DNA from: Acidobacteriota bacterium
GTDB taxonomy: Bacteria > Acidobacteriota > Thermoanaerobaculia > Multivoradales > Multivoraceae
NCBI GenBank assembly: GCA_028877275.1
Contig: JAPPFP010000009.1
Span: forward strand, 290,889-354,888
Direction of reading: 5' to 3'
Length of the DNA: 64,000 nucleotides
The notes beneath the pieces were generated by a model. The model was given only the letters and a program-made list of their open reading frames with translations. It did no database searches and was not told where the DNA came from. Numbering within the stretch: the stretch's first letter is position 1; every line of letters begins with the position of its first letter. The translations under genes and the position numbers were made by a program. This document shows positions 1 through 64,000 of this stretch, one piece after another.

Positions 1-1251
1 GAGCAGTTCGGCGGCCCGCCGGGCGCCGAGCAGCGCCTGGGTCGGGTGGACGCCGCGACTGAAGCGGAACCCGGCCTCGGTGTGGACGCCGAGCTGGCGT
101 TGGGTGCGCCGGATGCTTCGCGGCTCCCAGGCGGCCGCTTCCAGCAGCACGTTGCGGGTTTCCGGACCGATCTCGCTGTCCCGGCCTCCCATCACGCCGC
201 CGACGCTGAGCGAGCCGGCGGGGTCGGTGACCATGATCTGGTTCGTCCGCAGCTTCTGCTCGGCGCCGTCGAGCGTCGTCAGACGTTCACCCTCGTGGGC
301 CAGTCGCGTGACGATCCGCACCGGGCCGCCGTCCGCATAGCTGTCGGCCCGCTGCCGCAGCAGGTCGTAGTCGAACGTGTGGTTCGGCTGGCCGACCTCG
401 AGCATCACGTAGTTGCTGACGTCGACGACGTTGCTGATCGGCCGTTGCCCTGCGAGCTGCAACCGGTGCTGCATCCAGTACGGAGACGCACCCTGCTCGA
501 TGCCCTCGATCAGCAGGGCGACGAACCGCGGATTGAGTTCGGGGTTCTCGGTCGCGAGCTCGACCCGGTCGGCGATCGGCGGTCCGTCCATCGTGAGCGG
601 GACGGCGGGCGGCCGGAACGCGGCCTCCGTGAGCGCCGCGACCTCGCGCGCAACCCCCAGGATCGAGGCGCAGCGGGCGATGTTGGGAATCACGTCGATG
701 TCGAGCACGACATCGCCGAGCACTTCGGCGAGGGGCCGTCCGGGGCGAAGGTCCGGGAGTTCGTCGGCGGGCTCGAACAGGATGATCCCCTCGTGGTCCT
801 CGCCGAGCCCGAGCTCCGCGGCCGAGCACAGCATCGCGTCGCTGGTGATGCCGCGCAGCTTCTTCGGCTTGAGCCGGGTGATCTTCAGGTCACGGTAGGG
901 GTTGCGGTAGCTGGCGCCGGCGAGCAGCAGGGCGCCCCAGGGACCCGCGTCGCCGAGGTCCTGGCCGAGGAGCGGGAACAGGTTGGGGGCCCCGGTGATC
1001 ACCTTCCGGGTGGAGTCGGCGCCGTAGTCGACGGTTGCGAGCACCAGGCGGTCGGCGTCCGGCACCGGGTCGACGCGCAGGACTTTCGCCGCCATCACCA
1101 GGTCGGCCGGCCAGGGCAGCTCGGCGCCGTTGACGCCGAAGCGTTCGATCGCCTTGACCTCCAGGCCGGCATTGGTGAGCAGCTCGGCGAGGTCGTCCGG
1201 GGAACCACCGAGCTCGACGAAATCGCCGAGCCAACTGAGCGGAACGCGCAT
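1..1251 (-). CDS. pheT: Phenylalanyl-tRNA synthetase beta subunit (partial, runs off left edge)
   Basis: Reverse strand from ATG at 1251 reads MRVPLSWLGDFVELGGSPDDLAELLTNAGLEVKAIERFGVNG...; ATGA overlap with the pheS stop. Not in the ORF track because it is open at the edge. Confidence 0.93.
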   Translation of the reverse strand, partial: MRVPLSWLGDFVELGGSPDDLAELLTNAGLEVKAIERFGVNGAELPWPADLVMAAKVLRVDPVPDADRLVLATVDYGADSTRKVITGAPNLFPLLGQDLGDAGPWGALLLAGASYRNPYRDLKITRLKPKKLRGITSDAMLCSAAELGLGEDHEGIILFEPADELPDLRPGRPLAEVLGDVVLDIDVIPNIARCASILGVAREVAALTEAAFRPPAVPLTMDGPPIADRVELATENPELNPRFVALLIEGIEQGASPYWMQHRLQLAGQRPISNVVDVSNYVMLEVGQPNHTFDYDLLRQRADSYADGGPVRIVTRLAHEGERLTTLDGAEQKLRTNQIMVTDPAGSLSVGGVMGGRDSEIGPETRNVLLEAAAWEPRSIRRTQRQLGVHTEAGFRFSRGVHPTQALLGARRAAELL

Positions 1252-2288
1252 CAGACGAACCGCTGGAACTGGCGCAGGAAGCGCAGGTCGTTGGACCAGA
1301 AGTAGCGGATGTCGCGGATGCCGTGCCGGAGCATGGCGATCCGCTCGGGCCCCATGCCGAAGGCGAAGCCGCTCCACTCGTCCGGGTCGTAGCCGCCGTT
1401 CCTGAGCACGGTCGGGTGGACCATGCCGCAGCCGAGGATCTCGAGCCAGCCGGTCTCCTTGCACAACTGGCAGCCCTTGCCGTCACAGAGGAAGCAGGCG
1501 ATGTCCATCTCGGCGCTCGGCTCGGTGAACGGGAAGTAGCTGGCCCGGAAGCGGGCGCCGCGGCCTTCTCCGAACAGGCGGCGGGCGAACTCGGTCAGGG
1601 TGCCCTTGAGATCGGCGAACGTGATCGCCGGGCCCACCGCCAGCCCCTCGATCTGGTGGAATTGGATCTCGCTGCGGGAGGTGATCTGCTCGTTGCGGTA
1701 GCACATGCCGGGCAGGATGACGCGCACCGGCGCCGGGTGCTGCTCCTGCATCGCCAGGATCTGCCCACCGCTGGTGTGGGTGCGGAGCACCACGTTTGGA
1801 TCCGTCGTGTAGAACGTGTCCTGCATGTCACGCGCGGGATGGTCGGGTGGCATGTTCAGGTCGCCGAAGTTCAGCCGGTCGGTGACCACGTCCGGGCTTC
1901 GGTAGGTCTGGAAGCCCATGTCGCCGAAGATGCGCTCGATGCGGCGCATGACCAGGGTCGACGGGTGCAGGCCGCCGAGAGTGGGCCGGCGTCCGGGCAG
2001 GGTGACGTCGAGGCGGTCCGCGTCGCCGTCGGTTTCGTGCGCCGAGCGCTTCAGTGCTTCCTGGCGCGCTTCGAATGCGGTCTGAAGGGACGTCTTGATC
2101 TCGTTGATCCGCTTGCCGAACGCGGGCCGGTCGGCGGGGTCGATCTCGCCCATCCGGCGGGTCAGAAGCTGCACCTCGCCCTTGCGGCCGATCGTCGCCC
2201 GTCGCCACTCCTCGAGTGCGTCCAGATCGGCCGTGGCGTTCAGTGCCGCCGAGACCCTCGCTTCGATGTCGTCGAGCTGGTCGATCAT
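1251..2288 (-). CDS. pheS: Phenylalanyl-tRNA synthetase alpha subunit
   Basis: 345 aa; class II aaRS motifs (MGFQTYRSPDVVTDRLNFGDLNMPPDHPARDMQDTFY; GMGPERIAMLRHGI). Confidence 0.97.
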   Translation of the reverse strand: MIDQLDDIEARVSAALNATADLDALEEWRRATIGRKGEVQLLTRRMGEIDPADRPAFGKRINEIKTSLQTAFEARQEALKRSAHETDGDADRLDVTLPGRRPTLGGLHPSTLVMRRIERIFGDMGFQTYRSPDVVTDRLNFGDLNMPPDHPARDMQDTFYTTDPNVVLRTHTSGGQILAMQEQHPAPVRVILPGMCYRNEQITSRSEIQFHQIEGLAVGPAITFADLKGTLTEFARRLFGEGRGARFRASYFPFTEPSAEMDIACFLCDGKGCQLCKETGWLEILGCGMVHPTVLRNGGYDPDEWSGFAFGMGPERIAMLRHGIRDIRYFWSNDLRFLRQFQRFV

Positions 2289-2389
2289 GGCGTCAGGCGG
2301 ATCTTCGTTCGGCGCCCTGGCTGCGGCGCGGCGCGGCGCCCGACTCTACAAGCCCGCGCCGGAGAGCTGCGGCGAGCGCGTCACTTGGG

Positions 2390-3109
2390 TCAGGCGCGGG
2401 TGGCGGCCAACAGGATCTCCAGGATTGCGCCCAGGAAGAGCAACAGGGGGAGAATCGCCGCGAGCAAGGCCGCCTTCGATGCCTTGATCCCCTGGATTGC
2501 GTGAAGGCCGATCGCGAAGAGTCCTGCGCTTCCGACAATGGCCAGAACGTCACCGGCAACGGGGATGGCTCGGAGCAAGAAAGCGACGGCTGCGTAGCAA
2601 GCGGCTACCCATGTGCCGCGAAAGCCCTGCGGCCGTGGCGAGCGGGTGACGATCAGAAGCAGGTGCAGGAATCCGGCGCTGATGAGCGGTCCGAGCAGGC
2701 TGAGGACGAAGACGAACGGAAGGGACAGCAGGAGGAGCTGCAGACCGATCAACGGGACGATCCGCGCGAGGAGGGGATTCCCTTCCAGGCCGGAGAGGTC
2801 AGCGGTCTCGCCCAGCAACTCCATCCGGGTAACCAGTTCCAGTGTCGCATCGGGCAGCGTCATCGCGAGGACGAAGAGGACCAGGCCGTCCAGAAGGACG
2901 CCCAGCATTCCGACCAAGCCGGCGAAGAGAAGCGGCCCCCACCAGCCCGCATCGACTCTGGTTCCTCCAAAGAACCCGCGTGGAGAGGTTGCCAGGAGAG
3001 CCACAGTGGAAAGCAAGGCCGCCACCCGGCCACGGTCCTTCCGCTCCTCCCACGGATTGACGACCTCGACGCTCGCGTCGGCGCCGGTGTTATCGTCCCC
3101 GGAGTTCAC
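2390..3109 (-). CDS. YIP1-family-like integral membrane protein
   Basis: C-terminal part of ORF 2390..3982: SPRGFFGGTRVDAGWWGPLLFAGLVG... with about five hydrophobic segments. GTG at 3109 is a plausible start; the upstream ORF extension is antisense to the Fe-S gene. Confidence 0.6.
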   Translation of the reverse strand: MNSGDDNTGADASVEVVNPWEERKDRGRVAALLSTVALLATSPRGFFGGTRVDAGWWGPLLFAGLVGMLGVLLDGLVLFVLAMTLPDATLELVTRMELLGETADLSGLEGNPLLARIVPLIGLQLLLLSLPFVFVLSLLGPLISAGFLHLLLIVTRSPRPQGFRGTWVAACYAAVAFLLRAIPVAGDVLAIVGSAGLFAIGLHAIQGIKASKAALLAAILPLLLFLGAILEILLAATRA

Positions 3110-3136
3110 GCGGAGCACCTTACCGGAGCGATCCTG

Positions 3137-4000
3137 ATGGCGGACGCCCGACAGCAGCGAACGGCGGCAGTGCGCGACGTCGGCGCCGGTGCCGGTGCCC
3201 TCGTCGTCGGCGTCGCTGCCTCCAGCGCCTTCAACGAGTTCGTGCCTGAGGGGCACCGGCCGGAGGACGTCCTTCCGGGTGCGAAGAGCGTTGTCGTCGC
3301 GGGAAACCAGGGGCCGACGGCGGGCGCCTGGCGCAGTCCCGATCACCGGGTGATGGAGATCACGGGCTACGACTTCCGCGAGAACGTCGCGGTCCACGTG
3401 ATGTGCGACTACATCGAGCGGGAGCACGGCCACCGCGCCCTCCAGGCGCCGTCTCTCCCCACCGCCGGGCACAACCCGCCGATGAGCATGATGCTGGCCG
3501 CGGTGCTGGCCGGTCTGGGCACCCGCTCGCTGGCGGCCAACATCATCCTGCACCCGCGCTACGGCCTGCTGTACTACGCGGCCCTGGTCACCACGCTGGA
3601 CCTCGAGCCGGACCATCCGCTCGAAGAGGATGTCTGTCCCTCGAAGCCTTGCATCCAGATGTACGAGAAGCTGGGCACGACGCCGTGCCTCGCCTCGTGC
3701 CCGAAGGATGACGGCGGCTGCCTGGACGGCGCGATCGACGAAGACGGCCGGATCAGCTACTCGACCTACGACCGCGAGCGCTGCACCTCCCGGTCGATGA
3801 ACTTCGGCATCGGCTCGATCCAGAAGTCCCTGGTCCAGATCACCTCGGAGGAAGACCGGGAGCGGCGCAAGTCGATGATCTACTCCGACTTCTTCAGCCA
3901 GTCGCTGTCGTCGCTCAGCTACTACAAGGAGAGCGTCGCGCAGTGCTTCGAGTGCATGCGGGTGTGTCCGGTCGGCATGCACGAAAGGCGCCTCCAGTGA
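3137..4000 (+). CDS. 4Fe-4S double-cluster protein, epoxyqueuosine-reductase-like (paralog 1)
   Basis: 288 aa from ATG 3137; C-rich motifs CPSKPCIQMYEKLGTTPCLASCP and CFECMRVCPVG. Confidence 0.8.
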   Translation: MADARQQRTAAVRDVGAGAGALVVGVAASSAFNEFVPEGHRPEDVLPGAKSVVVAGNQGPTAGAWRSPDHRVMEITGYDFRENVAVHVMCDYIEREHGHRALQAPSLPTAGHNPPMSMMLAAVLAGLGTRSLAANIILHPRYGLLYYAALVTTLDLEPDHPLEEDVCPSKPCIQMYEKLGTTPCLASCPKDDGGCLDGAIDEDGRISYSTYDRERCTSRSMNFGIGSIQKSLVQITSEEDRERRKSMIYSDFFSQSLSSLSYYKESVAQCFECMRVCPVGMHERRLQ

Positions 4001-4002
4001 CC

Positions 4003-4878
4003 ATGTCCGCGCCGGCGGCGCCGAGCGCGGATGAGACCGCGGCAGCCCGCGGCCGGCTGGCCGCCATGGTGGAGCGTGGCGGTGCGCTGGCCTGGGGCGT
4101 CGCCGACGCCGACGCCTTCGACGAAGCGCCGGAGGGCTTCCGTCCCGCCGACCTGCTGCCGGGCGCGCGCCGGGTCGTGGTCGTCGGCGGCAGTCCGCCG
4201 CGGGCCGCGGACTGGGCGAGTCCGGTCCACGAGCACCTGGAAACGATGGGCACGAGCGACCGGATCAACTCGCTGGGCCTCAAGACGGCGAAGTTCATCG
4301 AGGCGGAGTTCGGTTTCTACGCGCTGTTCGTGCCGCCGGGCGTCCGTCGCGGCAACCGGCCCTTCCTGAGCGTCGCGCTCGCCGCGGAGCTCGCGGGCTG
4401 CGGCTCGCGCAGTCTGGCCGGGCCCGTGCTGCATCCCGAGTACGGCCTGCTGTTCTACTCGGCGATCATCACGACCTATCCGTTTCCGTTGACGCCGCCG
4501 GTTGCCGAGCCGGCCTGCCCGGCGCCGGCCTGCGTCGAGATGTGGGAGGCGGAAGGCGCCACACCCTGCACCAGGGTGTGTCCGCTCGGCGACGGCGGCT
4601 GCCTCGACGGGCGGATCGAGAACGGCCGGTTGGTCGAACGCCGCTACGACGCGGCGCGCTGCACGTCCCGCGTCTACACCCACTGGATTCCGGGCTTCCA
4701 GAAGGGGCTCGAACTCGCCCTCGACCAGGACGACCCGGAGGCGCGCAAGATGGTCCTCTACTCGAGCCACTTCACCAAGACGCTGTGGTCGATGACCTAC
4801 GCGGCGCAGAGCCAGGGCCAGTGCTGGGAGTGCATGCGGGTCTGTCCCGTGGGCGCCGAGTTCCGGCAGAAGGCGTAG
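4003..4878 (+). CDS. 4Fe-4S double-cluster protein, epoxyqueuosine-reductase-like (paralog 2)
   Basis: Same layout as the preceding gene: CPAPACVEMWEAEGATPCTRVCPLGDGGCLDGRI...CWECMRVCPVG. Starts 2 nt after the upstream stop (or GTG at 3997). Confidence 0.8.
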   Translation: MSAPAAPSADETAAARGRLAAMVERGGALAWGVADADAFDEAPEGFRPADLLPGARRVVVVGGSPPRAADWASPVHEHLETMGTSDRINSLGLKTAKFIEAEFGFYALFVPPGVRRGNRPFLSVALAAELAGCGSRSLAGPVLHPEYGLLFYSAIITTYPFPLTPPVAEPACPAPACVEMWEAEGATPCTRVCPLGDGGCLDGRIENGRLVERRYDAARCTSRVYTHWIPGFQKGLELALDQDDPEARKMVLYSSHFTKTLWSMTYAAQSQGQCWECMRVCPVGAEFRQKA

Positions 4879-4898
4879 ACCCGAGCGAGGAACGGAAC

Positions 4899-5213
4899 AT
4901 GGCTTTCTTCTTTGTCGATCCCGAGACCTACCGCCGCCATCGCGAGGAGATCCTCGAGCTGTCGAACTCGATCCAGGTCGACATCCACGAGCATCTGCCG
5001 GGCGAGAAGCGGCGCCGCGGGCTGTCGGACCGTGAGATCGCGGAACGCCTCGGCCTCGACGAACGAACGGTGCGCGAGATCCGGGTGGTCGCCGAGCGGG
5101 ACTACTACGACATCGAGGAGTGGGACAAGGCGGTCGAGTTCAAGGACAAGGCCTGCCGCGCCTTCGCCGAAGAGGGCCTCTCCTACGTGTTCAAGGACCG
5201 CCGCGACGTGTGA
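4899..5213 (+). CDS. Small protein with HTH-like segment, unknown function
   Basis: 105 aa MAFFFVDPETYRRHREEILELS...; LSDREIAERLGLDERTVREIRVVAERD resembles a helix-turn-helix. Same operon as the Fe-S genes. Confidence 0.7.
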   Translation: MAFFFVDPETYRRHREEILELSNSIQVDIHEHLPGEKRRRGLSDREIAERLGLDERTVREIRVVAERDYYDIEEWDKAVEFKDKACRAFAEEGLSYVFKDRRDV

Positions 5214-5228
5214 GAAAGTAGCGCGCCG

Positions 5229-6263
5229 ATGAAGTCCGCGGTGCTCCAGTTCTTCTCGTGGCCTGACCGCCGAATCCCGCTGGAAGAGGTCTACCGGCGG
5301 GCGTTTCAGCGCATCGACATCATGGATCAGACCGGGTACGACGCCGTGTGGTTGGCGGAGCACCACTTCAGCTCCTTCAGCATCTGCCCGTCGATCCACA
5401 TGATGGGGATCGAGGTCGCATCGCGCACGAAGAACCTGCGGATCGGCACGGGTGTGTCCCTGGCGCCGTTCTACAACCCCCTGCGCCTGGCGGAGGAGGT
5501 GGCGCTGCTCGACGTGCTCTCCGGCGGCCGGGTCAACTGGGGCGTCGGCCGCGGTTTTGCGGAGGGGGAGTTCAGGGCTTTCGGCGTCGACCCGCGCTAC
5601 AGCTATCCGGTCTTCCGGGAACACGTCCAGGCGGTGGTCGGCGCCTGGACGAACGAGCAGCTCACCTTCGAGGGAGAGCACTTCCAATGCCAGGGAGTCG
5701 AGGTGCTGCCCAAGCCGGCACAGAAGCCGCATCCGCCGGTGTGGCTCGCTTCATCCTCGCCTGAGTCGATGACCTGGGCTGCTCAGAACGGCTTCTCGAT
5801 CATGCTCGACCCGCACTCGGCGCACAGCCGGATCGCCGAGAAGCGCGAGCTGTACCGGGAGATCCTGGAGCAGCACGGCCATTCGATCGATGGCCGGGAG
5901 ATCCCGATGGCGCGCCTCATCGCGTGCGCGCCGACACGGGCTGAAGCGCAGGAGATCGCCAGGCGCGGCGCGCTGTGGACGGTCAGGTCCCACAGGCAGA
6001 AGGGCACCCGGGCGGTCGCGACCGATACGCGGCGCAACCTCGAGCGCCCCGAGCTGGCCGCGCGACCCTTCAGTCAGGGCGGCGAGGAGGGGGCCGCGGT
6101 CGCTCGATACCTCGATGGTGTCATCCTGTACGGCACGCCGGACGAGTTGGTCGACGAGATCGCGCGTCTGAAGGAGGAGATGTTCCTCGACTACCTGCTG
6201 TGCGCGCCGCTCAGTCACAGTTCGTTCGTGCTCTTCACGGACGAGGTTCTGCCTCGGATCTGA
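5229..6263 (+). CDS. LLM-class (luciferase-like) flavin-dependent oxidoreductase
   Basis: 344 aa; YDAVWLAEHHFSSF, RIGTGVSLAPFYNPLRLAEEVALLDVLSGGRVNWGVGRG. Confidence 0.92.
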   Translation: MKSAVLQFFSWPDRRIPLEEVYRRAFQRIDIMDQTGYDAVWLAEHHFSSFSICPSIHMMGIEVASRTKNLRIGTGVSLAPFYNPLRLAEEVALLDVLSGGRVNWGVGRGFAEGEFRAFGVDPRYSYPVFREHVQAVVGAWTNEQLTFEGEHFQCQGVEVLPKPAQKPHPPVWLASSSPESMTWAAQNGFSIMLDPHSAHSRIAEKRELYREILEQHGHSIDGREIPMARLIACAPTRAEAQEIARRGALWTVRSHRQKGTRAVATDTRRNLERPELAARPFSQGGEEGAAVARYLDGVILYGTPDELVDEIARLKEEMFLDYLLCAPLSHSSFVLFTDEVLPRI

Positions 6264-6845
6264 GTGACCGTCCCTGATCCCTTCGACCGCTTCCGGGACC
6301 TCTTCGAGAGCGCCTCGGCCACCGGTCTGACCGAGCCGAACGCGATGGTCCTCTCCAGCGCCGACGAGGAGGGCCGCCCGTCGTCCCGGGTCGTGCTGCT
6401 CAAGCACTTCGACCGCGAGGGCTTCGTGTTCTACACGAACCTCGAGAGTCGCAAGGGCAGGGAGATCCTGGCGCGGCCGGACGTGAGCCTGAACTTCTTC
6501 TGGCGCGAACCGAAGGAGCAGGTGTGCATCTTCGGTCGTGCGGAACGGGTCAGCGACGCCGAGGCCGACGCCTACTTCGCGACTCGGGACCGGAACAGCC
6601 AGCTCGGCGCCTGGGCCTCGCGGCAGAGCCGGCCGCTCGCAAGCCGCGAGCAACTGCTCGGCGACTTCGAGAACGTTACCGAGCGGTTCGCGGGCGGCGA
6701 TGTGCCGCGCCCTCCGCACTGGACGGGGCTGCGGGTCGTGCCCCGGCGCTTCGAGTTCTGGGTAGCGCAGGAGCACCGGTTACATGACCGGACGTTCTAC
6801 GAGCGGCACGGCGACTCGTGGCGGTCGGGCCTGCTCTACCCGTAG
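6264..6845 (+). CDS. pdxH: Pyridoxamine 5'-phosphate oxidase
   Basis: 193 aa; PNAMVLSSADEEGRPSSRVVLLKHFDREGFVFYTNLESRKGREI...; C-term GDSWRSGLLYP. Confidence 0.93.
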   Translation: MTVPDPFDRFRDLFESASATGLTEPNAMVLSSADEEGRPSSRVVLLKHFDREGFVFYTNLESRKGREILARPDVSLNFFWREPKEQVCIFGRAERVSDAEADAYFATRDRNSQLGAWASRQSRPLASREQLLGDFENVTERFAGGDVPRPPHWTGLRVVPRRFEFWVAQEHRLHDRTFYERHGDSWRSGLLYP

Positions 6846-6860
6846 GAACTGGCGCGGCCT

Positions 6861-7946
6861 TCAGTACACCCGCGGCACGATGCGCCACGGCACGCGCCGG
6901 CGGTACTCGTCCCACAGGGCTCCGTACTTCCTGGCGCAACGCCGATCGTCGTCGCGTTCGCGCGGCACGAGCAGCAGGACGTAATAGAGCGGGTAGAGCC
7001 AGGGAGCCAGGAGCGCCGGTTGACCGAGGCTGAGCGCCAGGCCGGTCGCCATCAGGACCTCGCCGAGGTAGTTGACGTGGCGCGACACGCCCCAGAAGCC
7101 GCTGCACAACACGCGGCGCTCGCCATCCGAGATCGCTTGGGGGCGGAACCGGCCGAGGAAGGTCCGTTCCGGGTCGAGCTTGAAGTGGAACTTCTGCATG
7201 TTGGCGCCGCGGGCCAGTGACCAGCCGGCGAAGAAGACGAGCGCCGCCAGGACGAGCAGCCAGACGGGCGCATGCGGGTTGGGCAGGTCGGCCGCGGCCC
7301 AGAGTCCGACCCCGTAGAAGGTTGGATAGAAGAAGAGGCAGCCCCAGACGAGCTTGAAGCCGACCCGTTCGGCGAACAGGTCGTAGGTGTAGAGGTGGAC
7401 CCACTCGAACAGGAGGTACTCGCAGAGGAACCACGTGAAGAGCGCGACGTAGAGGACCACGCCGGGCGCCGGGTCCTCGGGGAAGGTCAGGAAGTGATGG
7501 GCCGCGAACGAGAGCAGGTTCAGTTCGAGGTAGGTGGCGCCGAACACGTAGAGGAACATCTTCGCGTCGACGCGGCCGGCGAACATGCGCGGGTTGGCGC
7601 GCCTGCCGAGAAAGAACTCCTTCAGGAGTGATTCGCCGCGGCTCGGCGCCGTCCGCACGACAGCGGCAGAGGCGACGATGCCGAGCGCCAGAGCCCCCGC
7701 GGCGCCGCTCCAGCGGTGGGTCCACAGCCAGTCCCAGGGCATGACGCCGCTGTAGCCGGCAACGAGCCACAGGCCGATCGTCACAAGGAACACCGGCAAT
7801 CCGTTCAGACGGTACTCGAGGGGCATTCCCGTCCCCTCGTCCCGGACGTAGCCCGTGACCCGACGGGCGGGCAGCAGGGCGCTCAGCATCAGCACGAGGG
7901 CCGAGGCGAGCCAGGGCGCGAAGAAGCCCGGTAGATAGCCGGTCAC
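6861..7946 (-). CDS. ERG4/ERG24-type sterol (delta-14/delta-24) reductase homolog, membrane protein
   Basis: 361 aa polytopic; C-term CSGFWGVSRHVNYLGEVLMATG...LLVPRERDDDRRCARKYGALWDEYRRRVPWRIVPRVY matches the ERG4/ERG24/DHCR7 signature; also EWVHLYTYDLFAERVGFKLVWGCLFFYP. Confidence 0.85.
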   Translation of the reverse strand: MTGYLPGFFAPWLASALVLMLSALLPARRVTGYVRDEGTGMPLEYRLNGLPVFLVTIGLWLVAGYSGVMPWDWLWTHRWSGAAGALALGIVASAAVVRTAPSRGESLLKEFFLGRRANPRMFAGRVDAKMFLYVFGATYLELNLLSFAAHHFLTFPEDPAPGVVLYVALFTWFLCEYLLFEWVHLYTYDLFAERVGFKLVWGCLFFYPTFYGVGLWAAADLPNPHAPVWLLVLAALVFFAGWSLARGANMQKFHFKLDPERTFLGRFRPQAISDGERRVLCSGFWGVSRHVNYLGEVLMATGLALSLGQPALLAPWLYPLYYVLLLVPRERDDDRRCARKYGALWDEYRRRVPWRIVPRVY

Positions 7947-7968
7947 GTGCTTGCGGAGTCTTGGGGCC

Positions 7969-9447
7969 CTATGCCTCGGCCAGCTTGACCCACTCGAAGT
8001 CGCCCGGCTTGTGGTTGATCCGGATTCTCGGTTCGGCGATCCAGGAGGCGTAGTGGCCGGGCCGGAACTCCGGCTTCATCAGGGACTCGATGAACGCACG
8101 GTCGCTGTCGTTCGGCAGCCACTCGTGTCGCCGCCGGCTCCATTCGTCTTCCGGGACGATCTCGCCGTCCGGCGTGGCGTGCAGGTCGCGGTAGACGCCG
8201 ATCTGCCGGTGGAAGGCGACGTGGGGCAGGGTGATCTCGAAATCGACTCCGGTCTGCCGGATCGTCTTGTTCCAGCGGCCGACGCCGAGGTTGCAGTCGT
8301 CCGTGAAGTCGTCGCGCAGGCGGGCGTTCAGGGCGTTGAGCGCCGGGTGCTGGACGATGTGCCAGCCGCCGTTCGAGCGGGCGCCGTTCGACGGTTCCAG
8401 GATCCCGTAAGTGGCGTCCAGCAACCGGTGGTCGTCCTCCAGCCGGTGCTCGCGGAAGCGGCCCTTGAGCCCGGCGTTGAAGAAGTTGGCCGAGTTCGTC
8501 GACAGCTCGGAGCCGAAGAGGTCGAGGGTGAGCGAGTAGTGGAGGTTGACCTTCTTCTGGATCGTCGGCAGGTCGATGACGCCTAGCGCGCGCACGGCGT
8601 CGACGTCGGAGGGGTCGTCCATGCCAGCCGCCGCCATCGCCTCGCAGGTTCGCTGAACGATCCGGGTGACACCGCTCTCGCCGACGAACATGTGGAAGGC
8701 CTCCTCCGTCAGCATGAAGCGGCAGGTGCGCGACAGCGGGTCGAAGCCGGACTGGGCCAGCGATTCGAGCTGCATCTTGCCGTCGCGGTCGGTGAAGAAG
8801 GTGAACAGGAAGAAGGAGAGCCAGTCCGGCGTCTCCTCGTTGAAGGCGCCGAGCATGCGCGGGGCGTCGTCGGAGCCGGACCGGCGGCGCAGCAGCTCGC
8901 CGGCCTCTTCCCGCCCGTCGCGGCCGAAGTACTTCTGCAGCAGGTAGACCATCGCCCAGAGATGCCGCCCTTCCTCGACGTTGACCTGGAAGAGGTTGCG
9001 CATGTCGTAGAGCGAGGGCGCGGTCTTGCCCAGGAACCGCTGCTGCTCGACGGATGCCGGCTCGGTGTCGCCCTGGATGACGATCAGGCGCCGGAGCATC
9101 GCGCGGTACTCGCCCGGCACTTCCTGCCAGGCCGGCTCGCCGACGTGGCGGCCGAACGGGATCGTCCGGTCCTCGGCCTGTGGCGCGAGCAGGATGCCCC
9201 AGCGATAGTCGGGCATCTTCACGTAGTCGAACACCGCCCACTTGTCAGCGCCCTTCGACTCGACCCGGACCGCGGTGCGGAGGTAGACATCGGAGGTCTG
9301 GAAACCGTCGGGGCCCATGTCCATCCACCAGTCGATGTAGCCGGGGTGCCAGCGTTCGAGACCTCGGCGGACGCGGGCGTCCGACGCCAGCGCGACGTTG
9401 TTGGGGATCAGGACGTCGTAGTCGACGGTGCTGTCTAGCGTCGTCAT
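7969..9447 (-). CDS. boxB: Benzoyl-CoA 2,3-epoxidase subunit BoxB
   Basis: 492 aa; diiron-type NVEEGRHLWAMVYLLQKYFGRDGREEAGELLRRRSGS and LTEEAFHMFVGESGV. Confidence 0.92.
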   Translation of the reverse strand: MTTLDSTVDYDVLIPNNVALASDARVRRGLERWHPGYIDWWMDMGPDGFQTSDVYLRTAVRVESKGADKWAVFDYVKMPDYRWGILLAPQAEDRTIPFGRHVGEPAWQEVPGEYRAMLRRLIVIQGDTEPASVEQQRFLGKTAPSLYDMRNLFQVNVEEGRHLWAMVYLLQKYFGRDGREEAGELLRRRSGSDDAPRMLGAFNEETPDWLSFFLFTFFTDRDGKMQLESLAQSGFDPLSRTCRFMLTEEAFHMFVGESGVTRIVQRTCEAMAAAGMDDPSDVDAVRALGVIDLPTIQKKVNLHYSLTLDLFGSELSTNSANFFNAGLKGRFREHRLEDDHRLLDATYGILEPSNGARSNGGWHIVQHPALNALNARLRDDFTDDCNLGVGRWNKTIRQTGVDFEITLPHVAFHRQIGVYRDLHATPDGEIVPEDEWSRRRHEWLPNDSDRAFIESLMKPEFRPGHYASWIAEPRIRINHKPGDFEWVKLAEA

Positions 9448-9456
9448 GGGCTGTTC

Positions 9457-11169
9457 CTAGATGCGTTCGCTGTCGAAACGCGGTCGGCGGCCGGTGCCGT
9501 AGAGACGGAGCGCTCCTTCCTCGCCGACCGCGTTGGGGCGCTGGAAGATCCAGTTCTGCCAGGCGCTGAGCCGTCCGAAGATCTTGCTTTCCAGGGTTTC
9601 GGGACCGGGGAAGCGGAGGTTGGCCTCCAGCGCGGTCAGCGCGTCGGGCGAGAAGCTGGCCCTTTCCTCGAGCGCGATGCGCACCTCGTCCTCCCAGTCC
9701 AGGTCGTCGAGCACCTCGGTGACCAGCCCGGCGCCTTCGGCGTCTTCGGCTTCCAGAGGCGTCCCGATGAGCGCACGAAGAGAATCGATCGCGTCCTCCT
9801 CGCGGAGGAATCGGGTCTCGAGGCGGGAAAGCCCGTTGGGCGTGGGGAAGGCACCGAAGTTCAGTTCGCCGACCTCGATGGAGGGCGCCGGCGCGCCGTC
9901 TTCGCTCTCGCCTTCGAACATGTAGGCGCGGTCGGAGGCCAGCGCCAGTTCGAGCAGCAGACCCGCGAAGCAGCTTCCCGGCGTAATCAGCGTGAAGACG
10001 CTGCGTGCGGTGAGATCGAGGCGCTTGAGCACCCGTTTCCAGTACAGCAGCACCTCGTGCAGGAACCAGTGCTTGCGCTTCCGGTGAAGGAACGCGTCGA
10101 AGGCGGCCGCCGTGCCCAGGTCGCCTTCGGACTCGATGACGAGCTGCCCGATCCGGGTTTCGTTGAGGCGCAGGTGGAGCAGGGCGTCGTCGAGTTCGCG
10201 CGCCAGGACGAGAGGCCAGAAGCCGGCGCTCCCGGCCAGTGCTTCCGAGGCGTCGCCCGGCGGCGGCCCCGTTGGGCCGAGCACGGTCAGGTGCGCGGCG
10301 CCGAGCGCGCGGTCGAACTCGATGCGAAGCGTGCTGTAGACGATCGAGTCTCCTTCCAGCTTCGGGTCGACGTCGGGCCAGTCGGCGCCTTCGGCCGCGG
10401 CGGGGCGGTCGCTCGAAGCGGCGAGTTGCAACGCCCGCTCCTTTGCGCCGTCGTCGAAGGACGAACGGGGCAGCAGTTCATCGACCAGGTTCCAGTCCAC
10501 GGCGCGCCTACCCTTGACGCCTTCCTCCAGGGTGCAGAAGAGATCGGCCCGGTCGCGGCGGACGCGGCGCTTGTCGAGGAGCCGCGTCAACCCGCCGGTG
10601 CCGGGAAGCACTCCCAGGAGCGGCACCTCGGGGAGCGAGACGGCGGAGCTGCCGTCGTCGGCGAGCAGGATGCGATCGCAGGCGAGCGCCAGCTCGTAGC
10701 CGCCCCCGGCCGCCGTGCCACGGACGGCGCAGAGGTAGCGCTGGCCGGAGTGCTGGCAGGCGTCCTCGATCGCCAGGCGGGTCTCGTTCGTGAACTTGCA
10801 GAAGTTCACCTTCAACTGGTGCGAGGAGGAGCCGAGCATGCCGATGTTGGCGCCGGCGCAGAAGATGCGCTCGCGGGCGGAGCGGAGCACCACGGCGTGG
10901 ACCTCCGGATGCTCGAAGCGCAGCCGCTGGGTGGCATCGTAGAGCTCGAAGTCGACGCCCAGATCGTAGGAGTTCTGCTTGAGCTGGTAGCCGGGCCGTA
11001 GCCCCGCCTGCTCGTCGACCTCCAGGGTCAGGAAGGCGAGCGGCGGCTCGATCCTGAGCCGCCAGTGCCGGTAGCGGTCGGGGTGAGTGCGGAAGTCGAT
11101 GGACCCTTCCGGGACGGTCTCACCGGCCGGGTGCCCGGAGGGTCCGTCCGCGGTGACCTGCTTGGACAT
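9457..11169 (-). CDS. boxC: 2,3-epoxybenzoyl-CoA dihydrolase (benzoyl-CoA-dihydrodiol lyase) BoxC
   Basis: 570 aa from ATG 11169; double crotonase-like fold: RERIFCAGANIGMLGSSSHQLKVNFCKFTNETR, RGTAAGGGYELALACDRILLADD. Confidence 0.92.
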   Translation of the reverse strand: MSKQVTADGPSGHPAGETVPEGSIDFRTHPDRYRHWRLRIEPPLAFLTLEVDEQAGLRPGYQLKQNSYDLGVDFELYDATQRLRFEHPEVHAVVLRSARERIFCAGANIGMLGSSSHQLKVNFCKFTNETRLAIEDACQHSGQRYLCAVRGTAAGGGYELALACDRILLADDGSSAVSLPEVPLLGVLPGTGGLTRLLDKRRVRRDRADLFCTLEEGVKGRRAVDWNLVDELLPRSSFDDGAKERALQLAASSDRPAAAEGADWPDVDPKLEGDSIVYSTLRIEFDRALGAAHLTVLGPTGPPPGDASEALAGSAGFWPLVLARELDDALLHLRLNETRIGQLVIESEGDLGTAAAFDAFLHRKRKHWFLHEVLLYWKRVLKRLDLTARSVFTLITPGSCFAGLLLELALASDRAYMFEGESEDGAPAPSIEVGELNFGAFPTPNGLSRLETRFLREEDAIDSLRALIGTPLEAEDAEGAGLVTEVLDDLDWEDEVRIALEERASFSPDALTALEANLRFPGPETLESKIFGRLSAWQNWIFQRPNAVGEEGALRLYGTGRRPRFDSERI

Positions 11170-11218
11170 CTGGTTGGTAGGGGAGCGCAGTGGCGGTTCG
11201 TGAGTATAGTCACGGCTC

Positions 11219-12361
11219 GTGAGCGTCCCGGCCCCTGACGATCGCGGCGAGAGCAGCGTTCCACACGTCGAGTTCGTTGGGGTAGACAAGAGCTACGACG
11301 GCGAGAACCTGGTCGTGCGCGGGCTCGATCTCGCCGTGAGGCGGGGCGAGTTCCTGACCCTGCTGGGTCCCTCCGGCTCGGGCAAGACGACCTGCCTGAT
11401 GATGCTCGCGGGCTTCGAGGCGCCGACCGCAGGCACGATCCGGATCGCCGGCCGGCCGATCCAGGATCTGCCGCCGCACAAGCGCGGAATCGGCATGGTC
11501 TTCCAGAACTACGCCCTGTTCCCCCACATGACGGTGGGCGGCAACCTGGCCTTTCCGCTCGAGGTCCGCGGCGTCGAAGCGGCCGTGCGGCGGGAGCGGG
11601 TCGAGCGGGCCCTCAGTCTGGTGCAACTGGAGGGACTCGAGGACCGGCGACCGGCGCAGCTTTCGGGCGGTCAGCAGCAGCGCGTGGCGATCGCCCGCGC
11701 GCTGGTGTTCGAGCCCGAGATCGTTCTCATGGACGAGCCGCTCGGCGCTCTGGACCGCCGGCTCCGGGAGGAGATGCAGTACGAGATCCGGCGCATCCAC
11801 TCGACCCTGGGGGTGACGGTCGTCTACGTGACGCACGACCAACAGGAGGCGATGACGCTCTCCGACCGGGTGGCCGTGTTCCACAACGGCGTCATCGAGC
11901 AGGCGGCGTCGCCGGAGGTCCTCTACGAGGAACCCGAGAAGGCCTTCGTGGCCCGGTTCATCGGCGAGAACAACCGGCTCGACGGCGTCGTGGTCAGCGA
12001 GGAGGACGGCGTCTGCGAAGTCGACATCGGCGGCCAGTCGATCCGGGCGATGAGCCTGGGTCTGTGCCCGCCGGGCGCCCAAACCACGGTCGTCATCCGC
12101 CCCGAGCGCGTCGCGGTGGCGCCGCTGCCCGGCCGCTACCGGAACGAAGTCGAGACGCGGATCGACGACATGATCTTCCTGGGCGACCATCTGCGCCTTC
12201 ACATGACGGTCGGAGGCGCCTCCGACTTCATCGCCAAGATCCCGAACGTGGTCGGTCACGGCGCCGTGCTGCCGGGCGACACGGTACGGGTCGGCTGGGC
12301 GGCGCTCGACTGCCGGGCGCTGGTGCCCGAGAAGCTGGCGGAAGGCGAAGAAGAGTGGTGA
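11219..12361 (+). CDS. Polyamine-type ABC transporter ATP-binding protein (PotA-like)
   Basis: 380 aa; Walker A GPSGSGKTT, LSGGQQQRVAIARALVFEPEIVLMDEPLGALD, C-terminal TOBE-like region. Confidence 0.93.
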   Translation: MSVPAPDDRGESSVPHVEFVGVDKSYDGENLVVRGLDLAVRRGEFLTLLGPSGSGKTTCLMMLAGFEAPTAGTIRIAGRPIQDLPPHKRGIGMVFQNYALFPHMTVGGNLAFPLEVRGVEAAVRRERVERALSLVQLEGLEDRRPAQLSGGQQQRVAIARALVFEPEIVLMDEPLGALDRRLREEMQYEIRRIHSTLGVTVVYVTHDQQEAMTLSDRVAVFHNGVIEQAASPEVLYEEPEKAFVARFIGENNRLDGVVVSEEDGVCEVDIGGQSIRAMSLGLCPPGAQTTVVIRPERVAVAPLPGRYRNEVETRIDDMIFLGDHLRLHMTVGGASDFIAKIPNVVGHGAVLPGDTVRVGWAALDCRALVPEKLAEGEEEW

Positions 12362-13473
12362 GGGCGGCCGCCGTCGCGGTCGCCGCGCTGCTGGCCGGCT
12401 GCGCGCCCCAGGCGGGAGATGGGACGGAGCAAGCCTCTCCGGGCCCCGAGGCCAACGGAGAATCGATCACCGTCGTCTCCTACGGCGGTTCCTACGCCCG
12501 CGCCTGCGTTCTCGGCTACCACGAGTCCTTCACCGCCGAGACCGGCATCCAGGTCAACCTGGAGGACTTCAACGGCGGCCTGGCGCAGATCCGCGCCCAG
12601 GTCGAGGCCGGCGCCGTTCACTGGGACGTCGTCGATCTGGGCGTCGCCGATACCGTGACCGGTTGCGACGAGGGCGTCCTGGAACTGATCCGCCCCGAGC
12701 TGCTGCCGCCGGGTCCGAACGGCGAGGCGCCGGCGGACGACTTCCTCCCCGAGACGAACACGGAGTGCGGCGTGGGCACGCTGCTCTACTCCACGATCTA
12801 CGCCTACAACCCGGAGACTTTGCCGGGTCCCGCGCCGAGCACGCTCGCCGACTTCTTCGACCTGCAGCGCTTCCCCGGGCGCCGGGGCATGCAGCGGAAG
12901 CCGGAGGCGAACCTGGAGTTCGCGCTGATGGCCGACGGCGTGCCGAAGGAGCGGATCTACGAGTTGCTCGGGACGCCGGAGGGCCTCGACCGCGCATTCC
13001 GGAAGCTGGACACGATCAAGGCCGACGTCGTGTGGTGGGAGGCGGGCGCGCAGCCGCCGCAGCTCCTCGCCGACGGCGAGGTCATCATGAGCACCGCCTG
13101 GAACGGACGGATCTTCAACGCCCAGGTCCTGGAGGAGCAGCCCTTCGTCATCGTCTGGGACGGACAGATCATGGACCGGGGCCAGCTCGTCGTCGTCGCA
13201 GGCACTCCGCACCTCGAGGGCGCCCTGCGGTTCATGCGCCATGCCGCCCGCTCCGAGTCGATGGCGGGCGTCGGGAAGTACATCGCCTACAGTCCCGCGC
13301 GCCGTTCCGGCCAGGCGCTGATCGACCGGCACGCGGAGACGGGCACGGACATGTGGCCGCACATGCCGACGAACCCCGCGAACATGAAGAACTTCCTGAT
13401 GGCCGACTGGGAGTGGTGGGCCGACCACAGGGACGAGATGCAGGAGCGGTTCGCCGCCTGGCTGGCGCGATGA
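12358..13473 (+). CDS. Polyamine-type ABC transporter substrate-binding lipoprotein (copy 1)
   Basis: From GTG 12358: VRAAAVAVAALLAGC lipobox then ITVVSYGGSYARA...; overlaps the ATPase stop (GTGA). Confidence 0.88.
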   Translation: MRAAAVAVAALLAGCAPQAGDGTEQASPGPEANGESITVVSYGGSYARACVLGYHESFTAETGIQVNLEDFNGGLAQIRAQVEAGAVHWDVVDLGVADTVTGCDEGVLELIRPELLPPGPNGEAPADDFLPETNTECGVGTLLYSTIYAYNPETLPGPAPSTLADFFDLQRFPGRRGMQRKPEANLEFALMADGVPKERIYELLGTPEGLDRAFRKLDTIKADVVWWEAGAQPPQLLADGEVIMSTAWNGRIFNAQVLEEQPFVIVWDGQIMDRGQLVVVAGTPHLEGALRFMRHAARSESMAGVGKYIAYSPARRSGQALIDRHAETGTDMWPHMPTNPANMKNFLMADWEWWADHRDEMQERFAAWLAR

Positions 13474-14588
13474 GGAGTTCGGGCGCAGTCGTCCTGAGCG
13501 TTGTCCTGGTCGCCGGCTGCCGGCTGGCCGCGGACCCGCCTCCGGGTGCGGCGCCGGGCAGCGAGGCGGGTGAGCGCTCGATCACTGCCGTTTCCTACGG
13601 AGGCTCCTACGCCCGCGCCGTCGTGAGGGGGTACCACGAGTCCTACACGGAAGCGACCGGCGTTCGGGTCGACCTGGCCGACTTCCAGGGTGGACTGGCC
13701 CAGGTCCGGGCCCAGGTGGAAGCCGGCGTGGTCCACTGGGATGTCGTCGATCTCTCCGTGGCCGAGGCGGTCAGCGGTTGCGACGAAGGCGTCCTGGAGT
13801 TGATCGACCCCGCGATCCTGCCGGCGGGTCCCAACGGCGAGTTGCCGGAGGACGACTTTCTGCCCGAGATGAACACGGAGTGCGGCGTGGGCAACCTGCT
13901 GTTCTCCTCGATCTTCGCGTACAACCGGGAGGTCCTGACGGGACCGCCGCCGACCCGGCTCGCCGACTTCTTCGACCTGGAACGGTTTCCCGGGCGGCGT
14001 GGCGTGAGGCGGTCGCCGGAGGCCATTCTGGAGATGGCGCTGATGGCGGACGGGGTTCCCAAGGACCGCCTGTACGAGGTGCTGAGCACGCCCGAGGGTC
14101 TCGAGCGGGTGTTCCGGAAGCTGGACACGATCAAGGACCAGGTCGTGTGGTGGGACACCTCCGCCCAGGCGCCGCAGTTGCTGGCGGACGGCGAGGTGCT
14201 GATGACGATGGCCGCCAACGGGCGCATCTTCAATGCCCAGGTGCTCGAGGGGCAGCCGTTCGTCATCGTCTGGGATGGCCAGGTTCTGAACCGCGGCCAG
14301 CTTGCGGTCGTCGCCGGTACGCCGCGACTCGAGGACGCGATGCGATTCGTCCAGCATGCGGCCCGCGCCGAGTCGATGGCGGGTGTTGGCCGCTACATCG
14401 CCTACAGTCCGGCGCGCTACTCGGCGGAGAAGCTGATCGACCGGCACTTCGAAACGGGCACGGAGATGTGGCCGCACATGCCGACGAACCCCGCGAACAT
14501 GAAGAACTACCTGATGACCGACTGGCAGTGGTGGGCGGACCACGGCGACGAGATGCTGGAACGCTTCGCCGCCTGGCTGGCGCGATGA
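13470..14588 (+). CDS. Polyamine-type ABC transporter substrate-binding lipoprotein (copy 2, tandem paralog)
   Basis: 373 aa; lipobox VLVAGC; closely similar to 12358..13473 along its length. Confidence 0.9.
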   Translation: MRSSGAVVLSVVLVAGCRLAADPPPGAAPGSEAGERSITAVSYGGSYARAVVRGYHESYTEATGVRVDLADFQGGLAQVRAQVEAGVVHWDVVDLSVAEAVSGCDEGVLELIDPAILPAGPNGELPEDDFLPEMNTECGVGNLLFSSIFAYNREVLTGPPPTRLADFFDLERFPGRRGVRRSPEAILEMALMADGVPKDRLYEVLSTPEGLERVFRKLDTIKDQVVWWDTSAQAPQLLADGEVLMTMAANGRIFNAQVLEGQPFVIVWDGQVLNRGQLAVVAGTPRLEDAMRFVQHAARAESMAGVGRYIAYSPARYSAEKLIDRHFETGTEMWPHMPTNPANMKNYLMTDWQWWADHGDEMLERFAAWLAR

Positions 14589-14604
14589 GGGTTGGGATCG
14601 AGCC

Positions 14605-15882
14605 GTGACCTCCCAGGAGTCTCCAAGCGTCGGCCAGCCGCCTGCGCGGCCGCTATGGCGGCGGGCGCTCGGCCCGCGGTTGCGCGCAGCCGGTCTCGCC
14701 CTGCCGCTCGTGGCATTCGTCAGCGTGACCTTCCTCGGCCCCATGCTCAGCCTGCTGACGAAGAGCTTCCATGATCCCGAGGTCGCCGACGCGCTGCCCG
14801 AGACGATGGCCGCGTTGCGCGGCTGGGACGGCCAGGGGACGCCGCCCGACGAGGCCTTCGCGGCCGTCGCCCGCGAATTCGTAGCGGCGCGGACGGAGCG
14901 CACCCTCGGACGAACGGCGAACCGCGTGAACCGCGTCGTCAGCGGAATGCGCAGCACGATCATGGGTGACTCGCGTGAGATGGTCGATGCGGCCGCGGCT
15001 GCCGAAGCGGCCGGCGCGGTGACGGACGGCGCGTTCTGGCGGGAGACGATGATCGCCATCGACCCCCGCTGGGGCGGCCCGGAACCGTGGCGAGCCCTCG
15101 AGGCCGCCGGCCAGCGGTTCACGGCCCGTCACTACCTCAAGGCCCTCGACTTCGAGCGGGGTCCCGACGGCGGCTACGTGCGAGCGCCGGAGGTGTGGCG
15201 GATCTACGTGCCGCTCTTCTGGCGGACATTCCTGGTCAGCCTCGGCGTCACGCTGCTGTGCCTGGTCATCGGTTATCCGGTGGCGCACATGATCGCCAAC
15301 TCGCCGCCGAAGCGCGCCAACGTCCTGCTGCTGCTCGTTCTGCTGCCGTTCTGGACGTCGCTGCTCGTGCGGACCACCTCGTGGATCGTGCTGCTCCAGA
15401 ACCAGGGCATCGTGAACGACTTCCTGGTCGCGATCGGCCTGATCGGCGACGAGGGCCGGATCGCGATGATCTACAACATGACCGGCACCTTCATCGCGAT
15501 GACGCACGTGCTGCTGCCGTTCCTGGTGCTTCCCCTCTACTCGGTCATGCGGTCCGTTCCGCCGGCCTACATGAACGCGGCCGTGTCGCTCGGGGCGACG
15601 CCCTTCCAGGCGCTTCGCCGGGTCTACTGGCCGCAGACGCTGCCGGGCGTCGGCGCCGGCTGCCTGCTCACCTTCATCCTGGCGATCGGCTACTACATCA
15701 CTCCGGCCCTGGTCGGCGGCCAGAGCGGTCAGTTGATCTCGAACATGATCGCCTACCACGTCCAGACCTCGCTCAACTGGGGTCTGGCGGCGGCGCTGGC
15801 GGCGCTGCTGCTGGGCGGCGTGACCCTGCTCTACGTCGTGTACGACCGCCTGGTCGGCATCGACCGGATCGGGCTCGGATGA
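14605..15882 (+). CDS. ABC transporter permease (PotB-like) with long insertion after TM1
   Basis: 425 aa; multiple TMs; permease loop region YMNAAVSLGATPFQALRRVYWPQTLPG. Confidence 0.9.
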   Translation: MTSQESPSVGQPPARPLWRRALGPRLRAAGLALPLVAFVSVTFLGPMLSLLTKSFHDPEVADALPETMAALRGWDGQGTPPDEAFAAVAREFVAARTERTLGRTANRVNRVVSGMRSTIMGDSREMVDAAAAAEAAGAVTDGAFWRETMIAIDPRWGGPEPWRALEAAGQRFTARHYLKALDFERGPDGGYVRAPEVWRIYVPLFWRTFLVSLGVTLLCLVIGYPVAHMIANSPPKRANVLLLLVLLPFWTSLLVRTTSWIVLLQNQGIVNDFLVAIGLIGDEGRIAMIYNMTGTFIAMTHVLLPFLVLPLYSVMRSVPPAYMNAAVSLGATPFQALRRVYWPQTLPGVGAGCLLTFILAIGYYITPALVGGQSGQLISNMIAYHVQTSLNWGLAAALAALLLGGVTLLYVVYDRLVGIDRIGLG

Positions 15883-16715
15883 TGGCCGGCACGGCTGTCA
15901 GCCCCGGCTATCGGGTCGCCCGCTGGGGCTACGTGGCGTTCTGCGTCGCCGCCTTCATCTTCCTGATCGCGCCGATCCTGGTGCTCGTGCCGCTCAGTTT
16001 CAACGCCGAGCCCTACTTCACCTTTACCGAGGGCATGCTGCGGTTCGACCCGGAGGCGTATTCGCTCCGCTGGTATCGCAGCGTCTTCGACGGCGACGAA
16101 TGGACGCGGCCGCTCGCCAACAGCCTGGTCATCGGCCTCTCGGCCACCGTCGTCGCCACCGTGCTCGGGGCCGCCGCGGCGCTCGGCCTGGCCCACCCGG
16201 CGATGCCGGGCCGCAAGATCGTCACGGCGCTCCTCATCTCGCCGATGATCACGCCGGTCATCATCGCCGGCGTCGGCATGTTCTTCTTCTACTCGAACCT
16301 CGGGCTGGCGCAGACCCACGTCGGGATCATCCTCGCGCACGCCGTGTTCGGCGCGCCCTTCGTGGTGATCACGGTGAGCGCGACGCTGGCCGGCTTCGAC
16401 TGGACGGTCATGCGCGCGGCCGCCAACCTGGGCGCGAACCCGCTCGTCGCCTTCCGCCGGGTGCAACTGCCGCTCATCCTGCCCGGCGTCATCTCGGGTT
16501 CCCTGTTCGCCTTCGCGGCGTCCTTCGACGAACTCGTCATCGTCCTGTTCATGGGCGGTCTGGAACAGCGCACCCTCCCGCGCCAGATGTGGTCCGGCAT
16601 CCGCGAGGAGATCAGCCCGACGATCCTGGCCGTCGCCACCTTCCTGATCGTCTTCGCGTTGCTGGCGTTGAGCACGGTGGAGTGGCTCAGGCGGCGGGGC
16701 GCGGCCCAGGAGTGA
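15879..16715 (+). CDS. ABC transporter permease (PotC-like)
   Basis: 279 aa from ATG 15879; MRAAANLGANPLVAFRRVQLPLILPG permease motif; overlaps upstream stop. Confidence 0.9.
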   Translation: MMAGTAVSPGYRVARWGYVAFCVAAFIFLIAPILVLVPLSFNAEPYFTFTEGMLRFDPEAYSLRWYRSVFDGDEWTRPLANSLVIGLSATVVATVLGAAAALGLAHPAMPGRKIVTALLISPMITPVIIAGVGMFFFYSNLGLAQTHVGIILAHAVFGAPFVVITVSATLAGFDWTVMRAAANLGANPLVAFRRVQLPLILPGVISGSLFAFAASFDELVIVLFMGGLEQRTLPRQMWSGIREEISPTILAVATFLIVFALLALSTVEWLRRRGAAQE

Positions 16716-16746
16716 CGCGCCCGGCGCGGGCCCGACGTTCAGGGCG

Positions 16747-17748
16747 GTGAGCAACGACGACCATGGCATCACGCTGGCGGCGGTCGAAGAGACGCTTGCG
16801 CTGATCGCTCCTCACATCGTTGAGACGCCGGTCGTCGAGTGGTCGGGGCCCGAGATGCGGACGATCCTGCCGGGAGGCAGCCGCGTCCACGCCAAACTCG
16901 AGCTCTTTCAGCGCTCCGGCACGTTCAAGGCGCGCGGGGCGCTGTCGAACGTCCTGCGATTGAGCGCCGGACAACTGCGGGCCGGCGTGACGGCCATGAG
17001 CGCTGGCAATCACGCGATCGCCGTGGCGTATGCAGCGAAGGCGGCGGGGACCAGTGCGAAGGTCGTCATGCAGCGATCGGCCAATCCGGCGCGTGTCGAG
17101 CTGGCCAGGGCGCTAGGCGCCGAGATCCTGATGGCGGAGGATGGCCCGAGCGGATTCGAGATGGTGGCCGCGATCGCGGCGGCGGAGGGCCGGGCGGTGA
17201 TCCATCCATTCGACGGCTTGGCAACGGCCCTCGGCGCGGCGACGCTCGGTCTTGAGATGTATCGGCAGCTTGGCGACCTCGATGTGCTCGTCGTCGCCAT
17301 TGGCGGCGGCGGTCTGGCCGGCGGCGTGTCGGCGATCACGAAGCGATTGAACCCCGAGTGCTTCGTCGTCGGCGTGGAACCCGTGGGCGCCGACGTCATG
17401 CACAGGAGCTTCAGGTCCGGCAGACCGGAGCGCCTCGAAGGCGTGGACACCATCGCGGACAGTCTGGCGCCGCCCATGACCGAACGGCTGCCCTTCACGC
17501 TCTGCAGAAGCAACGTGGATCGGCTCGCCCTGGTCGCCGACCGCGAGTTGGCTCAAGCCATGGGGCTCATCTTCCGCGAACTGAAGCTCGCCGTGGAACC
17601 CGCCTGCGCCGCCAGCACCGCTGCCTTGCCGGGTCTCGCCGGGGAGCTCTCGGGTGCCCGCGTGGGGCTGATCCTCTGCGGGTCGAACATCGACCGGGAT
17701 ACGTACGATCGGTACTGCGAGCTCGGCGAGGGTCGCTTTCGTTCCTGA
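16747..17748 (+). CDS. PLP-dependent threonine/serine dehydratase family
   Basis: 333 aa; FQRSGTFKARGALSNVL (PLP lysine region), GGGGLAGGVSAITK. Confidence 0.9.
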   Translation: MSNDDHGITLAAVEETLALIAPHIVETPVVEWSGPEMRTILPGGSRVHAKLELFQRSGTFKARGALSNVLRLSAGQLRAGVTAMSAGNHAIAVAYAAKAAGTSAKVVMQRSANPARVELARALGAEILMAEDGPSGFEMVAAIAAAEGRAVIHPFDGLATALGAATLGLEMYRQLGDLDVLVVAIGGGGLAGGVSAITKRLNPECFVVGVEPVGADVMHRSFRSGRPERLEGVDTIADSLAPPMTERLPFTLCRSNVDRLALVADRELAQAMGLIFRELKLAVEPACAASTAALPGLAGELSGARVGLILCGSNIDRDTYDRYCELGEGRFRS

Positions 17749-17770
17749 TCGGCGCTCGGGCGTCACGGCG

Positions 17771-18934
17771 TCAGGACGACCGGTACCGCCACAACCCGGT
17801 CGCCGCCATGCTGTAGGCGAACAGCAGCACCGACGCCGCCATACCGGGGACCAGGCCGGCGAGGGCGCCGTACTCCTCGACGATCCAGCCCAGGATGACG
17901 GCGCCGATCAGTGGAGCGCCGAGCAGGCCGAGGCCGAAGACGGACATGACGCGGCCCCGGGTCTGCGGCTCGGCGGCTTCCTGGACGATTGCGCGGGCGA
18001 GCGTGGTCGTGACGCCCATGTTCAGGCCCCAGGCGACGCTCGCCGTCACGACCAGCCACCAGGCCGGTTCGATCCAGATCAGGAACAGGACGAGGATCCG
18101 CGAGAGTTGCAGCACGACGAACCAGCGCCCGGGCTGCTGAAACGGCATGAACCGGAGCATGATCAGGTTGGAGACGACGGCGCCGGCGAAGAACAGGATC
18201 ATCAGCCAGGACAGGAGTTCCGCGTCGCCGTCGTAGACGCGCAGGACGACGAAGGGGAGCACGGTGAAGAAGGCGCCGGCATTGAAGATGCTGGAGACGA
18301 AGTTCACGGTCATCGCGTCGAACACGGGCCGCTGGCGGTAAGAGGCCCGGAAGCCCTCGGCGATGCGGCGCCAGGCGGGCGCGCCGGCCTCCCCGTCGTT
18401 CACGGGCTGCGATCCGATCCGGCGGATCCAGAGAGCCGCGGCGGCCAGGCAGAGGCTCTGGGCCAGCAGGACCTGGCGTAACCCGAAGGAGTCGAGTTGT
18501 CCGGCGACCCGGAGTCCGATCATGTAGGTGAACATGCTGATCGCGGTGGCCGCGGTCACTCCGCGCTGCAGGTCGCGCCCCGCGATCCTGTTCAGCACCG
18601 CCTGCTGCGCCGGGCTGGAGAACGACAGGGCGGCGCTGAGGCCGAGTCCCCAGGCGGTCACCGTCCATACGTTGAGTCCGCCCAGTTCCAGAGCCAGGAC
18701 CAGACCGAAGGGAACGAGCGCCGCGGCGCCGAACACGCGCGTCAGGATCGCCCTGGCGTCCGTGCGGTCCGCGTTGGCTCCGCCCCAGAGCATGATGATC
18801 ACACCGGGCAGGCCGATTGCCGCCTGCAGCGGCCCCACCCGGTCGGCGGGCAGAGCGAGTACGCCGGCGAGCAGCCAGACCAGCAGGAGCTGTTGCATCG
18901 CGAGGCCGGCGCTCGAGCAGGCCCACGACCCCAT
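17771..18934 (-). CDS. MFS transporter (EntS/DHA3-like)
   Basis: 12-TM-like hydrophobic profile; MGSWACSSAGLAMQQLLLVWLLAGV..., NADRTDARAILTR. Start uncertain (a longer N-terminus is possible). Confidence 0.85.
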   Translation of the reverse strand: MGSWACSSAGLAMQQLLLVWLLAGVLALPADRVGPLQAAIGLPGVIIMLWGGANADRTDARAILTRVFGAAALVPFGLVLALELGGLNVWTVTAWGLGLSAALSFSSPAQQAVLNRIAGRDLQRGVTAATAISMFTYMIGLRVAGQLDSFGLRQVLLAQSLCLAAAALWIRRIGSQPVNDGEAGAPAWRRIAEGFRASYRQRPVFDAMTVNFVSSIFNAGAFFTVLPFVVLRVYDGDAELLSWLMILFFAGAVVSNLIMLRFMPFQQPGRWFVVLQLSRILVLFLIWIEPAWWLVVTASVAWGLNMGVTTTLARAIVQEAAEPQTRGRVMSVFGLGLLGAPLIGAVILGWIVEEYGALAGLVPGMAASVLLFAYSMAATGLWRYRSS

Positions 18935-18992
18935 GTACGCTAGGAGGCCCGGTCGGCGCCACAGGCTGACGGCAGGGGTGGCGGGAGAGACG

Positions 18993-19793
18993 ATGACGCG
19001 GATCTCGGTTGGCGGCGGTGTCCGGAAGAGCCTGCGAAGGCTACACGCGGGCCTGGGGCGCCGGTCGGCGGCCGGCATTCTGGGCGTTGCCGCCGCGTCG
19101 GCCGTCGGCCTCGCAGGCTGTACGGCGTCGGCCCAGGAGGCGGTCGACTTCGCGGAACTGAGGCGGCGCATGGTGCGCGACACGATCGCCGAACCCCGCG
19201 ACGGTCGACCGCCGGTGCTCGACGTGCGCGTCATCGACGCGATGGAGAAGGTCGAACGTCACCTCTTCGTGCCGGAGGAGATCCGCGAGTGGGCCTACCG
19301 CGACTCGCCGCTGGGGATCGGCTGGCAGCAGACGATCTCCCAGCCCTACATCGTGGCGCTGATGACCGAGCTCGCGGAGCCCGACCCGGAGGACAGGGTG
19401 CTCGAGATCGGCACCGGCTCGGGCTACCAGGCCGCGGTGCTGGCGGAGATCGTCGATCAGGTGTTCACGATCGAGATCGTGGAGCCCCTCGGGCTGCGGG
19501 CGGCGGCGGCGCTTGACGCGGCCGGGTACGGGAACGTGACGACCCGGATTGGCGACGGCTACGCGGGGTGGCCCGAGGAGGCGCCCTTCGACGCGATCGT
19601 CGTCACGGCGGCGCCGGACCACGTGCCGCAGCCCCTGGTCGATCAGCTGGCCGCCGGCGGCCGGCTGGTGCTGCCGGTGGGGCCCGATGGCGGCCGCCAG
19701 GAACTCCAGGTGCTGGAAAAGCAGGCGGACGGGTCGGTGGCTCGGACCCGCGTCATTCCGGTGCGCTTCGTGCCGCTGACGCGAAGTCGCTAG
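18993..19793 (+). CDS. pcm: Protein-L-isoaspartate O-methyltransferase with lipoprotein-like signal sequence
   Basis: DRVLEIGTGSGYQAAVLAEIVDQVFTIEIVEPL, DHVPQPLVDQLAAGGRLVLPVG; N-term AAGILGVAAASAVGLAGC lipobox-like. Confidence 0.88.
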   Translation: MTRISVGGGVRKSLRRLHAGLGRRSAAGILGVAAASAVGLAGCTASAQEAVDFAELRRRMVRDTIAEPRDGRPPVLDVRVIDAMEKVERHLFVPEEIREWAYRDSPLGIGWQQTISQPYIVALMTELAEPDPEDRVLEIGTGSGYQAAVLAEIVDQVFTIEIVEPLGLRAAAALDAAGYGNVTTRIGDGYAGWPEEAPFDAIVVTAAPDHVPQPLVDQLAAGGRLVLPVGPDGGRQELQVLEKQADGSVARTRVIPVRFVPLTRSR

Positions 19794-19799
19794 CGGCGC

Positions 19800-20462
19800 C
19801 TACAACGGCACTTCCTCGCCCTCGCCTTCGATGACCAGTCCGAGGGTCACGCCGCCGAGGGGTACGGCCAGTGTGGGCTGGTCGAGGTCGTTCCAGAACA
19901 TGGTGGCGCTCTCCGTGCCGTCGTAGTTCTGAAACAGGGCCATCGTCATCGGGTGGGTGGCGCCCTCGATGATCGTGATGCTGGCTTCGACCAGGGGCTC
20001 CTGCTCCGGGAAGCCGTAGGGATCGAACGTGTCGAGAGTGACCGGAATGAGGACCACGAAGTCGCGGAACCAGGTCTGCCCGGTGTGGTCGCCGTCCGCC
20101 GGCTGTACGGCGTAGCGGAGGGTGTAGGTGCCGGCCGGCACGATCTGCTTCTTGTAGGTGCTCCAGTCGTCCGTCGTGCGCATCAGGCCGACCAGACCGC
20201 CGGGAGGCAGGGTCGGATACTCGACCCCGAGTTCGGCCGAGGGGTCCTGCATGGGGAGCGCGGGCGGGAACCAGAACTCGATCGGCTGGCCCTCGTCGCG
20301 GACCACCCTGTAGCCGGCCGGATCGAGGAGCGGCGACAGCCAGCCCGGCAGATCCGGAGGCAGCTCCGCCGTGCGCTCGAGCGAAGGATCGGCGGCAAGC
20401 GGCGCCGCGAGCAGCAGCGCGGCGAGCAGCGGCCCAACGAGCGGGAGACCAGCGCTCCTCAC
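19800..20462 (-). CDS. Exported protein of unknown function
   Basis: 221 aa from GTG 20462 (GTGA overlap with the upstream stop); signal peptide VRSAGLPLVGPLLAALLLAAPLAADPS. Confidence 0.75.
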   Translation of the reverse strand: MRSAGLPLVGPLLAALLLAAPLAADPSLERTAELPPDLPGWLSPLLDPAGYRVVRDEGQPIEFWFPPALPMQDPSAELGVEYPTLPPGGLVGLMRTTDDWSTYKKQIVPAGTYTLRYAVQPADGDHTGQTWFRDFVVLIPVTLDTFDPYGFPEQEPLVEASITIIEGATHPMTMALFQNYDGTESATMFWNDLDQPTLAVPLGGVTLGLVIEGEGEEVPL

Positions 20463-21595
20463 TCGAAGTTGATCAGGTAGTGGCGGAAGTTCTCGGGCCC
20501 CACCTCGTCCAGCATCTGCAGGAACAGGACCAGCGGCTCGATGTCCGCGTCCGAGATGTTGATCTCGCCGAACAGCGGGTCGACGCCTTCCTGTTCGCTG
20601 TCGGCCGCTTCCGCCAGCGCCATGTGGGCCCGGATCGCGTCTTCGAGGGTGGCGGCGCTGCCGTCGTGCAGGTACGGGTCGGTGCGGGCGAGGTTCCGGA
20701 GCGGCGGCGTCTTGAAGTCGCCGGCGCCGGTGCCGTGGAGCGCGTAGTCGCTGAAGGTCGGCGGCACGTGGCAGCGGACGCAGTTGCCGACGGACTCCAC
20801 GTCGAAGGCGCGGAAGAAGGTCTTGAAGCCCTCGTAGGCCGTCTCGGTGAACCCCTCTGGCCGCCGGATCAGGTTCCGCCCCTCCTGGTTGAAGATCCGG
20901 CTCTCGATGCTCGCCGCGTAGTTCAGCATGTCCTCGTCGTCGTTCGGCTGCTTGCGGAAGCGGTTCTGCTCGGCGAACGCGTCCCAGCGCGCGGTCATCG
21001 TGTAGCTCAGCGTGCGGGTGTAGTCGGCCAGGGCGCGGGCGGCGGCCGCGGCCACCTCGGGCCGCGGCAGGGACTCCAGGTCCAGGCCGTAGACCTCCTG
21101 GAACTGATCGAGATAGGGCACGCCGGAGATCGCGTTGTGGCCCTCGTTGAGCAGCACGTAGGTCGCGTTGTCCATCCCCGCGTCGCGGTCCTCGTCGCTC
21201 CAGCCGTACTGCTTGCCGACCAGCTTGTCGAGGATCATGTCCTCCATCGAGTCGTAGGCGCCATCCCAGCCGAACACCTCGGCGCGGGAGGCGTCGGCCA
21301 GTGTCTGCGCGTTCCGCTCGGTCGTCTCGCGGTTCGCGGTCAGGCTGGTCGGCGTGTAGTCGGCGTAGTAGCGCTCCGACTTGCCGGGCACCGACTCGCC
21401 GATGGCGTGGCACACGGAGCAGGCGATCGCGAAGCCCGTTCCCTGGTTGTTGAACAGGAGCTCGGCGAACAGGTCGTTGCCGAGCTGTTGCAACGTCTCT
21501 GACGGTTCCTCCTCCTGGGCGGCGGTCGCGGCGCCGAACAGGAGAGCGGTTGCCATGGCGAGCGCCGCCGGACCGATCACGCTTCTTCGCTTCAT
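20459..21595 (-). CDS. Di-heme cytochrome c peroxidase / MauG family, exported
   Basis: 378 aa; signal peptide; two CXXCH motifs (CSVCH, CVRCH); LRNLARTDPYLHDGSAATLEDAI. Confidence 0.92.
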   Translation of the reverse strand: MKRRSVIGPAALAMATALLFGAATAAQEEEPSETLQQLGNDLFAELLFNNQGTGFAIACSVCHAIGESVPGKSERYYADYTPTSLTANRETTERNAQTLADASRAEVFGWDGAYDSMEDMILDKLVGKQYGWSDEDRDAGMDNATYVLLNEGHNAISGVPYLDQFQEVYGLDLESLPRPEVAAAAARALADYTRTLSYTMTARWDAFAEQNRFRKQPNDDEDMLNYAASIESRIFNQEGRNLIRRPEGFTETAYEGFKTFFRAFDVESVGNCVRCHVPPTFSDYALHGTGAGDFKTPPLRNLARTDPYLHDGSAATLEDAIRAHMALAEAADSEQEGVDPLFGEINISDADIEPLVLFLQMLDEVGPENFRHYLINFE

Positions 21596-21653
21596 TGTCG
21601 TCCTCCGTGATTGCCGAGAATAAACGATCCGATCAGTGGCACACTAAGCCGCC

Positions 21654-22400
21654 ATGGCGAGGGCGCGAACGGTTCCCTGGGCGGAACTCGACACGATCTT
21701 CTTCGACGCCGGCAACACCTTCCTGTCGATGGACTTCGACCGGGTCGCGGCGGTTGCGGCCAGCCTCGGCGTCGAATGCTCCGGACGGCAGCTGGAACGA
21801 GCCGAGGCAGCGGCGCGGCCGGTGCTCTCCGCGGCCCTGGCCGAGCGGCGGACGACCGAGGGAGGCGGGGCCTTCCGGTTCTACCTGGGAGCAACTCTCG
21901 AGCGGCTGCCGGCGTCCAGCCGGGTCGATGTCGAGCTGGAGGCCGTCGTCTCCGGGCTCGCGGAGCGGCTGTTCTCGCCCGGCCACAACGACCGGCTCTG
22001 GAACCGCAGGCTGCCGGGCCGGAGGGAAGCGCTCGAGCGAATCCGCGCGCTCGGCTACCGCATGGTGGTGGTCAGCAACTCGGACGGCAGCATGGCGCGG
22101 ACCGTCAAACGGATCGGCATGGACCATCTCTTCGACGGCCTGGTCGACTCGACGGTCGTGGGCTTCGAGAAGCCGGACCCCCGGATCTTCGAGGTTGCTC
22201 TCGAACTGGTCGGCGCGCGTTCGGAACGGACGGTGCACGTAGGCGACCTGTATGCCGCCGACGTCGTCGGCGCGTGGGCCGCCGGCGTTCACGCCGTCCT
22301 GCTCGATCCCTGGGCCGACTGGCCGGAGATGGACTGCCCGAAGGTGGCCGACCTGGACGAGCTGGCGTCGCTGTTGCCGGGGCCGCCGGGACGAGCGTGA
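21654..22400 (+). CDS. HAD-superfamily hydrolase
   Basis: 248 aa; FFDAGNT, VVVSNSDGSM, GFEKPDPRIFEVAL, HVGDLYAADVVGAWAAG. Confidence 0.9.
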   Translation: MARARTVPWAELDTIFFDAGNTFLSMDFDRVAAVAASLGVECSGRQLERAEAAARPVLSAALAERRTTEGGGAFRFYLGATLERLPASSRVDVELEAVVSGLAERLFSPGHNDRLWNRRLPGRREALERIRALGYRMVVVSNSDGSMARTVKRIGMDHLFDGLVDSTVVGFEKPDPRIFEVALELVGARSERTVHVGDLYAADVVGAWAAGVHAVLLDPWADWPEMDCPKVADLDELASLLPGPPGRA

Positions 22401-23218
22401 AGCCCGCGGATGTCCGTCGGCACCGCCATCGGTTCTACGAGGCGGCCGTCCAGAACGTGGAAGTGGACATCGACTTTGTCGAGCGTGTCTATCGTCGCCT
22501 CAACGGGCGGCTTCCCGCGACCCTGCGGGAGGACTTCTGCGGCACGGCTTCGCTGGCGAGCGCCTTCGCGGCGCGCAGGCCGGAGAACCGCGCCTGGGGC
22601 ATCGACCTGCACCGCCCGACGCTGGACTGGGGCTGGCGCAATCGCGTCGAGGCCAGGTGTGTCGAGGACAGAGTGGAGCTCGAGTGTCGCGACGTCCGCC
22701 TGGCGCCCGGCCCGGCGGTCGACGTGCAGGTCGCCTTCAACTTCTCCTTCTTCCTGTTCCCGGGGCGCGGTGAGATGCTGGACTACTTCCGGGCGGCCAG
22801 GCGCTCGCTCGAGCCCGGAGGCCTGTTCGTCCTGGACGCCTTCGGCGGCACGGACTCGTTTCAGGCGACAACCGAGGACACGGAGATCGAGGCCTCGGTA
22901 GGCGTCGACGGAGTCGCCCTGCCGGCCTTCACCTACAGTTGGGACCAGCTCGCCTTCAACGCCGTCGACCACTGGATGCGCTGCGCGATGCACTTCACTC
23001 CGGCGGGCGGGGAGAAGGTGCGCAACGTGTTTCGCTACGCGTGGCGAATGTGGACCCTGCCCGAGATCCGGGAGCTACTGGCCGAGGCCGGGTTCGACGA
23101 CATCGACGTGTACGGCGAGGGCTGGGATGCCGGCACCGGGGAAGGGAACGGCATCTTCCGGCGCCGCACGCGAATGGCGAACGAGGGCAGTTGGGTGGTC
23201 TACCTCGTCGCGCGCTAG
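22397..23218 (+). CDS. Class I SAM-dependent methyltransferase
   Basis: 274 aa from GTG 22397; LREDFCGTASLASAFA, WGIDLHRPTLDWG, ARRSLEPGGLFVLDAFGG. Confidence 0.85.
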   Translation: MKPADVRRHRHRFYEAAVQNVEVDIDFVERVYRRLNGRLPATLREDFCGTASLASAFAARRPENRAWGIDLHRPTLDWGWRNRVEARCVEDRVELECRDVRLAPGPAVDVQVAFNFSFFLFPGRGEMLDYFRAARRSLEPGGLFVLDAFGGTDSFQATTEDTEIEASVGVDGVALPAFTYSWDQLAFNAVDHWMRCAMHFTPAGGEKVRNVFRYAWRMWTLPEIRELLAEAGFDDIDVYGEGWDAGTGEGNGIFRRRTRMANEGSWVVYLVAR

Positions 23219-24273
23219 GGACTGCCTTCACTACCGGCCAAACGCTGCCAGTCCTCGTCCCGGACGTCGTTGGCCAGAGTCAGGCCGCCGTCCGAGCCGA
23301 CGAAGACCGGGTCCTTGACCACGCGCACACGCCCGCCGCCCAGCTCGCCGAGCGCGTTCTGCAGTGCCGCGCCAAGGCCCCGAATCAGCCCGGATCCGCC
23401 GGTCAGGATGACGTTGTTGCGGACCCGGCTCTGGTACTCGGGCTCGACGCGGGCGATCAGGTCGAGCATCGTCTCCCGCAGCGGCTCCAGGAGACTCTCG
23501 CAGGCCGTGCGCATCGGCTCGGTGATGTCGATCCGGGTCGGTCTGCCGCTTACCGGCGCGTCGACCACGACCGGGCCGCCTCCGCCCACGAAGGAGTGCT
23601 TCTCCTTCCATGCGCGCGCCATGTGGATCGACACCGAAGCGTCGGGGAAGCGTTCCTCGATGCGCGCGTGCAGGTGATGATCGACGGCGTCGCCGGCGAC
23701 GGTCAAGGTCCGCTGATCGCTCTCGGTCGGAAAGCGGCCCATGAGAACGCAGAGGTCCGTTGTCCCCGCGCCGATATCCACGACCATCGTGTGGACCAGG
23801 GCGTCGAGGCCGTAGGCGACGGCGAACGGTTCCGAGACGATCATCGTGCTCTTGACCTGGCCGTCGAGGATGCGGCGCAGGTTCTGGCGGTTGACCCGGA
23901 GCGTTTCGGCCGGCACGCCGACGACGGCGTGGATCGCCGGCTTCGGGTTCCGTCCCGCGGGCACCGCCAGTTCGAGCAGCCGGCGGACGATCTCGCGCAC
24001 CGCCTGCTCGTCGCGGGCGGACCCTTCCTTGATCAGGCCCCGCTCGAGTGGCCGGCGCAGATCGAGCATCGGTCGTTTCTCCAGTGCCTCGATGCCCACG
24101 AGCACGTCGCGCTGGAGGACCTTTCGGGCGACCATGTCCCGCGGCCAGCCGACGTAGCTACGCACCATGTGGCGCTCGCCGTTCGCGGCCGAGATCGAAC
24201 TGCGCGACGTTCCCAGGTCGATGCCCACCTTGAGTACCGGCGGATCGGGCATGGCGGCGGTCTGCGTGGTCAT
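23215..24273 (-). CDS. MamK-like bacterial actin (Hsp70/actin ATPase fold)
   Basis: 352 aa; VGIDLGTSRSS, VSEPFAVAYGLDALVHTMVVDIGAGTTDLCVLMG, NNVILTGGSGLIRGLG; block-wise resemblance to MamK recalled from memory. Confidence 0.85.
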   Translation of the reverse strand: MTTQTAAMPDPPVLKVGIDLGTSRSSISAANGERHMVRSYVGWPRDMVARKVLQRDVLVGIEALEKRPMLDLRRPLERGLIKEGSARDEQAVREIVRRLLELAVPAGRNPKPAIHAVVGVPAETLRVNRQNLRRILDGQVKSTMIVSEPFAVAYGLDALVHTMVVDIGAGTTDLCVLMGRFPTESDQRTLTVAGDAVDHHLHARIEERFPDASVSIHMARAWKEKHSFVGGGGPVVVDAPVSGRPTRIDITEPMRTACESLLEPLRETMLDLIARVEPEYQSRVRNNVILTGGSGLIRGLGAALQNALGELGGGRVRVVKDPVFVGSDGGLTLANDVRDEDWQRLAGSEGSP

Positions 24274-24282
24274 CCTTCGGCC

Positions 24283-25299
24283 TCAGGCGCCGGTGAGCCC
24301 AGCCTCGGACAGCAGAGACTCGGCATAGCCCTGGATGCCCGCATCCAGGGCTTCGGCGATCGACTGGATGTAGTTCCCGTCCCTCAGTCTCTCGACCTCC
24401 TTCGCGTCTGAGAGGCAGGAAACCTCGGCCAGTACCGCCGGCATCTCCGCCCCGATCAGGACCACGAAGGGCGCGGACTTGACGCCCCGGTCCCGGAGAT
24501 CCGGGTTCTCGGCCCGCAGGCGTCCGAAGAGCGACTGCTGAATCGCGGTTGCCAGCGCCCGACTGTCGTCCTGCCGAGCCTGCGCGTACACCCCGTCGAG
24601 GAGCCGGCGCAGGTCGCCGAGGGAGTAGCCCTGGGCCTCGGAGTTCTCGCGCTCGGCAAGCGCGGAAAGCTCGGGATCGTCGGTGGGGCCGAGATAGTAG
24701 GTCTCGACGCCGCAGGCCCGGTTCGCCGGCAACCAGTTCACATGGATCGAAACGAATACGTCGGCGCCCGCCCGGTTGGCGATCAGGGTGCGGTGGTCGA
24801 GGGCGACGTTCATGTCGGTTTCCCGGGTCATCGCGACCCGGTAGCGGTCGTCCAGGAGGTTGCGCAGCCGGTAGGCAATGTCGAGGGCCAGGGCCTTCTC
24901 GGTCAGGCCGTCGGCGGCCGTGCCGGGCGAGGAGCCGCCGTGACCGGGGTCGAGCACGATTCGTTCGACGGGCAGCGGGAACACGCTCACGTCGACGGCC
25001 TCCGGGGGACCGGTGAAGCGGATCTCGGGCGTCTGTACGGCCCCGTCCACCTCCGCCGCGGGCGGAGGGTCCGGCACCGGGCGCTTCAGTTCCAGGTAGC
25101 CGAGGGCGGCCGCAGCCGCGATGGGAAGCAGCAGCAGGAGGCTCCATGGCGATGCCCGGCGCGGGCGGCGAACCGGCCCGATGTCCGGCTCGTCGCGCGA
25201 CCCGGGCGCCCTGTGGCCCAGGGCCTCGTTGTCGCGCACGGCGGCCTCGATCAGGCCGCGTTTGAAGCGCGGGCCGCCGTTTTGCGTGCCGGGTGTCAC
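24283..25299 (-). CDS. N-acetylmuramoyl-L-alanine amidase (Amidase_3) with N-terminal TM anchor
   Basis: 338 aa; IVLDPGHGGSSPGT, RETDMNVALDHRTLIANRAGADVFVSIHVN; TM SPWSLLLLLPIAAAAALGYL. Confidence 0.93.
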   Translation of the reverse strand: MTPGTQNGGPRFKRGLIEAAVRDNEALGHRAPGSRDEPDIGPVRRPRRASPWSLLLLLPIAAAAALGYLELKRPVPDPPPAAEVDGAVQTPEIRFTGPPEAVDVSVFPLPVERIVLDPGHGGSSPGTAADGLTEKALALDIAYRLRNLLDDRYRVAMTRETDMNVALDHRTLIANRAGADVFVSIHVNWLPANRACGVETYYLGPTDDPELSALAERENSEAQGYSLGDLRRLLDGVYAQARQDDSRALATAIQQSLFGRLRAENPDLRDRGVKSAPFVVLIGAEMPAVLAEVSCLSDAKEVERLRDGNYIQSIAEALDAGIQGYAESLLSEAGLTGA

Positions 25300-25383
25300 A
25301 CCGCCTCCGCAGACATGAATCGACGCTACATGATCGACTCACCGCACGTAACCTCAAGTAGTCTCGCGGGTTGGTGCTGTGCG

Positions 25384-26898
25384 ATGAGCGTTCCCCAATT
25401 CTCCAGGGCCGCGTTGGGTGCGGGCCGCGTCCGGAGGGCTTGGGTTGTTGCGGCCGGCGCCGTGGCGCTACTGGGCTGTAGCGGGGTTCGGGCGCCGGAG
25501 CTCGAGGCGCCGGCGCCTGCCGGCTACGGCGACGATGTGGGGGCTCTGGAACCAGGGGCCGAGGCGGGTTCCCTCGACGCGGAGTGGTGGACGGCGTTCG
25601 GCGATCCCGTGCTGTCCCGGTTGATCGTCGAGGGGCTTGAGCACAACTCCAGCCTCCGCGCCGCGGCGCTGAACGTCGACGTCGCGCTGGCGCAGGCCCG
25701 CCTCGACGGTGCGGCGCGCAACCCGGAGCTGGAGGCGTCACTCGACCCCGGGCGGCGCAAGCAGAACACGGCGCAGAGCGGGCTCACCGAAGCGATCCCG
25801 ATTCCCATTCCCGGCTTCGAGCCCGGCGGCGTGCGGAGCTTCGCCTTCACGTCCTACGGCCTCGCGCTCAACGTCCGCTGGGAGGTCGACCTGTGGGACC
25901 GGCTCGGCGCGCTGACCGCCGCCTCTCTTGCCGAGGCGGCCGCTTCCTCCGCCGACCTCGACGGAGCCCGGCTCTCGATCGCGGGCCAGCTCGCGAAGGT
26001 GTACTTCGGCACGGTCGAGGCGGCGCAGCAGGTGGAACTGGCCGAGCGGACCCTAGCCAGCCGCGAACGGACCCGCGATCGTGTCGAGGCCCGCTACCGG
26101 CGCGGCGTCGCGGCGGCGCTGGAGGTGCGGCAGGCGCGAACCCAGGTCGCGACCGTGGAGGCCTCGCTGGCGGCGCAGCGGCAGACGCTCGACGGATTGC
26201 GCCGGCAGATGGAGGTGCTGCTCGGCCGCTATCCCTCCGGTGAGATCGAAGCGGCCACGGGGCTGCCCGACCTCCCACCGCTGCCGGAAACCGGAGTGCC
26301 GGCCGCCCTGCTGGGGCGGCGCCCCGATCTGCGGGCGGCGGAGTACCGGGCGGTCGCCGCCTCGGAGCGGCTCCGCGCCGCCCACCGGGCGCTCTATCCG
26401 AGCTTCACGCTGAACGGCTCGGTGGGCACGTCGAGCGGCGAACTCCAGGACCTGCTGGATGGAGACTTCTCGGTCTGGAGTCTCGCCGCCGGATTGCTCC
26501 AGCCGCTGCTTTCCGGGGGCCGTCTGCGCGCCGGCCGCGACCTGGTGGAAGCGGGGCTCGGCGCCGCGGAAGCGACCTGGCTGCAAACGGCGCTCCAGGC
26601 CTTCGCGGAAGTCGAGTCGGGTCTCGCCGCCGAGGGGATGCTGAAGGAGCGAACGGCGGCGCTCGAACGAGCCGCGACCGAGAGCCGGGAAGCCGAACGC
26701 CTGGCGGAGGGTCGTTACCGGGAAGGGCTCGTCGGCTACCTTCAGGTGCTCGACAGCCAACGGACGTCATTCCAGTCCGAGAGCCAGTTGCTCGCGGCGC
26801 GACGCCAGCAACTGGAGTCGCGGACGGACCTCATCCTGGCGCTGGGCGGCGGCGTCTACGCGGAACAGGCCGTGCCGGCTGTGAGTGGGGGACCCTGA
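25384..26898 (+). CDS. Outer-membrane efflux lipoprotein (TolC/OprM family)
   Basis: 505 aa from ATG 25384; VVAAGAVALLGC lipobox; NSSLRAAALNVDVALAQARLDGA, LLGRRPDLRAAEYRAVAASERLRAA. Confidence 0.93.
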   Translation: MSVPQFSRAALGAGRVRRAWVVAAGAVALLGCSGVRAPELEAPAPAGYGDDVGALEPGAEAGSLDAEWWTAFGDPVLSRLIVEGLEHNSSLRAAALNVDVALAQARLDGAARNPELEASLDPGRRKQNTAQSGLTEAIPIPIPGFEPGGVRSFAFTSYGLALNVRWEVDLWDRLGALTAASLAEAAASSADLDGARLSIAGQLAKVYFGTVEAAQQVELAERTLASRERTRDRVEARYRRGVAAALEVRQARTQVATVEASLAAQRQTLDGLRRQMEVLLGRYPSGEIEAATGLPDLPPLPETGVPAALLGRRPDLRAAEYRAVAASERLRAAHRALYPSFTLNGSVGTSSGELQDLLDGDFSVWSLAAGLLQPLLSGGRLRAGRDLVEAGLGAAEATWLQTALQAFAEVESGLAAEGMLKERTAALERAATESREAERLAEGRYREGLVGYLQVLDSQRTSFQSESQLLAARRQQLESRTDLILALGGGVYAEQAVPAVSGGP

Positions 26899-26900
26899 TC

Positions 26901-28073
26901 GTGATGAAGTGGACCCTGCCGGGCGCGATCCTGGCGGTGGCCGCTCTGGTGGTCGTCGGCCTGCTTCGGTCGAGGCCTGTGGTCGAGACGGCGCCGCGCG
27001 AGATCGCGCCGCCGCCGGTCCGCGTCCTGACCGTTGCATCGACCGAAGTCGACCTGGGCGTCAGTTCCCAGGGATCGGTCATTCCGGTGACCGAGGCGGA
27101 CCTGGTCTCGGAGGTCGCGGGCACGATCGTCTGGACGTCGGAGAGCTTCGAGGTCGGCGGCTTCTTCGATGCCGGCGAGGTCCTGCTGCGGCTTGACCGG
27201 CGCGACTACGAACTGGCGGTGGCGAGCGCCCGGGCCGCGCTCGCGCAGGCGGGAGTCGGGCTGGCTCGGGAGCAGGCGGAGGCCGATGTGGCCCGCGAAG
27301 AGTGGGAGGAGCTCGGAGCCGACGGTGAGCCGGGGCCGCTGGTGCTGCGCCAGCCGCAGTTGGCCGAGGCGAGGGCGCAGGTGGAAGCGGCGCTCGCCAA
27401 CAAGAGGCGCGTCGAACTGGACCTGGAGCGGACCGCGATCCGGGCGCCCTTTGCCGGCAGGCTTCGCGCCAAGAGAGTCGACCGTGGCGAGTTCGTGAAC
27501 CGCGGCGTGCCGCTGGCCACGATCTACGCGGTGGACGCCGCCGAGGTCGTCCTGCCGGTGCCCGACTCGGAGCTCGCTTTCCTCGATCTTCCGCTCGGTA
27601 GCGAGCTGGCCGAGGCCGGGCCTCGGGTCCTTCTGCGAGCGCAGTTCGCCGGCGGCCGGCACGAGTGGGAGGGCCGGGTCGTGCGCGTTGGCGGCGAGAT
27701 CGACCCGGCGACCCGAATGGTGAACCTGATCGCGCGGGTGGACGATCCGTACCAGGCGTCCGGGAACCGGCCGCCCCTGTCGGTGGGCCTGTTCGTGGAC
27801 GCGGAGGTGGTCGGCCGATCGGTGGAGTCCGTGTTCCAGGTGCCGCGCGGGGCGCTGGTGGGAGCGGATCGCGTGTGGCTGGTGGAGGACGGCAGGCTGG
27901 TCCTGCGTCAGGTCGGCATCCTGCGCGCGGACCCGGAAGTCGTGATCGTGTCGGACGGCCTGGCGGATGGGGACCGGATCAGCCTCACGATTCTCGAGAG
28001 TGCGGTGGACGGGATGCGGGTCACGCCGCAGCCGGAGTCTGAGGGCCTCGGGACCGGCGGGAGCGCGCCATGA
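26901..28073 (+). CDS. RND efflux periplasmic adaptor (membrane fusion) protein
   Basis: 390 aa; biotinyl-lipoyl-like and coiled-coil layout; TAIRAPFAGRLRAKRVDRGEFV. Confidence 0.92.
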   Translation: MMKWTLPGAILAVAALVVVGLLRSRPVVETAPREIAPPPVRVLTVASTEVDLGVSSQGSVIPVTEADLVSEVAGTIVWTSESFEVGGFFDAGEVLLRLDRRDYELAVASARAALAQAGVGLAREQAEADVAREEWEELGADGEPGPLVLRQPQLAEARAQVEAALANKRRVELDLERTAIRAPFAGRLRAKRVDRGEFVNRGVPLATIYAVDAAEVVLPVPDSELAFLDLPLGSELAEAGPRVLLRAQFAGGRHEWEGRVVRVGGEIDPATRMVNLIARVDDPYQASGNRPPLSVGLFVDAEVVGRSVESVFQVPRGALVGADRVWLVEDGRLVLRQVGILRADPEVVIVSDGLADGDRISLTILESAVDGMRVTPQPESEGLGTGGSAP

Positions 28074-31000
28074 GCGGGATGATCGCCTGGTTCGCTCGCA
28101 ACGGGGTAGCGGCGAACCTGTTGATGGTGCTGATCGTGGCCTGGGGCGTGCTCGCCCTGACCGGAATCCCGATCGAGGTCTTTCCGAGCATGGAGACCCA
28201 GAGCATCACGGTCAATGTCCCCTACCTCGGCGCGGCGCCGGAGGAGGTCGAACAGGGCGTGTGCCTGCGGATCGAGGAGGCGGTCCAGGACCTCGAGGGA
28301 GTCGACACGATCCGGTCGACGGCAGCCGAAGGTTCCGGCACGGTCGTCATCGAGCTGGAGACGGACGCGGACACACGCGAGGTGCTGGACGAGGTCAAGT
28401 CGCGGATCGACGCGATCACGACGTTTCCGGTGGAGACCGAGAAACCGATCATCCAGGAGGCGCTCATCCGCCGCCGGGTGATCACGGTTGCCATCTATGG
28501 CGACGTCGAGGAGAGGGCGCTCAAGGCGGTCGCGGAGGAGGTCCGGGAAGGGCTCTCCGACCTGCCGGACATCACCCAGGTTGAACTCGACGCGGTGCGG
28601 CCGTACGAGATCTCGATCGAGGTCTCCGAGGAGACCCTGCGGCAGTACGGCCTGACCTTCGACGAGGTCGTGCTCGCCGTCCGGCGCTCGTCGGTCGACC
28701 TGCCGGGGGGGGCCGTGAGGGCGCGGGGCGGCGAGATCCTCCTGCGCACGATGGGCCAGGCGTACCGCGGCGCCGAGTTCAGCGACATCGTGCTGCGAGC
28801 GCGGTCCGACGGCAGCCGCCTGGTTCTCGGCGACATAGCGGAAGTGAGAGACGGCTTCGCCGAGACCGACGTGACGTCCCGGTTCGACGGCCAGCCAGTC
28901 GCCCTGGTGCAGGTCTACCGGGTCGGCGACCAGAGCGCGCTGCGGCTCGCGCGCCAGGTCAAGGGCTTCGTCGCGGAACGTCAGGCGGCGCTGCCGCCCG
29001 GCCTGTCGATGACGACCTGGCTCGACGACACGGTGCCGTTGCAGGACCGGTTGCGGGTGCTGATCGAGAGCGGTCGCCTGGGTCTGCTGCTCGTGTTCCT
29101 GGTGCTGGCGCTGTTCCTGAAGTTCCGGCTGGCGCTCTGGGTGTCCGTGGGCATCGCGGTGTCCTTCATGGGCGCTCTCGGCCTGCTGCCGCTGGTCGAC
29201 GTCTCGATCAACGTGATGTCCCTGTTCGCGTTCATCCTCGTGCTCGGCATCGTCGTCGACGACGCGATCGTGGTCGGCGAGAACATCTACCGCCACTTCG
29301 AGATGGGCAAGTCGGGTCCGCGTGCCGCGATCGACGGCGCGCGCCAGGTAGCGACTCCCGTCACCTTCTCGATCCTCACCACGCTGGCCGCGTTCTCGCC
29401 GCTGATCAACTCGGTCGAAGGTCCGTCGGGAGCGATCGCGAGGACGATCCCTCTCGTCGTCATCGGTTGCCTGGCGTTCTCATTGATCGAGTCCATGCTG
29501 GTGCTGCCGAACCACCTCTCCCACCTGACCCACCGGCACGAAGAGGGAAAGGGCGGACGGTCTCTCTGGGGCTGGGCGCTCTTCCAGGGCTTTTTCGCCA
29601 ACCGGATGAAGTGGGTGATCGAGCGCGGCTACCGGCCGCTGATCGAGCGGGCGATCGAGTGGCGATACTCCACGGTCGCGATCGGTCTGGCGGTTCTGTT
29701 CATCACCGCGGGCTACGTGTTCTCGGGCCGGATGAAGTTCGAGTTCTTCCCGGACGTCGAGGCCGACAACGCGGTCGTCCTGCTGACGATGCCGCAGGGG
29801 ACGCCGGCCTCGAGCACGCTGGCCGCCGTGCGCCGCATCGAAGCGGCCGCGTTCGAACTGGAAGCCGAACTGGAGGCCGAGGGTCACGCCGGCCTGTTTC
29901 GCCACGTGATGGCAACGGTCGGGTCGCAGCCCTACGCGGCGCTCCAGCAGGCAAGCGGACCGACCGCGGGCTTCGAGGTGGCGGTCGCGGCGCCGCACCA
30001 GGGCGAAGTGAACATCGAGCTCGCGTCCTCCCAGGAGCGGACGATTCGAGCCACGGAGGTTGCCCGTCGCTGGCGCGACAAGGTGGGCCCGGTGGCCGAC
30101 GCGGTCAGAGTCGAGTACACGGCCAGTCTGGTCAGCTTCGGCTCGGCCGTGGATGTCCAGCTCACCGGCCGCAACCTCGACCACCTGCGGGCGGTGGGCG
30201 AGGAGATCAAGGCGCGTCTCGCCGACTATCCGGGCGTCTTCGACATCTCGGATTCGTTCCGCGCCGGCAAGCGGGAGATCCGGCTGGAGCTCGACCAGCG
30301 GGCGGAAGCGCTCGGCCTCAGTCTCGAGGATCTGGGCCGCCAGGTGCGACAGGGTTTCTACGGCGCCGAGGCGCAGCGCATACAGCGCGGTCGCGACGAC
30401 GTGCGGGTCATGGTGCGCTATCCGGCCGAAGAACGCGAGACGCTGGCGTCGCTCGAGGACATGCGGATCCGGACGCCGGCCGGAGCCGAGGTCCCGTTCT
30501 CGTTCGCGGGCCGCGCCGAGTTCGGCCGCGGCTTCGCGACGATTCAGCGGATCGACCGGCGCCGGGTGCTGAACATCACGGCGGATGTGGACCCGGCGGT
30601 CGTGACCGCGAACGAGGTCGTCGGCGACCTGGAGGCCAACGTGCTGCCGGCGATTCTCGCGGGCTACCCGGGCGTCGACTTCTCGTTCGCGGGCGAGCAG
30701 GAGGAGCAGCGTCAGACGTTCGAGGGCCTGTTCCGGGCCCTCGGCCTGGCGCTGATCGTGATCTACGCGCTGCTCGCGATTCCCTTCAAGTCCTACCTGC
30801 AGCCGCTGATCGTGATGAGCGCGATCCCCTTCGGCCTGATCGGCGCCGTCCTCGGCCATCGGCTGATCGGCATCAACCTGACCATGCTGTCTCTGCTCGG
30901 CCTGATCGCGCTGACCGGAGTCGTCGTCAACGACTCGCTGGTCATGGTCGACTTCATCAACCGGCGGCTGCAGATCGGCATGCCGGTCCACCAGGCGATC

Positions 31001-31282
31001 CACGATGCCGGCGCCGCCCGCTTCCGGCCGATCGTCCTGACCTCGCTGACGACGTTCGTGGGCCTGCTGCCCCTGCTGCTGGAACGGAGTTTCCAGGCCC
31101 AGTTCCTGGTCCCGATGGCGGTGTCGCTCGCCTTCGGGGTCCTGTTCGCGACCGCGATCACGCTGTTGCTCGTCCCGTCTCTCTACGCCATTCTGAACGA
31201 CTTCCGTTCCCAACTGGCGATCCACGGTGCGAAGCCCCCGGCGGCCCCGCCGGCGGACGCCGAGCCTGCGCTAGGAGCCTGA
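28070..31282 (+). CDS. RND family efflux inner-membrane permease (AcrB/MdtB-like)
   Basis: 1070 aa; overlaps the adaptor stop; GIVVDDAIVVGENIYRHFEMGKS, LIALTGVVVNDSLVMVDFINRR. Confidence 0.95.
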   Translation: MSGMIAWFARNGVAANLLMVLIVAWGVLALTGIPIEVFPSMETQSITVNVPYLGAAPEEVEQGVCLRIEEAVQDLEGVDTIRSTAAEGSGTVVIELETDADTREVLDEVKSRIDAITTFPVETEKPIIQEALIRRRVITVAIYGDVEERALKAVAEEVREGLSDLPDITQVELDAVRPYEISIEVSEETLRQYGLTFDEVVLAVRRSSVDLPGGAVRARGGEILLRTMGQAYRGAEFSDIVLRARSDGSRLVLGDIAEVRDGFAETDVTSRFDGQPVALVQVYRVGDQSALRLARQVKGFVAERQAALPPGLSMTTWLDDTVPLQDRLRVLIESGRLGLLLVFLVLALFLKFRLALWVSVGIAVSFMGALGLLPLVDVSINVMSLFAFILVLGIVVDDAIVVGENIYRHFEMGKSGPRAAIDGARQVATPVTFSILTTLAAFSPLINSVEGPSGAIARTIPLVVIGCLAFSLIESMLVLPNHLSHLTHRHEEGKGGRSLWGWALFQGFFANRMKWVIERGYRPLIERAIEWRYSTVAIGLAVLFITAGYVFSGRMKFEFFPDVEADNAVVLLTMPQGTPASSTLAAVRRIEAAAFELEAELEAEGHAGLFRHVMATVGSQPYAALQQASGPTAGFEVAVAAPHQGEVNIELASSQERTIRATEVARRWRDKVGPVADAVRVEYTASLVSFGSAVDVQLTGRNLDHLRAVGEEIKARLADYPGVFDISDSFRAGKREIRLELDQRAEALGLSLEDLGRQVRQGFYGAEAQRIQRGRDDVRVMVRYPAEERETLASLEDMRIRTPAGAEVPFSFAGRAEFGRGFATIQRIDRRRVLNITADVDPAVVTANEVVGDLEANVLPAILAGYPGVDFSFAGEQEEQRQTFEGLFRALGLALIVIYALLAIPFKSYLQPLIVMSAIPFGLIGAVLGHRLIGINLTMLSLLGLIALTGVVVNDSLVMVDFINRRLQIGMPVHQAIHDAGAARFRPIVLTSLTTFVGLLPLLLERSFQAQFLVPMAVSLAFGVLFATAITLLLVPSLYAILNDFRSQLAIHGAKPPAAPPADAEPALGA

Positions 31283-31283
31283 T

Positions 31284-32819
31284 ATGCCCCTCGCTCACAC
31301 GACTCGACTTGCCTCGTGTCGGTGCGCGGGTCTTCTGACCCGCTGCCGCCGAAGGCGGCCAAAGAGACGCGCCGGCCGTCAGGCCGGCTCCGTTCTGGCT
31401 GTGGCCGCCCTCGGCCTCGCATGCGCTGCAGAGCCCGCCAGCTACGACGTCGTCCTCGCCGGCGGCCGCGTGATGGACCCGGAGACGGGTCTGGACGCCG
31501 TCATGGATGTCGGCATCGCCGCTGGCACGGTGCGGGCGATCTCGGCGGAGAGCCTCGAGGGGACAGAAGTCGTCGACGTCTCCGGTCACGTCGTGGCGCC
31601 CGGGTTCGTCGACCTCCACGCCCACGGCCACGATCCGTTCAGCCGCGACCTGCAGGTGCGTGACGGCGTGACCGCGGCATTCGAACTCGAGGGCGGGGCG
31701 TACCCGGTCGACGAGTGGTACGAGGAGCGGGAAGGCTCCTGGCGGATCCACTTCGGCGCCACGATGGCCTACGGCGCGGCGCGCGTGCTGGCGTTCGGTG
31801 AGGACGAGCAGGAGGCGACCTACCAGGCGGCGAGCGCGCAACAGATCGAGGCGATGCAGGAGACGCTGAAGGACGGCCTGGCCCACGGTGCGCTGGGCAT
31901 CGGCCTGCCGCTCCAGTACCAGCCCGGCGCCTCGAGGTCCGAGATCTTCCGCATGTTCCAGACCGCGGCGGAAGCGGGGGTGACCGTCTTCTCCCACATC
32001 CGCTACGCGGGCGTTGTGGAGCCGGAGAGTTCGATCGCCGCGGTTCAGGAGATGATCGCCGACGCGGCCGGCTCGGGGGCCTCCGTCCACATCGTCCACA
32101 TCGGTTCGAGCGGACTGGCCCAGATGCCGACCGTCATCGAAATGATCGACCGGGCGGCCGCCGGGGGCGTCGACGTGACGACCGAGGTCTATCCGTACGC
32201 GGCGGCCTCGACCGACATCCGGGCCGCGATCTTCGATCCGGGCTGGCGGGAACGGTTGGCCGCGGACTACGGCGACATCGAGTGGGTCGCCACCGGTGAG
32301 CGCCTGGACGAGGCCGGGTTCAACGAGCGGCGGGCACTTCCCGCGTCCGAGCAGGCGACCATCATCGCGCACATCATTCCGGAGCGGGAACTCGGCGACG
32401 CGATCGCGCATCCCGCCGTGATGATCGCCAGCGACGGCGTCGGCTACGTCGACGGCCGGGCCCATCCCCGCGGCGCCGGCACGTTCGCCCGCGTGCTCGG
32501 CCGCTACTCGCGCGACGAGGGGCGGCTCAGCCTGATGGATGCGATCCGGAAGATGACCCTGGCGCCGGCCCGCCGGCTCGAGGATGTGGCGCCGGCGATG
32601 CGCAGGAAGGGCCGACTGAGCATCGGCGCCGACGCCGACATCACGGTGTTCGACCCGGAGACGGTGATCGACCGGGCGACCTTCGCCGAACCCGCCTTGC
32701 CCTCGGCGGGTATCCCGCACGTGCTGGTGGACGGCGTGTTCGTGGTCCGTGACGGGGAACTGGTCGAGGACGCGCTTCCGGGTCGGGGGATCCGGTCCGG
32801 CGTTGTCGAGGCGGACTGA
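31284..32819 (+). CDS. Exported amidohydrolase, D-aminoacylase-like
   Basis: HVVAPGFVDLHAHGHDPFSRDLQVRDGVTAAFELEGG; N-term contains REP-like repeat-encoded residues before hydrophobic SVLAVAALGLACA. Confidence 0.85.
   Translation: MPLAHTTRLASCRCAGLLTRCRRRRPKRRAGRQAGSVLAVAALGLACAAEPASYDVVLAGGRVMDPETGLDAVMDVGIAAGTVRAISAESLEGTEVVDVSGHVVAPGFVDLHAHGHDPFSRDLQVRDGVTAAFELEGGAYPVDEWYEEREGSWRIHFGATMAYGAARVLAFGEDEQEATYQAASAQQIEAMQETLKDGLAHGALGIGLPLQYQPGASRSEIFRMFQTAAEAGVTVFSHIRYAGVVEPESSIAAVQEMIADAAGSGASVHIVHIGSSGLAQMPTVIEMIDRAAAGGVDVTTEVYPYAAASTDIRAAIFDPGWRERLAADYGDIEWVATGERLDEAGFNERRALPASEQATIIAHIIPERELGDAIAHPAVMIASDGVGYVDGRAHPRGAGTFARVLGRYSRDEGRLSLMDAIRKMTLAPARRLEDVAPAMRRKGRLSIGADADITVFDPETVIDRATFAEPALPSAGIPHVLVDGVFVVRDGELVEDALPGRGIRSGVVEAD
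31322..31388 (+). repeat. REP-like palindromic element, copy A (three hairpins)
   Basis: gcgggtc-ttct-gacccgc (31326-31343), gccgcc-gaa-ggcggc (31345-31359), gccggcc-gtca-ggccggc (31371-31388); 40-nt core 31322-31361 matches 53365-53404 reverse-complement at 38/40. Confidence 0.75.
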
Positions 32820-32821
32820 GG

Positions 32822-33652
32822 TCACTGCCCGAAGCGCGGCTCCCGCTTCTCCATGAACGCCCGCACGGCCTCCTTGTGGTCCGCCGTCCGCACCGAACGG
32901 ACCATCCCCTCCGCCTCGATGGCGAGCGACTCCCGCAGACTCCCGAGCACTGCCCGGTTCACGTTCCGCTTCATGTAGCCGAGCGCCGCCCGGGGTCCGT
33001 TGGCCAGTTCGAGCGCGAGCCTACGCGCCTCCGCCGCCAGGTCGTCGAAGGGCACGATCCGGTTGACGATCCCAAGCTGCAGGCACTCCTCGGCCGGAAT
33101 GCGGCGGCCGGTCATCAGGAGCTCCTTCGCCACCGCGGGACCCACGAGGCGGGTCAGGAACCAGCTCGAGCCGTAGTCGCCGGACAGCCCGATGCGCCGG
33201 AAGGCGGTCGTGACGAAGGTGTCGTCGGCCATGATTCGCAGATCGGCGGCGAGGGCGATGGACAGCCCGGCGCCGGCCGCGGGCCCAGGCAGAGCGGCGA
33301 CGATCGGCTTGTCCAGCTCCGCCATCCGCAACGTAAGCGATTCCTGCTTCTCGATCAGCGTGGCCACGGCTTCGTCGACGGTCGGCGGCGCCTTCGGCGC
33401 TTCATCGTTCTTCCCCCGGTTCGACCCCATCCCCGAGACGTCGCCGCCGGCGCAGAACGCCCGGCCGGCGCCGGTCAGAAGGATCGCGCCGCAGCGCTCG
33501 TCCGCTTCGAGAGTCAGCAGGATGCTCCGGAGCGCGGGCGTCAGGATGTCGCCCAGGGCGTTCCGCTTCGCCGGCTTGTTCAGCGTCACCGTGGCGACGC
33601 CGTCCTCGAGGTCGCAGAGGAGTTCGTTCGTGCCGGTCTCGATCTTGGTCAT
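32822..33652 (-). CDS. Enoyl-CoA hydratase/isomerase family
   Basis: 277 aa from ATG 33652; ILLTGAGRAFCAGGDVSGMG; PIVAALPGPAAGAGLSIALAADLRIM. Confidence 0.93.
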   Translation of the reverse strand: MTKIETGTNELLCDLEDGVATVTLNKPAKRNALGDILTPALRSILLTLEADERCGAILLTGAGRAFCAGGDVSGMGSNRGKNDEAPKAPPTVDEAVATLIEKQESLTLRMAELDKPIVAALPGPAAGAGLSIALAADLRIMADDTFVTTAFRRIGLSGDYGSSWFLTRLVGPAVAKELLMTGRRIPAEECLQLGIVNRIVPFDDLAAEARRLALELANGPRAALGYMKRNVNRAVLGSLRESLAIEAEGMVRSVRTADHKEAVRAFMEKREPRFGQ

Positions 33653-33684
33653 CACTACGCCTCCTGGAACGGTCGCGGGTCGAG

Positions 33685-34860
33685 TTAGCGGGCCACGATA
33701 CCGGCGCCCGCGCCGACGCGGCAGGTGTGGATCTCCGGCCGCCGGCGGAAGCGTTGCTCGAAGGCCGCCGCGGTCCGCTCGCGCACGTGAGCGGCGGCGG
33801 CTTCGCTGGTGATCGCGGTCACGCAGCCGCCGAAGCCGGCGCCGGTTAGGCGGGCGCCGTAACAGCCTTCGGCGCCGGCGGCAGCCTCCTGGAGGACGTC
33901 GAGTTCCTCGATGCTGACGTCGTAGTCGTCGCGGGAGCTGCGGTGGGACTGGGCCATCAGGTCGCCGAGCCTGTGCAGGTCGCCTTGTCGCAGCGCTTCG
34001 GCGCCCTCCAGGACGCGGCGGCACTCGGTGACGACGTGGCGGGCGCGGCGGTCGAGCGGCGGCTCGAGCACGTGGCGCAGCCGGTCGAGGTCGGCCGGTT
34101 CGAGGTCGCGGAGCGTGGAGAGCCCCGGCAGGTGGGGCCGCAGCAGGTCGACGGCGCGGAAGCACTCGGACTTGCGGTCGTTGAAACCGGTGCCGGAAGC
34201 GAGGGCGCGGCGGACGCCGGTGTCCGCGACCAGGAAGACGAGGTCTTCGGGGGTTGGAATCAGCTCGTGCTCGAGCGATCGGCAGTCGAGCAGCAGCGCG
34301 TGTCCTTCGCGGCCGTGCACGGAGGCGAACTGGTCCATGATCCCGGACTGAACGCCGACGTACTCGTTCTCGACCTGCCGGCCGATGCCCGCGCGCTCGA
34401 TTCCATCCAGTTCGAAGCCGCCGAGTCGCTCCCAGGCGACGAGGAACGCCATCTCGACGGCCGCCGAGGAACTGACGCCGGCGCCGATCGGCAGGTCGCC
34501 GCCGAAGACGGCTTCGATCGGCGGCGCCTCGATCCCGCGCTGGCCGAGCGCCCAGGCGAGCCCCCGCGGATAGTCGACCCAGGAGGACGGCCCGTCGCGC
34601 TCCGAGACGGGCGGCTCGGGATTGACGACATCGAGCGACGCCTCCTCGCCGAGGTCGAGTGCCGCAAGCCGGGTCTCCGCGCCGCGTGCCGGTCGGGCGG
34701 CGACCCACACCGCGCGGTCGATCGCCGCCGGCAGCACCCAGCCCTCACTGTAGTCGACGTGCGCGCCCAGCAGGTTGGCCCTGCCGGGCGCGCGGGCGAC
34801 GACGTCGGGCTCGGCCCCGAAGCGATTCCGGAACGCGTCGACGAGGACGTCGACTTTCAC
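33685..34860 (-). CDS. galK: Galactokinase (GHMP kinase)
   Basis: 391 aa; APGRANLLGAHVDYSEGWVLPAAID, DLPIGAGVSSSAAVEMA, GARLTGAGFGGCVTAI. Confidence 0.92.
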   Translation of the reverse strand: MKVDVLVDAFRNRFGAEPDVVARAPGRANLLGAHVDYSEGWVLPAAIDRAVWVAARPARGAETRLAALDLGEEASLDVVNPEPPVSERDGPSSWVDYPRGLAWALGQRGIEAPPIEAVFGGDLPIGAGVSSSAAVEMAFLVAWERLGGFELDGIERAGIGRQVENEYVGVQSGIMDQFASVHGREGHALLLDCRSLEHELIPTPEDLVFLVADTGVRRALASGTGFNDRKSECFRAVDLLRPHLPGLSTLRDLEPADLDRLRHVLEPPLDRRARHVVTECRRVLEGAEALRQGDLHRLGDLMAQSHRSSRDDYDVSIEELDVLQEAAAGAEGCYGARLTGAGFGGCVTAITSEAAAAHVRERTAAAFEQRFRRRPEIHTCRVGAGAGIVAR

Positions 34861-34876
34861 TCGAGCGCCTTTGCCG

Positions 34877-35326
34877 TCAGGCGAGAAGGTGGTACATGTC
34901 GGTGCGTAGTTTGGCCGGGTCCTCGTGCCAGTCGCCGTAGACCTCCCAGCACGGACCGGCGAGCACGAGGTTCTGCTCGGCGCACCACCGGTGGATCGCC
35001 TGGTGGACGCCCGGGATTCCGCTGTAGTCGCCGTAGAGCACGGCGTGGGCGCACCGGCCCGCCGGCGTCGCCGAGCGGACGAGGCCGTCCGCGGCCCCGG
35101 TCGAGGCGGGAACCCGGACGGCCACGTCGACCTCCATCCGGTCGCCGCTGACCTCGCGGTAGAACCAGACGTTCTGGCCGGCGCCCTCGACGCCGTGTTC
35201 CCGCACGAAGGCGCCGACCCGCTCCATCAAGGGCAGGAGCTTGGCGGGAATCTCGGTGAAGGTGGCGCTGGTGCGCGCCGCCAGCAGGGGCTGTTCCTCG
35301 ACGGTGACGATCGAGATGTCGGTCAC
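34877..35326 (-). CDS. GyrI-like / effector-binding-domain small protein
   Basis: 150 aa from GTG 35326; VEEQPLLAARTSATFTEIPAKLLPLMERVGAFV...; C-term LRTDMYHLL. Confidence 0.75.
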   Translation of the reverse strand: MTDISIVTVEEQPLLAARTSATFTEIPAKLLPLMERVGAFVREHGVEGAGQNVWFYREVSGDRMEVDVAVRVPASTGAADGLVRSATPAGRCAHAVLYGDYSGIPGVHQAIHRWCAEQNLVLAGPCWEVYGDWHEDPAKLRTDMYHLLA

Positions 35327-35397
35327 TTGGTGTTCTCCTCGGGGGCACGCGCGGTGGATCAGGTCGCCCCGGAGGCTAGATCGCGTCTGCCTTGCGA

Positions 35398-37341
35398 TCA
35401 AGAGTCGACGATGGCCGCCGCTCGCAGCAGAAGATCCTGAGATTCCCGCAAGCCGCCCTCGCGGCTGGTGGCGAGCCAGACGTCGGGGAGGTCGTCGGCG
35501 ATGTCGCGGAGGTCGGCGCCGAGGGTGGCGCGGACCTTCGGTGGGAGCTGGCCGGCTAGCAGGCCGCGACCGGCGGCGAGGCGTGCGACGCCCAACTGGC
35601 AGCACCACATCATCATCCGGCATGTCCAATCCAGCGCGGCACGGCTCGGGTCGCTCTCGATCTCGTTCAACCGGTCCCTGATGACTGCAAGCGCCGCGTA
35701 CGTCCGCTGCAGCGTGGCGATGCTCAGCCGCCGGAAGCGCCGGTGGGTGAGGTCGTCGTCGATGAACCGGAGCAGATAGAACAGGGTTGTGCCGTTCATC
35801 ACCGGACCGCCGCAGTCGAGGTCGAGTGCGCCGAGGTCGACCACCGTGCGCGCCAGCGTCTCGTCTCCGTCGAAGACCAGGCGGACAGCGTGGTCGAGCC
35901 AGGCCGCTTCGTTCCTGTCCGGACCCATTGCCGCTTGGCGCGCCGCCTCGACCGACCAGGCGAAACCGGCACCGATGGAAAGCGGCAGCTCGGCTATCGT
36001 GGGTGGCTGCAGGTGTCCGTGGTCACCCCAGTCGGTGATGAGGAAACCTTGGGCACCGGCTTCCGAACCGGCCGTCGCGGCGAGCGCCAGGTTGCCGGCG
36101 GCGTTCTGCAGCCGGCCGCCGAAGCTGTGCCAACTGCTGGTGCCGGGGCACACCCAGAACTCCCTGCCTGACGCTGCGAGCCGAGCGCACTGGTGCTCGA
36201 AGGGGTGATTTGCCTCGTAGCCCCAGCACAGCGCGACCGCGTCTTCCGGGACCTGGTCGATCAGTTCGGGGTGCTCGAGGATGATGTCGCCCCAGAACAG
36301 CATCTGCCGGTCGCGCTCGGTGACGAGATCGTGGACCTGGCGCAGGAAGTCGAGGTACACGGCCGGCTTGCCCCGCTCTTCGCACGCCTCGGCGGAGCGT
36401 CCGCGGCCCAGGTCGAACGTCTCGTCCAGGCCCACGTTGAAGCGTCGGCTACCGAAGTGGGGAAGCAGTTCGGCGTAGAGGCCCGTGAGCAACTCGAGGA
36501 CGCGTGGGTCGGTGGCGCACAGGCTGAACGGCTCCGGGTCGATGGAGAAGGGGTGCTGGAAGCCCTCGGGCACTTCTGCCAGCGGCCGGTACCGATCGTG
36601 GATCAGCCAACGGTGGAAGTGGCCGAAGCTGTTCTGGTTCGGCGTCAGCTCGATGAACCGTTCCCGGCAGTAGAGATCGAGCTCCCGGATCTCCCCGGCG
36701 GTGAACGGCGAGGCGTCGCGCCAGACGTCCTCGTGGTCCGCATAGGCGTAGGTGTGTTCGACGTAGAGCTGGAGGTGGTTGATCTTCCATTCGGCGAAGC
36801 GGTCAACGAGTCGTTCGAGGTACTCCATCCGCGGCACCCGGTTCCGGCTGACGTCGAGCATCGCGCCGCGGATGGGGAAGGCCGGCCGGTCCTCGATCTC
36901 GACGGCCGGCACCTCGAAGCCGGCGGCGGCAGACCGACCGCGCAAGGCGAGCCACTGCTTCAGGGTGGAGGCCGCCCGGAACACGCCAGTCGGCGTCGCG
37001 GCCTGGACGGCGATGCCGTCCGGGCCTGTGCGCAGGCGATAGCTCTCGTCGGTCGGAAGGTCGACCCGCGAGGCTCTTTCCGTGCCCGGCGAGTCGACCG
37101 TCACCCGGCAGGCGACGCCGGCGCCGGAGCCGTTCCCGGCGCGCGCGGGGAGGAGTTGCTGCCCTGTGGTTGCCACGGCGCGCCGCAGGCCCGCGAGCGC
37201 GAACTCCAGTTCCTCCGAGGCCTCCGCCTGTTCCGTCCCCGCCGCGGTCACGTGGAGCGCAACTGGTGCGCCCGGAGGCAGGGCCAGGGGATCGGCGGCG
37301 TCAACGAGCTCGACCCGCCGCGGCGGCGGCCAAAGACTCAC
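35398..37341 (-). CDS. Glycoside hydrolase family 20 (beta-N-acetylhexosaminidase-like), no evident signal peptide
   Basis: 648 aa from GTG 37341; AFPIRGAMLDVSRNRVP, KINHLQLYVEHTYAY, FNVGLDETFDLGRG (catalytic D-E pair). Confidence 0.88.
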   Translation of the reverse strand: MSLWPPPRRVELVDAADPLALPPGAPVALHVTAAGTEQAEASEELEFALAGLRRAVATTGQQLLPARAGNGSGAGVACRVTVDSPGTERASRVDLPTDESYRLRTGPDGIAVQAATPTGVFRAASTLKQWLALRGRSAAAGFEVPAVEIEDRPAFPIRGAMLDVSRNRVPRMEYLERLVDRFAEWKINHLQLYVEHTYAYADHEDVWRDASPFTAGEIRELDLYCRERFIELTPNQNSFGHFHRWLIHDRYRPLAEVPEGFQHPFSIDPEPFSLCATDPRVLELLTGLYAELLPHFGSRRFNVGLDETFDLGRGRSAEACEERGKPAVYLDFLRQVHDLVTERDRQMLFWGDIILEHPELIDQVPEDAVALCWGYEANHPFEHQCARLAASGREFWVCPGTSSWHSFGGRLQNAAGNLALAATAGSEAGAQGFLITDWGDHGHLQPPTIAELPLSIGAGFAWSVEAARQAAMGPDRNEAAWLDHAVRLVFDGDETLARTVVDLGALDLDCGGPVMNGTTLFYLLRFIDDDLTHRRFRRLSIATLQRTYAALAVIRDRLNEIESDPSRAALDWTCRMMMWCCQLGVARLAAGRGLLAGQLPPKVRATLGADLRDIADDLPDVWLATSREGGLRESQDLLLRAAAIVDS

Positions 37342-37352
37342 GGGTCGGCGGC

Positions 37353-37997
37353 TCAGCTCCCCCGCACCTGAATGTCGACGCCGGTCGGACTCGTATGGCG
37401 GCCGCCGCCCGCGGCCGAAGTCCACGCGAGATGGTCGATCGCCCGGCCGGCGGTCGGTTCCAGTTCGTCGTCCGTCTGCCGGAACAGCACCCGCATCGTG
37501 CCGTAGTTGACGGCTAGCAGGACGTCCTTGAAGGTCTCGGCCGGACCGGGGACGTGCTTCAGCAGCCAGGAGCGGTCCTCTTCGCAGTCCGGTCCGAGGA
37601 TGTGGACGTGGTGGAAGCCGGGGTGGTTCGCGTCCTCGAGGAGTTCGATCTTCGCGCCCCAGGGATCCGTCACGAAGGAGATGTAGAGCTTCGCCGGCCC
37701 GAAGTGCCGGGGTTCCCAGAACTCCGTGGCTCCGTCGGCGAGCATCGCGGCGTGGAGTTCGTCGAGGTTGTCGACGGACCAGCCCGAGTGATCGAGTCCG
37801 GTGCCGATGCTGGGGCCGGGGGCCTTGGCGCCGCGCCAGTGGAGGTCCGCCGTCCCGGCACCGGCCCGGAAGCGGGCGGCGGCGCCGGTGAAGCCCTGCA
37901 GGACTTGACCGCCGAAGTGCCGCGCATACCAGTCGGCAGCCGCGGCGGGATCGGAGGCGTTCAGCGCGAGGCTGTCGAATCGGCAGGTGGCGGTCAT
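37353..37997 (-). CDS. VOC (glyoxalase/bleomycin resistance) superfamily protein
   Basis: 215 aa from ATG 37997; FDSLALNASDPAAAADWYARHFGG, ...DPWGAKIELLEDANHPGFHHVHILGPD. Confidence 0.85.
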   Translation of the reverse strand: MTATCRFDSLALNASDPAAAADWYARHFGGQVLQGFTGAAARFRAGAGTADLHWRGAKAPGPSIGTGLDHSGWSVDNLDELHAAMLADGATEFWEPRHFGPAKLYISFVTDPWGAKIELLEDANHPGFHHVHILGPDCEEDRSWLLKHVPGPAETFKDVLLAVNYGTMRVLFRQTDDELEPTAGRAIDHLAWTSAAGGGRHTSPTGVDIQVRGS

Positions 37998-38138
37998 CTG
38001 GGGTGAGCTCCTCGGGCTTCGGTTTGGGCGGAGAGGGAAGGGCGGTGATTGTGTCACCGATCCGCGATCGTGCAGCGTCTCGTGGTGGATCGGGCGTAAG
38101 CTGTGTCCCGTGAGAGGGATGCGGGGCGGCAGCCCGCC

Positions 38139-40340
38139 ATGACCACGCCGGCCGAAGATCGCGAGGCACTCTCCGGGGTCGTCGAGCGGGTCGTCTTCCA
38201 CAATCCGGAGAACGGATTCGCGGTGCTCCGCGTTCGTGTACGGGGCAGTTTCCAGCCGGCCACGGTAGTCGGGCGACTGCCCCTTGTTTCACAGGGCGAG
38301 ACGATCCGGGCCTCCGGCGCCTGGAAGAACGACCCGAACCACGGTGTCCAGTTCCGGGCCGACCGGCTCGCGGTGTCGCCGCCGGACTCACTCGACGGGA
38401 TCCGGCGCTACCTCGGATCGGGAAGGGTGCATGGCGTTGGGCCGAAGATGGCGAAACGCCTGGTGAAGGCGTTTGGCGAAGACGTCTTTGAGGTCATCGA
38501 GAACGAGCCGGAGCGTCTGAAGGAGGTTCCGGGTATCGGCCCGAAGCGCGCCGGGCGCCTGAGCGAGGGCTTCAAGGACCAGAAGGCGGTACGGGAGATC
38601 ATGGTCTTCCTGCAGACTCACGGTCTCGGCACCTCGCGGGCCGCTCGTATCTACCGAACCTACGGAGCTGACGCCGCGACCTTGCTCACCGAGGACCCGT
38701 ACCGGCTGGCGCGGGACATCCGGGGGATCGGTTTCCGGATCGCCGACAGCATCGGCGCGAGTCTGGGCAAGGACCGGGAGGGTCTGCCGCGGGCGCGCGC
38801 CGGCCTCGGCTACACGCTGGAGCAGGCGCGAGGCGCCGGACACTGCGGCCTGCCCCGGGATGAGCTCCTCGAGCAGGCGCGGGAGCTGTTGAAGATTCCA
38901 GAGGAGATCCTCGTCACCGCGCTGTCGGACGAGCTGCAGGCGGGGAGGCTGGTCGCCACGCGCCTGAACGGCGAAGAGGCGATCTTCCTGCCGCTGCTGC
39001 TCTCAGCCGAGCGCGCGATCACCCGCCGGCTGGGAGAACTCCTCCAGGCCGAACCGCCGCCCTGGGCGGACATCGATGCCGGCAAGGCGCTGGCGTGGGT
39101 GGAGAAGCGGCTCGACGTGACGCTCGCGCCGACCCAGCGAGCCGCGGTCGAGACGAGCCTCCGCTCGCGCGTCGCCGTCATCACCGGCGGCCCGGGAGTC
39201 GGCAAGACCACCCTGGTCAACGCGCTGCTGCGGATCCTGAAGGCCCGCAACGTAACCTGCGCGCTCTGCGCCCCGACCGGCCGCGCGGCGAAGAGGCTGG
39301 CCGAAAGCACCGGCCATTCCGCGAAGACGATCCACCGGCTGCTCGAGATCGACCCGTCGAGCGGCGCCTTCCGGCGCGGCCGCCAGCGTCCGCTCGATTG
39401 CGGTCTGCTGGTCGTCGACGAGTCCTCGATGGTCGATGTCGAGCTGATGGCGGCTCTGCTCCAGGGGCTGCCGGCTGAGGGATCGCTGCTGCTGATCGGG
39501 GACGCGGACCAGTTGCCGTCGGTCGGCCCGGGCCAGGTGCTGCGGGACCTGATCGACTCGGGCGCAATCCCGGTGGCGCGTCTCCGGGAGATCTTTCGGC
39601 AGGCCGACAACAGCCGGATCGTCCGCAACGCCCACCGGGTGAACCAGGGCTATCTGCCCGAGCTGGAGTCCGCGAGGGACGAACTGAGCGACTTCTACTT
39701 CGTGCCGGCCGACGACGCCGAGGACGGTCAGCGCAAGGTCGTGGAGATCGTCGCCGGACGGATCGGCCGCCGTTTCGGTCTCGATCCGATCAGCGACGTT
39801 CAGGTCCTGTCGCCGATGAACCGCGGCCCCCTCGGTGTGCGCACCCTCAACGTCACCCTGCAGGCGGTCCTGAACCCCGCGCCGGAGTCAGGCGCCGTCG
39901 AGGTCGAGCGCTTCGGCTGGAGGTACCGAGCCGGCGACAAGGTGATGCAGACCGAGAACGACTACGACAAGGACGTCTTCAACGGCGACCTCGGCCGCAT
40001 CCAGTCGATCGACCCCGGCGCCGAGAAGATGACGATCGTCTTCGACGGCCGACCCGTCGAGTACCGCTTCAGCGACCTGGACCGGCTCATGCTGGCCTAT
40101 GCGGTCACCGTCCACAAATCGCAGGGCTCCGAGTACCCGGCGGTCGTCGTGCCCATCTCCACCCACCACTACGTCATGCTCCGCCGCAACCTGCTCTACA
40201 CGGCGATCACCAGAGGCCGGCAACTCGTCGTCATCGTCGGCCAGAAGTGGGCGCTCCAGAAGGCCGTCGAGGAGGCTTCCGACCTCCGCCGCTACTCGAC
40301 GCTGCGCGAACGCCTGGCGGCGCTCGCGTCCGGGCCCTAG
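38139..40340 (+). CDS. recD2: RecD2-type ATP-dependent DNA helicase
   Basis: 733 aa from ATG 38139 (GTG 38103 also possible); tandem HhH, GGPGVGKTTLVNALLRIL, VVDESSMVDVELM, YAVTVHKSQGSEYPAVVVP. Confidence 0.94.
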   Translation: MTTPAEDREALSGVVERVVFHNPENGFAVLRVRVRGSFQPATVVGRLPLVSQGETIRASGAWKNDPNHGVQFRADRLAVSPPDSLDGIRRYLGSGRVHGVGPKMAKRLVKAFGEDVFEVIENEPERLKEVPGIGPKRAGRLSEGFKDQKAVREIMVFLQTHGLGTSRAARIYRTYGADAATLLTEDPYRLARDIRGIGFRIADSIGASLGKDREGLPRARAGLGYTLEQARGAGHCGLPRDELLEQARELLKIPEEILVTALSDELQAGRLVATRLNGEEAIFLPLLLSAERAITRRLGELLQAEPPPWADIDAGKALAWVEKRLDVTLAPTQRAAVETSLRSRVAVITGGPGVGKTTLVNALLRILKARNVTCALCAPTGRAAKRLAESTGHSAKTIHRLLEIDPSSGAFRRGRQRPLDCGLLVVDESSMVDVELMAALLQGLPAEGSLLLIGDADQLPSVGPGQVLRDLIDSGAIPVARLREIFRQADNSRIVRNAHRVNQGYLPELESARDELSDFYFVPADDAEDGQRKVVEIVAGRIGRRFGLDPISDVQVLSPMNRGPLGVRTLNVTLQAVLNPAPESGAVEVERFGWRYRAGDKVMQTENDYDKDVFNGDLGRIQSIDPGAEKMTIVFDGRPVEYRFSDLDRLMLAYAVTVHKSQGSEYPAVVVPISTHHYVMLRRNLLYTAITRGRQLVVIVGQKWALQKAVEEASDLRRYSTLRERLAALASGP

Positions 40341-42034
40341 CTCTCCGCCGCGCGCTCACGCGGCAGCCGGATCTCACTCACCAACTGCTGCACCTCGTCC
40401 GGCGGCGGCTTGGTGAACCGGCTGACGATGAGGGCCAGGGCGAAGTTGATCAGCATGCCGACGGCGCCGATGCCCTCCGGGCTGATGCCGAAGAGCCAGT
40501 CCTCGGCGGTTGCTTCCGGCCGGATCAGGCGGAAGTAGACGATGTAGGCGCCGGTGAACAGGATGCCGCTGCTCATGCCGGCGATCGCCCCCTCCTTCGT
40601 CGTCGTGCGGGTGAAGATGCCGAGCACGAGCACAGGAAAGAAGCTGGATGCGGCGAGGCCGAAGGCGAACGCGACCACCTGGGCGACGAAGCCGGGCGGC
40701 GAGATGCCGAAGTAGGCGGCGACGACCACCGCGACGGAAGCGGTCACTCGCGCCAGCAGGAGTTCACGGCGTGAACTCATGTCCTTCCACAGGATCGACT
40801 TGCCGATGTCGTGGGAGATGGCCGATGCGATGACCAGCAGGAGCCCGGCCGCGGTGGACAGCGCCGCCGCGAGTCCGCCGGCGGCGACCAGGGCGACCAC
40901 CCACGCCGGCAGCTCCGCGATCTCCGGGTTGGCGAGGACCATGATGTCCTGGTCGACCGTCAACTCGTTGGCCCCGTCGGACATGTCGATCACGCCGTCG
41001 CCGTCCTGGTCGTCGAAGGAGATCAGGCCCGTGGTCTCCCAGCTCTTGAACCACTCCGGCACCTCGCTGTAGCTCGTGTTGTGGAGGGTCGAGATCAGGT
41101 TGACCCTGGCGAACGCGGCGACCGCGGGTGCCGTGGTGTAGAGCAGGCCGATGAACACCAGCGCCCAGAGCGCGCTCCAGCGCGCCGCGCGGGCGCTGCG
41201 CACGGTGTAGAAGCGGACCAGGACATGGGGAAGTCCGGCGGTGCCGACCATCAGCGCCAGCGCGATCGCGGTGACGTCGATCATGCTCTTCTTGCCCGGT
41301 ACGAAGGCTGCCGTGTACTCCGGCAGCCGGAGTTCCCGATGCAGCGCGTCCAGTGCCTCGAGCAGGAAGACGCCGGCCTGCTGACCTTCCTGGACCGTGC
41401 CGCCGAAGCCGAGCTGCGGAATCGGATTGCCGGTGATCTTCCAGGAGATGGCCGCGGCCGGAATCAGGAAGGCGACGATGAGAACGCAGTACTGGGCGAC
41501 CTGGGTATAGGTGATCCCTCGCATGCCGCCGAGGACGGCGTAGAAGAAGACGATGACGACGCCGATGATCACGCCCCAGTGGACCTCGACTTCCAGGAAG
41601 CGCGAGAACACGACCCCGACGCCGCGCATCTGCCCGGCGATGTATGTGAAGGAGACGAAGATCGTGCAGGCGGCTGCCACCAGCCGGGCGGCGTCGGAGT
41701 AGTAGCGGTCGCCGACAAACTCGGAGGTCGTGAACTTGCCGTACTTGCGGAGGTACGGCGCGAGCAGGAGCGCCAGCAGGACGTAGCCGCCGGTCCAGCC
41801 CATCAGGTAGATCGTGCCGGTGTAGCCCATGAAGGAGATGAGGCCCGCCATCGAGATGAAGGAGGCGGCGCTCATCCAGTCGGCGCCCGTTGCCATGCCG
41901 TTGGCCACGGCCGGCACGCCGCGACCGGCGACGTAGAAGCCCGATGTCGTCCTGACGCGGCTCCACCAGGCGATGCCGATGTAGAGCGCGAAGGTCGCGG
42001 TGACGATCAGGTAGGTCCAGGCCTGAACGTTCAT
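40337..42034 (-). CDS. Sodium:solute symporter (VC_2705/ActP-like)
   Basis: 565 aa polytopic; GVPAVANGMATGADWMSAASFISMAGLISFMGYTGT; paired with a DUF4212-like gene. Confidence 0.92.
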   Translation of the reverse strand: MNVQAWTYLIVTATFALYIGIAWWSRVRTTSGFYVAGRGVPAVANGMATGADWMSAASFISMAGLISFMGYTGTIYLMGWTGGYVLLALLLAPYLRKYGKFTTSEFVGDRYYSDAARLVAAACTIFVSFTYIAGQMRGVGVVFSRFLEVEVHWGVIIGVVIVFFYAVLGGMRGITYTQVAQYCVLIVAFLIPAAAISWKITGNPIPQLGFGGTVQEGQQAGVFLLEALDALHRELRLPEYTAAFVPGKKSMIDVTAIALALMVGTAGLPHVLVRFYTVRSARAARWSALWALVFIGLLYTTAPAVAAFARVNLISTLHNTSYSEVPEWFKSWETTGLISFDDQDGDGVIDMSDGANELTVDQDIMVLANPEIAELPAWVVALVAAGGLAAALSTAAGLLLVIASAISHDIGKSILWKDMSSRRELLLARVTASVAVVVAAYFGISPPGFVAQVVAFAFGLAASSFFPVLVLGIFTRTTTKEGAIAGMSSGILFTGAYIVYFRLIRPEATAEDWLFGISPEGIGAVGMLINFALALIVSRFTKPPPDEVQQLVSEIRLPRERAAES

Positions 42035-42077
42035 CGCGAGGGTCGGCGGGCGTCAGAGTCGGGCGTCTGTGACCGGC

Positions 42078-42359
42078 TCAGTCGACGCCGTAGCGGCGGT
42101 CGAGCCGGTCCATCGTCGCCGCGTAGACGAGGATCAGGACGATGAAGACGTAGATCGACCCCTGGTGCGCGAACCAGAACCCGAGCGGGAAGCCGCCGAG
42201 TTGGGCGCCGTTCAGCGGCTCGACCAGGAAGATGCCGAGGACGTAGGAGCTGACGAACCAGATGGAGAGGAGGATCGCCATCAACCGCAGGTTTGCCCGC
42301 CAGTAGGCCGAAGGGTCCGCCGGAGGCGGCGAGGAAGAAGAACCGGGTTGTTCGCTCAA
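42078..42359 (-). CDS. DUF4212-type symporter small subunit
   Basis: ADPSAYWRANLRLMAILLSIWFVSSYVLGIFLVEPLNGAQLGGFPLGFWFAHQGSIYVFIVLILVYAATMDRLDRRYGVD; TTG start at 42359 likely. Confidence 0.88.
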   Translation of the reverse strand: MSEQPGSSSSPPPADPSAYWRANLRLMAILLSIWFVSSYVLGIFLVEPLNGAQLGGFPLGFWFAHQGSIYVFIVLILVYAATMDRLDRRYGVD

Positions 42360-42403
42360 GAGCCGGCATAGTACACCGTCGCCATCTACACTCTTGCACC
42401 CAC

Positions 42404-43318
42404 ATGACCGATCGCACCACCGGGGCCTTTCTCCATGCCGTTTCCTGGCTGATCCGTTTGCTGCCGGCGGCATTGTTCGGACCTGTCTCCGGCCTGCTGG
42501 CGCATCTGCGGGGAGTGACGCCTCGCGACGTCCGGTTGATGCGGCAGAACCTGGCGGTCGTGCTGGGGCTGCCGCCGGGGTCGCCGGAGGCGCGCGACCT
42601 GGAATGGCGCTGTGTGCGCCACCAGATCGTGGCGGCGCTCGAGACGGTCAGGATCAGCTTCGACCGGAAACGGCTCGACGTCGCGTCGATGGATGGCTTC
42701 GACGACTTGCGGCAACTGATGGCCGAGGTCGAGGCGCACGACCGCGGTCAGGTGCTGGTCACCGGCCACCTGGGCGCCTGGGAACTGCTGGCCCAGAGCA
42801 CCGTCCGCGCCTCCTCGTCGGCGGTCTGCGCGGTAGCCAAACCATCCCGGGCCAGGGCGGCGTCCGCGTTCGTCGAGCGGATGCGCGCCCGGGCCGGGGT
42901 TCGGGTGATCTGGAGCGGCCGGACCTCCCTCCTGCGGGACATGCTGAGCTGTCTCAACCGGCGGGAGACCCTGATCATGGTCGTCGACCAGCGGCCGGAC
43001 CAGCGGCGCGGCCCGGAGGTCGACTTCCTGGGCCGCCGCACGGAGTTCGTCGGCGGTCCCGCGGCGCTGGCGGCCAAGCGGGACTGCCCGCTGATCGCCG
43101 CCTTCTGTGTTCGCGAAGGGCCCTTCAGCTACCGCCTGGAGAGCGAGATGTTGCGCCGGCCCGGCGGCTCACGGGATCCGGTGGAGTTGTCGCAGCGGAT
43201 CGCCTCGGCGATCGAACGAAAGGTACGGGCGCGGCCGGAGCAGTGGATGTGGAACTACCGGCGCTGGAACTACGATTCGGAGGAACTGGCCGGGGTCGGC
43301 CTGGGGCCAGGCCGGTGA
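42404..43318 (+). CDS. Lysophospholipid/lipid A acyltransferase family (LpxL/HtrB-like)
   Basis: 305 aa; VTGHLGAWELLAQ (HX4E-like), MVVDQRPDQRRGPEVDFLGRRTEFVGGPAALA. Confidence 0.9.
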   Translation: MTDRTTGAFLHAVSWLIRLLPAALFGPVSGLLAHLRGVTPRDVRLMRQNLAVVLGLPPGSPEARDLEWRCVRHQIVAALETVRISFDRKRLDVASMDGFDDLRQLMAEVEAHDRGQVLVTGHLGAWELLAQSTVRASSSAVCAVAKPSRARAASAFVERMRARAGVRVIWSGRTSLLRDMLSCLNRRETLIMVVDQRPDQRRGPEVDFLGRRTEFVGGPAALAAKRDCPLIAAFCVREGPFSYRLESEMLRRPGGSRDPVELSQRIASAIERKVRARPEQWMWNYRRWNYDSEELAGVGLGPGR

Positions 43319-43329
43319 GGGGAACCGAA

Positions 43330-44922
43330 ATGAAGGGGAGCACGATGACGACGAATCGACGAAGACGGGGACCTGCGCGATCTTCCCGAGCGCATCCGGG
43401 CCTCGGAGCGATCCTGCTCGCGGTGTGTGGAGCGGCCCTGCCCGCGACGGCTCCCGGGCTGGCCGCAGAGCGGCCGAACATCGTGTTCATCCTGATCGAC
43501 GACCAGCGCTACGACGCGGCCTCCGCGCTCGGCCACGCCTTCCTGGAGACGCCTCACCTCGACCGCCTGATCGAGCGCGGGGTGCTGTTCGAGAACGCCT
43601 TCGTGACGACATCGCTGTGCTCGCCGAGCCGTGCTTCGATCCTCACCGGGCAGTACGCCCATCGGCACGGCGTGCTCGACAACCGCACCCGGTTGGACCC
43701 GGCGACGCCGACCTTCCCGCAGGAACTCCAGCGTGCGGGCTACCGAACCGCCTTCGTCGGCAAGTGGCACATGGGGGGTACATCCGACGCCCCCCGGCCC
43801 GGATTCGATCGCTGGGTCTCGTTCCCGGGCCAGGGCCTCTACTACAACCAGACCTTCAACGTCGACGGCGAACGGGTGCCGCGGCAGGGCTACACGACGG
43901 ACCTGATCACGGACTACGCGCTGGACTTCCTGGCCGGCGCCGAAGGGGAGGAGGCGCCGTTCCTCCTCTACGTTTCGCACAAAGCCGTGCATGCGTCGTT
44001 CCGGCCGGCGGAACGCCATCTCGGCAGCTATGCCGGGCAGCGGTATCCACCGCCGGCGACGATGCCGAACCGGTACGAGAACTACGAGGGCAAGCCGAAC
44101 TGGGTCGAGGCGCAGCGGCGGAGCTGGCACGGCGTCGACGGCTTGTACGACAACTCGGTCGACTTCCAGCAGTTCGCCGTGGACTACGCGGAGACGATGC
44201 GCGGCGTCGACGACAGCGTGGGCCGGATCGTCGGAGCGCTGGAGGAGCGGGGCCTGCTGGAAGAGACCCTGCTCGTCTTCACGTCGGACAACGGCTTCCA
44301 GTTCGGCGAACACGGTCTGATCGACAAGCGGACGATGTACGAGGCGTCGATCCGGGTGCCGCTGGTGGTGATGGCGCCGTGGCTCGGCGGCGGCGCCGGG
44401 GGCCTCAGGCGTCCCGAGATGATCGTCAACCTCGACTTCGCGCCCACCTTCCTCGAGGCCGCGGGCGTGGAAGTTCCTGACTCCGTCCAGGGCCGGTCCT
44501 TCTTCGGCCTGCTCGAGACCGGTCCGGGCGCCGAACCGCCGCCGTGGCGGGACGCGTTCCTGTACGAGTACTTCTGGGAACGGTCATTCCCCCAGACGCC
44601 GACTGTGCTGGGCGTGCGCACCGACCGGTACAAGTTCATGCGCTTCCACGGCGTCTGGGATCGCTACGAGCTCTACGATGTGCAGGTCGACCCGGAGGAG
44701 CGGCGCAATCTCCTGGGCGGCTTCATCACCCGTCACGGAGCCGGCAATGTCGAAGCCCGGCTCCGGGTGGCCGCCGCCTCCGCCGCCCGGAACCCTCGCG
44801 ACGACTGGGCGCGCGAGGTGCTGGAGCTCAAGGCGCTCTTCGACCGGCTGTCGGGACGACTCGACGAACTCCTCGACGAGACCGGAGCTCTGCGAGAGCC
44901 GAGCTGGCTGCCGTCCCGGTAG
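43330..44922 (+). CDS. Exported sulfatase
   Basis: 531 aa; RPNIVFILIDDQRYDA, formylglycine motif CSPSR at 43618-43632, FVGKWHMGG, TSDNGFQFGEHG. Confidence 0.95.
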   Translation: MKGSTMTTNRRRRGPARSSRAHPGLGAILLAVCGAALPATAPGLAAERPNIVFILIDDQRYDAASALGHAFLETPHLDRLIERGVLFENAFVTTSLCSPSRASILTGQYAHRHGVLDNRTRLDPATPTFPQELQRAGYRTAFVGKWHMGGTSDAPRPGFDRWVSFPGQGLYYNQTFNVDGERVPRQGYTTDLITDYALDFLAGAEGEEAPFLLYVSHKAVHASFRPAERHLGSYAGQRYPPPATMPNRYENYEGKPNWVEAQRRSWHGVDGLYDNSVDFQQFAVDYAETMRGVDDSVGRIVGALEERGLLEETLLVFTSDNGFQFGEHGLIDKRTMYEASIRVPLVVMAPWLGGGAGGLRRPEMIVNLDFAPTFLEAAGVEVPDSVQGRSFFGLLETGPGAEPPPWRDAFLYEYFWERSFPQTPTVLGVRTDRYKFMRFHGVWDRYELYDVQVDPEERRNLLGGFITRHGAGNVEARLRVAAASAARNPRDDWAREVLELKALFDRLSGRLDELLDETGALREPSWLPSR

Positions 44923-44928
44923 GGCGGC

Positions 44929-45888
44929 CTAGAGCTTGCGCAGGCGGATCCGCCGCACGGCGTGGTCGGGCGCTTTCTCCAGGATCAGGTCCGCGCGCTC
45001 GCGGGTCGGCAGGATGTTCTGGACCAGGTTCGGTTCGTTGATCGTCTTCCAGATGCCCCGGGCGGTGTCGATCGCGTCCCTCTCGCTCAGGCTGGCGTAG
45101 CGGTGGAAGTAGGCATCCGGATCGCGGAACGCGGTGTCGCGGAAGGTCAGGAAACGCTCGACGTACCAGCGCTCGATGACCTCCGTCTCGGCGTCGACGT
45201 AGATCGAGAAGTCGAAGAGGTCGGAGAGCATGACCCGGCTGTTCCGGGACGGCGACTGCGAGCGTGCCTGCAGCACGTTCAGGCCCTCGAGGATCAGGAT
45301 GTCGGGCTGGTCGACGACCTCGGTGACGCCGGGCAGGATGTCGTACGAATGGTGCGAGTACACCGGATGCTCGACCTTTCGCTCCCCTGACTTGACCTGG
45401 AGCACGAAGTTCACGAGCGTGCGCAGGTCGAAGCTCTCCGGGAAGCCCTTCCGCTCCATCAGGTCGCGCTCTTCCAGCACCGCGTTGGGGTGGAGGAAGC
45501 CGTCAGTCGTCACCAGGTCGACCTGGGGATGGTTCGGCCAGCGGGCGAGCAGCTCGCGGAGGATGCGCCCGGTCGTGCTCTTGCCTACCGCGACGCTGCC
45601 GCCGATCCCGATGATGTAGGGCACCTTGGCCGTCAGGCCGCCCAGGAACGTGCTGCTGGCTCGGTAGAGATCCTGGGTGGCGCCGACGTAGAGATTGAGC
45701 AGCCTCGACATCGGCAGGTAGATCTGTGCGACCTCTTCGAGCGAGACCTGCTCGTTGATGCCGCGCAGGCGCTCCAGTTCCTTCTCGGAGAGCGGCAGGG
45801 GCGTCTCGGCCCGCAGCCGCCCCCACGCCTCCTCGTCGAAGGGGACGTAGATCGAATCGGTGAGGCTGTCGACCCTGTGGTTGGTCAA
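44929..45888 (-). CDS. coaA: Type I pantothenate kinase
   Basis: 319 aa; [55 protein letters not shown]. Confidence 0.97.
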
Positions 45889-45919
45889 GAGACCCCCAGG
45901 CTGAGGACTGCCGGGTGAT

Positions 45920-46405
45920 TCAGCCGAGCTGTTCGAGGACCGCTTCGGCGCCGCTGACGCCGACTTCGCCCGCCGGCTCGACGCCGAGGTAGGTCAAGAC
46001 GCCGTCGTCGACGATCGCGGCGTAACGTCGCGACCTGGTGCCCATGCCGAAACGCGAAGCGTCGAGTTCGAGCCCGACCTTCGAGGTGAACTCGCCATTG
46101 CCATCGGACAACAGGACGATGTCGTCGGGAATGCTCCGTGCCTTGCGCCACTCGTTGATGACGAAGACGTCGTTGACGGCGAGGCAGGCCACGGTGTCGA
46201 CGTTGCCCGACCTGATCGCGTCGAGGTTCTCGATGAAGCCCGGCATGTGGACCTCCGAGCAGGTCGGGGTCATCGCGCCCGGCACGGCGAAGAGGACGAC
46301 CTTCTTGCCTTCGAACAGCTCGCGGGTCGAAATGTCGACGATGCCGTCCGGCGTCATCTGCTTGAAACTGGCTTCCGGGATCGAGTCCCCGGTCTTGATG
46401 CTCAT
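45920..46405 (-). CDS. Peroxiredoxin (Prx5 subfamily)
   Basis: 162 aa from ATG 46405; [36 protein letters not shown]. Confidence 0.95.
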
Positions 46406-46481
46406 CGAAGTTTGCTCCCTGGCGAATTGCGCTTCCCGGCGTTCTTTGTCCTGAGGGGGCGGCAGTATAGCTTCGATCCCG

Positions 46482-47543
46482 ATGCTCCGGCCGCCCCCAA
46501 CGATCGGTGCCCGGACCGCGCTGAGCCTGGTAATCGTCGCGGCGATCACGGTCTTCGCCTGCGGACGTCCTCCCGGCGCCGGCGTCGAGGCGGCCGGTGG
46601 AGCACCGCTCGACCTGGAGGGTGACCATGGGCAGTACCTCCGGAGTGTGGAAGGCGCCAGACTCGAACTCGTCGACCCCGGCACGGACGGCGCCTGGCGC
46701 GAGATCCGGGGCGCCGGCAGGGTGGTCCGGTTGGCGGCGTCGCCCGAGCGGATCGCCTCCCGAACGCTGGCGACCGACGAGATCCTGCTGGAGATCGCCG
46801 AGCCGGAGCGGATCGTGCTGCTGTCGCCCTTCGCCGGCGACCCACAGTTCAGCGCCAGCGCCGACAAGGCGCAGCGCCTGGGAAACGTCGGCGGCTTCAG
46901 CACCGAGGAGATCCTGGCGGCTTCGCCGGACCTGGTGTTCGCGGCGGGCTTCAACACGCAGGAAACGCTGGCTCAGTTGGAGGCGGCCGGTGTGCCGGTC
47001 GTCGTCCTGCTCGATCACGAGAGTCTCGCAGCGATCGAGCGGAACATCCGAACCGTCGGTTTTGCGATCGGCCGGGATCGCGAGGCGGCGCGCCTCGTCG
47101 GTTCGATGAGGCAGCGTCTGGAAGAAGCGCGGGCGCGGGTGGGTTCGCGGGCCGACGGCCTGCGCGTCGTTCACTGGAGCGGCGGAGTGGTGTTGGGCGG
47201 CCGAACCGTGTTCGACGATGCGCTCAGCTACCTGGGGGCCGTGAACCTGGCGGCGGAGAATGGTCTTGAAGGCTGGCCGCGGATCAGCGCCGAGCAGGTC
47301 GTCGTCTGGGATCCGGACGTCATCTTCACGGATTCCTATGTGGCCGGCGACGTCGTGCCTGCCGCGCTGGACGGCACGCGGGCTGCGACGCTCGGTAACC
47401 TGGAGTCGCTAGATGGGCGGGACATGGCGGCCATCTCGCACCACGTCGCGAGCATGGTCGAACGGCTCGCCGACGCGCTCGTGCGCGCCTCCGAACGCAT
47501 CGAAGCCGCTGGCGCGCGGAACCCGGTGACTGCACCAGAATGA
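46482..47543 (+). CDS. Heme/cobalamin-type ABC transporter substrate-binding protein
   Basis: 353 aa; RIASRTLATDEILLEIAEPERIVLLSPFA, VVVLLDHESLAAIERNIRTVG; operon with FecCD permease and ATPase. Confidence 0.88.
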   Translation: MLRPPPTIGARTALSLVIVAAITVFACGRPPGAGVEAAGGAPLDLEGDHGQYLRSVEGARLELVDPGTDGAWREIRGAGRVVRLAASPERIASRTLATDEILLEIAEPERIVLLSPFAGDPQFSASADKAQRLGNVGGFSTEEILAASPDLVFAAGFNTQETLAQLEAAGVPVVVLLDHESLAAIERNIRTVGFAIGRDREAARLVGSMRQRLEEARARVGSRADGLRVVHWSGGVVLGGRTVFDDALSYLGAVNLAAENGLEGWPRISAEQVVVWDPDVIFTDSYVAGDVVPAALDGTRAATLGNLESLDGRDMAAISHHVASMVERLADALVRASERIEAAGARNPVTAPE

Positions 47544-48598
47544 GAGTCGCGTTCGGCGGCTACCGGGCCGGCTTCTGGTGGTACATGGGCGCCGGCCTGG
47601 CGCTGCTGCTGGCGTTCGCCGGGATCGGCCTGTTCCGGGGGGCGGTGCCGCTCGAAGGAAGCGACGTGCTGATCGTGCTGGCGCGGCATCTTCTGCCAGG
47701 CGAGCACGGCCCCGTCGATCCGAGGGTGGACGCGATCGTCTGGGCGCTCCGCGCGCCGAGGGTAGTGGTGGCGGCGATGGTCGGCGGCTGTCTGGCCCTG
47801 GCGGGCGCCCAGATGCAGGGCCTGTTCCGCAACCCGCTGGCGTCGCCCGGGATCGTCGGCACCAGCACCGGCGCCGCCACCGGCGCCGTCTTCGCGCTGA
47901 CCTTCGGACTGGCCGGCGGCTTCCTGCTCGCGGCCCCGCTGTTCGCGGTCGGCGGTGCCCTTCTGTCCCTCCTGATCGTGACCCGGATCGCCACCCGCGA
48001 CGGCTACACGCCGGTCACCACGCTGTTGCTCGCCGGCGTTGCGCTGAACGCCCTGCTCGCCGCCGTCAACTCGTGGCTCATCGCCCGCTCCTGGGAGCAG
48101 TACGAGGCGGCGCGCAGGATCGCCTACTGGATGATGGGCGGCGTCACCGACCGCGGCTGGGTCCACGCCGGGATGATCTTGCCGGGAATGGTCATCGGTT
48201 GCGCGATAGCGGTCTGGTTCGCGCGCGACCTGGACCTGCTGCTAGAGGGCGAGGAGGTGGCCGCCTCGCTCGGCGTCGACATCGAGCGGGCGAAACGGGC
48301 CGTGCTCTGGAGCGCGGCGATCCTCACTGGTAGCGCGGTCGCGGTGAGCGGTGTGGTCGGCTTCGTCGGGCTCGTCGTGCCGCACCTCGTGCGTCTCCTG
48401 CTGGGACCGGTCCATCGACGGCTGCTGCCGGCTGCGTTCCTGACGGGCGCCTGGTTCGTCGTCGGCGCCGATCTCCTGGCCCGCACCGTGGCGGCCCCCC
48501 AGGAGGTCTTCCTGGGCGTCGTGACGGCCTTCGTCGGCGCTCCGTTCTTCCTGTTCCTGCTGGTGCGCCACGAAGGCGAAGTGGCGGTTTCCCGATGA
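47540..48598 (+). CDS. FecCD-family ABC transporter permease
   Basis: 352 aa; RAPRVVVAAMVGGCLALAGAQMQGLFRNPLASPGIVGTSTGA. Confidence 0.95.
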   Translation: MRVAFGGYRAGFWWYMGAGLALLLAFAGIGLFRGAVPLEGSDVLIVLARHLLPGEHGPVDPRVDAIVWALRAPRVVVAAMVGGCLALAGAQMQGLFRNPLASPGIVGTSTGAATGAVFALTFGLAGGFLLAAPLFAVGGALLSLLIVTRIATRDGYTPVTTLLLAGVALNALLAAVNSWLIARSWEQYEAARRIAYWMMGGVTDRGWVHAGMILPGMVIGCAIAVWFARDLDLLLEGEEVAASLGVDIERAKRAVLWSAAILTGSAVAVSGVVGFVGLVVPHLVRLLLGPVHRRLLPAAFLTGAWFVVGADLLARTVAAPQEVFLGVVTAFVGAPFFLFLLVRHEGEVAVSR

Positions 48599-49395
48599 CG
48601 ACGGCGGCGGCCGTACCCGCCGCGCCGCGGCTCGAACTCGAGGGCGGCGGCGTCGAGCGGCGGGGACGCTGGCTCCTGCGCGGCGTCGATCTCGTCATCG
48701 AGCCGGCCACCTTGATTTCGGTCGTGGGTCCGAACGGGGCCGGCAAGTCGACCCTGCTGCGGCTCCTGAGCGGCGCGTGGCGGTTGACCGAAGGCCGCGT
48801 ACTGCTGGGCGGCTTCGACCTGGCGGCTCTGCCGCGGCGTCAGGCGGCCAGACGGGTGGCCTATGTGCCGCAGACCGTGCGCCCGACCTTCGAGTTCACG
48901 GTGCGCGAGTTCGTGACCCTCGGCCGTTACCCGCACGAAAGCCGCCTGTTCGGCACCCGTTCCGCCGACCGCGGATGGATCGACCGCTGCCTGGACGACA
49001 CGGACGTGCTGGCGCTGGCCGAACGACGGGTGACGACGCTGTCGGGAGGCGAGCTGCAGCGGGTGCTGATGGCGCGCTGTCTGGCAACCGAGGCGGAGGT
49101 CCTGCTGCTCGACGAACCGACCTCGAACCTCGATCTCGCCCACGGTCTCGACCTCCTGGGCCTGGCGCGCAATCTGGTCGACGAGGGACGCTCGGTCGTG
49201 CTGGTCCTCCACGACCTGAACGCGGCCGCGCGTTTCGCCGACCGGGTGGCCGTGCTGGACGCGGGCGCCCTGGTCGCCGAGGGACCCCCGGCGGACGTCC
49301 TCGATCCGGACCTGCTGCGCAGGGTGTTTAGCGTCCGCGCCGTGCCGCTGGCCGGATCTGCGGCGCCGGTGTTCGACTTCGAACCGCTCCCCTAG
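48595..49395 (+). CDS. Heme/cobalamin-type ABC transporter ATP-binding protein
   Basis: 266 aa; GPNGAGKSTLLRLLSG, LSGGELQRVLMARCLATEAEVLLLDEPTSNLD. Confidence 0.94.
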   Translation: MTTAAAVPAAPRLELEGGGVERRGRWLLRGVDLVIEPATLISVVGPNGAGKSTLLRLLSGAWRLTEGRVLLGGFDLAALPRRQAARRVAYVPQTVRPTFEFTVREFVTLGRYPHESRLFGTRSADRGWIDRCLDDTDVLALAERRVTTLSGGELQRVLMARCLATEAEVLLLDEPTSNLDLAHGLDLLGLARNLVDEGRSVVLVLHDLNAAARFADRVAVLDAGALVAEGPPADVLDPDLLRRVFSVRAVPLAGSAAPVFDFEPLP

Positions 49396-49859
49396 GAGTC
49401 TCCCTGGAGCCGCACGAGGTAGCTCTGCCGGCCCTCCAGCACCCGTTCGCCGCGCTGGTTGTCGATCTCGCTCTCCAGCACGATCACGCCGGTCGTCCGC
49501 TGGCGCTTCAGCTCCGCGATGCGCAGCATCGGGTACAGGGTGTCGCCCGGGTACACCGGCTTCAGGAAGCGGCATGACTGGTCGATGTAACCGATCATGG
49601 CGCGGCCGACCGCGTCGGCGAAGGTGCCGGCGCCGGCCGCCGTGTAGGAGAGCACCTGGAGGCCGTGGGCGAGCAGCCCGTCGTGGCCTTGCGACTTGCA
49701 GTACTCGATGTCGTAGTGGATCGGGTGGTTGTCGCCCGATAGGGCCTGGAACGCGGCGAAGTGAGCTTCGGTCACGGTGCGGCTGGGTAGCGGGAACGTC
49801 TCGCCGACACGCAGTTCGTCGAACGGCCTGACGGGAACCAGGCCGCGTTCCTCAGCCAC
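49392..49859 (-). CDS. MaoC-family dehydratase
   Basis: 155 aa; FQALSGDNHPIHYDIEYCKSQGHDGLLAHGLQVLSY. Confidence 0.92.
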   Translation of the reverse strand: MAEERGLVPVRPFDELRVGETFPLPSRTVTEAHFAAFQALSGDNHPIHYDIEYCKSQGHDGLLAHGLQVLSYTAAGAGTFADAVGRAMIGYIDQSCRFLKPVYPGDTLYPMLRIAELKRQRTTGVIVLESEIDNQRGERVLEGRQSYLVRLQGDS

Positions 49860-50886
49860 CGAACACCCGGACCAGCGCTTCGGCCGCCTGCGTCGTCTCC
49901 TCGGGGCTCACGTCGCGGTGGGTGACGAGACGGATGTGCACCGGGCTCACGTCCAGGCAGAGCACGTTCTCCTTCCGGAGCGCCTCGACGCACTCCGGGG
50001 CGCTGCGTCCCGTGCCCTCGACCGAGAAGATGAGGATGTTCGTTCGCTGTTCCGCGATCAGTGCGACGCCGGGAAGGTCGTTGAGAGTCTCCGCGAGCAG
50101 GCGGGCGTTCTCGTGATCCTGGACCAGCAGCGGTGGGCTTTCGTCGAGGGCGACCTCGGCGGCGGCGGCGAGCACGCCCACCTGCCGCATCTGGCCGCCG
50201 CACATCTGGCGGTAGCGCCGGACGTTGCGGACGAAGTCGCGCGAGCCGACGACGATCGATCCGGCGGGCGCCCCCAGCCCCTTCGAGAAGCAGAAGGAGA
50301 GCGAGTCGACGGGTCCCGCGGCCTCGGCAGGCGTGCAGTTGAGCGCGGTCGCGGCGTTGAAGAGGCGGGCGCCGTCGAGGTGGACGCGAAGACCGCGGCG
50401 GTGCGCCAGGTCGCAGAGCGCGCGTGTGCGTTCCGGTTCATAGACCGTACCCCCGGCGCGGTTGCAACTGTTCTCCAGGCAGAGCAGCCGGGTCGGAGCC
50501 ACGGTCGAGTGGTCGGGCTGTATTGCCGCCTCGACCTGTTCCGGCGTCAGGATGCCGTCGGCCCCCGCCGTCACCGGCCGCGGCAGGAGGCCGCCGATGC
50601 CCGTGATCCCGTTGTTCTCGTGATTGATGATGTGAGCGTTCGACTCGAGCAGAACCTCGCTGCCGCGGGGCAGCTCGTGCGCGAGCAGACACGAGAGATT
50701 GCCCTGCGTGCCGGAAGGGACGAAGAGGGCCGCCTCCCGGCCGAGCAAGTCGGCGACACGCTCCTGGAGGCGATTGGCGGTCGGATCCTCTCGAAAGACG
50801 TCATCGCCGACTTCGGCCTTGGCCATCGCCCTGCGCATGGCCGGGGATGGCCGGGTCATCGTGTCGGAACGGAGTTCCACCGGCAT
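49852..50886 (-). CDS. Low-specificity L-threonine aldolase family
   Basis: 344 aa; LRSDTMTRPSPAMRRAMAKAEVGDDVFREDPTANRLQE, LHLDGARLFNA-like VHLDGARLFNAATAL, CFSKGLGAPAGSI. Confidence 0.93.
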   Translation of the reverse strand: MPVELRSDTMTRPSPAMRRAMAKAEVGDDVFREDPTANRLQERVADLLGREAALFVPSGTQGNLSCLLAHELPRGSEVLLESNAHIINHENNGITGIGGLLPRPVTAGADGILTPEQVEAAIQPDHSTVAPTRLLCLENSCNRAGGTVYEPERTRALCDLAHRRGLRVHLDGARLFNAATALNCTPAEAAGPVDSLSFCFSKGLGAPAGSIVVGSRDFVRNVRRYRQMCGGQMRQVGVLAAAAEVALDESPPLLVQDHENARLLAETLNDLPGVALIAEQRTNILIFSVEGTGRSAPECVEALRKENVLCLDVSPVHIRLVTHRDVSPEETTQAAEALVRVFGG

Positions 50887-50911
50887 GGCGAGCGATCATA
50901 CTTGCGCGCGA

Positions 50912-52441
50912 ATGGCGGACTCGCAGCACTCGCTCCCTCTCCCGCCGACGGATCCGGAGGTGGTTGCCGCCGCCGACCTGGGCTCCAACAGCTTTCATCT
51001 GGTCGTGGCTGAAGTGCGGGGCGGCCAGCTCGTGTTCGTCGACCGGCGGAAGGAGTTCGTGCGGCTCGCCGCCGGACTCGATGAGCGCAAGCGCCTGACT
51101 CCGGAGGCAACGGCGCGTGCGCTCGACTGTCTCGGCCGCTTCGGCGAACGCGTGCGCTCGTTTCCTCCGGGAACGGTTCGGGTCGTGGGCACGAACACGC
51201 TGCGGCAGGCGCGCAACGCCCGCGATCTGCTGGAGGCAGCGCAACGATCGCTCGGTCATCCGGTGGAGATCGTGTCGGGCCTGGAGGAGGCGCGGCTGAT
51301 CTACCTGGGCGTGTCGAGGAGCCTGGCCGGCGACGAACGGCGCCTGGTGGTGGACATCGGCGGCGGCTCGACCGAGCTGATCGTCGGCGAGGGCTCGCGG
51401 CCGCTCGATCTTGAGAGCCTGTACATGGGTTGCGTCAGCTTCAGCCTGCGGCACTTCCGGAACGGCCGGGTGAAGGAGAAGCGGTGGCAACGGGCGGAGA
51501 TCGCGGCCCTGCAGGAGCTGGAACCGGTCGAGCGCCGTTTCCGGAACGGCGCCGGCTGGCGCGTGGCGGTGGGCTCGTCCGGGACGGTTCGTTCGGTGGC
51601 CGAAGTGGTGCAGGCGGCTGGCTGGTGCGAGCAGGGAATCACGCTCGAGGCTCTGCTGCGCCTTCGGGAACTGTTGCTCGAACGGGGCGTCACGGTGCAG
51701 GGCGGCATCAAGGGCCTCAGCGACGGACGGGCGCCCGTGTTCGCCGGCGGGGTCGCTGTGCTGCTGGCGGTGTTCAAGGCACTGGGCATCGAGCACATGC
51801 GGGTAGCCGGCGGCGCCCTGCGGGAGGGCGCCCTGTACGACCTGCTCGGCCGCCTGCACCACGAAGACACCCGGCACGCGGCCGTCGAGTCGATGGCCCG
51901 GCGATACCACGTGCAGCCGGAGCAGGCGGAGAGGGTCCGGGGAACCGCGCTGCAGCTCCTCGAGCAGTGCGCCGAGGCCTGGAACCTGACAGGACAGCTT
52001 CCGTGGCTCATGCTCTCCTGGGGGGCCCAGTTGCACGAGGTCGGTCTGGACATCAACCACGCCGGCTTCCACAAGCACGGCGCCTACATCGTCGAGAACG
52101 CGGAGATGCACGGGTTTTCGCTCCAGGAACACGTGCTGCTGGCTTCACTCGTGCGGAGCCACCGCCGCAAGTTCCCGCGCCAGATCTTCGATCGCCTCCC
52201 CTCGGGATGGCGGCAACCGGCGCGGCGCGGCGCTGTCCTGTTGCGGCTCGCGGCAGTACTCCACCGCAGCCGGCGGGACGAACCACTGGCGGTCAGGCTC
52301 GAGGTCGACGGGCGCGATCTGAGGCTCGTGCTGCCCGCGGCCTGGCTGGAGAAGTCGCCCCTGACCAGGGCCGACCTGCGCCAGGAGGCCACGTACCTTG
52401 CTGCTGCGAAGTACCGATTGACGGTGGAGGAGGACGGCTGA
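50912..52441 (+). CDS. ppx: Exopolyphosphatase / Ppx-GppA phosphatase
   Basis: AADLGSNSFHLVVAEV, LVVDIGGGSTELIVGEG, C-terminal HD-like domain. ATG at 50885 also possible. Confidence 0.92.
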   Translation: MADSQHSLPLPPTDPEVVAAADLGSNSFHLVVAEVRGGQLVFVDRRKEFVRLAAGLDERKRLTPEATARALDCLGRFGERVRSFPPGTVRVVGTNTLRQARNARDLLEAAQRSLGHPVEIVSGLEEARLIYLGVSRSLAGDERRLVVDIGGGSTELIVGEGSRPLDLESLYMGCVSFSLRHFRNGRVKEKRWQRAEIAALQELEPVERRFRNGAGWRVAVGSSGTVRSVAEVVQAAGWCEQGITLEALLRLRELLLERGVTVQGGIKGLSDGRAPVFAGGVAVLLAVFKALGIEHMRVAGGALREGALYDLLGRLHHEDTRHAAVESMARRYHVQPEQAERVRGTALQLLEQCAEAWNLTGQLPWLMLSWGAQLHEVGLDINHAGFHKHGAYIVENAEMHGFSLQEHVLLASLVRSHRRKFPRQIFDRLPSGWRQPARRGAVLLRLAAVLHRSRRDEPLAVRLEVDGRDLRLVLPAAWLEKSPLTRADLRQEATYLAAAKYRLTVEEDG

Positions 52442-52465
52442 GGAGTGACGCCCGAACCCGGCCCG

Positions 52466-53209
52466 TCAAGCGCCGGTGCTCGCGCACTCTTCGACGGCCC
52501 GGGCCATCTCGCCCATCGAGAAGAACACGAAGTCGGTGGCCGGGGCCGCCTCGACGCGTTCGGTAGCGCCCCAGCTTCCGCCTTCGGACAGCCGTTGCCG
52601 GTCGATCCAGGCGTTGGCGAGCCCGAACCGCTTGGCCGGCACGTGGTCGTGGTGCAGGCTCTGCGCCGTGTGCAGGACGTCGGATCGGTCGAGTCCGAAG
52701 TCGGACTTGAGGTGATCGAGCAGATACTCGAAGTTCCGGTCGGCCGGCTTGTAGGAACCGATCTCCTCCGCGGTGTGGATCGCGTCGAACTCGACACCGA
52801 GCTTGCGGTTCGAGCCGGCGATGCCGTCCCTGTGCACGTTGGAGAGAATGACGAGCCGGAAGTGGCGCTTGAGGACACGTAGCGCGTCGGCCGTGTCGCC
52901 GAACGCAGGCCAGTCGGGAACCGAGGCGCCGAACGCTTCGTCGAGTTCCGGGTTGGACCGCATGCGCAGGCGGTCGGCGATGCGTCCATGCACGCGGGCC
53001 AGCAGGTCGGAGTAGAGCAGATCGGGCGTCTCCTGCTCCTGAAGGCTCTCGCACTGTCCGAATGCAAGCAGCGCGTCGTCGCGCGTGACCTTGGCGTCTA
53101 GGTTCCCCATGATCAGCGGCTGCAGCGCGTCCCAGATGCCGGTCTCCCAGTCGATCAGGGTGCCGTAACAGTCGAAGGTCAGGACGCGGTAGTCGGTGAG
53201 TCGTCGCAC
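52466..53209 (-). CDS. HAD hydrolase, haloacid dehalogenase-like
   Basis: 248 aa from GTG 53209; VLTFDCYGTLIDWETGIWDAL, LVILSNVHRDGI, SYKPADRNFEYLLDHL. Confidence 0.9.
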   Translation of the reverse strand: MRRLTDYRVLTFDCYGTLIDWETGIWDALQPLIMGNLDAKVTRDDALLAFGQCESLQEQETPDLLYSDLLARVHGRIADRLRMRSNPELDEAFGASVPDWPAFGDTADALRVLKRHFRLVILSNVHRDGIAGSNRKLGVEFDAIHTAEEIGSYKPADRNFEYLLDHLKSDFGLDRSDVLHTAQSLHHDHVPAKRFGLANAWIDRQRLSEGGSWGATERVEAAPATDFVFFSMGEMARAVEECASTGA

Positions 53210-53364
53210 GGTCGGCCTCTTGGGGCGCGCCAGCGTATCGGCATCGGCTGCTCCTGCATGCAGGGAAACGGGACGCGAGCGTAGGCGGGTACGGTCTGCA
53301 GCCGGAGTTCCAGTGTGCTGACTGGGCCGACATTCGGGCAGCCATCTACGAGCGTCGCGGCGGC

Positions 53365-53404
53365 TGGCCGCCTGCGGCGGCAGCGGGTCGGAAGACCCGC
53401 GCAC
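53365..53404 (-). repeat. REP-like palindromic element, copy B core
   Basis: Reverse complement gtgcgcgggtcttccgacccgctgccgccgcaggcggcca; 38/40 identical to 31322-31361, both mismatches in hairpin loops. Confidence 0.75.
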
Positions 53405-53469
53405 CCAGAGCTACGCCGTCACCTGACGGGTGCCTTTGCTGCGACCGGTGAAGCTCACTACGGGCGGAT

Positions 53470-53487
53470 GCCGGCCGGAAGGCCGGC
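53470..53487. repeat. REP-like hairpin (gccggcc-ggaa-ggccggc), third module near copy B
   Basis: Perfect 7-bp stem; same stem sequence as the third hairpin of copy A with a different loop. Confidence 0.6.
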
Positions 53488-53540
53488 GCACCGGCACGTG
53501 GCGCGCGGTGGCGCTGAGCTGAAGTCGTCCAGCCTGAAAC

Positions 53541-53697
53541 GGGCCGAGGGGAGGGTTCCAGGGGGCTGGAGGCGAGCGACTGCCCGTGTCGTCCCAGTAG
53601 CTGAGGTCGTACCGGAGCGAAGCCGACCGAAGCGAACCCCCATCCCTCCATCCACCAAGAAGGGGTGAGCGTCCCCTGGGACCTTACCCCTCGGCCC
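53541..53697. other. Putative structured RNA or MITE-like element with long closing stem
   Basis: 53541-53551 gggccgagggg pairs perfectly with 53687-53697 cccctcggccc; the stem continues 53552-53564 with 53673-53685 after a 1-nt bulge (two G-U wobbles); inner hairpins at 53605-53609/53624-53628 and 53567-53572/53645-53650. Confidence 0.5.
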
Positions 53698-53727
53698 GGT
53701 TCAGGCGGGTGCAACCACCGCCCCGCC

Positions 53728-56700
53728 TCAGGGCCGGAACTGCGTTGCCCGCGGCTTGAGCCGCGCCGGCTGCGAGACGATGTTCCACGCTAGGTCGAGC
53801 CACTCGCAGATGAGGGCGCGGGTGTCGCGGGGGTCGATCATCTCTTCGACCTGGAAGCGGGAGAGGGGGCCGACCGGGCCGCGGGCGCTTTCGATCCGGG
53901 CCATCAACTCCTCGCGGAAGGCCTTCGGGTCTTCGGCCTGGGCGAGCTGGCGCTTGTAGGCGGCTTCGATGCCGCCCTCGGGTGGGATGCCGCCGGTGTC
54001 GGCGGCGGGCCAGACGACGCGCATGGAGGGTTGGGCGCGCGGGGTCGCGTAGTTGTTGCCGGCGACGCCGAAGCTGCGGCGCATGATGACGGTGAAGACC
54101 GGGACGGTGGCCTGTGCGAAGGCGATCATCCACTGGCCGCCCCAGCGGATCGTGCCGGTGATCTCGTGTTCGAGGCCCACGGCGAAACCGGGGTTGTCGA
54201 CCAGGTTGAGGACCGGCAGGTGGAAGAGGTCGCAGAGGTCCAGGTGGCGGATCAGCTTGCGGCAGCCGTCGGCGGTGAGCGCGCCGCCGTTGGCGTGCTG
54301 GCTGTCCGAGGCGATGACGCCCATGGGATGGCCGTCCATGCGGATGAAACCGGTGACCTGGTCGGTGCCCCAGAGCGGACCGATCTCGAAGAACGAGTCC
54401 CGGTCCGCCATCAGGCGGATCGCGCGGCGGACGTCGAAGGTCGCCGTGCGCTTGCGGGGGATCAGGTTGAACAGCTCTTCGTCGCGCCGATCGGGCGGGT
54501 CGTTCGGGTCCGGCGCCGCGGTCGGGGGAGGCTCGAAGACGGAGGAGGGCAGGTAGGAGAGGAAGCGCCGGGTGAGGAGCATCGCCTCCTCCTCGGTCTC
54601 CGCCAGGTTGTCCACCGAGCCGTTGCGGCAGTGGATGTGCCAGCCGCCCAGGTCCTCCTTCGTGATGTCGTAGCCCATCGCTGGGCGCACGACGGGCGGT
54701 CCGGCGACGAACAGTTGCGCGATGTCGCGCACCATGACCGAGAAGTGGCCGAGCACCGCCTTGGCGGCGCCGATGCCGACGACGCTGCCGAGCAGGACGT
54801 TGACGACCGGCACGGTGCCCAGTTGTTCCGTGTACATCGTGCTGCCGAGGTGTCCGGGCAGGAAGGAGCCGCCGCCGCCCGCGACCCGGGGCCGTCCGGC
54901 CTTGATCGCGCCGCGGCTTTCCTTGGCCTTGCTCTCGCCCGCCTTCTGCTGTTGCGGCACCATCGCGGCGACGCTGCCGCCGCCCGACGAGCCGTCGAGC
55001 AGTCGGATCGAGGGCGCGCGCATCTCGAGGGCCAGCCGGTCGAGATAGCTGCTCTTCGCGCCGATCGCGCCGTCCGCGTGGCCGCCCCGGGAAGTGAAGT
55101 CGTCGGCGCAGACGACCGCGGTGCGGCCTTCGATCCGGCCCCATCCGCCGACGTGGTTGGCCGGCGTGAAGGCCGTGATCGCGCCGGCCTCGTCGTAGGA
55201 CGCGAAACCCGCGATGCTGCCGATCTCGTGGAAGGAGTCTTCGTCGAGCAGGAGGTCGATTCGTTCCCGGCAGGTCAGCTTGCCGCGGCTGCGCTGGCGA
55301 ACGACTCCGGGATCGTCGGAGCCCGGGGCGAGGCGCTCGAGGGCCAGGGCCTGCATCGTGGCCACGTCCTCGAGCATCGGCGCCCAGGTGTCGTCCCGTT
55401 GGTCGGCCACCGCTTCGCCCGTAGCTTCCCTGGCGGGCGCGATCACCGCGACGACCTGGCCGGCCTCCACCGTGTCGCCCGGTTGCAGCGGCTGGAGGGC
55501 GGCCACCCGGCCGTCGCAGGGCGACGCGACGGCGGACTCCATCTTCATCGCGCTGACGACGAGCAGGGTTTCGCCGGCGGCGACCTGCTCGCCGTCCGCC
55601 GCGCGCACCTCGAGGACCGAGCCGGCCATCGGGCAGGCGACGCCTTGCTGACCGGGTTCTACGTCGAGTTCGGCGGAGCTCGTCCTGGCCGCGGTCTGCG
55701 TGCCCGCGCCGCTCGCTACCGAGAGACCCATCACGGTCGCCTGTTGCCGCAACAGGGTCATGGCGCCGTTGGCGGCCGCGATGCCGGTGTCGGCAGAGAG
55801 CAGTTCCGGGTTCTCCTCCAGGAGCGTGGTCCGGGCATCGCCGGCGCGGACGGAGGGATGGGCGAGGATCGCCTTGAGCTGGTCGAGGTTCGTGGCGAGT
55901 CCGCCGACGTGGAACTCCGAGACCGCTCGTCGCGTGCGCTCGACGGCGGCGGTGAAGGACGCGGCGCCGGGACCGAACGAGGAGGAACTCGTGGCCGTCA
56001 CCTTGGCCAGCAGGGGGTCGAACTGGGGCGGCGGCGAATAGCCGACATAGCCGCAGCCGTCGACTCGCACGCCGGGACCGGCGGGTTCCTTGTACGCGTT
56101 CAGCGTTCCGGCGCCGCGGGCGACCACGCGGGCCTGGACGGCGAAGCCCCGAGGCTCGCCGACCGCAGCCTGGTCGCCGAGACCCAGGGAGTCGAGGCTG
56201 GCGCCAGCGGCAAGTCGAAACTGAGCCTCGACGAGATCGAACCCGGTGACCTGCTCGGTGACGGTGTGCTCGACCTGGATGCGGGCGTTGCACTCGATGA
56301 AGAAGTGCTCGTCGCTCTCGGGGACGACCAGAAACTCGACCGTCCCGGCGTTGACGTAGCCAGCCGTCTCCATCAGCCTGACCGCGTCGACTAGGAGACG
56401 CTCGCGCAGTTCGTTGTCCAGGCCGGGCGCGGGGGCCGTCTCGATCACCTTCTGGTTGCGCAACTGAACGGAGCAGTCCCGCTCGTGCAGGTGGACGGCG
56501 TTGCCGTTCGCGTCGGCCAGGACCTGCACCTCGATGTGTCGCGGGCGCTCGATCAGCTTCTCGACGAACAGCGCGCCGTCGCCGAACGCGGCCTCCGCTT
56601 CACTTCGGCACCGCTCGAAGGCCTCGGTCATCGCGTCCCCGGAGCGCACCGTGCGCATACCGCGGCCGCCCCCTCCCGCTGCGGCCTTGAGCATCACGGG

Positions 56701-57174
56701 ATAGCCGAGCAGATCCGCGAGCGCCGCCGCCTCGTTGGCCGAGTCCACCGGTCCGTCGCTGCCGGGAACGACCGGGATGTCGAGGGAAGCGGCAAGCTGG
56801 CGCGCGCGCACCTTGTCGCCGAACAGGGAGAGGACGGCCGGCGGCGGGCCGACGAAGACCAGGCCGGCCGCGGCGCAGCGCTCGGCGAAGTCCGCGTTCT
56901 CGGCCAGGAATCCGTAGCCGGGATGGACGCAGTCGCAGCCGCTGGCTAGGGCGGCGGCGACCAGATCCTCGGCGTCGAGATAGGCGGCGACGGGGTCGTC
57001 GGGGGCGCCGTTGCCGATTTGTAGCGCCTCGGTCGTCAGTCGCGTGTGGAGCGACAGGGAGTCGGCCGCGGGATAGACGCCGACCGACTCGATGCCCAGG
57101 ACCTCCGCCGCCTTGGCGATGCGGATGGCGATCTCGCCACGGTTGCTGATGAGGACCCGTCCGAGGTTGGGCAT
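53728..57174 (-). CDS. Single-chain acyl-CoA carboxylase (BC-BCCP-CT fusion)
   Basis: 1148 aa from ATG 57174; BC: RVLISNRGEIAIRIAKAAEVLGI, HPGYGFLAENADFAERC; biotin motif SAMKMES (55534-55551 on + coordinates); CT: GSSGGGSVAAMVP..., DLFHLPVLNLVDNPGFAVGLEHE. Confidence 0.94.
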   Translation of the reverse strand: MPNLGRVLISNRGEIAIRIAKAAEVLGIESVGVYPAADSLSLHTRLTTEALQIGNGAPDDPVAAYLDAEDLVAAALASGCDCVHPGYGFLAENADFAERCAAAGLVFVGPPPAVLSLFGDKVRARQLAASLDIPVVPGSDGPVDSANEAAALADLLGYPVMLKAAAGGGGRGMRTVRSGDAMTEAFERCRSEAEAAFGDGALFVEKLIERPRHIEVQVLADANGNAVHLHERDCSVQLRNQKVIETAPAPGLDNELRERLLVDAVRLMETAGYVNAGTVEFLVVPESDEHFFIECNARIQVEHTVTEQVTGFDLVEAQFRLAAGASLDSLGLGDQAAVGEPRGFAVQARVVARGAGTLNAYKEPAGPGVRVDGCGYVGYSPPPQFDPLLAKVTATSSSSFGPGAASFTAAVERTRRAVSEFHVGGLATNLDQLKAILAHPSVRAGDARTTLLEENPELLSADTGIAAANGAMTLLRQQATVMGLSVASGAGTQTAARTSSAELDVEPGQQGVACPMAGSVLEVRAADGEQVAAGETLLVVSAMKMESAVASPCDGRVAALQPLQPGDTVEAGQVVAVIAPAREATGEAVADQRDDTWAPMLEDVATMQALALERLAPGSDDPGVVRQRSRGKLTCRERIDLLLDEDSFHEIGSIAGFASYDEAGAITAFTPANHVGGWGRIEGRTAVVCADDFTSRGGHADGAIGAKSSYLDRLALEMRAPSIRLLDGSSGGGSVAAMVPQQQKAGESKAKESRGAIKAGRPRVAGGGGSFLPGHLGSTMYTEQLGTVPVVNVLLGSVVGIGAAKAVLGHFSVMVRDIAQLFVAGPPVVRPAMGYDITKEDLGGWHIHCRNGSVDNLAETEEEAMLLTRRFLSYLPSSVFEPPPTAAPDPNDPPDRRDEELFNLIPRKRTATFDVRRAIRLMADRDSFFEIGPLWGTDQVTGFIRMDGHPMGVIASDSQHANGGALTADGCRKLIRHLDLCDLFHLPVLNLVDNPGFAVGLEHEITGTIRWGGQWMIAFAQATVPVFTVIMRRSFGVAGNNYATPRAQPSMRVVWPAADTGGIPPEGGIEAAYKRQLAQAEDPKAFREELMARIESARGPVGPLSRFQVEEMIDPRDTRALICEWLDLAWNIVSQPARLKPRATQFRP

Positions 57175-57242
57175 TCTGCGCCGATCCCTAGAGTGGTAAA
57201 GAGGAACAGGAGGATACAGGCGGGGCGCTAGCATCCCGCGCC

Positions 57243-57740
57243 ATGGCATTCACCTGGCGCTACGCCACGGCCGGCGACGCACCGGCGATCGTCGCGCTCG
57301 TCAACGACGCCTTCGAGGTGGAGGCGGACGTGCTGACCGGCGAGAGGATCGCACTCCCGGACGTGATGGACCGCCTCGAGCGCGGTTCGTTCCTCGTGTG
57401 CGACGCGGAGATAGACGGGCTGGCGGGCTGTGTCTACGTCGAGTTGCGTGGCGAGACCGGCTACCTGGGCCTGGTGTCCGTCGCATCGACGCGACAGAGT
57501 CTGGGGCTGGGCCGCGACCTGATGGCCGCGGCGGAGGACTGGCTGCACGATGCGGGCTGCAGCGTTTGCCAGCTCTGGGTGCTCAGCAGCCGGCCGGAGC
57601 TGCTCGCCTGGTACGGCCGGCGGGGATACCGGGTGGTCCGGAAGGAGCCGTTCGAGGCGGTCAACCCGCCGCCGACGAGAAAACCGCTTCGCCCGGTCCA
57701 CTTCGAGATCATGGAGCGCGAACTGGCTAGGGCTCCCTGA
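57243..57740 (+). CDS. GNAT-family N-acetyltransferase
   Basis: 165 aa; LGLVSVASTRQSLGLGRDLMAAAEDWLHDAGC, ELLAWYGRRGYRVV. Confidence 0.92.
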   Translation: MAFTWRYATAGDAPAIVALVNDAFEVEADVLTGERIALPDVMDRLERGSFLVCDAEIDGLAGCVYVELRGETGYLGLVSVASTRQSLGLGRDLMAAAEDWLHDAGCSVCQLWVLSSRPELLAWYGRRGYRVVRKEPFEAVNPPPTRKPLRPVHFEIMERELARAP

Positions 57741-58356
57741 GCGCGTCGTAGAGATCGAGCAACTGGCGCCGGAAGCGCCGCTCCTGGATCTGCTCCTCGA
57801 GCAGCCGCCTGAAGTCGTCCCTCGAGGGCAGGTAGCGGCCCATCTGCGAGACGAGCGAGAACTTCTCGGTGTCCGCGAAACGGGCGTCGAGTTCCAGCAG
57901 GGCGTCGTAGTAGTCGAAGTCGTTCTTGATCAGGTCGCTCTCCCCGGCTTCGGCCATGACCAGGGCGACCCGGTGGTAGGGGGCCACGAGCGATCGCGTC
58001 GATCCGGGAATCTCGTGGGCGACGATCTTCACTTCGTCGCCGACGGCGAAGCGGTCGCGCAGCTCGCGCGCCGTGAGCGGCCGCTTCGCGCAGCTCTCGT
58101 CCGTCGTCTCGATGGTCACCGCGTAGCGCGAGCGGGGTCGGGGCAGGTGAACAGCCCCTTCGACCTGGACTTCGAGCTGGAAGGCGCCGCCGTCTTCCAG
58201 CGGCAGCGCGGCCGCCTCGGTCACGAAGCCGCGGAAGACGTAGATGTCCTGGGGAAAGAGGCCGTGGAGCTCGGGGCCGGGGCAGTCCTGGGCGGTCGCG
58301 GTGCCAACGGTCAGGGCCGCACACAGCGTGGCGACGCGGAGCAGGGCTCGACTCAT
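57727..58356 (-). CDS. Exported protein of unknown function
   Basis: 209 aa; signal peptide MSRALLRVATLCAALTVGTATAQDCPG; overlaps the MATE gene by ATGA. Confidence 0.75.
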   Translation of the reverse strand: MSRALLRVATLCAALTVGTATAQDCPGPELHGLFPQDIYVFRGFVTEAAALPLEDGGAFQLEVQVEGAVHLPRPRSRYAVTIETTDESCAKRPLTARELRDRFAVGDEVKIVAHEIPGSTRSLVAPYHRVALVMAEAGESDLIKNDFDYYDALLELDARFADTEKFSLVSQMGRYLPSRDDFRRLLEEQIQERRFRRQLLDLYDALREP

Positions 58357-59795
58357 GCGGGTTCAGGCGCCTCGGTGGCGGCATCCACCGACAGTTCGCC
58401 GCCGCTGGCGGGAGCACCGAGCGGGGACTCGCCGCGGCCTATGCTGGCGATCGCCCGGCGCAGTCCGGCCGCGAGCCAGGCGAGCGCGACCGAGGCTGAG
58501 ATGACGGTGCCGATCAGGGACGAGTACCAGACCCACTGCACCGGTCCGCGCAGCCAGAAGGTCGCAGCCCAGGCCAGGGGAGCGCTGATCAGGATGACTC
58601 GCAGCAGGGACAGCCAGAGCTCCGGGGAGCCACGGCCCAGGCCCTGAAGGCTGCGGCCGGTGAGGATGGAAACCCCGATGAAGGGGTAAGCGAAGACGAC
58701 CACTCGCAGGTAGTCGACGCCCAAGGAGCGGATCCCGGGACTGTCGGTGAAAAAGGCGACGAGGGCGGGCGCCAGGACATAGAACGCCGCGGCGATCGCG
58801 ATGCTGAGCAGGATCGTCCGCACCATCGCGTAGCGGACGATCTCCCGCAGCAGATCGCCCCGCCGCGCGCCGTAGAACATGCCGACCAGGGTCACCAGGC
58901 CGGAAGCGATCGCGACCTGGGGCAGGATGACGACGTGGTCGAGACGACTGCCGATCTGAAGCGCGGCCACCGCGTCCGGCGTGTGCTCGACCAGAATGCG
59001 GTTCAGTACGCCGCCGCCGAGCGACATGACCAGGAACGACAGCGAGGCGGGCAGGCCGATGACGCAGATGCTGCGGATGATCGCGCTGTCGTAGCGGAAG
59101 TTCGCGAGGTCGAAGCGGACGTAGGAGAGCTTGGCGACGAACAGCAGGTAGACGAAGACCAGGGCGGCCGCGGCCTGGCTGACGATCGTCGCCAGGGCGG
59201 CGCCGGCCACGCCCATGCCGAAGGTGAAGATGAAGAGCGGGTCGAGGGCGATGTTCAGCACGGTGGCGGCGCCCTGGACGATCACCGGCGTCTTCACGTT
59301 CCCTTCGCCCGAGAGGATCGACCGGAAGAAGACGGCCAGGATCATGAAGGGGTAGCCGCAGGCCAACACCCGGAAGTAGCTCCAGGCCTGGGGGACGAGT
59401 TCGGCCGGGACGCCGAGCGCGTGAAGCAGGGGGATACCGAACACGAGCGCCGAACCCGTCGTCAGTGCGGCGACCAGGGCGCCGATCAGCACCGAGTGCT
59501 CGGCGGCGCGGTCGGCGCGCACCCGGTCGCGGGCGCCGATCGCCTGCGCGATCACCGCCGTGATGCCGGTGCCCAGGCCGAAGGTCACGCCCATCGCCAG
59601 GAACACGAGCGGCATGTTGAAGGCGAGAGCGGTCAGCGCCTCCGGGCTCACCCGGCCGACGAAGAACATGTCGACGATCATGTAGAGCGTCTGGATCGAC
59701 ATGCCGATCAGGATCGGCATCGCCAATAGCCACAGCGCTCGCCGCGGATTCTCGGCGAAGCGGTCGAGACGGTCGGCCCCCGGACGCTCCTGCAT
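58353..59795 (-). CDS. MATE-family efflux transporter
   Basis: 480 aa, 12-TM-like; PILIGMSIQTLYMIVDMFFVGRVSPEALTALAFNMPL. Confidence 0.94.
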   Translation of the reverse strand: MQERPGADRLDRFAENPRRALWLLAMPILIGMSIQTLYMIVDMFFVGRVSPEALTALAFNMPLVFLAMGVTFGLGTGITAVIAQAIGARDRVRADRAAEHSVLIGALVAALTTGSALVFGIPLLHALGVPAELVPQAWSYFRVLACGYPFMILAVFFRSILSGEGNVKTPVIVQGAATVLNIALDPLFIFTFGMGVAGAALATIVSQAAAALVFVYLLFVAKLSYVRFDLANFRYDSAIIRSICVIGLPASLSFLVMSLGGGVLNRILVEHTPDAVAALQIGSRLDHVVILPQVAIASGLVTLVGMFYGARRGDLLREIVRYAMVRTILLSIAIAAAFYVLAPALVAFFTDSPGIRSLGVDYLRVVVFAYPFIGVSILTGRSLQGLGRGSPELWLSLLRVILISAPLAWAATFWLRGPVQWVWYSSLIGTVISASVALAWLAAGLRRAIASIGRGESPLGAPASGGELSVDAATEAPEPA

Positions 59796-59913
59796 CGGCG
59801 CAGACTACATCGGGGCTTCCGGCCTTCGCGCTTCGGTGATCCGGATGGCGCTTCTTCTTGTATAGTCCGGCCCAACTGCACCCCAAGCCACCCAAGAAGG
59901 CACAGGAGGTCCC

Positions 59914-61650
59914 ATGTTCCGACCCGCTCCGTCCCTGGTCGCAATGACCAGCTTCGCAGTCCTCGCGCTCGTCGCGTCCGCGACCGTCGCGGCGGCCCCG
60001 AACGCGAACAACCTCGACGCACCGCTGACCGTTTACACGGGCTCGGTCGTCGGCAATGACGGCACGCCGATTCGCGGCGCCACCGTGTCGCTTTTCTCGA
60101 CCGACGAGCAGCGCAGCATTTCGGTCTACAGCCAGCCGGACGGCACCTACAAGCTGCCCGCCGTTCCCGCCGGCAAGTACAAGCTCCGCGTCCGCCTGAC
60201 CGGCTGGCTCGACGAGTGGAAGGACCTCAAGGAAACGACCGAGCCGACCCCGATCCAGGTCCGGTTGCGCCAGGCCGAAGGTTGGGCCCTGCAGTCGCAG
60301 CGCCCCGCGCACGACCTGATGAACATGCTGGAGTGGGAGGACGAGGCGGACGCGCTGAACTTCAAGATGATGTGCGCCTACTGCCACCAGGTCGGCACCG
60401 TCGGCTTCCGCTCCCCCGAGGAACCGGTCGACTGGGAGGTCATGCTGACCCGGATGGACGGCTTCCAGGGCCTGTACAAGCACACCCAGGACATCCTGGT
60501 CGACAAGATCGTGGACGTCTACGGCCGCGACGCGGAAGAGAACTGGACGAACTTCGAGCCGCCTGAGCCGCCGTCCGGCGAGTCGCTCAAGGGCGAGGTC
60601 CGCGAGTGGCTGATGGGCGACCAGGCCGGTGCCGTGATCCACGACCTCGAGCTGGGCGACGACGGTCTCGTCTACACCGTCGACATGGCACAGGACGTGA
60701 TCGAGACCCTCGACCCGGCCACCGGCGAGCGGGCCTTCTACACCGTGCCCGGCGGCAAGGACTACCTCTCGCCGTCCAGTCCGACCACTGGCATCCATTC
60801 GATCGAGAAGGCCGAGGACGGCAACATGTGGGTCACCCTCGCCTACTCGGGCCAGATGGGTGAGTTCGACGTCGAAACGAAGGAATGGCGGCTCGGCTCC
60901 GGCCGCACCGCTCCGCGCCCGCGCGGCGGCTACCCGCACACTCTGCGCTTCGCGCCGGACGGGATCCTCTGGTGGACCGATGCCGGCAGCCCGAACGGCG
61001 TCGGCGTCATGTCGCTCGATCCCGAGACCTGGGACGGCAAGCGCTGGGAAGTCACCGAGTACAAGCTGCCGACCAAGGACCAGGTCCGCGGCGGCGGCGC
61101 CCGCGGTGAGTCCCGCGGCGTGACTCCGTACGGCATCGACGTGGCGCCGAACGGCCATGTCTTCTACAGCAAGCTGAACGGCCAGCGCGTGGGCCGGATC
61201 CGCCCGCAGCTCGATGCCGACGATCCGGAGCGGATCGTCGAGTGGAAGCCGCCGGTCCACGGCCCGCGCCGCCTGCACGTGGCCCCCGACGGCATCGTCT
61301 GGGTGCCGGGCTGGGCCTCGGGCGACGTCGCGTCGTTCGACGAGAATCTGGAAGAGTGGACGGTCTACGACCTGCCGCACGGCCCGAACTCGCTGCCCTA
61401 CGCGCTGAACATCAACCCGACCAACGGCGAGGTCTGGATCACCGGCACCGGCACAGACTCGATGCTCCGCTTCGATCCGAAGACGGAGAAGTTCGTCGAG
61501 TACCGGATGCCGATGATGGTCACCTACACCCGCGAGATCGAGTTCGACGAGGCCGGCAACGCCTGGACCACGAACTCGAACGCTCCGTCCCGTCACGCCG
61601 AGCACCGTCAGGGCTCGGTGCTGATGATCTCGTCGGGCGGCGGCGAGTAG
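59914..61650 (+). CDS. Exported fusion: carboxypeptidase-regulatory-like domain, CXXCH heme motif and virginiamycin-B-lyase-like beta-propeller
   Basis: 578 aa; signal peptide; VVGNDGTPIRGATVSLFSTDEQRSISVYSQPDGTYKLPAVPAGKYKLRVR; CAYCH at 60373-60387; propeller repeats (APDGIVWVPGWASGDVASFDENLEEWTVYDLP). RBS aggagg at 59904. Confidence 0.88.
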   Translation: MFRPAPSLVAMTSFAVLALVASATVAAAPNANNLDAPLTVYTGSVVGNDGTPIRGATVSLFSTDEQRSISVYSQPDGTYKLPAVPAGKYKLRVRLTGWLDEWKDLKETTEPTPIQVRLRQAEGWALQSQRPAHDLMNMLEWEDEADALNFKMMCAYCHQVGTVGFRSPEEPVDWEVMLTRMDGFQGLYKHTQDILVDKIVDVYGRDAEENWTNFEPPEPPSGESLKGEVREWLMGDQAGAVIHDLELGDDGLVYTVDMAQDVIETLDPATGERAFYTVPGGKDYLSPSSPTTGIHSIEKAEDGNMWVTLAYSGQMGEFDVETKEWRLGSGRTAPRPRGGYPHTLRFAPDGILWWTDAGSPNGVGVMSLDPETWDGKRWEVTEYKLPTKDQVRGGGARGESRGVTPYGIDVAPNGHVFYSKLNGQRVGRIRPQLDADDPERIVEWKPPVHGPRRLHVAPDGIVWVPGWASGDVASFDENLEEWTVYDLPHGPNSLPYALNINPTNGEVWITGTGTDSMLRFDPKTEKFVEYRMPMMVTYTREIEFDEAGNAWTTNSNAPSRHAEHRQGSVLMISSGGGE

Positions 61651-61673
61651 GCGGCTCGGCCAGACGCAGTTCG

Positions 61674-61699
61674 ACGGCCGGTCCTTCGGGGCCGGCCGT
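61674..61699 (+). terminator. Hairpin terminator candidate
   Basis: acggccggtcc-ttcg-gggccggccgt, 11-bp stem (one G-U) with TTCG tetraloop, 24 nt after the 61650 stop, between convergent genes; only a weak T tract follows. Confidence 0.65.
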
Positions 61700-61740
61700 T
61701 TGCGTCTTGGAGGTTGGGGCGCCGGCGGACCTGAAGTCCC

Positions 61741-62598
61741 CTAGAACGAGTACCTGAGCGAGTTCGACAGCACGACATCCGTCTCCTTGATCCCGGTGGG
61801 CGGCTCGCTGTCGTGGGCGACGTTCAGGTTGATCGCCAGGGCTAGGCGGCGGAGGAGCTGGATCTCGAACGAGGTCTCGGAGAGCACGCGGTAGTCCTCG
61901 GCGCGGTCGAACCGGGTCTGGAAGTAGAGAGTCTCGACCAGGCGGAGGCGTTCGTCCCTGCTGTTGTAGCGAACGGTCAGGTAGTTGGTGGACCGGTGGT
62001 GTTCGCTGCGCCGCGCGTCGGAGAGCTCCGCGGGGAGATCCAGGGTCTCCCGCTCGAGCATGTAGCCGGTGCCGAGGAAGACCTCCGCGCGCGGCGCTTT
62101 GAGCACCTGGAAGCGGCCGCCGCCGCCGAACAGGAGCCGCTGTTCGAGCCGGGTGAACTCGTTGAACTGGTGCTGGCCGAATACCTCGTACGAGAACCGG
62201 CCACTGTGTTCGCGGATGAACCGCAGGTGGCTGAGCGCGTTGTTGACGAAACGGCTCTCGTTCAGCCGGGTGAAGGAGTAGTTCGACGTCAGGAAGATGA
62301 CGTTGGTAGGACGTTGCGGGGCTTCTTCGCCGTCCGTCGATTCCGCTTCACCGGAGTCGGATGCCCCGTTGGCGTGCATCCAGGCGTACTGGACGCGGGC
62401 GCCGGCGCCCAGGACTTCTCGCTCGGTGTTGCCGCGCTGGAGTGAGGAACTGAGATCGATCGTGCTGCCCCATCCCGGCTCCTCGGCGCCGACGCGCATG
62501 CTCTCCGTGTTCACCTGGCCCGCGGCGGGCAGCGCAAATGCGTTCGCCGTCGCCAGGGCGGCGAGCAGGCGCACGGCAACGGCGTATCGGCGTCTCAT
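61741..62598 (-). CDS. DUF481-like outer-membrane beta-barrel protein
   Basis: 286 aa from ATG 62598; signal peptide; GWGSTIDLSSSLQRGNTEREVLGAGARVQYAW, ends with aromatic SLRYSF. Confidence 0.8.
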   Translation of the reverse strand: MRRRYAVAVRLLAALATANAFALPAAGQVNTESMRVGAEEPGWGSTIDLSSSLQRGNTEREVLGAGARVQYAWMHANGASDSGEAESTDGEEAPQRPTNVIFLTSNYSFTRLNESRFVNNALSHLRFIREHSGRFSYEVFGQHQFNEFTRLEQRLLFGGGGRFQVLKAPRAEVFLGTGYMLERETLDLPAELSDARRSEHHRSTNYLTVRYNSRDERLRLVETLYFQTRFDRAEDYRVLSETSFEIQLLRRLALAINLNVAHDSEPPTGIKETDVVLSNSLRYSF

Positions 62599-62609
62599 GG
62601 GGCGCAACG

Positions 62610-63998
62610 CTACTGCGGAAACGCCGACGTGTCGGCGAGGCCGCAGAAGGCTCGGCTCGGGTTCGTGTAGGTGCGCGTGATGCGGCCGACTTTGTCCGTG
62701 ACGGTAAGCCGGTAGTCGACGTCGGTGAGGCCGGCGGCGAAGAGCCAGAAGGCGTTGTTGTGCGCCCTGCCGTCCAGCACCTTCACCGCGAGTTCGATGT
62801 TGCCGGGCGAGAAGAAGGACATGTAGCCGGTGGCGTCGGTGCCCGGGAAGGGCGAGGCCGCGCCGGTCTCGCCGTCGGCCTTCGTCCAGACGGCGGTGAT
62901 CTCGAACCGGCCGTCGAGCAGGCAGAGCGCATGGGGCCCGCAGTCGCCCCGTGTCTCGCTTGATCGGTCCGGGACGTCGGCGGCACTGCCCGGCGGCGCC
63001 TCGCCGGTCGCGTCCGCGGGTTCGGCAAAGGCCATCGTGTCGCCTCGGCCGCACACCTCCCCAGGCGGATTGCGGTAGACCACGACCCGGTCCCGCAGCG
63101 TGTCGGTCACGGTCAACCAGTACTCGACGTCGGAGAGGGCGCCGTAGAACACCCAGCGGTGATCGTTGATGGTGCTGCCGTCGAGGATCTTCAGGACCAG
63201 TTCCACGTTGTCAGGGGAGAAGAAGGTGGCGATGCCGCTCTCGTCGCTCAGCCGGCTCAGCGAGCCGGTGCCCCGCTCGCCGTTGTGCTGGGACTCCCAC
63301 TCGACCTCGACGCGGAAGCGACCTCCGGCAAGACAGAGAGCGTCCTCGCTGTCGTTGCAGCCCGGACCGGCGGTCGTGTCCTGGATGACGCCCACGGCGC
63401 GGGCCTCCGGCAGGTCTGCGCCGCCATCGACGTCGCTCAACGTGAAATCGAAGAGTTCACTTCGCTCTACTTCGCCGTCCACCATGAGGGGCACCGTGAC
63501 GTCCCTGGGACCCGATTCGCCGTGCCGCCAGGTCAGACGGCCCGAGACGGCGTTGAAGTCCGTTTCCTCCGCCGAACGGGGCGCCGTTCGGTAGTCGACC
63601 GCGACGTCACCTTCCACGCCGCCTCGCCGCTCAACCGTCACCGTGGCCAGGCCGCCCTCCTGGCCGACGAAGGCCGGAGCGGTGAACTCGATCGAACCGG
63701 CGGGGTTCGCGGGCTCGCCGCGCGGGTCGATCCAGATTCTCATGCGTCGGGGAGCGTCGATGCCGCGGCTCATCGCCTCGAACTCGAAGCGGAGGTCGCG
63801 CGGCTCGATGTTCGTGGCGTTCGGGAGGAGCGGCAGGCGGATGATGCGAGGTGACGCGTCACCATGCTCCCAGCGGATCTCGCCTTCGGTAGGACGGAAG
63901 TCCCGGCCGGCGCGGGCGGTGCCGTTGCGGGCGCGGTAGGCGAGAGTCGCCGCGCCGTCGCTGCCGCCCTCGCGGCTGATCTCGATGGTGATTGCACC
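62610..63998 (-). CDS. Extracellular Calx-beta and repeat-domain protein (partial, runs off right edge)
   Basis: Frame stays open upstream of the listed ATG 63773 to the window end (GAITIEISREGGSDGAATLAYRARNGTARAGRDFRPTEGEIRWEHGDASPRIIRLP...); Calx-beta-like units then two ~95-aa repeats (CLAGGRFRVEVEWE... / CLLDGRFEITAVWT...). Confidence 0.82.
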   Translation of the reverse strand, partial: GAITIEISREGGSDGAATLAYRARNGTARAGRDFRPTEGEIRWEHGDASPRIIRLPLLPNATNIEPRDLRFEFEAMSRGIDAPRRMRIWIDPRGEPANPAGSIEFTAPAFVGQEGGLATVTVERRGGVEGDVAVDYRTAPRSAEETDFNAVSGRLTWRHGESGPRDVTVPLMVDGEVERSELFDFTLSDVDGGADLPEARAVGVIQDTTAGPGCNDSEDALCLAGGRFRVEVEWESQHNGERGTGSLSRLSDESGIATFFSPDNVELVLKILDGSTINDHRWVFYGALSDVEYWLTVTDTLRDRVVVYRNPPGEVCGRGDTMAFAEPADATGEAPPGSAADVPDRSSETRGDCGPHALCLLDGRFEITAVWTKADGETGAASPFPGTDATGYMSFFSPGNIELAVKVLDGRAHNNAFWLFAAGLTDVDYRLTVTDKVGRITRTYTNPSRAFCGLADTSAFPQ

Positions 63999-64000
63999 CG

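Follow-up and report, generated by a model that had tools for sequence, protein, structure and literature searches.

In the window, by which we mean the whole 64,000-nt stretch of DNA that was analysed, the element described here lies between two genes of the minus strand, a HAD-like hydrolase gene (52466-53209), which forms the other flank of its intergenic region, and the gene of a single-chain acyl-CoA carboxylase (53728-57174; start codon uncertain), which joins biotin carboxylase, biotinyl and carboxyltransferase domains in one chain and whose stop codon (53728-53730) faces the 3' side of the element. An inverted-repeat search of 53200-53760 (arms of at least 11 nt) returned a single pair, with arms at 53529-53565 and 53673-53709 on the plus strand, and folding and covarying pairs identified the same arms as the closing stem P1. 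They are 37 nt long, 107 nt apart and 78% complementary without gaps, more so when a bulge is allowed. The sequence-only reading had proposed a 157-nt element closed by a stem of about 24 bp; the pairing that it named, gggccgagggg (53541-53551) with cccctcggccc (53687-53697), is present, with the bulged A at 53686, and both stem and element are real, but the stem was drawn too short and the element was underestimated, the family unit being about 180-200 bp.

Folded as RNA, the plus strand of 53531-53707 reaches -107.6 kcal/mol (z = -7.2), while the minus strand has z = -4.6 and the plus strand folded as DNA z = -6.5. None of 200 shuffled sequences was as stable in any of the three cases, so that the shuffled-control check on both strands bore out the proposed hairpin, and together with the 37-nt arms and the dispersed copies described below this rules out a chance hairpin. 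The excess stability of the window copy is that of the stem, because it disappears once the 3' arm is removed (53541-53685; z only -0.45 on the plus and +1.0 on the minus strand).

The interior was resolved by comparison of copies, and all parts are given on the plus strand. Hairpin P2 is formed by a 5' strand at 53566-53580 and a 3' strand at 53614-53629 (pairs 53566-53629, 53568-53627, 53571-53573 with 53624-53622, 53576-53577 with 53618-53617 and 53580-53614), in which G53569-A53570 and G53578-A53579 form tandem G.A with the 3' strand. Hairpin P3 has its 5' strand at 53632-53639 (GC-GA-ACCC, with a tandem G.A) and its 3' strand at 53663-53670 (pairs 53632-53670, 53633-53669 and 53636-53639 with 53666-53663). 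Directly before the stem lies a 5' flank (53520-53528; consensus CGACGACGT) that is weakly conserved among copies: sequence information climbs only from about 9 nt before CCAG, and no conservation was found across copies farther upstream than that. On the other side, a 3' tail (53710-53719; consensus TGCAACCGA...) stops just short of the stop codon of the neighbouring gene, as judged from the junction in genomes G012 and G014, whose common spacer places the gene-side boundary near ...CAACCGA. The terminal sequences of the element are CGACGACGTCCAGCC...GGCGGGTGCAACCGA. REP-like hairpins with the core GCGCACCCAG are present nearby, at 53383-53408 and about 53470-53492.

In its own Acidobacteriota genome, the element belongs to an apparently undescribed folding family, real and conserved, with about 40 copies. 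As the sequence-only reading had suggested, we searched the DNA of its own genome for other copies, which returned 48 matching pieces in about 35 separate places on both strands, the longer ones 66-82% alike; a profile and a covariance model applied to the retrieved regions gave about 40 copies, whose pairs average 66% identity. A DNA search of other genomes found copies in 18 of the 20 congeners and no copy among 39 genomes of other genera. Covariance model R1 found copies in all 20 congeners, with at least 28 copies in 16 of them, in a search that scored no more than 32 candidates, and 7-19 in the low-copy genomes G015, G019, G011 and G009; these counts include decayed copies and are lower bounds for some genomes. 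Weaker but significant R1 matches (E 1e-3 to 1e-8), mostly multi-copy, occurred in other families of the order (G032, G040, G062, G046, G064, G029, G056), and a broader model, R2, run on 247 genomes of the phylum, gave matches confined to the same order and added G024. By these searches the family appears restricted to one order, in which it spans the whole genus and, in diverged form, at least three other families. The genus belongs to the Thermoanaerobaculia, and from the isolate names we read the host metagenome-assembled genomes as coming from sponges and corals. Phages and plasmids gave no match to the element, and an origin in either was dropped. The proposed Rfam check likewise turned up no known family: none of 4227 covariance models matched the element in the window region or at nine other loci, and two weak matches (E 1.7) at 53361-53401 lie outside it, so that a known RNA family was dropped as well. 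Several own-genome contigs (C4, C7, C11, C12, C14 and C17) end within about 250 nt of a copy, and the repeat therefore probably breaks assemblies.

The fold is a three-way junction in which the long stem P1 closes the short hairpins P2 and P3 with their conserved tandem G.A loops. This architecture was constant across 34-35 own copies and then across up to 124 matches; in the distant copies of family f7 the sequence is largely different and the three-helix plan is retained. P1 differs in sequence between genes and retains its complementarity, and the tandem G.A that interrupts P2 and P3 is replaced by Watson-Crick pairs in some copies. Among 79 distinct sequences, 97.2% of cells were paired and double changes occurred at 25 of 33 pairs, with a covariation score of 0.281, compared with 0.103 after shuffling and no more than 0.056 with slid partners, in an alignment that was fitted to the structure. 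When a plain MAFFT alignment was used, the interior helices by themselves scored 0.357 against 0.137 when shuffled, with double changes at 7 of 14 pairs. The helices thus covary beyond chance in the interior as well as in the stem, and 19 columns are invariant. The smaller interior helices named in the sequence-only reading (tggagg/cctcca, ggtcg/cgacc, cgac/gtcg) differ from those that are conserved; comparison of 34-79 aligned copies gives P2 and P3 instead, and since single-sequence folding misses P2 as found by comparison, those small helices are left unsupported. In some copies, P3 is followed by an optional inserted module of about 75 nt that comprises two hairpins (L010:3146-3293, L029:3972-4113, L038:3967-4109, and the orthologous copies L092, L247 and L248). 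In G024, from a different family of the order, a unit of about 440 bp that is repeated three to four times in tandem contains a diverged copy (L311:3704-5191; L312, about 3800-5000).

Within the genus, 78-80% of copies have their 3' end against the stop codon of an opposite-strand gene, with few exceptions at no more than 125 nt. In the own genome, with genes called by a home-made codon-usage finder, this was so for 28 of 36 copies, the distance to the core never exceeding 122 nt (median 52), whereas on the 5' side just 8 of 37 copies had a facing stop codon at 125 nt or less (Fisher p = 1.8e-6). Among 94 other copies, a set that includes orthologs and is therefore not independent, 70 of 87 were convergent on the 3' side. 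The upstream gene points toward the element in only about 55-65% of cases (24 of 37 in the own genome, 45 of 81 elsewhere). Where two genes converge, each often carries its own element, which accounts for the inverted pairs seen in the own-genome DNA search. The neighbours are mostly the ends of ordinary housekeeping operons (L17, EF-G, RecA, RecR, GatB, MoaA, HPF, acyl-CoA dehydrogenases), and a common function of the neighbouring genes was dropped in view of this diversity; a riboswitch or 5' leader was dropped because the 3' neighbour usually presents its stop codon to the element. Among the few copies read outside the genus the orientation rule looked looser, and one G029 copy lies between divergent genes.

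Between copies at different genes, the likeness is about 0.68-0.79 in P1 and about 0.67-0.69 in the interior. For copies at the same gene in different species it is higher at both of the well-sampled genes, L17 (P1 0.83, interior 0.76) and the carboxylase (P1 0.91, interior 0.86), from which it follows that these copies were vertically inherited, although P3 types switch inside the L17 ortholog set. Losses are common and at times leave mini-hairpin relics. At the carboxylase locus, such relics with both flanks kept were found in G015 and G019 and a 3' relic in G001, and between L17 and EF-G a 5'-truncated copy was found in G015, no copy in G019 or G014, and in G009 a 55-bp spacer with neither element nor relic. 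Searching by pattern for mini-hairpins gave mostly chance matches, with about equal counts in controls. In G007, two adjoining elements between EF-G and L17 (L235:1123-1607) look fused into a hybrid, which suggests recombination between copies. The empty-site comparison gave mixed relics and the one G009 site without either; few clean empty sites were found among the compared loci, none with an unambiguous junction on both sides, and no target-site duplication was seen in them. We infer mobility from dispersal and loss rather than from an observed gain. For the two groups of genes searched, reverse transcriptases and Y1 transposases, presence did not follow copy number, and no transposase with ends matching those of the element came up in these searches. 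A reverse transcriptase-dependent retroelement was dropped since RVT_1 was absent from the search results in 13 of the 16 congeners with at least 28 copies, and a REPIN moved by a RAYT-like Y1 protein was dropped since the Y1 gene is flanked by other repeats and went undetected in several element-rich genomes.

The sequence-only reading had called the element a candidate structured RNA or MITE. Its repeat half stands on the dispersed copies and its conserved fold on the covariation; neither action as RNA nor the classical MITE was borne out in full. The element is short, noncoding (no conserved ORF was seen across copies), dispersed and present in many copies, and its 37-nt arms serve as terminal inverted repeats, the conserved outer flanks of about 9 nt on the 5' and 10 nt on the 3' side not being inverted; neither a target-site duplication nor a same-end transposase was found among the empty sites and the reverse transcriptase and Y1 genes compared. 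As for RNA, the upstream genes have no fixed direction relative to the element, no promoter (of the sigma-70 type searched for) or intrinsic terminator pattern was found at the element, and no U-tract follows the hairpin. The balance of G-U and A-C was dropped as a simple strand test because P1 showed no clear strand (14 G-U vs 9 A-C), and RNase P RNA was used as a control instead. In 28 genomes of the same order and by the same counting, RNase P RNA had 9.7% G-U and 0.9% A-C (ratio 11), compared to 2.8% and 1.4% (ratio about 2) in the paired cells of the element, so that G-U is not preferred over A-C overall or in P1 as in a structured RNA; P3 alone leans to G-U (9 vs 1). As G-U is rare and barely exceeds A-C, the pairing acts in large part like DNA-level complementarity. 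Template switching in replication can restore or alter the two arms together and can resemble compensatory change (PMC8794818). This would account for P1 without selection on RNA, but hardly for the conserved interior, and it could reduce the number of G-U pairs even where the element is a true RNA (PMC8794818). We lean towards recognition of the element as single-stranded, folded DNA, with RNA as a serious rival.

Among known systems, the BOX elements of Streptococcus pneumoniae are multi-copy, folded, modular, enriched between convergent genes and without a transposase of their own (PMC3049150). The family shares with them the small interspersed form, the conserved secondary structure, the many copies, the optional internal module, the over-representation between convergent genes and the lack of an own transposase, and differs in its three-way junction with tandem G.A and in having one end fixed to stop codons; no insertion sequence with matching ends was identified, and no sequence relation is expected. 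REPs, which lie mostly downstream of coding regions (PMC3733652), and BIMEs and REPINs are likewise palindromic and extragenic, mostly 3' of coding regions (PMC3733652, PMC2817692), but REPs measure 20-40 bp whereas the element has about 180-200 bp and an elaborate interior. A REP/RAYT-like system exists in the same genus, and its REPs often adjoin the element. There, a Y1 transposase gene (IS200-like, RAYT-like; about 200 aa) is flanked by inverted GCGCACCCAG pairs in a REPIN-like manner (L286:3571-4556); these REPs flank the Y1 gene, and no copy of the element was found in five Y1 regions. ERIC and similar MITE-like repeats of enterobacteria are long intergenic palindromes that are nonautonomous and fold if transcribed; they belong to another phylum and have another structure, and the strict gene-end orientation is particular to the element. 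Such ERIC-like repeats are also discussed in PMC3049150. By this comparison, the family appears to resemble BOX and REP in distribution and to be set apart by its three-way-junction core and fixed stop-codon orientation.

The explanation that we prefer, to which we give about an even chance, is an undescribed, order-restricted, MITE-like family of small interspersed fold-back elements whose copies would have been dispersed by a trans-acting enzyme recognising the folded single strand, more likely as single-stranded DNA or a cruciform than as RNA. This enzyme would place the element at the ends of transcription units, or allow it to remain there, in a single orientation; arm complementarity would probably be maintained in part by template switching during replication, and the hairpin would be tolerated at gene ends, where it may help to end or shield transcription. 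This fold-back reading is favoured by the roughly 40 copies, the conserved fold, the stop-codon anchoring, vertical descent, losses and relics, the DNA-like pairing and the lack of a promoter motif. Against it stand the missing demonstration of a target-site duplication, a matching-end transposase or a transposition event and the failure of reverse transcriptase and Y1 genes to follow copy number. Nineteen invariant columns in copies that average 66% identity are not expected of purely selfish DNA, and the strand-specific tandem G.A loops and the G-U preference of P3 also fit an RNA. Rather less probable, in our view, is an order-wide class of folded single strands that would serve as selectively maintained marks of transcription-unit 3' ends, in fixed antisense orientation, for example as a boundary against transcription entering a gene from its end. 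On a similarly tentative footing stands a new class of structured RNA, with the plus strand transcribed from a weak promoter of its own or by read-through and folding as the three-way junction, for example to stop or process antisense transcription into the 3' end of the neighbour. Interior covariation with conserved unpaired motifs, the strand-specific tandem G.A, the fixed antisense orientation at gene 3' ends, the P3 counts and the frequent one element per gene in convergent pairs all speak for such an RNA; the scarcity of G-U next to RNase P RNA of the same clade, the lack of a promoter-like or terminator-like site, the loosely oriented upstream genes and the absence of an Rfam relative speak against it.

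It is also conceivable, though we consider it unlikely, that the reverse-complement hairpin acts in the 3' UTR of the neighbour and stabilises or terminates its mRNA, as thought for REP and BIME, the dispersal being ancient and the copies kept by selection. The location directly behind the stop codons of operon-end genes, the vertical inheritance and the carboxylase relics of G015 and G019 with both flanks would agree with this, but only the opposite strand makes sense of the conserved non-canonical loops, the minus-strand fold is weaker and lacks a following U-tract, and the same genes have no copy in some congeners (L17/EF-G in G009 and G014). Dozens of dispersed copies, presence that varies between congeners and tandem amplification in another family could suggest a recently active, transposon-derived MITE that is moved by a resident transposase and has no role in the host; given copies as old as their average identity of 66% indicates, their vertical inheritance, their strict orientation toward stop codons and the failure to find a matching-end transposase or target duplication, this is improbable. 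The attC site of integrons folds as a single strand, directly follows a stop codon in fixed orientation and is conserved more in structure than in sequence. The element is alike in position, orientation and mode of conservation, but an attC-like recombination site that marks gene cassettes is largely refuted and has the least chance of the readings considered, as an integron integrase above the family cut-off was found in none of 21 genus genomes (only weaker tyrosine-recombinase matches were), the neighbours are chromosomal housekeeping genes and no cassette arrays were seen.

The results carry a caution for similar work, in that stem covariation without an excess of G-U can arise from DNA-level processes and covariation alone does not mean RNA. 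They add a large, conserved and apparently undescribed repeat family, in sponge symbionts, to a phylum whose repeats are poorly known, and its strict orientation to stop codons is unusual for a MITE-like element. Whether the folded strand at gene ends acts on transcription or the gene end is its target is now a testable question.
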